A DNA stretch of 46,307 nt from Clostridium sp. Its GTDB lineage: Bacteria > Bacillota > Dethiobacteria > Dethiobacterales > Dethiobacteraceae. A program made the position numbers and the translations under genes. The notes below the pieces were generated by a model. The model worked only from the letters and a program-made list of their open reading frames with translations. It made no database searches and was not told the DNA's origin. Within the stretch, counting starts at the first letter, position 1. Each line of letters begins with the position of its first letter. Below, in pieces: positions 1-46,307 of the stretch. The DNA lies in NCBI GenBank assembly GCA_018335695.1, contig JAGXRV010000084.1:1-46307 (forward strand), in the 5' to 3' direction.

Positions 1-12
1 GGCAAGACTGCG

Positions 13-2064
13 TTATTGTCGTCGGAAAGGATTTCTGAACCACCAGCCACCGTCCCAGTTCCACTGCTGTTCCGGGGGGCAGTGCGGACAATCCGGCCAG
101 GTGCACTGTTCTTGCGGTTCCGTGCCGGCAATAAACAATTCGTTAATAGGGGTGAGTTCGCAGCGGGGGTTATGGAGCAGGCTGCTATATGGACAAAGCT
201 GCACCGTAACTAACCCATCGGGACGGCTAAACTCCCTGGACGGCAACTCTTTGTGGGCTTCTCGCATAAAGTTGGCCCAAACAGGGCCTGCTAGGCTGCT
301 GCCGGTTTGTCCGGGCAGAGACTTGTTTTCATCGTTGCCGACCCATACGGCTGTCACCAGATCGGGCGTATAGCCTACAATATAGGCATCCCGGTTCCCT
401 TGAGAGGTGCCGGTTTTGGCAGCGGCCGTCCTATTGACGATCGGGCCTAGGGATCGTCCGGTGCCGATAGGAGAGTGGAGCACACTTTTTAGCATATCGG
501 TCATCAGGTAGGCTATTTTTGGCTCTAATACAGGCTCACGCTCTAACTCGCTCTGATAGAGGATGCGACCATGGGGATCAGTGATTTTTCTGATAAAACG
601 TGGTTCTACTCGCACTCCTGAGTTGGCAAACGGTGCATAGGCTGCGGCCATTTGTAAGGGAGAGACAGAAATGGGTCCGAGAGGTAAAGAGGCAATAGGG
701 CTTAAAGCGCTGGTGATGCCCAGGCGTGCGGCCATTTCCACCGATTTTTCCGGTCCTATTTCCAAATGGGTTTTTACAGCTACCACGTTACTCGAGCGGG
801 CAATGGCATCGCGCATGCGCAGTGCTCCGTAAAAACGGCCGCTATACTCCAGCGGTTCATATGGCTCATCCTGATTAGGCAATTCATACGAAACCGGTTC
901 GCTCACCCGGACGGTAGCCGTCGTTTCCCCGGCTTCCAGCGCTGCGGCATAGGTAAAAACTTTAAAGGCAGAACCTGAGGCTCTTCCGGGGTGGGCTACT
1001 GCGCGGTTAAACTGGCTGTCGCGGAAGTCGCGGCTGCCTACCATCGCACGCACAGAGCCATCCTCCGGGTCTAAGGATACGAGCGCCGCTTGCAAGGGAA
1101 GCAATTCTCCGTTTGCGCCGCGAGTGGTCTCGGGCACAAAACGGGCAACGGCACTTTCCGCCGCTTGCTGCATCTGCCTGTCAAGTGTGGTATAAATATG
1201 CAGTCCGCCCCGGTAGACAATTTCAGGGTCGTCCGGGAAAATTGCCGCCAGCTCGTGCTCGATCAGATAATCAATAAAATGCGCACCCAGTTGTCGCTGC
1301 GCCCGATCAGCGTCTCTGTTACGTAAAACCAGTTCTTCTCTTAGAGCCGCTTGGCGCTCTGCTTCGGAAATATATCCTTCGGCCACCATTCTGGTCAGTA
1401 CAGTGTTTTGGCGTTGCTTGGCTGCCGCAAAATTCAAATGCGGCGAATAAAGGGCTGGGCCGCGGGGGATGCCGGCTAAGACTGCGGCTTCGGCCAGAGA
1501 AAGTTGCTGCACAGATTTCGCAAAATAGGTGCGCGATGCTGCTTCCACCCCGTAGGCGCCATGACCAAAATAGATTGTATTGAGATATTTTTCTAAGATT
1601 TCATCTTTAGTAAAGCGACGCTCCAGTTGAATTGTTAAAAACATTTCTTCTGCTTTGCGGGTGAATGTTTTTTCCGGGCTCAAAAATAAATTACGAGCCA
1701 GTTGCTGAGTAATGGTGCTGCCTCCTTCTGCAAGTCTGCGTTCTCTGATGTTACGGAAGACAGCGCGCAGTAAACCTTGCAGGTCAATGCCGGGATGGCT
1801 ATAGAATCGTTGATCCTCAACTGCAATAAAAGCTTGTTGCAGTTGCAGCGGCACTTCTTCAAGCGGCACGGCAAAGCGGTTTTCTTCAAAGCGGGTGGTA
1901 ATTACAGCATTATTTATGTCATAGAAGGTGCTGGTCAGAGGCGTTTCGATCTGGGGAAGCTCTCCCATCCCGGCAACAGAGATTCCTAAAAAGCCGATTG
2001 CGCCAAGAGCCAGAAAAAAAACAAATAAAAAGATTGTTAGCGAAAATCGGGCAAACCGTAGCAT
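13..2064 (-). CDS. Class A penicillin-binding protein (PBP1A-type, transglycosylase/transpeptidase)
   Basis: Bifunctional peptidoglycan synthase, 683 aa, anchored by one N-terminal membrane segment (residues about 8-32). The GT51 glycosyltransferase domain follows, with catalytic Glu83 in EDQRF and the GGSTITQQLARN block at about 114-125. The penicillin-binding transpeptidase domain shows SAFK (nucleophile Ser365, Lys368), SSN (424-426) and KTGT (550-553). The tail after about residue 625 has several cysteines (CPYSS, CELT, QCTWPDCPHC) and ends Trp/Arg-rich. Such Cys-bearing tails occur in clostridial class A PBPs, but the extra CxxC-like cluster is notable. The ATG is preceded by AAAGGAGGGG at 5 nt. 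It is divergent from the polyamine operon; a TATAAT-like -10 lies at 2116-2121 on the minus strand. Confidence 0.95.
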   Translation of the reverse strand: MLRFARFSLTIFLFVFFLALGAIGFLGISVAGMGELPQIETPLTSTFYDINNAVITTRFEENRFAVPLEEVPLQLQQAFIAVEDQRFYSHPGIDLQGLLRAVFRNIRERRLAEGGSTITQQLARNLFLSPEKTFTRKAEEMFLTIQLERRFTKDEILEKYLNTIYFGHGAYGVEAASRTYFAKSVQQLSLAEAAVLAGIPRGPALYSPHLNFAAAKQRQNTVLTRMVAEGYISEAERQAALREELVLRNRDADRAQRQLGAHFIDYLIEHELAAIFPDDPEIVYRGGLHIYTTLDRQMQQAAESAVARFVPETTRGANGELLPLQAALVSLDPEDGSVRAMVGSRDFRDSQFNRAVAHPGRASGSAFKVFTYAAALEAGETTATVRVSEPVSYELPNQDEPYEPLEYSGRFYGALRMRDAIARSSNVVAVKTHLEIGPEKSVEMAARLGITSALSPIASLPLGPISVSPLQMAAAYAPFANSGVRVEPRFIRKITDPHGRILYQSELEREPVLEPKIAYLMTDMLKSVLHSPIGTGRSLGPIVNRTAAAKTGTSQGNRDAYIVGYTPDLVTAVWVGNDENKSLPGQTGSSLAGPVWANFMREAHKELPSREFSRPDGLVTVQLCPYSSLLHNPRCELTPINELFIAGTEPQEQCTWPDCPHCPPEQQWNWDGGWWFRNPFRRQ

Positions 2065-2155
2065 TTGCTTCCCCTCCTTTGCGGGAATTTTTTTAACAAC
2101 TTAGCTTCCCTAGAAATTATAGCATGATTATCTTGCGGAAGCTCTTAGGAATTGT

Positions 2156-2183
2156 TTGCACAGCTTGGAATATGTGGTATAAT
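2156..2183 (+). promoter_or_regulatory. Sigma-A-type promoter of the polyamine operon, with leader hairpin
   Basis: TTGCAC (2156-2161), 16 nt spacer, TATAAT (2178-2183). The leader then contains an 8-bp hairpin GCGTGCCG/CGGCATGC (2202-2209 with 2215-2222, one G-U pair). It has no T-run, so it is not a terminator; it may stabilise the mRNA or be a regulatory structure. Confidence 0.7.
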
Positions 2184-2271
2184 GCTTTCGATATGTTTGG
2201 AGCGTGCCGTGAATCGGCATGCTGTCACAGGATAAAATAAAAATGTGCAAAAACAGAAGGAGGTTTACCCT

Positions 2272-2730
2272 ATGTTACCCACACCAAAAAAATTTAAAAT
2301 TGTGGCTGCGGCCGCTGAGGGTTCCCATAAGCTGACAGCGTTTGATAATGCCCTGCTAGGCGCAGGTATCGGCAATGTTAATCTAGTGCGAATCAGCAGT
2401 ATTCTGCCGCCTTCCGCCAAGCAGGACCAAGCGTTGGAATTGCCCCCCGGTTCTCTTGTCCCCACCGCTTATGGGTCTATTGTCTGCGATCAGCCGGGAA
2501 CAAAGATTGCCGCTGCCGTGGGCATTGGTTTTTCAGCAGACACGTTTGGCGTGATTATGGAGTTCTCCGGAATGTGCAGCAAGCAGGAGGCGGAAGATAA
2601 GATTGCGGGAATGTTAAAAGATGCTTTTGAGAATCGCGGGATTCCTTTGGTAAAAACGGAAATCCGTGCTGTCGAACATACAGTTGATTCTATCGGGTGC
2701 GCGTTTGCCGCTGTGGCACTTTGGTATTAA
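2272..2730 (+). CDS. pdaD: Pyruvoyl-dependent arginine decarboxylase (PvlArgDC)
   Basis: 152 aa. Converts arginine to agmatine, the first step of the polyamine route. This family is made as a proenzyme that self-cleaves between two serines to give a pyruvoyl group; the cleavage motif is visible as ISSILPP (Ser42-Ser43). GIGFSADTFGVIMEFSG and the C-terminal GCAFAAVALWY block also fit the family. I chose the ATG at 2272 because AGAAGGAGG sits 8 nt upstream; an in-frame GTG at 2245 has no ribosome site. First gene of an operon with speE and speB, which supports the assignment. Confidence 0.93.
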   Translation: MLPTPKKFKIVAAAAEGSHKLTAFDNALLGAGIGNVNLVRISSILPPSAKQDQALELPPGSLVPTAYGSIVCDQPGTKIAAAVGIGFSADTFGVIMEFSGMCSKQEAEDKIAGMLKDAFENRGIPLVKTEIRAVEHTVDSIGCAFAAVALWY

Positions 2731-2761
2731 TATTTAAGGAAAAAGAAGGGATAAAAATAAG

Positions 2762-3592
2762 ATGGAACTTTGGTATACGGAAAAGCAGACTGCCAATTTA
2801 GGCATTACTTGTTTGGTAAAAGAGACGTTGTGCAACTTTAAAACACAATTTCAACAGTTGGCTGTGCTTGACACCGCGCAATTTGGCAAGATGCTGGTAC
2901 TCGACGGTGTTGTGCAGACTACAGAAAAAGATGAGTTTGTTTATCATGAAATGATCGTTCATATCGCTATGCAGGCTCATCCTAGCCCGCAAAATGTGCT
3001 GGTAATAGGCGGCGGTGACGGCGGAGCAATTCGTGAGGTGCTAAAATATCACGAGGTGGAGTCGGCTACGCTGGTGGAAATTGACGAAGCGGTAATCGAA
3101 GTATCAAAAAAATATTTGCCTGAGATTTCCTGCGCTCTCTCTGATCGTCGCGTTAACGTTTTGGTGGCTGACGGTATTGCGCATGTCAAACAGTCTCTCG
3201 GTAAATATGATGTGATTGTAGTTGATTCGACCGACCCTGTAGGTCCCGCTGTCGGTCTGTTCGCCGAGGAATTTTATGCTGATATCTTTAAGGCGCTGAA
3301 AAAAGACGGCATACTCGTTGCGCAAACAGAATCACCCTTTTTTAATCGTGATTTGATTGAGAGCGTTTATGCCCGTATCGGAAGCGTCTTCCCGCTGACT
3401 AAACTTTATCTGGCCAGTGTCCCTACTTACCCCAGCGGATTATGGAGCTTTACCGTTGGTTCAAAATGCTATGAACCTGAAAATTGCCGGCAAAAACCGG
3501 TGAACACCAAATATTATAACTTTGCCGTTCATCAAGGCGCTTTTTGTTTACCTAATTTTGTGAAGGAACTGGTGGGAGAGAAGGGCAAATGA
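2762..3592 (+). CDS. speE: Spermidine synthase / aminopropyltransferase
   Basis: 276 aa, about the usual family length. Transfers an aminopropyl group from decarboxylated S-adenosylmethionine to a diamine. The cofactor-binding GGGDGG motif is at residues 83-88 and the catalytic [10 protein letters not shown] loop at about 154-163. The stop overlaps the next start as ATGA, so it is translationally coupled to speB. Since the operon makes agmatine before this gene and hydrolyses it after, the acceptor could be putrescine (classic route) or agmatine (aminopropylagmatine route); sequence reading cannot decide. No AdoMet decarboxylase is in this window. Confidence 0.93.
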
Positions 3593-4452
3593 GCAAAGTG
3601 CCTGAAAAAGCAGAGTGCGGCAGCTTATACTTAGCAGCCGGCAGCGACTATCAAGCCAGCCGGGCAGTTATTTTGGGAGCCCCCATGGATTACACCGCAT
3701 CCCATCGCCCCGGCTCGCGCAGCGGTCCGCAAGCAATCAGAGCAGCTTCTCCCGGTTTGGAGGAATACAGTATTTATTCCGGCAGGGACTTACGGGATGC
3801 TTGTTTTTATGATGCGGGGGATTTGGCTTTGCCGATGGGAAACACAGCGCGTTCACTGGCCATTATTGAGGAAGCGACTGACGATATTTTCGCGGCGAAA
3901 AAATTTCCGCTTCTTTTAGGCGGAGAACATCTGGTCAGTTTGGGTGCTCTGCGTGCCGCCGTTAAACACTATCCAAAACTTGCTGTGCTTCATTTTGACG
4001 CTCATGCCGATTTGCGTACAGATTATCTGGGAGAGCCTTATTCACATGCTTCGGTGATGTATCATGTATATACGGAACTAGGCATTGAACTATTCCAGTT
4101 TGGCATTCGTTCCGCTACTCGCGAAGAGGAAACCTTTGCCAAAAAGCATGCCCATTATTATCCTTTTCATGTATTTGCACCGCTTAAGGAGGCTATGGCC
4201 TCATTAGTCGACCGACCTGTCTACTTATCTCTGGATATCGACGTGGTTGATCCCGCGTTTGCTCCGGGAACAGGCACGCCTGAACCGGGGGGGATCAGTT
4301 CGGGGGAGCTGCTGGAGGCGTTGGCGTTGCTGCGCCGCCTGCCTGTCGTAGGGATGGACTTAGTGGAAGTAACCCCTGTCTATGACCCGGCCGGAATCAC
4401 GGCTATGCTGGCAGCCAAAATAATCAGGGAAATTATCCTGGCATTTGCTTAA
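3589..4452 (+). CDS. speB: Agmatinase / ureohydrolase
   Basis: 287 aa arginase-superfamily enzyme. Hydrolyses agmatine (or aminopropylagmatine) to putrescine (or spermidine) plus urea. The binuclear Mn site motifs are present: GGEH (His114), FDAHAD (Asp137, His139, Asp141) and [22 protein letters not shown]. Its ATG overlaps the speE stop by ATGA. Last gene of the three-gene polyamine operon; pyrG begins 79 nt further on and may be co-transcribed. Confidence 0.93.
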
Positions 4453-4531
4453 AGCAGATCTGACACTAGGCAAAGCGGGCAAAGTAAAATGAAGATCAAA
4501 AGAAGTGAGAGGTTGAAAGGGGAAGGGTGCA

Positions 4532-6157
4532 ATGGGCACTAAATATATTTTTGTTACCGGCGGAGTAGTTTCATCTTTGGGGAAGGGGATCACAGCGGCC
4601 TCACTTGGCTGTCTGTTAAAGTGCAGAGGACTTAAGGTGACGATTCAGAAGTTTGATCCATATATTAACTTTGACCCCGGCACGATGAGTCCCTATCAGC
4701 ACGGAGAAGTATTTGTGACGGACGATGGCGCTGAGACCGACCTAGACTTAGGCCATTACGAACGTTTCATTGATATTAATCTGACAAAAAGCTCTAATGT
4801 TACCACCGGGAAGATTTATTGGTCTGTGATTAACAAAGAAAGAAAAGGGGATTTTTTGGGAGGGACAATCCAAGTAATCCCTCATATTACTAATGAGATT
4901 AAGAGCCGGATTAAACGGGCAGCAAAGCAAAGCGAAGTAGATGTGGTGATTACAGAAATAGGCGGCACGGTGGGAGATATTGAGAGTTTACCTTTTTTGG
5001 AAGCTATTCGTCAGATGAAAAGTGATATCGGTCGTGAGAATGTAATGTATATTCATGTTACTTTGATTCCCTATCTGACTAGGTCGGGAGAGCTAAAAAC
5101 TAAGCCTACTCAGCATTCGGTGAAAGAATTGCGTTCAATCGGGATTCAGCCTGATGTAATCGTCTGTCGAACCGAACATGCTCTATCCAGAGATATTAAA
5201 GATAAAATTGCCTTGTTTTGCGACATTGACCCCAAGGCAGTTATTGAAAATTCAGACGCAGCTTCTATTTACGAGGTTCCTCTGAAAATGCATGCTGAGG
5301 GTCTTGATGAAATTGTGATGAAGAAGCTGGGGCTTTCTAATATGAGTTGCGATCTTCGCGAATGGTCCGCTTTGGTGGAACGGAGCAAGACGCTTCGTAA
5401 CAAAGTGACTATTGGGCTTGTTGGCAAATATGTGGCTCTACGAGATGCGTATCTTAGTGTGGCGGAGGCATTGGCTCACGGTGGCTTTGAAAATGACTGC
5501 GCTGTAGATATCCGCTGGATTCACGCTGAGGATGTGGAAAAGCAGGGAACGGAAGCATTGCTTGCCGGACTTGACGGAATTTTGATCCCAGGGGGCTTTG
5601 GAGACAGAGGGATTGAAGGTAAAATTTCTACTGTACGTTACGCCCGGGAAAATAAGATTCCTTTCTTTGGGATTTGTTTAGGTGTTCACTGTGCGGTTAT
5701 TGAATACGCCCGCAATGTCTGTGGGTGGCATGATGCTCATTCTACGGAATTCAATCCTGATACTACTCATCCGGTAATAGACTTATTGCCGGAACAGAGC
5801 GAAATTGAGGAACTGGGCGGCACTATGCGGCTGGGACTCTACCCTTGTAAAGTCGAGGAAAACACTTTGACGTATGCGGCATACAAGGATGAAATAATTT
5901 ATGAACGCCATCGTCATCGCTACGAAGTAAACAATGTGTTCCGGGAGCGCATTGCAAAGCAGGGTCTGGTGATGGCTGGGACATCCCCAGATGGCCGCCT
6001 GGTGGAAGTTGTGGAGCTTAGCGAACACCCGTGGTTTGTGGCGAGTCAATTCCATCCTGAGTTTAAGTCAAGACCAAATAGGGCTCACCCGCTCTTTCGT
6101 GATTTTATCGGTGCAAGCCTTGTTTATTGCCGCAGCCGTGATTGCCAAGGAGAATAA
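4532..6157 (+). CDS. pyrG: CTP synthase (glutamine-hydrolysing)
   Basis: 541 aa, full family length. Aminates UTP to CTP with ATP and glutamine. The N-terminal synthetase domain starts with the diagnostic [11 protein letters not shown] and carries the [19 protein letters not shown] block. The C-terminal class I amidotransferase domain has the Cys382-His508-Glu510 triad (GICLG, FHPE). Odd point: the residues after the nucleophile read CLGVH where CTP synthases normally have CLGMQ, so the usual glutamine-contacting Gln is His386. A GGGGAAGG ribosome site precedes the ATG. In Bacillus pyrG is followed by spo0F and fba; here a ferredoxin gene and repeats lie between. Confidence 0.97.
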
Positions 6158-6271
6158 TCTTCGCATGGCGGGAAAAAATGGGGACGACAAAAAGAGAAAA
6201 GTTAGTTGCGTTTAAGCTGTTGTAATTTTGCAGCTGATATGATAAAAACTAATTGTATAACTTTTGTCTAA

Positions 6272-6460
<189 letters not shown>

Positions 6461-6483
6461 TTAAAATGTTTAACAGTCAAAGG

Positions 6484-6505
6484 GAGGGCCGAGGGCCCTC
6501 TTTTT
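6484..6505 (+). terminator. Intrinsic terminator after the ferredoxin gene
   Basis: 7-bp stem GAGGGCC/GGCCCTC (6484-6490 with 6494-6500), 3-nt loop, then TTTTT. Confidence 0.85.
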
Positions 6506-6587
6506 GATTTTACCAGGAAATTATATCAAAACACGGAGCGTCTTTATTAGGTATTGCATACTCACCCAGCTGCTTCGCTCGCACGTT

Positions 6588-6687
6588 TTCGCAGCTGCGA
6601 ACCGCAATTCTTGCTAACATGCCAAAACCTCCGGGCAGAGTGCAAGTGAACCGTTGGCATGTTTTAACGCTGCGAATCGCGGTTCGC
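6588..6687. repeat. Nested imperfect inverted-repeat element
   Basis: Within the gene-free stretch 6511-7179. A 14-bp perfect palindrome TTCGCAGCTGCGAA (6588-6601) leads into nested arms: GCGAACCGCAATTC (6597-6610) matches 6674-6687 inverted at 13 of 14 positions, and AACATGCCA (6616-6624) matches 6655-6663 inverted at 9 of 9. The whole can fold as one long interrupted hairpin on either strand. A weak reading frame runs through it on the minus strand, but I see no ribosome site or recognisable family. Confidence 0.6.
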
Positions 6688-6788
6688 TGATCGCTGCTTT
6701 CACTTAACGCTCGCTTCAGCATTCTGTGAAAGTCTGCAATTCACTGAAAGAAAGGACGCATTGAGATTAAAGTTTCGTTATGTGAGAT

Positions 6789-6898
6789 AATTCCCCTCCT
6801 GTGGAGGGGTGGCGCACCCCTAGGGGGACAGGTGATTTGTCTCACTCGTCCACGCGACCACCCCGCCCTTGCGGGCACCCCTCCAGGGGAGGGGAATT
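6789..6898. repeat. Small MITE-like element with 11-bp terminal inverted repeats
   Basis: A 110-bp segment bounded by AATTCCCCTCC (6789-6799) and its exact inverse GGAGGGGAATT (6888-6898). Each end is itself a hairpin (CCCCTCC-TGT-GGAGGGG and CCCCTCC-AGG-GGAGGGG). No coding capacity. No clear target-site duplication was seen outside the ends, so mobility is inference only. Confidence 0.5.
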
Positions 6899-6960
6899 TT
6901 TGTATCAGGAAATAATATTGTTTCCGATGTAATGGGGGTGTCGCAGGACGACTCCTTTTC

Positions 6961-6981
6961 GGGCGGGTTTGAAACCCGCTC
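6961..6981. repeat. Dispersed palindrome GGGCGGGTTT-type, copy 1
   Basis: GCGGGTTT-G-AAACCCGC (6963-6979). The same core with longer arms recurs at 41626-41646, so this is a dispersed intergenic palindrome of the genome. The remaining bases to 7163 are AT-rich leader sequence with an inverted pair AAGATGC/GCATCTT near 7120-7160. Confidence 0.6.
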
Positions 6982-7179
6982 TGCTAATGGACAAGACGCG
7001 TCAGTTGATAGAAAACGCGAAGCATTTTTTTTACTGTATTGTTTCATAAGATTAGTTCAGTCTTTTTCTGTCAGGCTGAAGTTGTGCATAATGCTTCTGT
7101 GGCAAGGAAAAATTATAAAAAGATGCTTAGTGTTTTTTGTAGCTGAAGTTGCATCTTCATTCGAAAGGAGGGTGTTCCC

Positions 7180-7278
7180 GTGTTGTTTCGAATGCGCAAA
7201 TCGCGTACAAGGCGTCTGGTCGGCTGGTTTTCCTCAATGTACGGCAAGTTTCGCCACTGGATGAGGAGAGTGCGTTAA
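7180..7278 (+). CDS. Small cationic protein of unknown function (32 aa)
   Basis: GTG start with a near-ideal ribosome site AAAGGAGGG (7164-7172), 7 nt spacer, stop TAA at 7276-7278. The product has 9 Arg, 2 Lys, 1 His and no acidic residue, with Trp16, Phe17, Tyr21, Phe24 and Trp27 spread through it (core RRLVGWFSSMYGKFRHWMRR). This suggests a membrane- or nucleic-acid-binding peptide. I do not recognise a family. It sits 113 nt before the spo0F-like start on the same strand, so the two may share a transcript. The ribosome site and composition favour a real gene; with 32 codons chance cannot be excluded. Confidence 0.5.
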   Translation: MLFRMRKSRTRRLVGWFSSMYGKFRHWMRRVR

Positions 7279-7391
7279 GCGGAGAGGAAAGTTGTTGGAA
7301 AAAAAAGGCTGTCAAAAGAGGAAAATGCCTCCCCATAGAGAATAAGTGTCTCCGAAATATTTATACAGATTATACGGGGAGGAGATTTTGT

Positions 7392-7763
7392 TTGCATAGA
7401 AAAATTATGGTGGTGGATGACCGGTGGGGAATCCGCAAGTTGCTCTGTGAAGTGCTGCAGGGAGTCGGATATCAGGTGGTGACTGCTTCCTGTGGCAGAG
7501 AAGCGTTGGAACTTGTGAAGGAGCATGCTGTCGATTTGATTCTCTTGGACATGAAAATGTCCGGAATGGATGGGTTGGAAACGCTAACGCTTTTAAAAAA
7601 AGTTCGTCCGCAAGCTATTGTATTGATTATGACGGCTTACGAAGAAGTGGAAGGCTTAAAGGAAGCCAATCGCCGTGGGGCAGCAGGCTATATTTCCAAA
7701 CCTTTTGATATCGACGAAATTAAAAGTTTGATTGCTGCCAAGCTCCAGGCAGAGAGTGCTTAA
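7392..7763 (+). CDS. spo0F: Single-domain response regulator, Spo0F-like
   Basis: 123 aa, receiver domain only, like Spo0F (124 aa). The acidic pair is VVDD (residues 7-10), the phospho-acceptor Asp53 is in ILLDMKMSGMDG, followed by the MTAY Thr and Lys in YISKPFD. In the phosphorelay Spo0F passes phosphate from sensor kinases to Spo0B and on to Spo0A. I chose the TTG at 7392 because GGGGAGGAG stands 7 nt upstream and the length then matches; longer in-frame extensions run through non-conserved leader sequence. Position between pyrG and fba is that of spo0F in Bacillus. Some other stand-alone receiver role remains possible. Confidence 0.82.
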   Translation: MHRKIMVVDDRWGIRKLLCEVLQGVGYQVVTASCGREALELVKEHAVDLILLDMKMSGMDGLETLTLLKKVRPQAIVLIMTAYEEVEGLKEANRRGAAGYISKPFDIDEIKSLIAAKLQAESA

Positions 7764-7794
7764 CAGGCAAATGATCAGGGGAGGATGAGCGAAA

Positions 7795-8655
7795 ATGCCT
7801 TTTGCTACACTGCAGGAAGTATTGGCGGCGGCAGAACGGGGTGCCTATGCGGTAGGCGCCTTTAATACTAATAATATGGAAATTATTCAGGCTATTGTGG
7901 AAGCGGCGGAGGAAGAGAAGTCGCCGGTCATTTTGCAGGCCAGCCAGGGGGCCATAAAATATGCCGGGATTTTATATATAACCGCAATGGTTCGGGCGGC
8001 GGTTGAGACTGCAACAGTTCCTGTTGTGCTTCATTTGGATCACGGTACCAGCTTTGCACAAACTATGCTTTGCCTAAAGCATGGTTTTACCTCGGTGATG
8101 TTTGACGGCTCAAAATATTCTTTAGCAGAAAATATAGCTGCCACACGCAAGGTAGCTGATGTAGCTCATGCGATGGGAGCCTCGGTAGAAGGCGAGCTTG
8201 GTAAAATTGGCGGCACTGAGGATGACATTTCGGTCGATGAGCGTGATGCGTTGTTTACCGACCCGGCCGAAGCAGAACGTTTTGTCAGCGAATCAGGAGT
8301 AGATGCTTTGGCTGTGGCTATCGGCACAGCCCACGGCCCCTATAGGGGAGAGCCGCAATTGGACTTTGCCAGGCTGGAGAGCATAAACAAGCGCGTAAAG
8401 GTGCCGCTTGTTTTGCACGGGGCTTCCGGTGTGCCGGCGGAGAGCATTCGCAAAGCGATTGCTCTTGGTGTCTGTAAAATAAATATCGATACGGAGTTGC
8501 GTCAGGCTTTTGCCCGCGGTGTAAGGCATGTGGCGCAGAACAAGCCGGAAGAATATGACCCGCGTAAAATTTTGGCTCCGGCAAAGGAAGAAATGAAGAA
8601 GATTGTCAAGGAAAAAATGCGCTTATTTGGTTGCTCCGGCAAGGCGGGGGAGTGA
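7795..8655 (+). CDS. fba: Class II fructose-bisphosphate aldolase
   Basis: 286 aa, Zn-dependent aldolase splitting fructose-1,6-bisphosphate into dihydroxyacetone phosphate and glyceraldehyde-3-phosphate. Catalytic Asp82 and zinc ligand His83 are in HLDHGTSF; further zinc ligands lie in [11 protein letters not shown] and VLHGASGVP. The [22 protein letters not shown] tail is typical. GGGGAGG precedes the ATG. Operon order fba-fsa-glpX groups gluconeogenic and pentose-phosphate enzymes, which supports fructose-bisphosphate over tagatose-bisphosphate. Confidence 0.93.
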
Positions 8656-8662
8656 GCTTCTG

Positions 8663-9316
8663 ATGAAATTATTTCTGGATACGGCAAATTTGCGGGAAAT
8701 TGAACAGGCAGTGGCATGGGGAGTTATTGACGGTGTAACCACAAATCCAACGCTGGTCGCAAAAGAAGGTAAAGATTTTAAAAAGTTGCTAGCAGAAATT
8801 TGCCGGCTTGTGTCAGGGCCTGTTTCTGCGGAAGTGATTTCTACCGGTGCTGCTGAAATGGTGCGTGAAGCTGTAGAACTGTCGGCGATTGCTCCTCAGG
8901 TGGTAATCAAAGTGCCAATGACGCCAAACGGACTGCAGGCTGTGGTGGCACTGAGGGAAAAGGAGATTCGCTGCAATGTGACGTTGATTTTTTCTTTTAA
9001 CCAAGCGTTGCTTGCTGCTAAGGCAGGAGCCGCGTATCTTAGTCCATTTTTGGGCAGACTAGATGATTTAGGTCATAGCGGCGTTGGGTTGGTAGCGGAA
9101 ATATGCGGGATCTTCCGGCAGCATGCTTTAAAAAGTGAAGTAATTGCTGCGAGCATCCGCCATCCGTTGCATGTTGTGGAAGTTGCGCGTGCGGGGGCTC
9201 AGATTGCCACGCTTCCTTTTAGTGTGCTTAGTCAGATGTTCAAGCATCCGCTGACAGAATTGGGCATCGAGCGCTTCTTGGCTGATTGGTCCGGCGCAAA
9301 ACAAAATAATAAGTAG
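8663..9316 (+). CDS. fsa: Transaldolase / fructose-6-phosphate aldolase-like (TalC type)
   Basis: 217 aa, the short single-domain transaldolase subfamily. The Schiff-base Lys83 is in VVIKVPMT; N-terminal [10 protein letters not shown] and [14 protein letters not shown] are signatures. Members either transfer dihydroxyacetone units (pentose phosphate pathway) or cleave fructose-6-phosphate; sequence alone does not settle which. In this genomic position (after fba) Bacillus has tal. I took the ATG at 8663; the stretch upstream belongs to the end of fba. Confidence 0.9.
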
Positions 9317-9358
9317 TACGTATAGCCTAAACATGTCATTTCTTGTGGGGGGAGACAC

Positions 9359-10354
9359 TTGGAGAGAGAATTGGCGCTGGAATTTGTGCGCATAACGGAA
9401 GCTGCCGCGTTGGCTGCCGGGCGTCTGATGGGCCGCGGTGATAAGGAGGCGGCGGATCAAGCTGCGGTGGACGCTATGCGAAATGTTTTTGATACTGTTG
9501 ATATTGATGGTATCGTGGTAATTGGCGAGGGGGAAATGGATGAGGCGCCCATGCTTTTTATCGGAGAAAAAGTTGGCACAGGTACTGAGCCTAACGTTGA
9601 TGTTGCAGTAGATCCGCTAGAGGGAACAAATTTGGTAGCCAAAGGCTTGCCTAATGCACTCTCTGTTGTGGCTGTGGCGCCTAGAGGCTGCCTGCTGCAT
9701 GCTCCCGATGTTTATATGGAGAAAATTGCGGTGGGGCCGCGAGCCAAAGGGTGTATTAACTTGGATGCTTCCGTTTCGGAAAACTTGCAGGCCGTGGCTT
9801 ATGCCTTAGAAAGAGAAGTACAGGATTTAACTGCGATAATTCTCGATCGGCCACGCCATGCAAAAATTATTAAAGATATTCGCGCTGCCGGCGCTCGTGT
9901 TAAACTGATCAGCGATGGTGACGTGTCAGCCGCTATTGCAACCGCCATTGATAATACCGGCGTTGATATTCTATTTGGAACCGGCGGAGCGCCCGAAGGT
10001 GTAATTGCCGCTGCTGCGTTAAAGTGTCTGGGAGGCGAGATGCAGGCACGCCTTAAACCGGAAGGAGAAGAAGAAATGGCACGGGTGAGCAAAATGATTT
10101 TGGATCCGGCCAAACTGCTTCTGCTTGATGATCTGGTATTAGGAGATGATATATTTTTTGCCGCCACAGGAATTACCGACGGCGATATGCTGCAAGGCGT
10201 GCGTTATCGCGGACGGACGGCGGAAACCCATTCTCTTGTGATGCGTGGTCGAACCGGAACAATTCGCAATATTTATGCCACTCATATTTTAGACAGAAAG
10301 CCCCGTTTTGTGGCACGGAAGGCAGGGTGCAAACAGAGTTCCAGAGATAGGTAA
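9359..10354 (+). CDS. glpX: Class II fructose-1,6-bisphosphatase
   Basis: 331 aa. Dephosphorylates fructose-1,6-bisphosphate in gluconeogenesis. Metal and phosphate motifs [15 protein letters not shown] and [16 protein letters not shown] are clear. The start is TTG with GGGGGGAG 5 nt upstream. It closes the fba-fsa-glpX operon and is followed by a terminator. In Bacillus the next genes are rho and rpmE; rho is absent here. Confidence 0.94.
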
Positions 10355-10439
10355 GAGTGAAAATTAATAGGAAACCAAGCGAAAAGCGATAGAGGTATAA
10401 ATTTGAGCGGGAAGGGTATAACTTAGGGTATCTGCTTTT

Positions 10440-10465
10440 AAACGTTGTGGAAACACAACGTTTTT
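10440..10465 (+). terminator. Intrinsic terminator after glpX
   Basis: 10-bp stem AAACGTTGTG (10440-10449), GAAA tetraloop, CACAACGTTT (10454-10463), within a run of T. It ends only 18 nt before the endopeptidase start, so that gene either has its promoter upstream of the hairpin (making it an attenuator) or depends on read-through. Confidence 0.8.
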
Positions 10466-10483
10466 GCGTACAGAGGTGATACT

Positions 10484-11434
10484 ATGAAAAAAAGCATCAT
10501 CCCTTTCTTAACCGCTTTCCTCTTGTTCTTGTTGCCGCAGGCAGCGTGCGCCAATCTGGACCATATCTTTGCGGACGTATTGACGGAAACGCCGTCCGGG
10601 TCAAGTTTTCGTCCGGTATACATCCAACAGTTAAACAGACGGCAGATGCAGAGGCAACAAAGGACAGAAGCTGTCTTGTTGCGGCACCAGGTGCGCCGCG
10701 GTGAGACGCTTGGTTCCATTGCGCGAAAGTATGGTACAAGCGTCGAATATCTGATGCTGATTAACAATCTGACTAACCCTCACTTTATCCGGGAACGACA
10801 AATTCTAAAGCTGCTAACGGATAATACGCCTGAGCAAGCTGTCTTAACAAAAGTTACTCATACACTGCGGCGGGGAGAGACGGTTTGGGATCTTTCCCGC
10901 CGCTTTCGAGTCGGGATGGAGAGCATTCTGAAAGCCAACAATATAACTGACCCGCGCCGGATGATGCCCGGGCAAAGACTGATCATTCCGGGAGCTGCCG
11001 CAGCTACGCAGGCTTTGTCGCAACGCAGCGGCACATTGCTGGCCTCTCGAACAGATTCCAGGACAGCTTTTCTCTGGCCCACCCGAGGACAGATTTCCTC
11101 CGGATTTGGTCCGCGGTGGGGCAGTTTTCATTACGGCATTGACATCGCCGCCGTAGTCGGCACCCCCATTTTGGCTATTGCCGACGGTATGGTAACCGAT
11201 GCCGGCTGGTGGCCGGGCTTTGGCAAGATGGTGCGAATTGAACACGAAGATGGCTGGGTGTCTATCTATGGACATTCCTCGCGCATTTTTGTGGCTGCCG
11301 GACAAGAGGTTGAGACGGGAGAGAAAATTGCAACGGTAGGACGTACCGGTAATGCCACAGGTCCTCACCTGCATCTGGAGATGATTTATAATGGGGTGCA
11401 TCAAAATCCGCTAAAACATCTCCCCGCAAGGTGA
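10484..11434 (+). CDS. Secreted LysM / M23 metallo-endopeptidase
   Basis: 316 aa cell-wall hydrolase. A signal peptide (MKKSIIPFLTAFLLFLLPQA, likely cut after ACA) is followed by two LysM repeats that bind glycan strands (about 67-110, opening VRRGETLGSIARKYGTS, and 125-170, opening LRRGETVWDLSRRF). The C-terminal peptidase M23 domain has zinc motifs HYGID and GPHLHLE plus YGHSS. I start at the ATG at 10484 with AGAGGTG upstream. Substrate is presumably peptide cross-bridges in peptidoglycan. It lies between glpX and rpmE, where rho is found in Bacillus. Confidence 0.93.
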   Translation: MKKSIIPFLTAFLLFLLPQAACANLDHIFADVLTETPSGSSFRPVYIQQLNRRQMQRQQRTEAVLLRHQVRRGETLGSIARKYGTSVEYLMLINNLTNPHFIRERQILKLLTDNTPEQAVLTKVTHTLRRGETVWDLSRRFRVGMESILKANNITDPRRMMPGQRLIIPGAAAATQALSQRSGTLLASRTDSRTAFLWPTRGQISSGFGPRWGSFHYGIDIAAVVGTPILAIADGMVTDAGWWPGFGKMVRIEHEDGWVSIYGHSSRIFVAAGQEVETGEKIATVGRTGNATGPHLHLEMIYNGVHQNPLKHLPAR

Positions 11435-11452
11435 AATTTGAAAATGAGAAGC

Positions 11453-12751
11453 CTATATTCTATCTTTCAGTATATACTTTGTATTCTTACCTCTGCCGAC
11501 AGTTTGTAAGATGCCTTTCTGCACCATGGCCCTGAGAAGTCTTCCCGACATGGTCTGCGATATATTAAGTTTCATTTCGACGTCCTTTCGTTTAATCTTT
11601 CCTGTGTGTCTCGCAAGTTCTATTATGCGTTTCTCATCTGACGTCGGAGCCTCATTCTTCGTTTGTTTGTTCTGATTCGGCAATGAAATCTTGAATGCGT
11701 TATCAGTAACATTAATCTCAGGCTGTATTGCATAGTTCTTATAGCTGTCCAGGATTTTCGGCACTCCCGTGCCGTAAGCCTCAATAAGCGTCAGACGGTA
11801 AAAAATATTAGCCAATCTTTCGTTGCGTGTTACCGATACGCCAAGCATGATATCCGAAAAAGTAATGCCCTTAACCAGGCCTCCCACGGATATAAATTCA
11901 ATGCGGTTGTCAAAGATGCTAATAAGCGTGCTTGCACTGTAAGCGTAATCTCTGTGCACCAAAGCATTGAGCAACGCTTCGCGCAACGCTTCCTCGGGAT
12001 AGTCCTTCTTGTCGGAACGGTATAAACCTGAAAATTCCGCCCGTACCCGGTTGTATTGTGAAATATAAGTAAAAACATCATTTAGCTGTTTTAAAAGCGA
12101 TCCGCTGAATTCCCGCCGGTCACTGAAAACCGATTTATCGGTTCCCTCAAATACGGCAGCTTTTATTGTATGAACACACTGATCCGACAGCAACAGGGCA
12201 AGATTCGTATAAATACCATCTTCATTGACGAGGTGTAAGGTTTTTAGATAACCTTCGCCAAAGGGCACGCCTCGAGTCTTAAACTCCTGTGCCGCCGCCT
12301 CAAAGGTTAACTCCTGATTCAGCGAGCGCATTTCCTCATAACTGTCTCCATCTGTCTCCATAATCATATGACGTATAGCGCGTTCCGTCGCAGGGACTGA
12401 CGACGCTCCCTGCCGGACAAAAACGCCCTCCGGACGCAATCCTTTGCTTTGCAGATAATAAGGACATTCGGTGCCTTTCTGAACGGTCACTTTTATGATG
12501 TCCTTTCCCTGTTCTTTTTCTTGCGCATAAGAAACAAACATAGTAACGTCCGGCTTGATTGCATCTCTGATCATATTAGATAATCTCAACATCTCGCTGC
12601 TAATTTCTTCTATGCCTGCAACTGAGCCGTCATCATCCACTCCGATATAGATCGTACCACCTTCAGAGTTTGCAAATGCAATGACTGTTTTGCGAATATC
12701 ATCTACAATCTGACGTTTAAGCTCAACTGTTAAACCCTCTTTAAGCCTCAT
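11453..12751 (-). CDS. AlbA_2 / Schlafen-type putative transcriptional regulator
   Basis: 432 aa. N-terminal AlbA_2 (SLFN) domain (about 1-125: VELKRQ, IAFANSEGGTIYIGVDDDG), middle ATP-binding HATPase_c_4-like domain (about 255-345: EALREALLNALVHRDY, DNRIEFISVGGL, YGTGVPKI), and a C-terminal winged helix (about 370-432). Proteins with this build are annotated as DNA-binding regulators or ATP-dependent helicase-like; function is poorly known. AAGGGGG lies 8 nt before the ATG. It is an isolated minus-strand gene in an otherwise conserved plus-strand block, which suggests acquisition. A palindrome over its promoter points to autoregulation. Confidence 0.82.
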   Translation of the reverse strand: MRLKEGLTVELKRQIVDDIRKTVIAFANSEGGTIYIGVDDDGSVAGIEEISSEMLRLSNMIRDAIKPDVTMFVSYAQEKEQGKDIIKVTVQKGTECPYYLQSKGLRPEGVFVRQGASSVPATERAIRHMIMETDGDSYEEMRSLNQELTFEAAAQEFKTRGVPFGEGYLKTLHLVNEDGIYTNLALLLSDQCVHTIKAAVFEGTDKSVFSDRREFSGSLLKQLNDVFTYISQYNRVRAEFSGLYRSDKKDYPEEALREALLNALVHRDYAYSASTLISIFDNRIEFISVGGLVKGITFSDIMLGVSVTRNERLANIFYRLTLIEAYGTGVPKILDSYKNYAIQPEINVTDNAFKISLPNQNKQTKNEAPTSDEKRIIELARHTGKIKRKDVEMKLNISQTMSGRLLRAMVQKGILQTVGRGKNTKYILKDRI

Positions 12752-12774
12752 GGAAAAGACCCCCTTGTTGATTC

Positions 12775-12823
12775 TAACACTATACTAACACATTCTAACC
12801 ATTCTAGTCAACGAATAGTGTTA
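12775..12823 (-). promoter_or_regulatory. Promoter of the AlbA_2 gene with overlapping inverted repeat (candidate operator)
   Basis: On the minus strand: TTGACT (12806-12811), 18 nt spacer, TAGTAT (12782-12787). A perfect 9-bp inverted repeat TAACACTAT (12775-12783) / ATAGTGTTA (12815-12823) brackets it, one arm touching the -10 and the other just upstream of the -35. Confidence 0.6.
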
Positions 12824-12851
12824 ATAAATTCTGCGTCCGTTCATAAAAACT

Positions 12852-12873
12852 CGGCAGTGCTATTGCACTGCCG
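12852..12873 (-). terminator. Hairpin with leftward T-run; overlaps rpmE promoter
   Basis: 9-bp stem CGGCAGTGC/GCACTGCCG with a 4-nt loop. Read on the minus strand it is followed by AGTTTTT, so it could stop leftward transcription. On the plus strand it contains the rpmE -35 box. Confidence 0.55.
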
Positions 12874-12891
12874 ACAACGTTATGCTATCAT
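12863..12891 (+). promoter_or_regulatory. Promoter of rpmE
   Basis: TTGCAC (12863-12868), 17 nt spacer, TATCAT (12886-12891), about 40 nt before the rpmE start codon. Confidence 0.65.
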
Positions 12892-12932
12892 AATACGTGT
12901 GGATTTTGATGGCAGAAAGAGGTGAACACTTA

Positions 12933-13130
12933 ATGAAAGAAAAGATTCATCCAAAATATGAAAAAGCTACTGTTTCTTGCGCTTGTGGAACTTCTTTTGA
13001 GACCGGCTCCACAAGAAAAGAACTGAAGGTGGATATTTGCTCCAAGTGTCATCCATTTTTTACAGGCAAACAGAAGTTTATTGACACCGGCGGACGGGTG
13101 GAACGCTTTAAGCGCAAGTATGGCATGTAA
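12933..13130 (+). CDS. rpmE: 50S ribosomal protein L31 (zinc-binding form)
   Basis: 65 aa. [19 protein letters not shown] is the standard start of L31. The CxC (Cys16, Cys18) and CSKC pair (Cys37, Cys40) mark the zinc-containing version. AAAGAGGTG lies 8 nt before the ATG at 12933, which I prefer to the in-frame GTG further upstream. Closed by its own terminator. Confidence 0.97.
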
Positions 13131-13163
13131 TAAATGCGTATAGTTTCCTGCGCAATAAGTAAA

Positions 13164-13189
13164 GGCAGCGTTTGACGCTGCTCTTTTTT
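13164..13189 (+). terminator. Intrinsic terminator after rpmE
   Basis: GCAGCG (13165-13170), loop TTTGA, CGCTGC (13176-13181), followed by CTTTTTTT. Confidence 0.88.
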
Positions 13190-13255
13190 TAGCATACCTA
13201 AGAAGCAGTTGCGCAAGCTAAGTTGCGCGGCTGCTTGCCAGCATGGAGGTAGAAT

Positions 13256-14125
13256 ATGTTTGCATCGTCTAAAGTGGGAGGGCAAGCGGTCATTGAAGGT
13301 GTGATGATGCGCCATATGAACCGCATGGCTATTGCGGTGCGCAAGCCGGATCGGGAAATTTTCATTCATCAGGAAACGCTTTTTCCCGCAGGGCAGAAAT
13401 ATCCACTGCTAAAACTACCGGTTTTGCGCGGGGTAGTAGCTTTTGTGGAAGCTCTGATTATAGGTGCGCGTTCTTTAACGATTTCCGCTAATCAAGCGCT
13501 GCCCGAGGAAGAAGAAGAGCTGACCGGCTGGCAGATGACGCTTACTATTTTGGCGTCTCTTGCTCTGGGCATTTCCCTGTTCTTTTTTTTACCCACTGTG
13601 CTTGTGCGGCTGTTGGCCGGCAATATTACTACCCAGCCGCTCTTGTTGAACCTGCTGGAAGGTGGCGTGCGGATTAGCATTTTCCTGAGCTATATTATTA
13701 TTATTTCGCGATTTGGAGATATCCGGCGTGTTTTTCAGTATCACGGTGCCGAGCATAAAGTTATTTCCTGTTATGAGGCGGGAGAAGAGCTGACGGTGGA
13801 GAATGCGCGCAAATATTCTTCTTTGCACAGCCGTTGCGGTACCAGCTTTATGCTCTTGGTGATGGCGGTAAGTATTCTGCTCTTCTCATTTTTTGGTTGG
13901 CCGGGAATGGTGCAGCGTTTGATTTTGCGCTTGTCGCTACTGCCCTTGGTTGCCGGAATTTCTTATGAAATTATTCAGTTAGCCGGACGGTATCGCTTTT
14001 TTTGTTACCTGACAGCCCCTGGTTTGTGGCTGCAGCGACTTACTACCAGCGAGCCTGATGATCGTCAGTTGGAGGTAGCGGTGCGCGCGCTCCAGACAGT
14101 TTTGCGGCAAGAAGCTGAGGTGTGA
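13256..14125 (+). CDS. YqhQ-family (DUF1385) membrane protein
   Basis: 289 aa. The family opening [12 protein letters not shown] is at residues 6-17, and the conserved [16 protein letters not shown] segment with HSRCGTSF marks DUF1385. Hydrophobic segments at about 97-120, 130-150, 200-220 and 225-245 make it a multi-pass membrane protein. Biochemical role unknown. It commonly stands next to rpmE and prfA in Clostridia, as here (prfA starts 4 nt after its stop, so coupled translation). GGAGGT precedes the ATG. Confidence 0.9.
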
Positions 14126-14129
14126 TGTT

Positions 14130-15200
14130 ATGTTTGAAAAGTTACAGGCAATCGAAGACCGTTACCAGGAGTTGGAGCAGTCCATCAGTGACCCGGGGAT
14201 AATCTCCCGTCAGAGCGAATGGCGTAAGCTAACGAAAGAGCATGCCCGCATCAGCGAGATTGTCGCCGCATATCGCCAATATAAAGTGGTGGAACAGGAG
14301 TTGCGTGAGGCAAAAGAAATGTTGCGTGAAGGTGCGGAGGAAGAAATGAGCCGTTTCCTAAAAGAGGAAGTGGAAATAAACTCCGTAAAGAAAGAGGAGC
14401 TCGCCCAAAAGCTGAGAGTGTTGTTGCTGCCGCGTGATCCTAATGATGAAAAAAATGTCATTGTGGAAGTGCGAGCCGGGACAGGCGGCGAGGAAGCGGC
14501 TTTATTTGCCGGGGATCTCTTGCGGATGTATACGCGCTATGCCGAGCGTCAGGGCTGGAAAACGGAAATACTTAGCACCAGCGCTACTGATATCGGCGGT
14601 TTTAGAGAAGTAGTATTTGCTATCGAAGGAAGCGGCGCCTATAGCCGCCTAAAATACGAGAGCGGTGTCCACCGTGTACAGCGTGTGCCGGCTACGGAAT
14701 CAGGCGGGCGCATTCATACATCGGCTGCTACCGTAGCCGTTTTGCCGGAAGCTGAGGAAGTGGAAGTTGAAATTAATGCAAATGATGTGCGGATTGATGT
14801 GTTCTGCTCCTCGGGACCCGGAGGGCAGAGTGTAAATACTACACAATCAGCAGTCAGGATTACTCATTTGCCTTCCGGCATTGTAGTCTCCTGTCAGGAT
14901 GAAAAGTCTCAGCACAAAAATAAAGATAAAGCGATGCGAGTTCTGCGTGCGCGTCTTTTCGAAAAAGCACAGGAAGAACAGGCCGCGGAGACTGCACAGG
15001 CGAGGAAGTCCCAAGTGGGCAGCGGGGATCGCAGTGAAAGAATCCGCACTTATAACTTTCCCCAGGGCAGAGTTTCTGACCATCGCATCGGCATGACGCT
15101 CTACAAACTGGAATATTTTCTGGATGGCGATATTAACGAGATGATAGACGCTCTTAACACCAGCGCGCAAGCGGAGCTGCTAAAGAAGGTGGATGCGTGA
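14130..15200 (+). CDS. prfA: Peptide chain release factor 1
   Basis: 356 aa. Reads UAA/UAG in the ribosomal A site and triggers peptide release. The stop-codon reading tripeptide is PAT (187-189), which distinguishes RF1 from RF2 (SPF), and the catalytic GGQ loop is at 231-233 in [12 protein letters not shown]. Followed directly by prmC, the methyltransferase that modifies this GGQ glutamine; the two genes overlap by 4 nt. Confidence 0.98.
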
Positions 15201-16057
15201 GCAGTACAATCAAAGAAGCCCTGCGCAGGGCTTCTTTTTGCTTGAAACAAGCCGGTTGCGGCAACCCCAACGGCGAGGCGGAGGCGCTGTTAACCGCCAG
15301 TTTGGGAGTAACGAGAGCATGGCTCTATGCCCATGGGGAGGAAAAGCCTGAAGCCGCGGAGTTGAAGCATTATTTCGCCTTGGTGGCAAGGCGAGCCGCC
15401 AGCGAACCGTATGCTTATTTAGCAGGCGAAAAAGAATTTATGAGTTTATCGTTTCTTGTGACGCCGGCTGTGTTAATCCCACGTCCCGAAACGGAGCTTT
15501 TGGTTGAGACGGCAGTGCGTGAATTAAAAGGCAGAGAAAATTTGCGCATCCTTGACGTGGGGACCGGCAGCGGAGCAGTGGCCGTCAGTATAGCCGTGTT
15601 TTTACCGGAGTCAGAAGTAGTGGCCGTGGACATTTCTCCTGCTGCTTTGAATGTTGCGATGCAAAATGCCGCTCGCCACAACGTAACTGACAGGGTACGC
15701 TTTCTGGCGGGAGATTTGTACGCGCCGGTAAGCAGGGAAAGGTTTGATGTTGTAGTTAGCAATCCGCCTTATATTTCTTTAACAGAGATAGAAACGCTGG
15801 AGCGGGATGTCAAAGATTATGAGCCTCGGTTGGCTTTAAACGGCGGTTCTGACGGGCTTGACTTTTACCGGCGCTTGACGGCTGAATTAGCTGTGCTTGC
15901 CGCCCCTCCTGCCCTGCTGCTCTTTGAGGTCGGCTGCAGGCAGTCTGAGGCTGTAGCCGACCTCTGCTCTGCCGCCGGCTATAAAAGCATTAGCCTGTTT
16001 AACGATTTGGCCAGCATCCCCCGCATTGTCCTGGCTAAGCAGACAGTGACGGCTTGA
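15197..16057 (+). CDS. prmC: Release factor glutamine methyltransferase
   Basis: 286 aa. Methylates the Gln of the GGQ motif in release factors using S-adenosylmethionine. AdoMet motif DVGTGSG (about 120-126) and the substrate-glutamine NPPY motif (189-192) are clear, after an N-terminal helical domain. GTG start overlapping the prfA stop (GTGA). Confidence 0.96.
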
Positions 16058-16072
16058 CTTTTATTTGCCGCT

Positions 16073-16492
16073 TCATTTTAGTGCTTGTCCGGTGGAGGCG
16101 ATGGTTAGCTGGCCATGCTTGACTCCTTTTACACCCACAAGACGATCTGCCACCTCCCGTACTTTGCCGGCCGGTCCTTTAATTACCAGCACTTCCAGGC
16201 AGTTGTGGTGATCCAAGTGGACGTGGGTGGTTGTGAGAAACAGCTCATGCCAGTTATGCTGCAGCTCAGTGAGCAGATGACTGAGTCCTCGCACATGGTG
16301 GTCATAAACCAATGTAATAGTGCCTGCCACTTCCTGGTTTTCGTCTTCCCACTCCATTTCCACCAGCCGGTTGCGAATCAGATCGCGCACTGCCTCGGAA
16401 CGGTTAGCATAGCCGCGGGCAACAATTTTTTTGTCAAACATTTTCAGTAACTGCTCATTCATTGAAACGCCAAAACGAACCAGTTCTGTCAC
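16073..16492 (-). CDS. nikR: Nickel-responsive transcriptional regulator NikR
   Basis: 139 aa. N-terminal ribbon-helix-helix DNA-binding domain (VRFGVSMNEQLLKMFD, RSEAVRDLIR) and C-terminal ACT-like nickel-binding domain. All four high-affinity nickel ligands known from E. coli NikR are present with an offset of three: His79, His90, His92, Cys98 (THVHLDHHNCLEV). GTG start with AGAGGGGGG upstream. It converges on prmC. Nickel-related larE and larC lie 4-6 kb away, but I found no NikR-type operator in the window. Confidence 0.95.
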   Translation of the reverse strand: MTELVRFGVSMNEQLLKMFDKKIVARGYANRSEAVRDLIRNRLVEMEWEDENQEVAGTITLVYDHHVRGLSHLLTELQHNWHELFLTTTHVHLDHHNCLEVLVIKGPAGKVREVADRLVGVKGVKHGQLTIASTGQALK

Positions 16493-16574
16493 CGGTTAGC
16501 CCCCCTCTTAACAATCTGCATCACTAGTTTCTCCGAAAAGCAAGCAAATTCCTTTAGATAGACTTGATTTCCCG

Positions 16575-16602
16575 CACGCCCGATAAAAAGGCGTGTTTTT
16601 TT
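16575..16602 (+). terminator. Plus-strand terminator downstream of the antisense nikR gene
   Basis: CACGCC (16575-16580), 9-nt loop, GGCGTG (16590-16595), then TTTTTTT. There is no plus-strand gene just upstream. It may end prmC transcripts that run antisense through nikR, or insulate sigG. Confidence 0.75.
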
Positions 16603-16628
16603 GTTATAAAGAAATTCTCTTCTCTTTG

Positions 16629-16658
16629 GTTTAGAGCATGTAAATTTTGGCAATAATA
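16629..16658 (+). promoter_or_regulatory. Candidate SigF/SigG-type promoter of sigG-spoIIR
   Basis: GTTTA (16629-16633), exactly 15 nt spacer, GGCAATAATA (16649-16658). This fits the forespore consensus GYWTA-N15-GGNNANAHTR at all specified positions. It lies 25 nt before the sigG start codon, at a plausible distance, and matches the known SigF control of sigG. Confidence 0.7.
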
Positions 16659-16683
16659 GGGATTAGGAAGTTGAGGGGGGAAG

Positions 16684-17493
16684 ATGATGCAGCTTAAAAA
16701 GGTTAATCTTAGCGGAGTTAATACACATAAATTACCCGTTCTTTCTGCTGCACGGATAAAAGAACTGTTTGGCAAAAAGGCAGAGGGAGATAAGGATGTA
16801 CGCCAAGAGCTGATTAACGGCAATTTGCGTCTTGTGTTGAGCATCCTCCAGCGCTTTAAAAACCGCGGTGAAAACCTTGATGATCTTTTCCAGGTGGGTT
16901 GCATCGGCTTGATAAAAGCTGTTGACAATTTTTCGCTGGAGCATAATGTCAACTTCTCGACTTATGCGGTGCCAATGATTATCGGGGAAATCAGACGTTA
17001 TCTGCGTGACAATAGTGCGCTGCGGGTTAGCAGGTCATTAAAAATGTTGGCTCAAAAAGCGCAACAAGTACGGGAAAAATTAACCGGCAAGCTGTTGCGT
17101 GAGCCGACTGTCTATGAGATTGCTCAGGAGTTAGGCGTGACACCTGAAGAGGTGGCATTTGCCTACCAAACTTTAAGTGAGCCAATTTCGTTGCACGACC
17201 CGGTGTTTCAGGATGCCGGCGAGCCAATCTATGTCTTAGATTCGCTAAGTGATAAGTTTTGCAGCGCCGAGTCGTGGTTGGAAGAGTTGAGTTTGCGCCA
17301 AGCGTTGGCAAATTTAACTAAAAGGGAGCGCAAAATTTTAGAGGATCGTTTTTTTAACGGTAGAACCCAGACGGAGATTTCAGTTGAAATCGGCATTTCA
17401 CAGGCACAAGTTTCCCGGATAGAAAAGGGAGCGCTCCTGAAGGTGCGCCGTTGCCTGCAAGAGCAAGGAGGCAAAGAAAATGCAGAGGCGTAA
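16684..17493 (+). CDS. sigG: RNA polymerase sporulation sigma factor SigG
   Basis: 269 aa sigma-70 family factor for late forespore transcription. It shows the SigG-specific N-terminal motif SGVNTHKLPVL, region 2 (NGNLRLVLSILQRF, DLFQVGCIGLIKAVDNF, FSTYAVPMIIGEIRRYLRDN), region 3, and region 4 with the helix-turn-helix TQTEISVEIGISQAQVSRIEKGAL. Two in-frame ATGs are adjacent; TTGAGGGGGG lies just upstream. Unlike Bacillus, sigE does not precede it; spoIIR follows with overlapping reading frames. Confidence 0.95.
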   Translation: MMQLKKVNLSGVNTHKLPVLSAARIKELFGKKAEGDKDVRQELINGNLRLVLSILQRFKNRGENLDDLFQVGCIGLIKAVDNFSLEHNVNFSTYAVPMIIGEIRRYLRDNSALRVSRSLKMLAQKAQQVREKLTGKLLREPTVYEIAQELGVTPEEVAFAYQTLSEPISLHDPVFQDAGEPIYVLDSLSDKFCSAESWLEELSLRQALANLTKRERKILEDRFFNGRTQTEISVEIGISQAQVSRIEKGALLKVRRCLQEQGGKENAEA

Positions 17494-18055
17494 TATATTG
17501 TCGGTTGTTCTTGCCGGAACGCTGGTTCTCACAGCCTTAACTTTCCCGGTGCCTAAAGGTGAGGAAACGGCTGAGGATTTTCTGCGGCTGCACGTTCGAG
17601 CACATAGTGACGCTACATCCGACCAGTTTTTGAAGTATCAGGTACGGGATGCAGTTTTGACAGTCTTAGCAAGTCACTTGGCGGCGGCCGACAATTTGCA
17701 CACAGCCGGCGCAAAGGTGGATCAGTCACTGCCGGAGGTAATTTTTGCAGCGGAGCAGGTTGTCAGGCGGGCCGGCTATGATTATACGGTTAGTGCCTCC
17801 CTCGGTGAGGCTGATTTTCCCACACGGCTTTACGGCGGCCAAGTTTACCGGGCAGGCCGCTATCAGGCGCTGCAGATTTATCTAGGCGAAGGGCTCGGCA
17901 AAAACTGGTGGTGCGTTTTATTTCCGCCACTCTGCTTTGTGAGCGTGGCCTCAGATCAAGAAATGCCTCAGCCTGGTCAGGCGGTCGTTCCGCCGCCTGC
18001 CAGATCGCGCATCATTGAATGGTGGCGGCAGTTTAGCGCCATGCCCTCACCCTAA
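17480..18055 (+). CDS. spoIIR: Stage II sporulation protein R
   Basis: 191 aa secreted forespore signal that activates the SpoIIGA protease for pro-SigE processing in the mother cell. N-terminal signal anchor (about 5-25), FLRLHVRAHSD motif, and the conserved NWWCVLFPPLCF block. It overlaps sigG by 14 nt, so translation is probably coupled. Odd: the last residues MPSP and the stop codon lie inside a GC-rich repeat (CCCTCACCCTAACCCTC) that continues downstream, so the original C-terminus seems to have been replaced. Confidence 0.94.
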   Translation: MQRRNILSVVLAGTLVLTALTFPVPKGEETAEDFLRLHVRAHSDATSDQFLKYQVRDAVLTVLASHLAAADNLHTAGAKVDQSLPEVIFAAEQVVRRAGYDYTVSASLGEADFPTRLYGGQVYRAGRYQALQIYLGEGLGKNWWCVLFPPLCFVSVASDQEMPQPGQAVVPPPARSRIIEWWRQFSAMPSP

Positions 18056-18304
18056 CCCTCTCCCGGAGGGAGAGGGGACTGTGATGATTTCTTCTCAGTG
18101 GGAGAGGGGACTGTGATGATTTTTTTCTCAGAGGGAGAGGGGACTGTGATGATTTCTTCTCAGTGGGAGAGGGGACTGTGATGATTTTTTCTCAGGAGGG
18201 AGAGGGGACTGTGATGATTTTTTCTCAGGAGGGAGTGGGGACTGTGATGATTTTTTCTCAGAGAAAAAAGGGTTTGCAATGAGCCTCTCCAGGGGGAGAG
18301 GGGA
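18056..18304. repeat. Tandem repeat array, about six 32/33-bp units, bounded by hairpins
   Basis: The core ACTGTGATGATT starts at 18078, 18110, 18143, 18175, 18208 and 18241, giving spacings of 32, 33, 32, 33 and 33 bp. Units also share GGGAGAGGGG and TTCTCAG. The array is bounded by hairpins CCCTCTCCC-GGA-GGGAGAGGG (18056-18076, starting at the first base after the spoIIR stop) and CCTCTCC/GGAGAGG (18284-18301). The minus strand reads as an 11-residue repeat (EKKSSQSPLPP), but no ribosome site supports a gene. Confidence 0.85.
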
Positions 18305-18327
18305 GTAGCAATGCGCAGTATTTGCGG

Positions 18328-18356
18328 TTGAAAAACTGCGGCGCATCAATTATAAT
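18328..18356 (+). promoter_or_regulatory. Sigma-A promoter of the Fur-family gene
   Basis: TTGAAA (18328-18333), 17 nt spacer, perfect TATAAT (18351-18356), about 87 nt before the start codon. The leader between shows no clear Fur/PerR/Zur palindrome. Confidence 0.75.
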
Positions 18357-18443
18357 AAACACGTCATCTGCTGCTGTATAGCAAAAGGCAGGCTGCTAAC
18401 TTTGCCGGAGGTTGCTTAGTCAAGTAAAATATGGGGGTGCGCG

Positions 18444-18890
18444 ATGAAAACGAGGTTGGAAGCGTTACGCGAGCAATTTAAAGAACATAAACTGACCCCG
18501 CAGCGCAGAGTAGTTTTGCAGACATTGCTTGAGAACCAGGATTTGCATATGAGCGCTGAAGAAGTCTATGTTTTAGCTAAGGAAAAGGATTCGGAAATCG
18601 GTTTTGCCACTATTTACCGGACGTTGGATTTATTGGCAGACTTGAATATTGTCCACAAATTGAATTTTGGTGACGGGCGCAGCCGCTATGAACTATGTAA
18701 TCTGCCGTCTGAGCACCATCATCACCACCATTTAGTCTGCTTAAACTGCAACCAGATTCTTGAGGTAAAAGAGGATTTGCTTCAGCAACTGGAAACGCTG
18801 ATTGAGCAGGAGCATGGCTTTCAGATTGTGGACCACCGTGTGCAAGTTTATGGCTATTGCGCGGATTGTGCGGATTGTAGGGTAAAATAA
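18444..18890 (+). CDS. Fur-family metal- or peroxide-responsive repressor
   Basis: 148 aa. N-terminal winged helix (LTPQRRVVLQTLLEN, SEIGFATIYRTLDLL) and C-terminal metal-sensing dimer domain. It has a natural six-histidine run (91-96), then CLNC (Cys99, Cys102) and a tail with Cys139, Cys142 and Cys145, the structural zinc site. Whether it is Fur, PerR or Zur cannot be told by reading. It may be co-transcribed with the membrane protein that starts 23 nt after its stop. Confidence 0.9.
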   Translation: MKTRLEALREQFKEHKLTPQRRVVLQTLLENQDLHMSAEEVYVLAKEKDSEIGFATIYRTLDLLADLNIVHKLNFGDGRSRYELCNLPSEHHHHHHLVCLNCNQILEVKEDLLQQLETLIEQEHGFQIVDHRVQVYGYCADCADCRVK

Positions 18891-18913
18891 CAATGAAACT
18901 CGGAGGAAAAATT

Positions 18914-20059
18914 ATGATCAAAAAAAAGATGAAGGCTTTGCGTTTGGCGAGCCTTTTTTTGCTGATATTGCTTTTATTGCCTTCCCTTGGAGAAACTGTT
19001 ACACCACCTCCTATGGAAGATGGTGAGTCTGTAGTTTTACGCGGACTTGTTTTGGAAGTTGAAGACTTGGAACCGGATGAAGAGACGCAGGATTTCGTCC
19101 AGTTAGAGCAAATGGTTACTATTGAAATCACCAGTCAGCCCTTTCAAGGCCAGCAGTTTACTATTCTTAATTCTCTGTTGGGGCATCCGTTGTTTGATTT
19201 ATATTTGACTGAAGGGCGTCGGGTTATTCTCTGGGGAGAAGTGGCCCAAGACGGGAAACTTCGTGCCGTTTACCTGCAGGATTTAGTTCGTGACAATTAC
19301 CTTTATCTGATTAGCGCTTTATTTGTATTAGCGCTGCTGCTTGTCGGTCGGGCAAAAGGTTTGCTTACGGTGGTGACTTTGGGGATTACTGTGGTGGCAG
19401 TCGCTCAGATTCTATTGCCGTTGATTATCAGAGGCTATCCGCCTATCCCCGTCACACTGTTGGTAGCTGCCGGGATAACAATTCTTACACTACTAGGTAC
19501 CGGCGGGTTGCAAAGAAAGACTGCGGCAGCAGCGATTGGCACAGTCGGTGGTGTGCTTGTGGCGGGGTTGTTGGCTTTTTGGATAGGCGATGCCGCCAAT
19601 CTTACCGGCTTTTCCAGTGAAGAAGCGCAGATGCTGCTCTATATGGAAGGAGGGCCCATTGATGTGCGCGGGCTTTTGTTTGCCGGGATAATTATTGGCG
19701 CGCTTGGTGCGGTGATGGATGTAGCGATGTCGATTGCCGCCTCATCCCATGAGGTATATTGTGCCAATCCGGCAATCTGTTTGCGCGACCAGATTAAGTC
19801 GGCGATGAACGTCGGTCGGGATGTGATGGGCACAATGGCCAATACTCTGATTTTGGCGTATGTAGGCACTTCAATGCCACTATTGATTTTGTTTATGGGC
19901 TATGATGCTCAATTTCTCACCATTGTGAACTCAGATCTTGTGGCTACGGAAGTGGTGCGGGCTATGGCCGGCAGTATCGGTTTGGTTGCCGCTATTCCGC
20001 TGACGGCAGTTTCCGCCGGTCTGCTCACGGTTCGAAAAAAGAAGGTATTCATGCAGTAA
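18914..20059 (+). CDS. YibE/F-family multi-pass membrane protein
   Basis: 381 aa. After an N-terminal signal/membrane segment (about 9-28) comes an extracytoplasmic beta-rich region (about 30-130), then at least six to seven hydrophobic segments from about 133 to 370. GAVMDVAMSIAASSHEV and NVGRDVMGTMANTLILAYVG are signatures of the YibE/F family, whose function is unknown. I prefer the ATG at 18914 because GGAGG is 7 nt upstream; the ATG 21 nt earlier has no such site. Confidence 0.85.
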   Translation: MIKKKMKALRLASLFLLILLLLPSLGETVTPPPMEDGESVVLRGLVLEVEDLEPDEETQDFVQLEQMVTIEITSQPFQGQQFTILNSLLGHPLFDLYLTEGRRVILWGEVAQDGKLRAVYLQDLVRDNYLYLISALFVLALLLVGRAKGLLTVVTLGITVVAVAQILLPLIIRGYPPIPVTLLVAAGITILTLLGTGGLQRKTAAAAIGTVGGVLVAGLLAFWIGDAANLTGFSSEEAQMLLYMEGGPIDVRGLLFAGIIIGALGAVMDVAMSIAASSHEVYCANPAICLRDQIKSAMNVGRDVMGTMANTLILAYVGTSMPLLILFMGYDAQFLTIVNSDLVATEVVRAMAGSIGLVAAIPLTAVSAGLLTVRKKKVFMQ

Positions 20060-20087
20060 AACATTTATCTTGGGGGAGTTAGCGAAA

Positions 20088-20891
20088 ATGGGGGAAGCAT
20101 TCCAGAAAAAAAAAGCACGGTTGGCAGCCTTGTTGCAAGAAATGGGCAGCGTCCTGGTGGCGTTCTCCGGCGGCGTTGATTCTTCCGTGCTGCTTGCCAT
20201 GTCGGCGCGCACTTTAGGCAACAATGTTTTGGCAGTTACCGCAGTCTCGGAAACTTACCTGCCGGAAGAATTAAAGGTAGCCCAAGAACTGGCAGCAACA
20301 CTGTCTGTGCCGCTGGAAGTAATTGAAACGATGGAACTGGCGATTCCCGGGTTTGCTGAAAACCCGCCGGAGCGCTGCTATTATTGTAAACAGGAGTTGT
20401 TTGGTAAACTTAATAGCTTAGCAGCCGAGCGGGGCCTCGCATTTGTGGTTGACGGCTCTAATGTTGACGATACCGGCGACTGGCGCCCGGGGTCGAAAGC
20501 GGCGGCTGAGCTTGGTGTGCGCAGTCCTTTAAGAGACGCGGGTTTTAACAAAGAAGATGTTCGTCTGCTGGCGCGTGAATTAGAGTTGAAAAATTGGGAT
20601 AAGCCGGCTATGGCTTGTCTTTCTTCACGTTTTCCTTACGGTCAGGCAATTACAAAGGAAAAGGTGGAACAGGTGGCTGAAGCTGAACGCTTCTTGCGCA
20701 GTCTTGGTTTTGTTCAGCTCCGTGTACGCCACCATGGTGATACGGCCCGTATTGAGCTCCCGACTGACAGGCTGTGTGATGCCGCTGCTTTTGCGCCGCA
20801 AATTGTCTCTCGTCTTAAGCAGTTAGGTTTCACTTATATTTCTTTAGACTTAGCCGGTTATCGTTCCGGTTCGATGAATGAAGTGCTTTAG
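20088..20891 (+). CDS. larE: LarE: ATP-dependent sacrificial sulfur transferase
   Basis: 267 aa PP-loop enzyme. In synthesis of the nickel-pincer nucleotide (NPN) cofactor, LarE adenylates the pyridinium mononucleotide carboxylates and donates sulfur. PP-loop SGGVDSS is at residues 27-33. Cys177 in AMACLSSRFPYG matches the sacrificial cysteine (Cys176) of Lactiplantibacillus LarE. ERCYYCKQELF is the usual family motif. ATG at 20088 with GGGGGAG upstream. Converges on larC with 34 nt between the stops. LarB and LarA are not in the window. Confidence 0.92.
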   Translation: MGEAFQKKKARLAALLQEMGSVLVAFSGGVDSSVLLAMSARTLGNNVLAVTAVSETYLPEELKVAQELAATLSVPLEVIETMELAIPGFAENPPERCYYCKQELFGKLNSLAAERGLAFVVDGSNVDDTGDWRPGSKAAAELGVRSPLRDAGFNKEDVRLLARELELKNWDKPAMACLSSRFPYGQAITKEKVEQVAEAERFLRSLGFVQLRVRHHGDTARIELPTDRLCDAAAFAPQIVSRLKQLGFTYISLDLAGYRSGSMNEVL

Positions 20892-20925
20892 GTTGAGGAT
20901 GAATGAGCAGGCAAAGCCGGCAGAG

Positions 20926-22110
20926 TTACGGGAGCAGCCGGTCGCTGAAGGCGGCCGCCATGGCAGCGGAATAGATTTTTTTTAGGGGAGCGCCGGAGGC
21001 CTCAGCCAGTTGGCGGCAATCTTGGTATTCCGGGGCAGCGTTAATGATGCGGTTGTTTGCTTCGGCGATTTTAACCCGAACGGGACCGTAGGCGGTTTGC
21101 ACGCTGACTAAGCGGCGGGGAAGCATCAGTTTCTCTGCAGTCAGCCGGCGGATGCCTAGGGTAGTTGTTTCGGAAAAAATAATCTCCAAAAGAGGTTTTT
21201 CCTGTCTCTGTCCGGCCAGCACCGAGAGCATTACCCCGGGGCGGCCTTTTTTCATCTGTACGGGGATAAGCGTTACATCAAGCGCACCGGCGGTAAAAAG
21301 TTTTTCTGAAATATAGCTATAGAATTCCGGGTTCATATCGTCTATATTTGCTTCCAGGATGACCGTCTCTTCCCGCAGGTAATCTGTCGCGGGAGCGGCA
21401 GTTTCGCCGATGATAACGCGCAAGAGATTAGCGATTGACAGCTCTTTTTTGCCGGCTCCGTAGCCGCTTTTGCTGACTGTCATGCTTGGCAGCGGCCCAA
21501 ACTCTGCCAAGGCGGAGAGAACGGCTGCTCCCGTAGGCGTGAGCAGTTCAGCTTCGATGCCGCGGGAATAGACCGGAACCCCGCTCAGCAGTTCCAGAGT
21601 GGCAGGCGCCGGGACAGGCAGCTCGCCGTGGGCGCAGCGCACAAACCCGCTGCCGCAATGGAGCGGGGAAGAATAGATTTTATCTGCCCCGAGCGAATTA
21701 AGAGCGGCTGCGATACCAACAATGTCAACGATCGAATCGACTGCCCCCACTTCGTGGAAGTGGACGTCTGCGGCTGCTTTGCCGTGTATTTTCCCTTCCG
21801 CTTCCGCCAAGCGGTTAAAGATTGTCAAGCTCATTGCTTTCACTTGCGGTGACAAAGCTGAGGCGTTGAGCATTGTCGCAATCTGGTGGTAGTGCCTGTG
21901 CGTCAGTTGTTCTTCTGTTATCGCCACAGTTAAATCGAGAGCGGAGATTCCTTTTTTCAGCACACGTTTTAGTTTAAGTTCGTATCCGCTCAGCGGCAGG
22001 CAGGCCAGTTCTTGTTTTACTGCCTCGAGCGGCGCGCCGGCATCGAGGAGCGCCGCTAAAAGCATATCGCCGCTTGCGCCGGCAAAACAGTCAAAATAAA
22101 TGATTTTCAT
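20926..22110 (-). CDS. larC: LarC: nickel insertion protein of NPN cofactor synthesis
   Basis: 394 aa. CTP-dependent cyclometallase that inserts nickel into the bis-thiocarboxylic pyridinium mononucleotide. N-terminal MKIIYFDCFAGASGDM, the HFHEVGAVDSIVDIVG block and ILEANIDDMNPEFYSYISEKLF are family hallmarks. In Lactiplantibacillus larC is split and needs a programmed frameshift; here it is one uninterrupted frame. It faces larE, and nikR is 4.4 kb away. Confidence 0.93.
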   Translation of the reverse strand: MKIIYFDCFAGASGDMLLAALLDAGAPLEAVKQELACLPLSGYELKLKRVLKKGISALDLTVAITEEQLTHRHYHQIATMLNASALSPQVKAMSLTIFNRLAEAEGKIHGKAAADVHFHEVGAVDSIVDIVGIAAALNSLGADKIYSSPLHCGSGFVRCAHGELPVPAPATLELLSGVPVYSRGIEAELLTPTGAAVLSALAEFGPLPSMTVSKSGYGAGKKELSIANLLRVIIGETAAPATDYLREETVILEANIDDMNPEFYSYISEKLFTAGALDVTLIPVQMKKGRPGVMLSVLAGQRQEKPLLEIIFSETTTLGIRRLTAEKLMLPRRLVSVQTAYGPVRVKIAEANNRIINAAPEYQDCRQLAEASGAPLKKIYSAAMAAAFSDRLLP

Positions 22111-22299
22111 AGTTGGCTCCAGTCTCCTTTGTCTATTCTTCTTTTACAGTCTATCATAAACCGACCGAGTGGATAAGCAGCAGTCTTGAACAAGTTCATG
22201 TTTGCAGGAATTTTTGGTTAAACTGTCGAAGCAGTGAATTTCCCGGCACTGTTTTGGGCAGTGTCATCGACAGGCAAAGTTCGCAGGAGGAGTGTCTTT

Positions 22300-23364
22300 G
22301 TGCACAGAGAAATCGCCGGAACACTGATATTCGACGCAAAAGAAGCGGCTGCCGCTCCTCTTGTGTTGGTGGAAGCCGCCCGCATTTTAGTCGGCGGAGG
22401 CTTGGTTGCCTTTCCCACAGAGACAGTCTATGGCCTTGGTGCCAATGCGCTCGACGCTCAGGCGGTGCAAAAAATCTTTCTTGCAAAGGGTCGCCCCAGT
22501 GATAATCCGTTAATTGTGCATCTTGCTGATTTTGCCCAGTTGCAAGAAATTGCTTGCGAAATTCCCCCGGAAGCTGAAAGATTGGCTCGTCATTTTTGGC
22601 CGGGGCCGTTAACGCTGGTTTTAAAAAAGCGGCTCGTGGTGCCGGATGTTGTCACAGGCGGTTTAGATAGTGTGGCCGTCCGTATACCGGCTCATCCCCT
22701 GGCGCTTGCCCTGCTGCGTGCCGCAGGCCGACCGATAGCCGCTCCCAGTGCCAATCTGGCCGGTAAGCCTAGCCCTACTTCTGCCCGACATGTGATAGAT
22801 GATTTGGCAGGGCGGATTGATGCTGTGCTTGACGGAGGTTCTTGCGCTGTCGGCGTGGAGTCAACCATTCTCGATATTCGTGGCGGCTGCCCGTTCCTTT
22901 TGCGACCAGGCGGCGTTACCCCTGAGCAGATTAGTTCAGTTTTAGAAAAGAAGTGTTTACTATATTCTTGGCAGGAAGATACAGCGATGACTCCTCCTTC
23001 TCCCGGGCTGAAATATGTACACTATGCGCCGCAAGCGCCGCTCTACCTGATATTGGCGTCTCCGGAAAAGCTTCTTGCGGAAATTGTCCGCTTGCAAAAT
23101 AGTTATCGGAGACAAGGCAAGCATGTTGGGTTTCTGCTTTCCAAAGAATTGGCGGCTGAGTTTGAAGCTGATACTGTGGAAATTCTGGGCAGCCGCGACA
23201 ATGCGGCAGAGCTGGCTGCCAATCTTTACGGGGCGCTGCGTAGGCTTGATGAGAGTCCGGCGGAGCTGATTATTGCAGAAGGATATAATGAGGCTGGTAT
23301 TGGTCTGGCAGTAATGAACCGGCTGAAAAAAGCGGCTGGATCTCGCGTGCTTGTGGTGGAGTGA
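22300..23364 (+). CDS. sua5: Threonylcarbamoyl-AMP synthase (Sua5/YwlC)
   Basis: 354 aa. Makes threonylcarbamoyl-AMP from threonine, bicarbonate and ATP for the tRNA t6A37 modification. N-terminal YrdC domain (about 15-200: GGLVAFPTETVYGLGANA, KGRPSDNPLIVHL, VGVESTILDI) and C-terminal Sua5 domain (YVHYAPQAPLYL). GTG at 22300 chosen because AGGAGG lies 9 nt upstream; in-frame codons further up are unsupported. First gene of the sua5-ywlE-rpiB-glyA cluster, the same order as in Bacillus. Confidence 0.94.
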   Translation: MHREIAGTLIFDAKEAAAAPLVLVEAARILVGGGLVAFPTETVYGLGANALDAQAVQKIFLAKGRPSDNPLIVHLADFAQLQEIACEIPPEAERLARHFWPGPLTLVLKKRLVVPDVVTGGLDSVAVRIPAHPLALALLRAAGRPIAAPSANLAGKPSPTSARHVIDDLAGRIDAVLDGGSCAVGVESTILDIRGGCPFLLRPGGVTPEQISSVLEKKCLLYSWQEDTAMTPPSPGLKYVHYAPQAPLYLILASPEKLLAEIVRLQNSYRRQGKHVGFLLSKELAAEFEADTVEILGSRDNAAELAANLYGALRRLDESPAELIIAEGYNEAGIGLAVMNRLKKAAGSRVLVVE

Positions 23365-23828
23365 AGAAGATGACTGCAAAAAAGAACTTGTTATTTGTTT
23401 GTACAGGCAACACTTGCCGCAGCCCCTTGGCAAAAATATTGACCGAGTCAGCGCTCAAAGCGGCGGGAGTTTACGTCTGGGAAGTAGATTCCGCCGGGTT
23501 GGCCGCTTATCCGGGAATAACAGCAAGTGCCGAGGCCGGTTTTGTGGCTCGGGAAATCGGATTAGATTTGACGCCGCATCGCGCAAAACCTCTTTCAGCC
23601 GAAATTTTAGCAAAAGCAGAGCTAGTTTTGGTAATGACAGCCGGACACAAAACGGCTTTGCTGTCCGGGGCAGGCGAGTACGCTGAGAAGATTTATACGG
23701 TAAAAGAGTATTTGGCTATGGAGGGTGACGTGCTTGACCCTTTCGGCGGCGGTTTGGCAAGCTATCGCCAAACGCTGCGGGAGCTGCAGAAGCTGGTAAA
23801 CTTACTGGTAGAAAAGTTGCAAGAATAG
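23361..23828 (+). CDS. ywlE: Low-molecular-weight phosphatase, protein-arginine-phosphatase (YwlE) type
   Basis: 155 aa. The P-loop CTGNTCRS (CX5R) and the general-acid loop DVLDPFGG define the LMW-PTP fold. The Thr in CTGNT corresponds to Thr11 of Bacillus YwlE, the residue reported to give phosphoarginine specificity, where classical tyrosine phosphatases have Ile. It would counteract a McsB-type arginine kinase, not seen in this window. The start may be GTG 23361 (overlapping the sua5 stop) or ATG 23370, which has GGTGGAG at a better distance. Confidence 0.88.
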   Translation: MKKMTAKKNLLFVCTGNTCRSPLAKILTESALKAAGVYVWEVDSAGLAAYPGITASAEAGFVAREIGLDLTPHRAKPLSAEILAKAELVLVMTAGHKTALLSGAGEYAEKIYTVKEYLAMEGDVLDPFGGGLASYRQTLRELQKLVNLLVEKLQE

Positions 23829-23886
23829 TGAAGACGCAGGATTTCCCTGCATTAAAGGAGAAAAATAGAAGCTAAGGGGAGTGTCT

Positions 23887-24354
23887 ATGAAAATTGCCAT
23901 CGCCAGTGACCATGGAGGTTTTCGTCTAAAGAAGCAAATAGCCGCTTATCTGCAAGAGAACGGCTATAGCTATTGCGATTTTGGCACATTGTCTGAAGAA
24001 GCTGTTGATTACCCCGATTTTGCCTTGCCGGTGGCGCAGGCTGTGGCCGGCGGTGAATATGCTCTGGGGATTCTTTGTTGCGGTACAGGGGTGGGAGTAA
24101 GCATTGCGGCCAATAAAGTGCCGGGCATCAGGGCGGCTAACTGCAGCGATCCTTTTTCCGCAAGGCTGAGTCGGGAACATAATGATGCTAATATACTTAC
24201 TTTGGGAGAGCGCGTTATAGGGTGCGGACTGGCGTTGGAGGTACTGGCAGCTTTTCTGCGCGGCAGCTATCTCGGTGGACGTCACGCTTGTCGTGTGGAG
24301 AAAATAAAAGAGATTGAAGCAAAATTCTTGGGTCAAGGAGAAGCAGAACGTTAA
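23887..24354 (+). CDS. rpiB: Ribose-5-phosphate isomerase B
   Basis: 155 aa. Interconverts ribose-5-phosphate and ribulose-5-phosphate. MKIAIASDHGG start (Asp8, His9), catalytic Cys65 in ILCCGTGVGVSIAANK, and NDANILTLGERVIG are family motifs. ATG at 23887 with AAGGGGAG 6 nt upstream. Confidence 0.95.
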   Translation: MKIAIASDHGGFRLKKQIAAYLQENGYSYCDFGTLSEEAVDYPDFALPVAQAVAGGEYALGILCCGTGVGVSIAANKVPGIRAANCSDPFSARLSREHNDANILTLGERVIGCGLALEVLAAFLRGSYLGGRHACRVEKIKEIEAKFLGQGEAER

Positions 24355-24366
24355 GGAGGAACGAAA

Positions 24367-25602
24367 TTGTCAATGCTAAATTTGGTTGACCCGGAAGTAG
24401 CCCGGGCTATTGCTCTTGAGCAGGACAGGCAGCAGAACAAAATAGAGCTGATTGCCTCAGAAAATTATGTTAGCCGCGCAGTATTGGAAGCGCAAGGCTC
24501 AGTGCTGACAAACAAGTATGCCGAAGGATATCCCAGCAAGCGCTACTACGGCGGCTGTGAATTTGTGGATCAGGTAGAGAATTTGGCTCGTGAGCGGGCG
24601 CTGGAAATTTTCGGCGCTGAACACGCCAATGTGCAGCCTCATTCCGGCGCCAGTGCAAATCTCGCAGTCTATCTAGCGTCACTGAAAGTCGGTGACACCG
24701 TATTAGGCATGAGCCTTGCTCACGGAGGTCACCTCACACATGGAGCAAATGTTAATATTTCCGGGAAATATTTTAATTTTGTTTCTTATGGGGTCGCCAA
24801 AGAGACAGGCTATCTCGATTATGAGCAAGTGGAAAAACTAGCTTGGCAACATAAGCCGCGCATGATTGTGGCAGGTGCAAGTGCATATCCGCGGATAATC
24901 GATTTCCCGGCGCTGCGTCGGATTGCGGATGGTGTCGGCGCTTATTTGCTGGTGGACATGGCGCATATTGCCGGTCTTGTGGCGGCAGGCGTTCATCCCT
25001 CTCCGGTGCCCTATGCCGAATTTGTCACTTCCACCACACACAAAACTTTGCGTGGTCCGCGCGGTGGGTTAATTCTCTGTCGGAAGGAATTTGCGGCTGC
25101 GGTTGATAAAGCTATCTTCCCCGGTCTGCAGGGCGGCCCGCTGATGCATGTAATTGCCGCTAAAGCAGTCAATTTTAATGAAGTATTGCAGCCCGAGTTT
25201 TCCCGCTATGCCCGCCAAGTGGTGGCTAATGCCAAAGTGTTTGCCGCTCGGCTTAAAGCGCACGGCTTTAATTTGGCTTCCGGCGGAACTGATAATCATC
25301 TCCTGCTTCTGGATTTGCGGAATATTGGGCTTACCGGTAAACTGGCTGAAGAGATGCTGGATTTGGTGGGGATTACGGCAAATAAAAACGCTGTACCTTT
25401 TGATACGGAAAGTCCTTTTGTGACGAGCGGGCTCCGTATTGGCACGGCGGCTGTCACTTCCCGCGGTATGCAGGAGAGTGAAATGGAAATTATTGCAGAT
25501 TTGATTGCGGAAACATTGACAGGCAAAAACGACGATTCAGTCAGACAGTCAGTGGCAGACCGGGTGGCAAAGCTCTGCGCCGCTTTTCCTGTTTATGAGT
25601 AA
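24367..25602 (+). CDS. glyA: Serine hydroxymethyltransferase
   Basis: 411 aa PLP enzyme. Converts serine and tetrahydrofolate to glycine and methylene-tetrahydrofolate. PLP lysine is Lys226 in [28 protein letters not shown] and [16 protein letters not shown] are typical. TTG 24367 has AAGGAGG at 7 nt; the ATG two codons later is 13 nt away, so TTG is favoured. Confidence 0.97.
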
Positions 25603-25621
25603 TCCAAAAGAGGTGAAAGAG

Positions 25622-26089
25622 ATGCGCCCGTCCTGGGATACATACTTTATGGAGATAACCAGGGTTGTGGCTAACCGTTCAACCTGTCTGCGCCGCAAAG
25701 TGGGCGCGACCATTATTAAAGATAAACGGATTTTAACCACCGGCTATAACGGAGCGCCAAAAGATTTGGCGCATTGCCAGGAAGTAGGCTGTATCCGCGA
25801 AGAAAAGCAGATTCCTTCCGGCGAGCGCCACGAACTTTGCCGCGCCCTCCACGCGGAACAAAATGCGATTTTGCAGGCAGCGCTTTACGGCGTCTCTATT
25901 CAGGGCGCAACCGTCTACTGCACTACACATCCTTGCGTTATGTGCGCTAAAATGATAATCAACGCAGGGATGAAAGAAGTCGTGATAGCAAAAAGTTACC
26001 CCGATCAACTGGCGGCAGAATTATTAAAAGAAGCCGGGGTGAGAGTGCGGTATTTTAGTGAGGCAGAAAATGAGGTGAACCATGACTAA
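25622..26089 (+). CDS. comEB: dCMP deaminase / ComEB-type cytidine deaminase family
   Basis: 155 aa zinc deaminase supplying dUMP for thymidylate synthesis. Zinc and catalytic residues HAEQ (His77, Glu79) and PCVMC (Cys105, Cys108). I chose ATG 25622, which gives the usual opening [10 protein letters not shown] and has GAGGTG 7 nt upstream; an earlier ATG at 25595 overlaps the glyA stop. The gene overlaps wecB by 8 nt. Confidence 0.93.
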
Positions 26090-27290
26090 GAAAATAAAGG
26101 CTATGGTTGTGTTTGGTACGCGCCCCGAGGCCATTAAAATGGCTCCCCTTGTTTTGGAGTTGAAATCTCATCATCTGCTGGAACCGCTCGTCTGTGTAAC
26201 AGGGCAGCATCGAGAAATGCTGGATCAGGTTCTGGCTCTTTTTGGTATTGTGCCTGATTTTGACCTGAACATTATGCAAAGCGGGCAGACATTGACAGAG
26301 ATAACAGCACGCGCGTTAATTGGTCTGGAAAAAGTTTTTAACGAAGCGCGCCCCGACATTGTTTATGTGCATGGTGATACGACTACTACCTTTGCGGGAG
26401 CGCTGGCTGCTTTTTATGGTCAGATCCCGCTGGCTCACGTTGAGGCGGGCTTGCGAACAGGCCAAAAATATGCGCCCTATCCGGAAGAATTAAATCGTAA
26501 GTTAACAGGCGCATTGACAGATCTGCATTTTGCCCCGACAGCAAGCGCCAGGGAAAACTTGTTGGCTGAGAATGTGCCCAAGTCGCAAATCTTTGTTACC
26601 GGCAACACTGTGATCGACGCTTTGTGTCATACAGTTAAGCCGGATTATGTTTTTTCCCGCTCTGAATTAAACAGTCTGCCAAGCGACAAGCGGTTATTGC
26701 TTGTAGAAGTGCATCGGCGGGAGAATTTGGGGGCGCCGCTTGCGGCAATTTGCCGCGGACTGCGGCGCGTGGCGGCAGAAAATCCTGATGTGCTGATGGT
26801 TTTTCCTGTCCATAGAAACCCGGCAGTGAGGGAACCTGTCAATAGATATCTTGCCGGTTTGGAACGCGTACTTTTGATTGAACCTTTGGATGTTGCTGAT
26901 TTCCATAATCTAATGCAAAAAAGCACGCTAATCTTTACAGATTCAGGGGGAGTGCAGGAAGAAGCCCCGTCTCTTGGTGTGCCGGTACTCGTCTTGCGAG
27001 ACGTCACAGAACGTCCGGAAGCGGTAGCGGCAGGCACAGTAGTTCTGGTTGGCAGCGCGGCAGACAGACTGGTGGAAACGGCTGCATGCTTGCTGACAGA
27101 TAAGGCTGCCTACGCAAAAATGGCAAATGCAATTAATCCATACGGCGACGGCCGTGCAGCAGAGCGGATTGTTGCTGCTACCGACTGGTATTTCACTCAA
27201 AGCGGAGTAAGGCCGGGAGATTATTCTGAAAAAATAGACGGCAGTAATATCGAGAGCGCTGGATTAATGGAAAGGAGGAGGTCAAAATAA
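26082..27290 (+). CDS. wecB: UDP-N-acetylglucosamine 2-epimerase (non-hydrolysing)
   Basis: 402 aa. Makes UDP-ManNAc for teichoic-acid linkage units or other surface polymers. [52 protein letters not shown], and [21 protein letters not shown] are family motifs. AATGAGGTG precedes the ATG. The stop TAA overlaps the presumed first codon of the thiolase. Confidence 0.95.
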
Positions 27291-27301
27291 GAGAGGTAGT
27301 T

Positions 27302-28465
27302 GTGGTTGGGGCGGTACGTACTGCGGTAGGCAGTTTTGGCGGCAGCTTAAAAGATGTGGGCGCGGTAGAGTTGGGGGCATTAGTTATTCAGGAAGCGCTG
27401 CGCCGCGCCGGTGTGGATGGCAGTCAGGTTGATGAAGTGATAATGGGGAATGTGCTGCAGGCAGGTCTAGGCCAAAATCCGGCACGGCAGGCGTCTCTTC
27501 GCGCCGGGCTGCCGGTGAGTGTGCCGGCTTTTACCGTCAACAAAGTTTGCGGCTCCGGTTTAAAGGCGATCAATCTAGGTGCTGCAGCCGTTATGATGGG
27601 TGATGCGGAGGTGGTGGTGGCCGGTGGTATGGAAAATATGAGCCAGGCGCCTTATCTTTCGCCGAGTGCCCGTTGGGGGCAGCGTATGGGTAACGGTATT
27701 TTGGTAGATTCCCTCCTGACGGATGGGCTCACCTGTGCTCTTGACGGGATTCACATGGGTATTACCGCAGAAAATATTGCCGCTGACTTCTGTCTTTCCC
27801 GAGAAGAGCAAGATGCTCTGGCTGCTGAGAGTCAGCGCCGTGCTGCGGCAGCAATCGCAAACGGTAGTTTTCTCGCTGAAATTATGGCGGTTTCGATCCC
27901 GCAACGCAAAGGGGATCCGCTCAGTTTTCAGGTTGATGAGTTCCCGAAGCAAGCTTCCACCGTTGCCACTTTAGCAAAGTTAAGTCCGGCGTTTAAAAAA
28001 GACGGCACAGTAACTGCCGGTAACGCCTCCGGGATTAACGACGGTGCGGCTGCCGTGGTGTTAATGTCTGCAGAAAAAGCAAAAGAACTGGGTCTTTTAC
28101 CGCTTGCCCGCATCGTTTCTTTTGCTTCAGCCGGTGTGGAGCCGAGGATCATGGGGACAGGCCCCATTAAAGCCACGCAAAAAGCATTGGCAAAAGCCGG
28201 CTTATCTTTAGGCGAGGTGGAGCTGATTGAAGCAAATGAAGCTTTTGCCGCTCAAGCGCTGGCTGTAGCTAAGACACTCGAATTTAATCTGGATATAGTC
28301 AATGTAAATGGCGGCGCGATTGCCATTGGCCATCCAATCGGTGCCAGCGGTGCCCGGATTTTTGTTACTTTGCTTTTTGCCATGCAAAAACGTGATGCGA
28401 AAGTAGGGCTGGCTACCCTTTGCATTGGCGGTGGTCAAGGAGTCGCTACCATAGTCAAGCGTTAG
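27302..28465 (+). CDS. Acetyl-CoA acetyltransferase (thiolase)
   Basis: 387 aa from the GTG given here. Condenses two acetyl-CoA to acetoacetyl-CoA. Nucleophile Cys in VCGSGLKAI (Cys83 from this GTG), [10 protein letters not shown] His and CIGGGQG Cys complete the triad. The start is odd: five codons upstream an ATA codon (27287-27289) stands where homologues have Met1, since [13 protein letters not shown] aligns without gaps to MKEVVIASAVRTA of Clostridium acetobutylicum ThlA, and it has AAAGGAGGAGG 5 nt before it. The GTG used here has only AGAGG. Last gene of the sua5-to-thiolase cluster. Confidence 0.93.
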
Positions 28466-28752
28466 CAGTCGTCCCGTTTGTGCCGCCTCTGATGTGAAGG
28501 GGCATATTGTTTGAAAATTTCAAAAATGGTGCTGTATCAGAAAATTTCAAAAATAATCTTTAATTAAGCTGATAAGATTAGAAAAGTGGGAAGGGATTTC
28601 AAAAATACTGTCGAATATGAATATGGTCAATTCGGGGAATTCCTTTTCTGTCAGTAAATATTCTGCACAAGACAGGAACGCCACGCTCTTGCCTGAATAT
28701 CCCGGAAAATTGCTGGAAACTTTAATGTTAACGCAGCAAAGAGGGGGTCTTT
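28466..28752. other. Intergenic region upstream of the V-ATPase operon
   Basis: 287 bp, AT-rich. Three copies of ATTTCAAAAAT-like sequence (near 28513, 28539 and 28596). A TTGAAA / TATCAG pair with an 18 nt spacer begins near 28511 and is a possible promoter. One TGTCGAA (28609-28615) matches the Spo0A-box core, but a single 7-mer is expected by chance. No gene seen. Confidence 0.4.
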
Positions 28753-28962
28753 GTGGTAAAGTTTAATCCCGAAGACTACTCAGGTCTTGGTTTAGCCGTG
28801 AATCTGGCTCTTTCTATAGCCGTGCCGCTGCTCGCGGGGATTCTTTTAGGCCAGTACCTGGGTGAAAAATTTGGCAATCCGCCCTTGTTCACCTTATTTG
28901 GTGTTTTGCTTGGGTTGTTTGCAGGGTTTAGGCAGGCTATCGGGTTGCTTCTCAAGAAGTAG
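28753..28962 (+). CDS. AtpZ/AtpI-like small membrane protein
   Basis: 69 aa with two transmembrane helices (about 14-34 and 44-65) joined by a short loop with GQYLGEKFG. This hairpin resembles the AtpZ/AtpI (ATPase gene 1) family that normally heads F-type ATP synthase operons and is linked to cation transport or c-ring assembly. GTG start with AGAGGGGG upstream. Here it leads a V-type operon, which is unusual and may be a relic of a displaced F-type operon. Confidence 0.75.
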   Translation: MVKFNPEDYSGLGLAVNLALSIAVPLLAGILLGQYLGEKFGNPPLFTLFGVLLGLFAGFRQAIGLLLKK

Positions 28963-29053
28963 CACGGGGGTCGGTCTAGTTTCATGTGTTTGTCTGGCCG
29001 GAGGCTGCCGCCGGTTCCTGACAAGTTTTCTTAAGTAAAGTAGGGGGAGGTGA

Positions 29054-29386
29054 ATGCTTTTGTTGGTGGAGATGATTAGAGAGATTCGGTCCGCAGAGGA
29101 GCAAGCTGAAGAGATTAAACGAGGCGCACATCTTGAGGCGCGCAGGATGGTGCAGGAAGCGGAACTGAAAGCGGCTGAAATCTACCAGCAGTATGCGGCT
29201 GCGGCAGAGGCAGAAGGCCGTCAAGTCGTGACTGCCGGGGAACAAGAGGGCCAAGGGTTAGTTGCTCCGATTCAGCAACGTGCGGCACAGGAGATTGAAA
29301 AAATTTTGGCTGCCGCTCGCGGCAAACAGGAAGCGGCAATAACCTTGGTTATGGAGAGGATCGTGAAAAGCTATGGGCATAGCTAA
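29054..29386 (+). CDS. ntpF: V-type ATPase peripheral stalk subunit (G/H type, NtpF)
   Basis: 110 aa, almost entirely charged Ala/Glu/Lys/Arg coiled coil (about 8-105), as in the small stalk subunit that pairs with subunit E. GGGGGAGGTGA precedes the ATG. Its end overlaps ntpI by 14 nt. First V-ATPase subunit gene, matching the ntpFIKECGABD order of Enterococcus hirae. Confidence 0.82.
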   Translation: MLLLVEMIREIRSAEEQAEEIKRGAHLEARRMVQEAELKAAEIYQQYAAAAEAEGRQVVTAGEQEGQGLVAPIQQRAAQEIEKILAAARGKQEAAITLVMERIVKSYGHS

Positions 29387-31331
29387 AATGAACAAACTCT
29401 ACTTAGTTGCCCACCAGGCTGAAAAGGATAAAGTTCTTAATATCCTGCAGCAACTTGGCGTTTTGGAGGTTAATGACCTTCAGGCTAAGGATGCCGAAGA
29501 CCAAGCCTGGGCGGAAATGGTGGAAGAAGACCAGGAGCAGGAAGCTTTGCAGTCACTGGAAGCGCGGCTTGCTGATGTGCGTTTTTCCTTAGATTTTCTG
29601 CAGCGCTATTACCCTGCAAAGAAAAGTATGCTGGCCGCATTGAGCGACAGCAAAATGGTTGTGGATTCAGCGCAGTTAGGCAGTAACGCCATTCTGTGGG
29701 ACAACGTAAGCACCGGTGTTTATACCGCACTGCGCAAGATTGACGAAAAGCTGATGCTTTTGCGCAATGAAGAAACACGCTTGCAAAACTTAAAGATTCA
29801 ACTGACACCTTGGGTCAAACTGGACGTTCCCTTGGAAGAAATTAAGACAACATCTGTCGTTCGGACGGAACTTGGCACACTGCCTGCGGCTGAATTGGGG
29901 CAGGTCAGGGAAGAACTTGCCGCAGCGGCGCCTGCCTGCTATTTACAAGAAATAAATAGTGACCGCGGTGAGTCGTTTGTTTTCGTGCTATATCACCTCT
30001 CGAGCGCGGATGATGTGTTAGCTGTTTTGAAGCAACACAATTTTAACAGGCAAAACTTTCCGCAATTGCAGGGAACTGCGGCTGAAAACTTAAAGCGCAT
30101 TGAGCAAGAGCTAGCCAAGGCGGAAAGTGAGCGCACGGCAGCGCTGGCCGGTGCCGCAGAACAGCTAAAATATCGTGACCAGCTAAATTATTTTCTCGAT
30201 TATCTCACACTGGAACGTGATAAAAAGCAGGTAGTTTCAAATTTAGCGCGCACAGGCAATGCTTTTATCCTGGAAGGTTGGATTTGCCAGGCGGATTTGC
30301 CTGAGTTAAAAAAGAAGCTGGCCTCAGCCTGTGAGACGGTGGAAGTTTTAGCTCGCGAACCTGAAGAAGACGAAGCTTTTCCGGTGATGCTGGAAAACAA
30401 ACCGCTTTTTGCCCCGTTTGAGTTTATCACCAAGCTTTACGGCACACCGGGGCCGCGCGGCCTTGACCCTACCCCGATGCTTTCCCCGTTTTTCATTGTC
30501 TTTTTCGGTCTTTGTATGACTGATGCCGGCTATGGAGTAATTATTGCTTTGCTGGGAATAGTCGGTTTAAAGATGATTAAAGCCGGGCCGGCTCGCAATT
30601 TGATGTGGATCTTTCTTGCCGGCGGCCTTTCTACCGTACTTTTTGGTTGGCTGGTGGGGGGATGGTTTGGCATGCCGTTGCTTGGCGCGCCACTCTTCTT
30701 CGATTCCTTGGCTGATCCGATGCGTATGCTGATTTACGCTTTTGTGCTGGGTATCATCCAGATTTTCTTTGGGATGGCTATACAGTTTTACCGTTTGGCA
30801 AAACAAGGGAAAATACTTGACGCCATTTTCGACGTAGGCTTCTGGTATTTGCTGATCATCGGCTTGTTGCTTTTTATCGCGCCTGGGATGGGCGGTATCG
30901 CACAATCTATGGCGCTTGTAGGTGCTGGTGGTCTGATTCTTACTCAGGGACGCACACAGCCTACTCTTATTAAGAAGTTCTTTTCCGGGCTTCTCTCGCT
31001 CTACAATATCACCGGTTACCTTAGTGATGTGCTATCCTACTCTCGCTTGTTGGCGCTCGGTTTGGCCACGGCTGTTATCGCTCTGGCGATTAATACCATG
31101 GCGGGGCTGCTCGCCGGACATCCGATTGGTTATGTCGTGATGGTGATTTTATTGCTTGCCGGCCACACGTTTAACCTGATTATCAACACGCTTGGTTCTT
31201 ACATTCACTCCAGCCGTCTTCAGTATATCGAGTTCTATAACCGCTTTTACGAAGGCGGCGGCCGCGCTTTCGTGCCGTTTAGGTTAAAAACCAGGAGCAT
31301 TCAAGTACAATCTGAATGGCAAAACAATTAG
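29373..31331 (+). CDS. ntpI: V-type ATPase subunit I (membrane a-subunit)
   Basis: 652 aa. The N-terminal half is cytoplasmic with coiled coils and holds the peripheral stalks; the C-terminal half (about 365-630) has seven to eight membrane segments forming the stator ion half-channels. The conserved Arg needed for ion release is in VLSYSRLLALGLA. PTMLSPFFIVFFGLCMTDAG is a family motif. Confidence 0.95.
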   Translation: MGIAKMNKLYLVAHQAEKDKVLNILQQLGVLEVNDLQAKDAEDQAWAEMVEEDQEQEALQSLEARLADVRFSLDFLQRYYPAKKSMLAALSDSKMVVDSAQLGSNAILWDNVSTGVYTALRKIDEKLMLLRNEETRLQNLKIQLTPWVKLDVPLEEIKTTSVVRTELGTLPAAELGQVREELAAAAPACYLQEINSDRGESFVFVLYHLSSADDVLAVLKQHNFNRQNFPQLQGTAAENLKRIEQELAKAESERTAALAGAAEQLKYRDQLNYFLDYLTLERDKKQVVSNLARTGNAFILEGWICQADLPELKKKLASACETVEVLAREPEEDEAFPVMLENKPLFAPFEFITKLYGTPGPRGLDPTPMLSPFFIVFFGLCMTDAGYGVIIALLGIVGLKMIKAGPARNLMWIFLAGGLSTVLFGWLVGGWFGMPLLGAPLFFDSLADPMRMLIYAFVLGIIQIFFGMAIQFYRLAKQGKILDAIFDVGFWYLLIIGLLLFIAPGMGGIAQSMALVGAGGLILTQGRTQPTLIKKFFSGLLSLYNITGYLSDVLSYSRLLALGLATAVIALAINTMAGLLAGHPIGYVVMVILLLAGHTFNLIINTLGSYIHSSRLQYIEFYNRFYEGGGRAFVPFRLKTRSIQVQSEWQNN

Positions 31332-31349
31332 CATAGAAACTAGTGTTAA

Positions 31350-31874
<525 letters not shown>

Positions 31875-31887
31875 GGAGGGCTGCCTG

Positions 31888-32487
31888 ATGTCAGGAGCCA
31901 ACAAGCTCAAGGAAAAGATTTTGGCTGAAGCCGGCAGTCAAGCGGCTGATGTTTTGGCTGATGCTCGCCAAAAATCGTCGGAGATCCTTGCAAGAGGCGA
32001 AGGAGAAGCTGCCGCCAAAAAGGTCAGTTTGCTGGAACAGGCGGCTGTTCAAGCCGGAGAGCGGCGGAGTCGCGCGCAGACAATTGCGGAGCTTGACGCC
32101 CGCAAAGCTATCTTGGCGGCTAAAGGAAAACTGATTGAGGATACTTTTCAGCAGGCGCTTACCCGTCTCAGTCTTCTTGATCAAAAGGCTTATCAGGATA
32201 TTCTTTTTAACATGCTCCTTGCTGCAGCACAAACCGGTGCTGAGGAAGTAATCGTTTCTCAGTCCGATCGCGCGCGGTTTACACCGGAATTCTTGGCTCG
32301 CGTCAATCAAGCACTGACCCAGCAGGGCAAAAAGGGAAAGTTGACTCTCTCCGCAGAAACGAGTGAAATGCAGGGTGGCTTTATCCTGCGCAGCGGAGAT
32401 GTGGAAATTAATAATTCCTTTGACTCCATTCTGGGGATACAACGCGACCAGTTGGAGCCGGAAGTGGCGGCAATCCTTTTCAGCTAA
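31888..32487 (+). CDS. ntpE: V-type ATPase subunit E
   Basis: 199 aa. N-terminal helix-rich stalk segment (about 5-110, pairing with the G/H subunit) and a C-terminal globular domain ending GGFILRSGDVEINNSFDSIL, typical of subunit E. ATG at 31888 with AAGGAGGG 7 nt upstream. Confidence 0.93.
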   Translation: MSGANKLKEKILAEAGSQAADVLADARQKSSEILARGEGEAAAKKVSLLEQAAVQAGERRSRAQTIAELDARKAILAAKGKLIEDTFQQALTRLSLLDQKAYQDILFNMLLAAAQTGAEEVIVSQSDRARFTPEFLARVNQALTQQGKKGKLTLSAETSEMQGGFILRSGDVEINNSFDSILGIQRDQLEPEVAAILFS

Positions 32488-32592
32488 AGATCTTAATATT
32501 GCTGGAGCGGAAAGAAGAAGAGGCAAATGCCGGCGTTGTCCGGCTCATCCCCTTCCGATAACCGGCCTCCGGCTCGAAAGGAGGCTTGGAGC

Positions 32593-33597
32593 GTGCCAAA
32601 TAATGACCGGTATGCCTATGCCGTCGGTCGGATCCGTGCTATGGAAACACGGCTTTTGGATCGCGGCAAAATTGATCGAATGGTTGAGGCCAGAAGCGCT
32701 GAAGAAGCGCTGAAGGTGCTGGGAGAGAGTGAATACGGCGAGTATCTGGCTGATCTTGGCAGTGTGCACCAGTTTGAAAAAATGCTGGATGCCGAGCTGC
32801 GCCGTATTTATCTGGAATTGCGCAAAATTTCCCCGGTGCCCGAGCTGATTAACCTTTTTGCTAAGAAATTCGACTATCACAATCTTAAAGTCTTAATTAA
32901 AGCAAACAAGCTGGCGGAAAAGCGCGATGAGCTGTTGGTGCCGGAAGTGGGGAATATTCCCTTGGCTGAACTGATTCGTGCCGTTGCCGATGATGATTAT
33001 CGTAATCTGCCTGCCCTTATGCGACAAGCGGCAGAAAAGCTTTCCGAGCTGCTTCGTCTGGATCCCGATCCACAGTTAGTGGGTCTGCTTTTGGACCGTG
33101 CCATGTATCAAGAGCTCGAAGACGCGGTAGATGCTCAGAAATCGCGGTTTTTAAAGGGTTATTTTACGAGTTTGGTCGATCTGCTGAATATCAAGACATT
33201 TTTGCGCGTCCGCCGTGCCAACCGTCCAAAGGATTTTCTGCAACAGGCATTATTGCCGAATGGTGATGTTGATATGAGCAAACTGGTGCAGTTGGTGGAG
33301 CCGCTGGAAGTGCTGGTGGATCGGCTGATGTTTAGCCCCTATGCCCAGGTGGTAGAGGAAGGGGTTCAGACGTATCAGAAAACTGATACGCTGACCCGTT
33401 ACGAAAAGCTGGCTGATGATCATCTGATTAAGTATGCGAAACAAGCTAAATATGTGACTTTTGGCCCGGAGCCGATTATTGGTTACCTGTTAGCCAAGGA
33501 AAGCGAAATCAAGATGATTCGCATTATAATGGTCGGTAAAATCAATCAGCTGCCTACCGAAGAGATCAAAGAAAGGTTACGTGATGTCTATGTATAA
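32593..33597 (+). CDS. ntpC: V-type ATPase subunit C
   Basis: 334 aa, mostly helical, the socket that links the central stalk to the K ring. Opening NDRYAYAVGRIRAMETRLLDRGKIDRM and the end YLLAKESEIKMIRIIMVGKINQLP match the family. GTG at 32593 chosen because AAAGGAGG lies 8 nt upstream; an in-frame ATG 22 codons earlier has no ribosome site. Overlaps ntpG. Confidence 0.93.
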   Translation: MPNNDRYAYAVGRIRAMETRLLDRGKIDRMVEARSAEEALKVLGESEYGEYLADLGSVHQFEKMLDAELRRIYLELRKISPVPELINLFAKKFDYHNLKVLIKANKLAEKRDELLVPEVGNIPLAELIRAVADDDYRNLPALMRQAAEKLSELLRLDPDPQLVGLLLDRAMYQELEDAVDAQKSRFLKGYFTSLVDLLNIKTFLRVRRANRPKDFLQQALLPNGDVDMSKLVQLVEPLEVLVDRLMFSPYAQVVEEGVQTYQKTDTLTRYEKLADDHLIKYAKQAKYVTFGPEPIIGYLLAKESEIKMIRIIMVGKINQLPTEEIKERLRDVYV

Positions 33598-33916
33598 GGT
33601 AGCGGTAGTTGGCGATAAAAACTCCATCTTGGGTTTTAAAGCGCTTGGCGTCGCCACATATCCGGTTACCGGCGGTGACGAAGCGGCCCGTGCGCTAAGC
33701 GAAATTGTGCGGGAAAAAGTTGCTGTTATTTGCATTACTGAAGCCGTGGCGGAACAGGTTCAACCGCAGCTGGAAGAGCTTAATAAAAGGCTTCTGCCGG
33801 CAGTCGTACTCATCCCAAATAACCAAGGATCTTTGGGTCTGGGGATGATGCAGATCAAGAAGAATGCAGAAAAAGCCATTGGCGCTGATATCTTATTTGG
33901 GAAAGAGGGTAGTTAG
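33584..33916 (+). CDS. ntpG: V-type ATPase subunit F (NtpG), central stalk
   Basis: 110 aa. Rossmann-like small stalk protein: [21 protein letters not shown] at the N-terminus and [12 protein letters not shown] later are family motifs. The start is uncertain among GTG 33581, ATG 33584 and ATG 33590; AAAGG at 33572-33576 is best placed for 33584. Overlaps the end of ntpC. Confidence 0.92.
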
Positions 33917-33918
33917 CT

Positions 33919-35712
33919 TTGACCAATACGGAAAATGTGGGTAAAATCGTCAAGGTTTCCGGCCCGCTTGTCGTCGCCGAAAACATGACGGGCGCCAAGA
34001 TGTTTGACGTGGTACGCGTCAGCGACAAGCGGCTGATTGGTGAAATTATCGAAGTGCGTGGAGATCGTGCCTCTATTCAGGTCTACGAAGAAACAAGCGG
34101 ACTTGGCCCCGGCGAGCCGGTATATTCAACCGGCCTTCCGTTAAGTGTGGAATTGGGCCCTGGTCTGATCGAGTCGATTTACGACGGCATTCAACGCCCC
34201 TTGGATGAAATTTTTAACCAGATCGGCGCAAGGATTGCCCGTGGTGTTGAGGTGGAATCTTTAAATCGTCACAAGAAATGGAACTTTGTGGCTACTGCAA
34301 AAGTGGGCGATGATGTACAAGCCGGAGACATTCTGGGCACTGTTCAGGAAACAACACTGGTTCTCCACAAAATTATGGTTCCGCCCGGTGTGAGCGGCAA
34401 GATTTCATTTCTCCATAACGGGGAAGCCACTGTAGTAGACACCATCGCCAAACTTGAAAAAGACGGCAAGACGACAGAGGTACAGATGATGCAAAAATGG
34501 CCTGTGCGCAGAGGCCGTCCCTACACAGAGAAACTCTCCCCCAATGAACCGCTCTTGACCGGGCAGCGGGTTGTGGACATGTTCTTCCCTGTAGCCAAAG
34601 GAGGCACAGCCTGTATCCCAGGTCCCTTCGGTTCCGGTAAAACTGTAACGCAGCACCAGTTGGCCAAGTGGGCCGACGCGGAAATAGTTGTTTATGTCGG
34701 CTGCGGCGAGCGGGGCAACGAAATGACTGACGTGCTCAACGAATTTCCTGAACTAAAGGACCCTAAATCGGGTGAGCCTTTGATGAAGCGGACAGTGTTG
34801 ATTGCCAACACATCTGATATGCCCGTGGCCGCGCGCGAAGCTTCGATTTACACCGGAATCACCTTGGCTGAATATTTCCGTGATATGGGCTATTCAGTGG
34901 CGCTGATGGCAGACTCCACCTCCCGCTGGGCAGAGGCGCTTCGCGAGATGTCCGGTCGTCTGGAAGAGATGCCTGGTGAAGAAGGCTATCCGGCCTACCT
35001 TGGTTCGCGTGTCGCCGAGTTTTATGAGCGGGCCGGTAAAGTAACTTGCCTTGGCAGTGATGGACGCATTGGCGCCTTAACAGCCGTAGGAGCCGTATCT
35101 CCCCCCGGCGGTGACCTCTCAGAGCCGGTGTCGCAGAATACTCTGCGAATCGTCAAAGTTTTCTGGGGCTTGGACGCCGCCCTTGCCTACCGTCGTCACT
35201 TCCCGGCGATTAACTGGCTTTTGTCTTACTCGCTTTATACGGACACCTTTGATGATTTCTATCGCAATAATTTAGGCAGCGAGTGGGTAGATTTGCGCAG
35301 CGAAGCGATGCGAATTTTACAGGAAGAAGCTGAACTGGAAGAAATTGTGCGTTTAGTCGGCGTTGATGCCCTTTCTCAAAAGGAGCGCCTCGTCCTGGAG
35401 ACTGCCAAGTCCGTTAGGGAAGACTTTTTGCACCAGAACTCCTTCCATGAAGTAGACACTTATGCGTCACTGGAAAAACAGTTCAAGATGATTAAACTGA
35501 TTATGGCATTTCATCATGAGGCAAAACGGGCCACTGAACGGGGCGCTAACCTCTTAGAGATTCTAAACCTTCCTGTTCGTGATCAAATCGCCCGTGCCCG
35601 TTACTTGGCGGAAAGCGATATGGCTCAGATAGATAAAATTGAAGCTGCCCTGAAGGAGCAGATTGCCGGTCTTACCGCCGGTGGCGACGACTTCGAGCAG
35701 CAGTACGCGTAG
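33919..35712 (+). CDS. ntpA: V-type ATPase catalytic subunit A
   Basis: 597 aa ATP-hydrolysing subunit. Walker A GPFGSGKT is at 235-242, followed by the [11 protein letters not shown] segment, [16 protein letters not shown] (Walker B region) and the A-subunit-specific insertion around residues 110-200. TTG start with GAGGG upstream. Confidence 0.97.
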
Positions 35713-35728
35713 GGAAGGAGGAGCCACC

Positions 35729-37108
35729 ATGCAAAAAGAGTATCGTACCGTTTCGGAGATTATCGGCCCCTTGATGCTAGTTGAACAGGTGGAAGGCATC
35801 AAATTTGGCGAACTTGCCGAAATCGAATTAAAAGATGGTTCAACGCGCCGCGGTCGCGTGTTGGAGGTAAGTGACGACAAAGCGCTCGTTCAGATTTTTG
35901 AAGGCACGAGCGGGATGAGTGTAAGCGGCTCAAAAGTTCGCTTCCTGAGCAAAGGGATTGAATTGCCGGTATCCATGGATATGCTGGGGCGCGTTTTTGA
36001 CGGTCTGGGGCGTCCCCGGGATAATGGGCCTAAAATTATTCCCGAGCAGCGTCTTGATATTAACGGTTTGCCGCTGAACCCTTATGCGCGTAACTTTCCG
36101 TCAGAGTTTATTCAGACGGGAGTTTCTACGATTGATGGCCTGAATACTTTGGTGCGGGGACAAAAGTTGCCTATTTTCTCAGGCTCCGGATTGCCTCACA
36201 ACCGTTTGGCGGCGCAGATTGCCCGTCAGGCTAAGGTGCTCGGAGGAGAAGGTAAATTTGCTTTGGTGTTTGCTGCCATGGGGATTACCTTTGAAGAAGC
36301 CGACTTCTTCATCTCCGACTTCCGGAAAACGGGTGCTATCGATCGCTCCGTCCTGTTTATCAACTTGGCGGACGACCCGGCCATTGAGCGGATTGCCACC
36401 CCGCGGATGGCGCTTACCTGTGCTGAATATCTGGCGTATGAAAAAGGGATGCATGTTCTCGTTATCTTGACGGATTTGACTAACTATGCCGAGGCGTTGC
36501 GTGAGATTTCCGCCGCCCGCAAAGAAGTGCCGGGTCGCCGCGGCTATCCGGGCTACCTTTATACCGACTTGGCTACGCTCTATGAACGCGCCGGCAGGAT
36601 CCGTGACCGCGAAGGCTCTATTACCCAGATCCCGATCCTTACCATGCCGGAGGATGACAAGACACATCCGATTCCCGATCTTACCGGTTACATTACGGAA
36701 GGACAGATTATGCTTAACCGTTCTTTGAACCGGAAAGGTATCTATCCGCCCGTAGACGTCCTGCCCTCCCTTTCCCGTTTGAAGGATAAAGGGATTGGCA
36801 AAGGCAAGACCCGTGAAGACCATGCCGACGTTTTAAACCAGCTTTACGCTGCTTATGCGCGTGGTAAAGAGGCAAAAGAACTGGCGGCAATTCTCGGTGA
36901 AGCGGCACTCAGCAGTTCCGACAAGATGTTTGCCCGTTTTGCCGATGAGTTTGAAAACCGCTATATTAAGCAGGGCGAAAATGAGAACCGCAGCATTGTG
37001 GATACGCTCACAATTGGTTGGGATCTGCTGGCTCTGCTGCCTCGCACGGAACTGAAACGTGTTCGCGATGAGTATCTGGAAAAGTACCTGCCCGTTAAGG
37101 GGGAGTAA
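35729..37108 (+). CDS. ntpB: V-type ATPase regulatory subunit B
   Basis: 459 aa non-catalytic nucleotide-binding subunit alternating with A in the head. A degenerate P-loop ([18 protein letters not shown]) replaces Walker [22 protein letters not shown] and [19 protein letters not shown] are B-subunit motifs. ATG at 35729 has GGAAGGAGG 8 nt before it; the in-frame codons upstream lie inside ntpA. Confidence 0.97.
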
Positions 37109-37111
37109 GGT

Positions 37112-37750
37112 GTGGAAATCCGCGTAAACCCTACAAGGATGGAGTTTAACCGTCTTAAAGGACGGCTCAAAATGGCTCAGCGCGGCCACAAACTTCTTAA
37201 AGATAAGCGCGATGAGTTGATGCGCGTTTTCCTTAAATTAATTCGGGAAAATAAGGAATTGCGCACCAGTGTGGAAAAAGAGCTTTCCCGTTCTTTTGCC
37301 AATTTCCTCTTGGCGAGTGCTGTGATGTCGGGGGAAACGCTGGAAGAAGCGATTATGTATCCTAAAGCGGCCGTGAAAGTAGACGTAAAAACGAAGAATG
37401 TGATGAGCGTGCATGTCCCGCAAATCACCAACTTGGAAGATAAGGAGACCGAAGGCGATGCTACGCCATACGGGTTTGCCAATACTTCCGGGGAGCTGGA
37501 TTCTTCTATTGACACGTTAGCCAAAGTGTTGCCGCACTTGATCCGCTTGGCTGAGCTGGAAAAGGCGGTCTACCTGCTGGCGGATGAGATTGATAAAACT
37601 CGCCGCCGTGTTAACGCTTTGGAGCACGTCCTCATTCCGCAACTTCAGCATACAATTAAGTATATCAGCATGAAGTTGGATGAAAACGAGCGGGGCGCGT
37701 TAGTTCGACTGATGAAAATCAAAGATATTGTCCGCGGAGATAAAAAATAA
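37112..37750 (+). CDS. ntpD: V-type ATPase subunit D, central rotor shaft
   Basis: 212 aa. N-terminal VNPTRMEFNRLKGRLKMAQRGHKLLKDKRDEL (two long antiparallel helices with the C-terminal half, KTRRRVNALEHVLIPQL) is diagnostic. GTG start 3 nt after the ntpB stop. Last gene of the operon, closed by a long hairpin. Confidence 0.96.
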   Translation: MEIRVNPTRMEFNRLKGRLKMAQRGHKLLKDKRDELMRVFLKLIRENKELRTSVEKELSRSFANFLLASAVMSGETLEEAIMYPKAAVKVDVKTKNVMSVHVPQITNLEDKETEGDATPYGFANTSGELDSSIDTLAKVLPHLIRLAELEKAVYLLADEIDKTRRRVNALEHVLIPQLQHTIKYISMKLDENERGALVRLMKIKDIVRGDKK

Positions 37751-37756
37751 CATAAA

Positions 37757-37802
37757 GCAAAACTTAAGGCCGCCGTGAAATCACGGCGGCCTTAAGTTTT
37801 GC
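37757..37802. terminator. Bidirectional terminator: 46-nt perfect palindrome
   Basis: 22-bp uninterrupted stem (5-prime arm GCAAAACTTAAGGCCGCCGT... from 37757) with a 2-nt AA centre. A-run at the left and T-run at the right make it a terminator in both directions, serving ntpD (plus) and the PhoU-like gene (minus). Confidence 0.88.
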
Positions 37803-37811
37803 AAACTATAT

Positions 37812-38423
37812 CTATTGGAGAGAAACGTCATTATGGCAGGCAAGTGCTTTGAAATGCCAGAGAATATCTTGTATGTGTTGGAGCATTTGCAGGTAGATTA
37901 CAGACGCCTTAGGATGACAAACGTTTTTGCAGAGACGGTCTTCATGAGTCAGAGTACTGTTAGCGGCATAACTCCGCAGTTCTTCCACCTCTTTTTCAAC
38001 ATGCTTTTCAATCAGCTCATTGCAGGTGCGCAAAGCATCAGCCACATGCGGTAATAAGTCGCTGCTTCGCTTTAACAGCCCGCTCATTTCCGTCATCGCC
38101 TCCTCACTGAAGAGGACTTTATTCTTGACCTTGTTTTCCACATGGTCAGTCAAGCGTAAAACATTATAGAAAATTTTACTTAGGTTAATTGTAATGCCTT
38201 GAATAGTTAGTGCTTCAGCAGGACTTAACTCTCCCGGTGTTTCTGAAAGCACTACGAGGGACTTGCGGATCAGTTTGGCTGAATCATCAGTGGCTTGTTT
38301 GTATTTCAAGGACAAGCGGCGCTGTGTAAAGGCGGTATTTATTTCGGTAAACATTTCGCCAAGCTCTGTAATTAATTGCTCTAAGGCGGCAGTGGCAGAG
38401 GTATTCACAATTTTCTGTCTCAT
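37812..38423 (-). CDS. Helical PhoU-like protein of uncertain function
   Basis: 203 aa, all-helical by composition, no membrane segment. The pattern of amphipathic helices and the stretch ITINLSKIFYNVLRLTDHVENKV resemble PhoU domains, which bind metal clusters and modulate phosphate transporters or kinases; the resemblance is weak. GAGGAGG lies 6 nt before the ATG and a minus-strand TATAAT is at 38491-38496. It heads its own short transcript, ending at the 37757-37802 palindrome. Confidence 0.6.
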   Translation of the reverse strand: MRQKIVNTSATAALEQLITELGEMFTEINTAFTQRRLSLKYKQATDDSAKLIRKSLVVLSETPGELSPAEALTIQGITINLSKIFYNVLRLTDHVENKVKNKVLFSEEAMTEMSGLLKRSSDLLPHVADALRTCNELIEKHVEKEVEELRSYAANSTLTHEDRLCKNVCHPKASVIYLQMLQHIQDILWHFKALACHNDVSLQ

Positions 38424-38568
38424 TTAAATCCTCCTCAATACTCCTTGTTATGTGCGCGCACAGCTCTATGCGACTGTTATCGCTATGGGTATTATATCAT
38501 AACTTTACGCACTGTACATCTCTGCAATTAAAAAAGTATGAACAGCCAGCTACGGTCTGAGCAAAAAA

Positions 38569-40443
38569 CTAATAGTAGTACCATATGCTCCTGTAATCCT
38601 TATAGTCTTCTCCCCGACGTTCCATTGTGCTTAGAAAATTAAGCACCGGCACATCTTTGTGCAAATAAGGACTGCTTTCAGCAGTACTGTGATCCCAGGG
38701 ATAAAATTCATACAGGCGAGAGCCGTCAGGGAGAATCATAATCACATCATAGTCCTGACCGGCTCGGAGATAATTTTTGCCAAGCCGTGGAATATTGAAA
38801 ACAGCCTCATCAGTACGATCCAAGCCTGGGTTTAACCGCGCCTCCTCAGCCTGTTCCTGCAGTAGGCGGGCAATAGGAACCCTATAGGCGCCGGTTTCTT
38901 CTTTGCCTTTAGCATTAAAAGTGTAATATGGTTCGACGCCAATTAAGCGTAGGTTCTTACGTAGTGCAGCCATTTCAAACCTGCGGGCGTTCTCGTAAGT
39001 AAAAACGGCTTGATTGTATACCGGTACGCCCCTTCGCCGAAGCCTTTGGACAGCCTCCATTGCATCCGGAGTCACTTCATAAGAGTGTTCAAAGTGAGTC
39101 ATTACCGCTATCTCCCGGCGACCGGGGACATGGTAAGAGCTAATCATGTCAACAAATTCAATTGTGAAACGCATGGGTAATACTACCGGTAGCCTGGTGC
39201 CAATTCTGACCCTGTCAATATGGTCCATTTCAGCAAGCCTATCCAGCAGGTCTTTCATCTTGTGGTCAGGCATGATTCCAGGGTCTCCTCCGGTAATAAG
39301 TACCTCAGTTATTTCCGGACGCCGAGCCAGCCAGTTTAAAGCGCGATTCAAAACATCTTCCGGATACTCCGCACCTTTATCCATTACATCTGTAATTTCC
39401 CAGTTGCGCTGGCAGTACACACATATCTGGGCACAAGTGTTATAGGGTTTCAAAATTGCTATCATAGGGTAGCGCCTGGTGATAAGTGACTCAGGAGAGG
39501 TATCATGTTCACCCATGAAGTCAAGCGATTTGACAGGAGCCTTACGCAAAGCAGGTACTAGCGTGCTATAATCTAGCGGTGGCAAAACCTGAGCCCGCAG
39601 GGCGTGGTCCCTTTTGCGGCTGTTCTCAAAGTCCATTAAGGAAACATAGTACGGAGTAATGCCAAAAGGCAGCCCTGCTTCCCTTACTGATCGGACGGCT
39701 TGCTCCTCGTCAGGCGTGAGGGAGATAAGGTTTGTTAAAGTGTCAATGTCTCTAATGACATGCCGGCAGTGCCATGCCCAGTCAGCCCACTCCTCTTCAC
39801 CGGCATCAAAATACTGCATAATCCGCTCTCTGTTTAAATTCCGGCGATTAATCGTTTCCAGGTCAAGTCCTGATGGATAGCGGGACATCCACAATTTCGC
39901 CCGCATGGACATATCGTCCAGTACGGCCGACCTGCTAGTAGATTTAGCTCTGGAATCAGTCTCTTCCAAGCTGGCACGTTGAAAGCGCGGTCTCTCAAAA
40001 AGCCGTGTTTTTTCCTTCATAGCAAGGAAGAGATGCCTCAACTCTTCAACAAAGGCGGTATGCACATATATCTCTTGAAGATGGACAAGCTTTATCAGGG
40101 TGCTCAGGACACTAAATCCAGTCAGCTCCTCGCTTCGCTTGGCAAATATATTTTTCAGAACATTTAGGGCACGGCGGGCTAACTCTCTGTCCATAGAATG
40201 GTCACGATCGAGGGAATTAAGTAGCTTTTTCTCGTATTTGCCCAGATAATTTTCGATTTTCTTACGGGTTGCTTCAGGATTGATGCTTTCCTGAACAAGT
40301 TGGTGGAAAACGGGGTTCTCCTCCCAGAATAGTTTCAATCGCTTGCGGCCTATAAACTCGTCTTTTTTTAAATCGCCTGTGATTTGTGCCAGATTAAGAA
40401 GTTCTCCGGTGTCTTTAAGTAAATTACAGATGTTTTGACTCAC
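38569..40443 (-). CDS. Radical SAM aminomutase, glutamate 2,3-aminomutase-like (KamA family)
   Basis: 624 aa. AdoMet- and PLP-dependent 1,2-amino migration. The [4Fe-4S] motif is CAQICVYC (Cys337, 341, 344), then GGDPG and GTRLPVVLP as in lysine 2,3-aminomutase (KAM). PLP lysine is Lys556 in IPRLGKN. The two KAM residues that hold the lysine side chain (Asp293, Asp330) align with Lys512 (YYTFNAK) and Asn550 (FNIP), the replacement reported for C. difficile glutamate 2,3-aminomutase. KAM homology begins near residue 220, so about 200 N-terminal residues are an extra helical domain. I chose GTG 40443 (AAGGGGG 6 nt upstream); the longer frame to 40533 runs through the riboswitch terminator. Confidence 0.85.
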   Translation of the reverse strand: MSQNICNLLKDTGELLNLAQITGDLKKDEFIGRKRLKLFWEENPVFHQLVQESINPEATRKKIENYLGKYEKKLLNSLDRDHSMDRELARRALNVLKNIFAKRSEELTGFSVLSTLIKLVHLQEIYVHTAFVEELRHLFLAMKEKTRLFERPRFQRASLEETDSRAKSTSRSAVLDDMSMRAKLWMSRYPSGLDLETINRRNLNRERIMQYFDAGEEEWADWAWHCRHVIRDIDTLTNLISLTPDEEQAVRSVREAGLPFGITPYYVSLMDFENSRKRDHALRAQVLPPLDYSTLVPALRKAPVKSLDFMGEHDTSPESLITRRYPMIAILKPYNTCAQICVYCQRNWEITDVMDKGAEYPEDVLNRALNWLARRPEITEVLITGGDPGIMPDHKMKDLLDRLAEMDHIDRVRIGTRLPVVLPMRFTIEFVDMISSYHVPGRREIAVMTHFEHSYEVTPDAMEAVQRLRRRGVPVYNQAVFTYENARRFEMAALRKNLRLIGVEPYYTFNAKGKEETGAYRVPIARLLQEQAEEARLNPGLDRTDEAVFNIPRLGKNYLRAGQDYDVIMILPDGSRLYEFYPWDHSTAESSPYLHKDVPVLNFLSTMERRGEDYKDYRSIWYYY

Positions 40444-40495
40444 AATAATCCCCCTTCGCAATTTGTCGTCAGGTGAAATGTGAGGCGCATGAAAT

Positions 40496-40520
40496 AAAAA
40501 ACTCAGGCGAGGTCCTGAGT
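40496..40520 (-). terminator. Riboswitch-controlled intrinsic terminator
   Basis: Minus strand: ACTCAGG (40514-40520), loop ACCTCG, CCTGAGT (40501-40507), then T-run (40496-40500), 52 nt before the aminomutase GTG. The loop side GACCTC can instead pair with GAGGTC at 40544-40549, a possible antiterminator. Confidence 0.85.
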
Positions 40521-40552
40521 TGATTATTTTCAAAAAAACATGCGACCTCTTT

Positions 40553-40680
40553 CTTCACGCTTACGAGGTTAGCTGACGGATTCGGGTTGAAAGAGATAAC
40601 CCTACTCATAACAAATGAGATTCACCCCAATAAAGTGGTTCCCCCGCTTCTTGCCCAGACAAGAACTCAGCGCTTTTTCA
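40553..40680 (-). ncRNA. c-di-AMP riboswitch (ydaO/yuaA leader)
   Basis: Read on the minus strand the conserved blocks occur in order: GCGCTGAG, GCGGGGGAACC, GGGGTGAATC, TAGGG, CAACCCGAATCCGTCAGC, TAACCTCGTAAGCG. These are the signature sequences of the ydaO-yuaA class, which binds c-di-AMP and normally switches expression off by favouring termination. It is followed directly by the terminator and the aminomutase gene. Confidence 0.93.
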
Positions 40681-40697
40681 TCTATTAAATTAACTTC

Positions 40698-40726
40698 AGT
40701 TTATACCAATTGAAGCCTCTTGTCAA
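40698..40726 (-). promoter_or_regulatory. Sigma-A promoter for the riboswitch-aminomutase transcript
   Basis: Minus strand TTGACA (40721-40726), 17 nt spacer, TAAACT (40698-40703). Transcription would begin about 10 nt before the riboswitch. Confidence 0.7.
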
Positions 40727-40814
40727 ATTGAGCTCGCTTTTTCCAAATAAAGACTAATACAACAGCCAGGCAGAAAATATTTCACGATGCGGAAGCCATT
40801 TTCAAAATTTACTG

Positions 40815-40843
40815 TTGCAATCTTGCTTAGTGACCTTTATAAT
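40815..40843 (+). promoter_or_regulatory. Sigma-A promoter of the ANTAR regulator
   Basis: TTGCAA (40815-40820), 17 nt spacer, perfect TATAAT (40838-40843). Divergent from the riboswitch promoter; about 88 bp separate the two -35 boxes. Confidence 0.8.
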
Positions 40844-40869
40844 AAAAATAAATGAATACCACAAACTAA

Positions 40870-40899
40870 GGTACAGTGTTGTACCGGGCAGTGACGCCC
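40870..40899 (+). ncRNA. ANTAR antiterminator RNA motif (tandem hexaloop hairpins)
   Basis: P1: GGTAC-AGTGTT-GTACC (40870-40885). P2: GGGC-AGTGAC-GCCC (40886-40899). Both loops are six bases with A at position 1 and G at position 4, the rule for ANTAR protein targets, and the hairpins are adjacent. The loop and 3-prime arm of P2 overlap the first arm of the following terminator. Confidence 0.8.
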
Positions 40900-40936
40900 T
40901 GACAGAGCCAGCTCTCTGCGTGGAGGCGTCTTTTAT
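40893..40936 (+). terminator. Leader terminator overlapping ANTAR hairpin P2
   Basis: Outer stem GACGCC (40893-40898) with GGCGTC (40925-40930), inner hairpin AGAGC/GCTCT near 40904-40915, then TTTTATTTTA. Formation excludes P2. It ends about 20 nt before the ANTAR gene start. Confidence 0.75.
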
Positions 40937-40955
40937 TTTAGCAGGGGGGGTGCCT

Positions 40956-41540
40956 ATGAATGGTGTAAGAATAACAGTCAGTGCAGGCTCCGCCGGCGTA
41001 CGCAGAAACATCAGTTCGATCCTCGCAGCGGCAGGTCACCTGATTGTCGGAGAAGCTGACAACGAGCCCGGTGCACTCCGTCTGATCCAGGCACTCCAGC
41101 CTGATGTGGCAGTGATCGATATCGACACACCTCAGGGAATATCAGCAGCCAGAATGCTGGAAGAAAACGGGCAAATAGGGCTGGTACTGGTGGGAACGCA
41201 CCCCCGCCGGGCGCAAAACACGACCATCTCTGGTCAGATTCTCAAGCCGGTTAATGATGCGGCACTGTTGACGGCGGTTGAATTTGCCGCCGCAGGCCAG
41301 AGCCGGTTACGCAAGATGGCAGACCAGCTGGCAAAGATGAAAGAAGCACTTGAGACGAGAAAAGCGGTTGAAAGGGCAAAAGGGATACTGATGGAGTCGC
41401 TTGGCATACCTGAAACGGAAGCATTCAGACGGATTCAGCAGCAAAGCATGAATAAGCGGGTGGCGCTGAAGCAGATTGCCGAGGCGATTATCACAGCACA
41501 CGAATTTAAACCGAATGACAGAAGAACGGCTCCCCGGTGA
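40956..41540 (+). CDS. ANTAR-domain response regulator (AmiR/NasT type)
   Basis: 194 aa. Residues 4-115 form a receiver-like domain; Asp55 or Asp57 (VIDIDTP) and Lys97 (ILKPV) are kept, but the acidic pair after strand 1 is missing (VSAGSAG in place of a DD motif), so Mg-dependent phosphorylation is doubtful. A helical linker leads to the ANTAR RNA-binding domain (about 128-183: AVERAKGILMESLGIPETEAFRRIQQQSMN). ANTAR proteins prevent termination by binding paired hexaloop hairpins. ATG at 40956 with a GGGGGGG run upstream. Its leader holds such a target, so it probably controls itself; other targets would lie elsewhere. Confidence 0.93.
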   Translation: MNGVRITVSAGSAGVRRNISSILAAAGHLIVGEADNEPGALRLIQALQPDVAVIDIDTPQGISAARMLEENGQIGLVLVGTHPRRAQNTTISGQILKPVNDAALLTAVEFAAAGQSRLRKMADQLAKMKEALETRKAVERAKGILMESLGIPETEAFRRIQQQSMNKRVALKQIAEAIITAHEFKPNDRRTAPR

Positions 41541-41561
41541 GGAAGCCGTTCTTCTGTCATT
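41514..41561 (+). terminator. Long hairpin overlapping the end of the ANTAR gene
   Basis: 18-bp perfect stem: AATGACAGAAGAACGGCT (41514-41531) with its inverse at 41544-41561, loop 12 nt. The stop codon (41538-41540) lies in the loop. Only a weak T-run follows, so it may protect the mRNA end as much as terminate. Confidence 0.65.
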
Positions 41562-41620
41562 TGTTACTTCATAGGCATATGGTTTTCTATGCAATGGGAG
41601 GTGTTGCAGGGGCGACAACT

Positions 41621-41654
41621 CGTAGGGGCGGGTTTCAAACCCGCCCTGCCTACG
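41621..41654. repeat. Dispersed palindrome GGGCGGGTTT-type, copy 2
   Basis: GGGCGGGTTT-C-AAACCCGCCC (41626-41646) flanked by the inverted pair CGTAG/CTACG. Same core as 6961-6981. It could also act as a terminator for the nucleotidyltransferase-like gene on the minus strand. Confidence 0.65.
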
Positions 41655-41663
41655 GATAATACA

Positions 41664-42155
41664 TTATACCCTGCACCAAACCTTTATTGGAGCAATAAAT
41701 AGAGATGAAATTATACTGCCATACTCTCTGCGCTGTTTAATATCATCTTGATCAACGAGATGCACATCCAGCATGCAGTTCATCCTAAACTCTTCTTTGC
41801 CCAGCATAACCTGATAGCTAATCAACAAATAGGAATCAAGGATTTGTAGCGCCCTTTGCGTTCTGCCATACTTGGATTTTACTTGAACAATCAGGTCAAT
41901 ATCTGAGCTAAAACCAGCATTATCAGCCATTGTGGAACCATAGACATAAACACTCACCAGATTATCATCGATACTTCCCAGGTAACTGGAGATGCCTTTG
42001 GCTAAAGCATACCTCAATCGGCTATGCGTTTTTTCCTGCCCTGCCTGGAGAGTTCGGAAGAAATCTTCCTCTGTAAGATGCTCTCTTTTACAACAAAACT
42101 GCACTGCCTCCGCCACAATCCTACTGATGTTTTGACGATAATCCCATGATTCCAT
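41664..42155 (-). CDS. Nucleotidyltransferase-fold protein
   Basis: 163 aa. The pol-beta-type motif YGSTMADNAGFSSDIDLIV (about 72-90) has the GS and DxD residues used to transfer nucleotides. The N-terminal part is helical. GGGAGGGG precedes the ATG. Possible roles include toxin-antitoxin MNT-like or small-molecule adenylyltransferase, but no HEPN partner gene is adjacent. It follows the glutamate-synthase-like gene on the same strand with a 49-bp gap and may be in its operon. Confidence 0.75.
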   Translation of the reverse strand: MESWDYRQNISRIVAEAVQFCCKREHLTEEDFFRTLQAGQEKTHSRLRYALAKGISSYLGSIDDNLVSVYVYGSTMADNAGFSSDIDLIVQVKSKYGRTQRALQILDSYLLISYQVMLGKEEFRMNCMLDVHLVDQDDIKQRREYGSIISSLFIAPIKVWCRV

Positions 42156-42204
42156 CTATACCCCTCCCAGAAAGGTAATGGGCTTCCGGAGGACAGTTTA
42201 TAGT

Positions 42205-43833
42205 TCATTTTGAAGTGGCTGAACGCATTGTATATATTTCGGTTCTCGACCGGCCTCCTAGGATGCGATCTGCTTCCGCTCGGTCTGCGTCCATTACAAA
42301 AGGAATACCACTAACAGCTTCAGCTTCACGGGTCAAGGAGACTAAATCATCCCTGGTGATATACGCAAGGGAGAATTTGCGTGCTCCGCACATCAGTTGC
42401 TGCATCCCTGTTTGCAAACGATCAAAGTAAGTGTATAGACCCAATGCACCGGCAGGAATTTTGTGTGCGTTATTTCCGTACGTGTCCTTTAATTTGTGAA
42501 TCGAATTAAAAATCTGCTCGCGGGTTGTGCCATATTTTGTGGCAATGTCAGCCGGTACTTTGCCGTTCACAATTGCTCTACCCAAGGTTTTACCCACCAT
42601 TACGGCTGTTAGCGGAGCTCTGGCCATGCCGATGGCATTCACATAGGGTGCAGCCAGTGCAAAACCTTTGAAGATCTGATCTTCCAAACTGAAACCGCCA
42701 GCCATGCAGGTATTGGGGACAAATTCTCCCTGATGCTTAATGCGCTCCAGGTAATCGTAGAGTAAGGACTGCAGATATACTATGGGAATACCCCATTCAT
42801 TCATCATCCGCCAAGGGCTCATCCCTGTGCCGCCACCGGCACCGTCAACTGTCAACAAATCAATCCTTGCTTTTGAAGAAAACTTAACAGCGCGGGCCAA
42901 ATCGGCTGGACGATATGCTCCCGTCTTCAAGAACACATATTTAGCACCAAGATTTCTCAGTTCCTCAACGCGAGCTAAAAATGATTCTTCTGTCACCATC
43001 CCTACCCGGGAGTGACGCTCAAACTCTTTAAACGCACCGGATTTAAATAATTCCTGCACCGTCAGATCTTCCGGATCAGGATAAACCACATAGCCGCGTC
43101 TTTTTAATAAGAGAGCTTCTTTCAAAGTGGAAATCTTTACTTCTCCACCGATATTCTTAGCACCCTGGCCCCACTTTAGTTCCACAGCCTTGACACCTAG
43201 TTCCTGAATTGCATACTCCAGAACACCCAGCGTTGTATCTTCCACATTCGACTGAACAACGATTTCACCATAGCCGTCCTGCCAATTCCAGAAATCTTGC
43301 ACCCTTTTTTTAAGGTTGGGAGAATGTACAACTCTGCCACTCTTAATCACGCACTCAGGATCCATGCCGCAGACATTTTCACCAATAGTAAGTATCGCGC
43401 CTGAGATGGCTGTGCCGGCAGCTAAGTCTTCCCAGTTAGTAGCCGCTATTTTCGTAGAACCCAGACCCGGCACAACAAATGGAACTTTTAGTTTAATCGG
43501 ATCCCCGGTTCCAATATTACTTTCCACGTTAACTGCAGGGAAAATAGCTTTGTTGCTATCTGCTTCGATACCCTGAGCGCCAACTGCTGTCCCCATAATA
43601 TTAAAGTGTGAGAAATCGACGGGATAATCTTTTTCGGAAGCAAAGGTGGTGGCGCCATAAGGCTGCGGGTAAAGAACCTCCCTGCCACGAAAAGCGGACT
43701 TTCCAACCTCGCACAAGCCAGGACACCCCTCCAAGCATGTAGTGCAGAGACCACTAAACGGTGAAACACTATCAGGTGTTCTGTTCTTGGTAAACGTTGC
43801 TTTGCTGGCATTTAACCCCTTACTAAAAGTCAT
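42205..43833 (-). CDS. FMN-dependent glutamate-synthase-like protein with N-terminal Fe-S motif
   Basis: 542 aa. The body matches the FMN-binding glutamate synthase domain (GltB central domain): VELKWGQGAKNIGGE, LTVDGAGGGTGMSPWRMMNEWG and AGGFSLEDQIFKGFALAAPY. A cysteine cluster C-x2-C-x3-C-x3-C (Cys30, 33, 37, 41) near the N-terminus probably binds an Fe-S cluster. No glutamine amidotransferase domain is present, so ammonia must come from elsewhere or the substrate differs. ATG 43833 has GGGGAGG 6 nt upstream. Transcribed after iclR on the same strand but from its own promoter. Confidence 0.82.
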   Translation of the reverse strand: MTFSKGLNASKATFTKNRTPDSVSPFSGLCTTCLEGCPGLCEVGKSAFRGREVLYPQPYGATTFASEKDYPVDFSHFNIMGTAVGAQGIEADSNKAIFPAVNVESNIGTGDPIKLKVPFVVPGLGSTKIAATNWEDLAAGTAISGAILTIGENVCGMDPECVIKSGRVVHSPNLKKRVQDFWNWQDGYGEIVVQSNVEDTTLGVLEYAIQELGVKAVELKWGQGAKNIGGEVKISTLKEALLLKRRGYVVYPDPEDLTVQELFKSGAFKEFERHSRVGMVTEESFLARVEELRNLGAKYVFLKTGAYRPADLARAVKFSSKARIDLLTVDGAGGGTGMSPWRMMNEWGIPIVYLQSLLYDYLERIKHQGEFVPNTCMAGGFSLEDQIFKGFALAAPYVNAIGMARAPLTAVMVGKTLGRAIVNGKVPADIATKYGTTREQIFNSIHKLKDTYGNNAHKIPAGALGLYTYFDRLQTGMQQLMCGARKFSLAYITRDDLVSLTREAEAVSGIPFVMDADRAEADRILGGRSRTEIYTMRSATSK

Positions 43834-43859
43834 GCTTTTCCTCCCCTTCTCCATATAAC

Positions 43860-43871
43860 GGAATATATTCC
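43860..43871 (-). promoter_or_regulatory. Candidate IclR operator in the leader
   Basis: Perfect 12-bp palindrome GGAATATATTCC, preceded by T on the minus strand, close to the E. coli IclR site TGGAAATNATTTCCA. It lies between transcription start and ribosome site of the glutamate-synthase-like gene. Confidence 0.5.
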
Positions 43872-43904
43872 ACAATTAGAGTGGATTTATCGCTTTTTTA
43901 TTCC

Positions 43905-43920
43905 GCATAGTGGACTATGC
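43905..43920 (-). promoter_or_regulatory. Palindrome near the transcription start
   Basis: GCATAGT-GG-ACTATGC, 7-bp arms, placed about 14-29 nt downstream of the predicted start point. Possible operator for IclR or another regulator. Confidence 0.4.
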
Positions 43921-43940
43921 TTCCGTTAATTTATATTTAC

Positions 43941-43984
43941 ATTATAGATGCGATTAAATTCTCTGTCAATGGAATAGTATTTCA
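43941..43984 (-). promoter_or_regulatory. Strong sigma-A promoter with overlapping IclR-like site
   Basis: Minus strand TTGACA (43964-43969), 17 nt spacer, TATAAT (43941-43946): a consensus promoter. Abutting the -35, TGGAATAGTATTTCA (43970-43984) is an imperfect palindrome resembling the IclR consensus. Confidence 0.8.
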
Positions 43985-44067
43985 TAATACAAAAAACTTT
44001 TGCTGCAATTTTGCAGCTTATCGGCTATATCTTCCTTGCTATATCCTATTAGTTGAAAATGCTTTCC

Positions 44068-44103
44068 AAAAAAAAGGAAAGCAGGCGAAAAAGCCTGCTT
44101 TCC
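44068..44103 (-). terminator. Intrinsic terminator after iclR
   Basis: Minus strand GGAAAGCAGGC (44093-44103), 6-nt loop, GCCTGCTTTCC (44076-44086), then TTTTTTTT (44068-44075). Confidence 0.92.
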
Positions 44104-44118
44104 TGCGATCTAAGATGC

Positions 44119-44940
44119 CTATAGGGTTGTGGATATTTTACCGTCCCATCCCAAGGATAGCGACAATTTTTTTGCAACCTCTTGCACTACAGCGATGAGC
44201 TCATTGTTTAAGTAGTATGATGTGATCCTGGTACTAGGTCCAGAAACACTAATCGCCGCTACTACTTGACCACCATGTTTTCTCACCGGTGCTGCCACGC
44301 AACGCATATCTTTTTCACGTTCACCCATATCCAGAGCATAACCTTGCTTTCGGGTCCGTTCTAATTCTTTCTTTAAAATCTCCACATCTGTAATCGTCTC
44401 ATTGGTGTAGCGTTTAAGCTCCATAGTTCCTAATACCCGATTGAGTTCTTCGCTGGGAAGATACGCTAACAGGACTTTTCCAGAACCGGTACAATGGGCC
44501 TGCCGGCGACTGCCAACCGTGGAAAACATTTTAACGATGACTATGTTGGTGGATTCTACTTGATCAATATAGACCACTTCGCCGTTATCCAGAATACTAA
44601 GATTAGCCGTCTCATTACACCGATCCACCAGCTCTTCCAGGAAAGGACGAGCTTTGGCTCGAAAGTCAATCGGATATATAGCAGATTGACCGATTGATAA
44701 TAGCTTAAAGGTTAACTTATACTTACTGCTATCACTCTCTTGTTCCACATACCCTTTATAAATTAAAGTAGCTAACAGACGATGTACGGTACTTATTTTT
44801 AACCCCACGTTCTTTGAAATCTCTGTAATAGACATCGGAGCACTTTCATCTGCTAGAATTTCTATCAATGTCAGAGCCCGTTCTACTGACTGGACTATAT
44901 TATTTTCACCATGTTCCTTCTCCTCAAGCCCCTGTGCCAT
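44119..44940 (-). CDS. IclR-family transcriptional regulator
   Basis: 273 aa. N-terminal winged helix (VQSVERALTLIEILAD, MSITEISKNVGLKISTVHRLLATLIYKGYVEQ) and C-terminal effector-binding GAF-like domain (ANLSILDNGEVVYIDQVES, AHCTGSGKVLLAYL, AAISVSGPSTRIT). ATG 44940 chosen for the AGGAGG 6 nt upstream. It has its own promoter and terminator and precedes the glutamate-synthase-like gene, whose promoter carries IclR-like palindromes. The effector is unknown. Confidence 0.93.
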   Translation of the reverse strand: MAQGLEEKEHGENNIVQSVERALTLIEILADESAPMSITEISKNVGLKISTVHRLLATLIYKGYVEQESDSSKYKLTFKLLSIGQSAIYPIDFRAKARPFLEELVDRCNETANLSILDNGEVVYIDQVESTNIVIVKMFSTVGSRRQAHCTGSGKVLLAYLPSEELNRVLGTMELKRYTNETITDVEILKKELERTRKQGYALDMGEREKDMRCVAAPVRKHGGQVVAAISVSGPSTRITSYYLNNELIAVVQEVAKKLSLSLGWDGKISTTL

Positions 44941-44991
44941 TGATTCCCTCCTAAAGCTCCTCATTGTGTTCCAAAATTATCTCCAGCTAAA

Positions 44992-45020
44992 ATTCTATGC
45001 TAATTTACATACACTGTCAA
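44992..45020 (-). promoter_or_regulatory. Sigma-A promoter of iclR
   Basis: Minus strand TTGACA (45015-45020), 17 nt spacer, TAGAAT (44992-44997). Confidence 0.78.
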
Positions 45021-45151
45021 GAATATGCGCTGCCTTTCGTTATTTCATACGAGGCTGCCTGCCTGACGTGCTCATATTTTTGCCGATTTAACATAAAGAT
45101 GGTTTAAATTGGTAAAAATTTGCCAATGCTAATGGTAGGGAGGTGCTGAAA

Positions 45152-45904
45152 ATGAATTGGCGGAAAAAAGCAGTTATACTTGTCTGTCTGCTTAGCCTGC
45201 TGGTGATTGTCTCTAGAGCCGCCAGCCAGGAAATGGAGGAAGTCCAAGTGCTCGAAGTGATTTTAAGGAGCGCGGGGGCAGAAATTGTGAGAGGTGAAGC
45301 GCAGTTTTATGCCGTCTTGGATGACGAGTATCGCACTATGGTTGAACTTGAGGGGATAATGTTTGAGGTGGGTGAGTTGTTGGGATTAAAAGGGGGCGAA
45401 GTACAGCGGGGAGAAGGCGAAACATACCGGGTTTTGGAGGTTACAGGTTTGACGGCGTTTGGACCGGAAACACAGCTGGTGGTTCAGAGCAACCCCGGCG
45501 CTGCCGACTTGGGTAACAGCCCGAAAACACATTTGCTGATTGTCGGCAGAGATTCCAGCCTTGAGAAAATCAAGACATTGATTAAACGGTTTAATCAGCA
45601 GATTCTTCCGTTTGCACCCCAGGGACAAATTAGCGTTCACTTGACCGGTCAGCTAGCCGGCAAAAGGACGGCGGAGGAAATGGGGCGAATTGCCAGACGG
45701 GCGCTGAGAGCAATAGGGGCAAAAGAGCTGGAAGGGATAGAGGGTGAGGAATTGATTAGCCTGACAGCACATACCCCTTTGATAAAAAATGAGATTTTAG
45801 TCGATGGTCAGCCGTTTAATATAAATTTGGCATTACATTATGATGATTTAAAGAAGAAAACCTTGTTGTCTGCTGGTTTTCCGGTTATTCACGGGAGCTA
45901 CTAA
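45152..45904 (+). CDS. YwmB-family (DUF1779) secreted protein
   Basis: 250 aa. Signal peptide or N-anchor (about 6-24), then a two-lobed alpha/beta body; SVHLTGQLAGKRTAEEMGRIARRAL and the C-terminal pattern SLTAHTPLI...INLALHYDD match the YwmB family. Function unknown; annotated as TATA-box-binding-like fold. ATG 45152 has GGGAGG 8 nt upstream, better than the in-frame GTG at 45143. In Bacillus ywmB lies just beyond the ATP synthase operon, next to murAA and spoIID, so this gene marks the return to the conserved backbone. Confidence 0.85.
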   Translation: MNWRKKAVILVCLLSLLVIVSRAASQEMEEVQVLEVILRSAGAEIVRGEAQFYAVLDDEYRTMVELEGIMFEVGELLGLKGGEVQRGEGETYRVLEVTGLTAFGPETQLVVQSNPGAADLGNSPKTHLLIVGRDSSLEKIKTLIKRFNQQILPFAPQGQISVHLTGQLAGKRTAEEMGRIARRALRAIGAKELEGIEGEELISLTAHTPLIKNEILVDGQPFNINLALHYDDLKKKTLLSAGFPVIHGSY

Positions 45905-46307
45905 CATTCAGCAAGGAAAAAAAGCCATAAAATGATGACATAGACCGATGCAACTTGTCAAAAGCTAAACTGCAATAAAAAAAGCAGGACGACTTTTGTA
46001 TAGCATAGCGTACTATTGTCAATTGCTAAAAGACAAAAGAATACCCTTCTGTCAAAATGTAAAAAATTAACAGCAACTAGCAGGGTTTGTTTTATCAACT
46101 TTCTTCTTCATAACAACTCAGGGGCCTCACCTACTCAAGCCACAGAGGTGCAACCTGGCAATGATCCGGGTTTTATCCATCGTACAAATACGCACTTATG
46201 GGAGGTGAGGGGGGATCACGCTAACCAGCGAGGTCTTTGAATGCCTCCAAGGAAATTAACGATCTCCCCCTGCAGTATGAAGATGAAAATTAATGTTTAT
46301 GTTTTAG
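45905..46307. other. Intergenic end of the window
   Basis: 403 bp with no supported gene. Weak short frames only. GGGAGGTGAGGGGGG at 46200-46214 looks like a ribosome site but leads to no open frame of useful length (stops after about 11-14 codons), so a decayed or frameshifted gene start is possible. Confidence 0.4.

Follow-up and report, generated by a model that had tools for sequence, protein, structure and literature searches.

Described aminomutase riboswitches and the window locus

The second messenger c-di-AMP is known mainly for turning off K+ uptake, osmolyte uptake and wall hydrolases. The closest described counterpart of the locus reported here is the lysine 2,3-aminomutase (LAM) of Dehalobacter sp. 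CF, which carries a tandem Na+-I/c-di-AMP riboswitch that responds to Na+ and c-di-AMP in vitro; eam (beta-glutamate) is also named among the targets of Na+ riboswitches (White et al. 2022, PMC9337991). When non-subscription full texts were searched for c-di-AMP together with aminomutase or beta-glutamate, this study was the sole relevant match. The window (the whole stretch of 46,307 nucleotides that was analyzed) resembles the Dehalobacter system in having a c-di-AMP aptamer and a terminator before a KamA-family gene for a putative osmolyte precursor. In contrast to Dehalobacter, where a Na+ riboswitch leads the tandem and a true LAM is encoded, the window has no Na+ riboswitch and encodes a Lys/Asn enzyme resembling glutamate 2,3-aminomutase (EAM). 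The first-pass annotation of this DNA regarded the pairing as undescribed, a view refuted in part by the published tandem switch on LAM and by eam under Na+ riboswitches (PMC9337991). The observation is real and conserved, and it is partly anticipated in print. Three points are new as far as the literature searched shows: the switch precedes an uncharacterised clade in all cases that could be tested, there is evidence that this clade replaces canonical EAM, and c-di-AMP riboswitches occur broadly on EAM genes.

A covariance search with Rfam models upheld the earlier riboswitch call, returning the c-di-AMP aptamer (RF00379, ydaO/yuaA) at 40542..40682 (-) with 107.6 bits (gathering score 38 bits) and an E-value of 8e-25. 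The match is full length (model positions 1-134 of 134), is the only Rfam match that cmscan reported in the whole window and is the only RF00379 match in its own 2.35 Mb genome. The order of promoter, riboswitch, terminator and radical SAM gene on the minus strand was likewise confirmed, the earlier coordinates being right within about 11 nt. The sigma-70-type promoter-like site, TTGACA-17-TAAACT, lies at 40698..40726 (-) with 10 of 12 matches; shuffled versions of the region contain a mean of 1.2 sites of this quality, so that, taken by itself, the promoter is weak evidence. An intrinsic terminator, AACTCAGG-ACCTCG-CCTGAGTT-TTTTATTT, is located 3' of the aptamer at 40500..40521 (-) and has the strong stem and T run of an OFF expression platform. 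Terminator-like stems were also found 3' of the aptamer in the leaders of clade relatives, the pick for locus L043 being doubtful. The 5' arm and loop of the window terminator contain GACCUC, and the 3' tail of the aptamer holds GAGGUC (40544..40549 (-)), the exact complement of 40514-40509. This tail is a candidate antiterminator half that could pair with the terminator, over 6 bp only; the antiterminator search took in 6 of 11 clade leaders. Folding of the whole leader RNA was no better than that of shuffled sequences (z -0.71), which can occur when an aptamer is held by tertiary contacts, and the covariance score is the evidence here. The window RNA is no different from the rest of the ydaO/yuaA class, with which it shares a full consensus aptamer and a terminator-type platform, and the unusual part is the target gene only. 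By analogy with this known class, the leader would bind c-di-AMP and act in the OFF direction.

The gene itself occupies 38569..40443 (-) and encodes a KamA-family radical SAM protein of 624 aa, a probable EAM analogue. Its likely start is the GTG at 40443, which lies 3' of AAGGGGG and with which relatives agree. An open reading frame from TTG 40533 is unlikely because its start would precede the terminator.

The encoded enzyme and its active site

With 310.6 bits, the 624-aa product exceeds the cut-off of the KamA-family model TIGR00238 (199.2 bits), and it also passes the general radical SAM model. Its CxxxCxxC [4Fe-4S]/SAM motif (C337, C341 and C344, context NTCAQICVYCQRNWE, 39412..39435 (-)) aligns to C125/C129/C132 of LAM. 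The protein scores far below the equivalog cut-offs for EAM (TIGR04368, 227.5 bits, cut-off 650), LAM (TIGR03820, 192 bits, cut-off 525.4) and arginine 2,3-aminomutase. All eight clade members scanned with TIGR04368 match as distant relatives only. In an unrooted tree, the clade members group together with 100% support, and the branch leading to them is very long (about 6 changes per column). Because the EAM cut-off was failed and the clade stands deep and on its own, the term 'glutamate 2,3-aminomutase-like', given to the enzyme in the first-pass annotation, is to be read as a functional inference. In this sense it holds up, backed by the active site and by complementarity to canonical EAM in genome distribution, whereas formal membership of the EAM family does not.

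The active-site pair is of EAM type. Lys512 (38908..38910 (-)) aligns without gaps to Asp293 of LAM, a position that is Lys in EAM-type proteins, and Asn550 (38794..38796 (-)) lines up with the Asn that EAM has in place of LAM Asp330, so that Lys and Asn replace the two lysine-binding aspartates. Both residues are conserved across the whole clade, and the C. difficile EAM likewise differs from LAM by Lys and Asn at these positions. The candidate PLP lysine (LAM Lys337) is Lys556 (38776..38778 (-)) in IPRLGK, and 6 residues are deleted before it. Profile matching favors EAM (34% identity, E 7e-67) over LAM (30% identity, E 3e-52). Of the 28 EAM/LAM-diagnostic columns, 12 show the EAM state in the window protein, 2 the LAM state and 14 neither, and the protein keeps only 56 of the 98 columns that are invariant between the two families. 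Beyond the Lys/Asn pair at the substrate side chain, it has in common with EAM the CQR after the cluster cysteines, the PLP lysine and an RF00379 leader, which is frequent before EAM genes. It differs from EAM in its low identity (about 29%), sub-cut-off score, 190-aa N-terminal extension and altered PLP-lysine loop, and in having YPMI for YPDR. With LAM it shares the radical SAM barrel, the cluster motif and the PLP lysine. The only solved relative is the LAM structure PDB 2a5h, to which the alignment begins at residue 207; the three cluster cysteines and the equivalents of Arg112, Tyr113, Arg134 and Gln258 are kept, whereas Arg116 has become Ile328 and His131 has become Tyr343.

Residues 1-190 (39874..40443 (-)) form an N-terminal domain that is conserved in the clade and belongs to no known family. 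Searches of Pfam and PDB found no relatives of this domain, and a structure predicted from four sequences (pLDDT 44.5) was too poor for a fold search. Such an extension could serve to bind a target if the enzyme were a radical SAM modifier of a protein or peptide instead of a mutase of free amino acids, and the lost Arg116 equivalent would fit, as would the fact that EpmB, which acts on EF-P, belongs to the KamA superfamily. We consider this improbable, given that the EpmB model scores far lower (122 bits of 369), that the PLP lysine, Lys512 and Asn550 are conserved and that the neighborhoods read showed no conserved partner gene.

Distribution of the clade, canonical EAM and the switch

The clade of ~620-aa proteins is present in 12 of 398 genomes of the phylum, distributed among four family-level groups. 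RF00379 lies directly upstream and on the same strand in all members with enough upstream sequence (11/11, from 3 family-level groups); the twelfth was left out of this count because only 201 nt of its contig lie upstream of the gene. Identity to the window protein drops to 56-60% for clade members of the other lineages, which indicates that the pairing with the riboswitch is old. The nearest named relative, Dethiobacter sp. CROMO_SB3, has 95% protein identity and the same riboswitch. The Na+ riboswitch RF03071 was not found upstream in the window or in the clade loci, and thus none of them has the tandem Na+/c-di-AMP arrangement. One genome (L062, G390:C1:2213500-2223500) carries a long-clade gene and a true LAM gene about 4 kb apart, each with its own c-di-AMP riboswitch.

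Canonical EAM above the cut-off was found in 135 of 398 genomes overall and in 0 of the 12 clade genomes, a sample of four family-level lineages with incomplete MAGs among them (hypergeometric P 0.006, kinship ignored). In the Thermincola-type family, 7 of 9 genomes have the clade gene and exactly the remaining two have canonical EAM. Most genomes in the class of the window carry KamA genes, and those fetched show EAM-type Lys/Asn motifs; the window genome has the clade enzyme as its only KamA gene. This pattern is evidence that the clade enzyme may be a divergent functional replacement for canonical EAM, and replacement is part of the best explanation. It bears on a competing possibility, namely a c-di-AMP-controlled KamA aminomutase that acts on another acidic or polar substrate (e.g. 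aspartate, glutamine or a glutamate derivative) and yields a different beta-amino acid solute. The deep branch, the changed PLP-lysine loop and the missed cut-offs of all three substrate-assigned families would suit such an enzyme. Retention of the Lys/Asn pair by all clade members and the replacement of canonical EAM in related genomes argue the other way, and we regard a different substrate as unlikely, if the most serious of the alternatives.

Other KamA-family genes also follow the riboswitch. At least 43 canonical EAM genes lie directly 3' of RF00379 on the same strand, against about 0.006 expected by chance, as counted by joining the 150 best riboswitch matches with 141 listed canonical EAM genes. 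The median gap of the joined pairs is 142 nt and none has the wrong orientation. Sampling of further EAM leaders added the riboswitch in 14 of 40, and one more EAM-type gene with RF00379 was found at L035. Overall, the scan of other genomes for ydaO matches near KamA-family genes bore out the pairing well beyond the 11 testable clade members: the riboswitch precedes at least 57 canonical EAM genes, which belong to no fewer than 18 family-level groups (families counted by hand from labels), and in six inspected genomes it precedes true LAM genes. One of the latter (L052, Asp/Asp) has RF03071 and RF00379 in tandem, as in the published arrangement. Since the switch precedes standard EAM and LAM genes in many related bacteria, synthesis of salt-stress solutes looks like a common c-di-AMP target. 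The LAM cases lend something to the idea that the window gene is itself a LAM feeding N-acetyl-beta-lysine synthesis, similar to the Dehalobacter circuit. We think this very improbable: both lysine-binding aspartates are replaced and no acetyltransferase lies beside the window gene. Furthermore, 9 of the 12 clade genomes hold separate LAM genes, which implies a different role for the clade enzyme.

The window gene is best explained as a monocistronic unit for osmolyte synthesis that a c-di-AMP riboswitch of OFF type controls, and its enzyme probably makes beta-glutamate from L-glutamate. A diadenylate cyclase (c-di-AMP synthase) gene is present in the window genome, so c-di-AMP can be made. 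At high c-di-AMP, when K+ and turgor are sufficient, the aptamer would fold and the terminator at 40521-40500 would halt transcription; under hyperosmotic demand c-di-AMP would fall and RNA polymerase would read through. The resulting radical SAM/PLP aminomutase would then convert L-glutamate to beta-glutamate, which would presumably serve as a compatible solute. The earlier proposal that low c-di-AMP releases beta-glutamate synthesis is well supported by the OFF-type layout, the active-site residues and the complementarity with EAM, while glutamate as the substrate is what we infer from sequence.

More tentatively, and with less confidence than for the window gene itself, c-di-AMP riboswitch control of beta-glutamate synthesis might be a widespread circuit of osmoadaptation in many Bacillota-type families, for which two or more non-equivalent enzymes (among them canonical EAM and the long KamA clade) were recruited, the N-terminal domain of the clade adding a second layer of control. 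If true, dozens of genera would have a riboswitch on their own synthesis of beta-amino acids, compatible-solute synthesis would be a main output of c-di-AMP, and EAM genes in anaerobes would be given a function. It would also draw attention to a radical SAM clade that has gone unstudied and for which the predicted substrate is clear.

Other riboswitch targets and neighboring genes

Elsewhere in the class, most RF00379 riboswitches stand before genes for secreted proteins that resemble wall hydrolases (30/41 in one similarity group); on reading, these appear LysM- and SleB-like. Further targets include a betaine-type ABC transporter and a K+/H+ antiporter; the company of RF00379 targets in this class is osmotic. 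In the same class, RF00379 precedes an aconitase gene followed by isocitrate dehydrogenase. Another target is a homocitrate-synthase-like gene that may encode a Re-citrate synthase; downstream of it lie a gene resembling isocitrate dehydrogenase and one for canonical EAM. These targets suggest that c-di-AMP controls glutamate supply as well; no paper linking a c-di-AMP riboswitch to citrate synthase came up in a full-text literature search. The RF00379 matches before these genes are strong and lie at L150 (G073:C12:5000-11500), L154, L155 and L152 (G058:C13).

Around the window gene, a glutamate-synthase-domain protein (PF01645, 42205-43875 (-)) is encoded near the predicted glutamate aminomutase, outside its transcript. 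The long KamA gene is adjoined by a gene for a PhoU-like protein (37812-38423 (-)) that belongs to no Pfam or NCBIfam family, and a 32.5% identical PhoU-like protein is encoded near the long KamA gene of UBA2595 (L033 1803-2504 (+)). Just past the PhoU-like gene in the window, reading of the open reading frames indicates a V-type ATP synthase operon (31864-37750 (+)).
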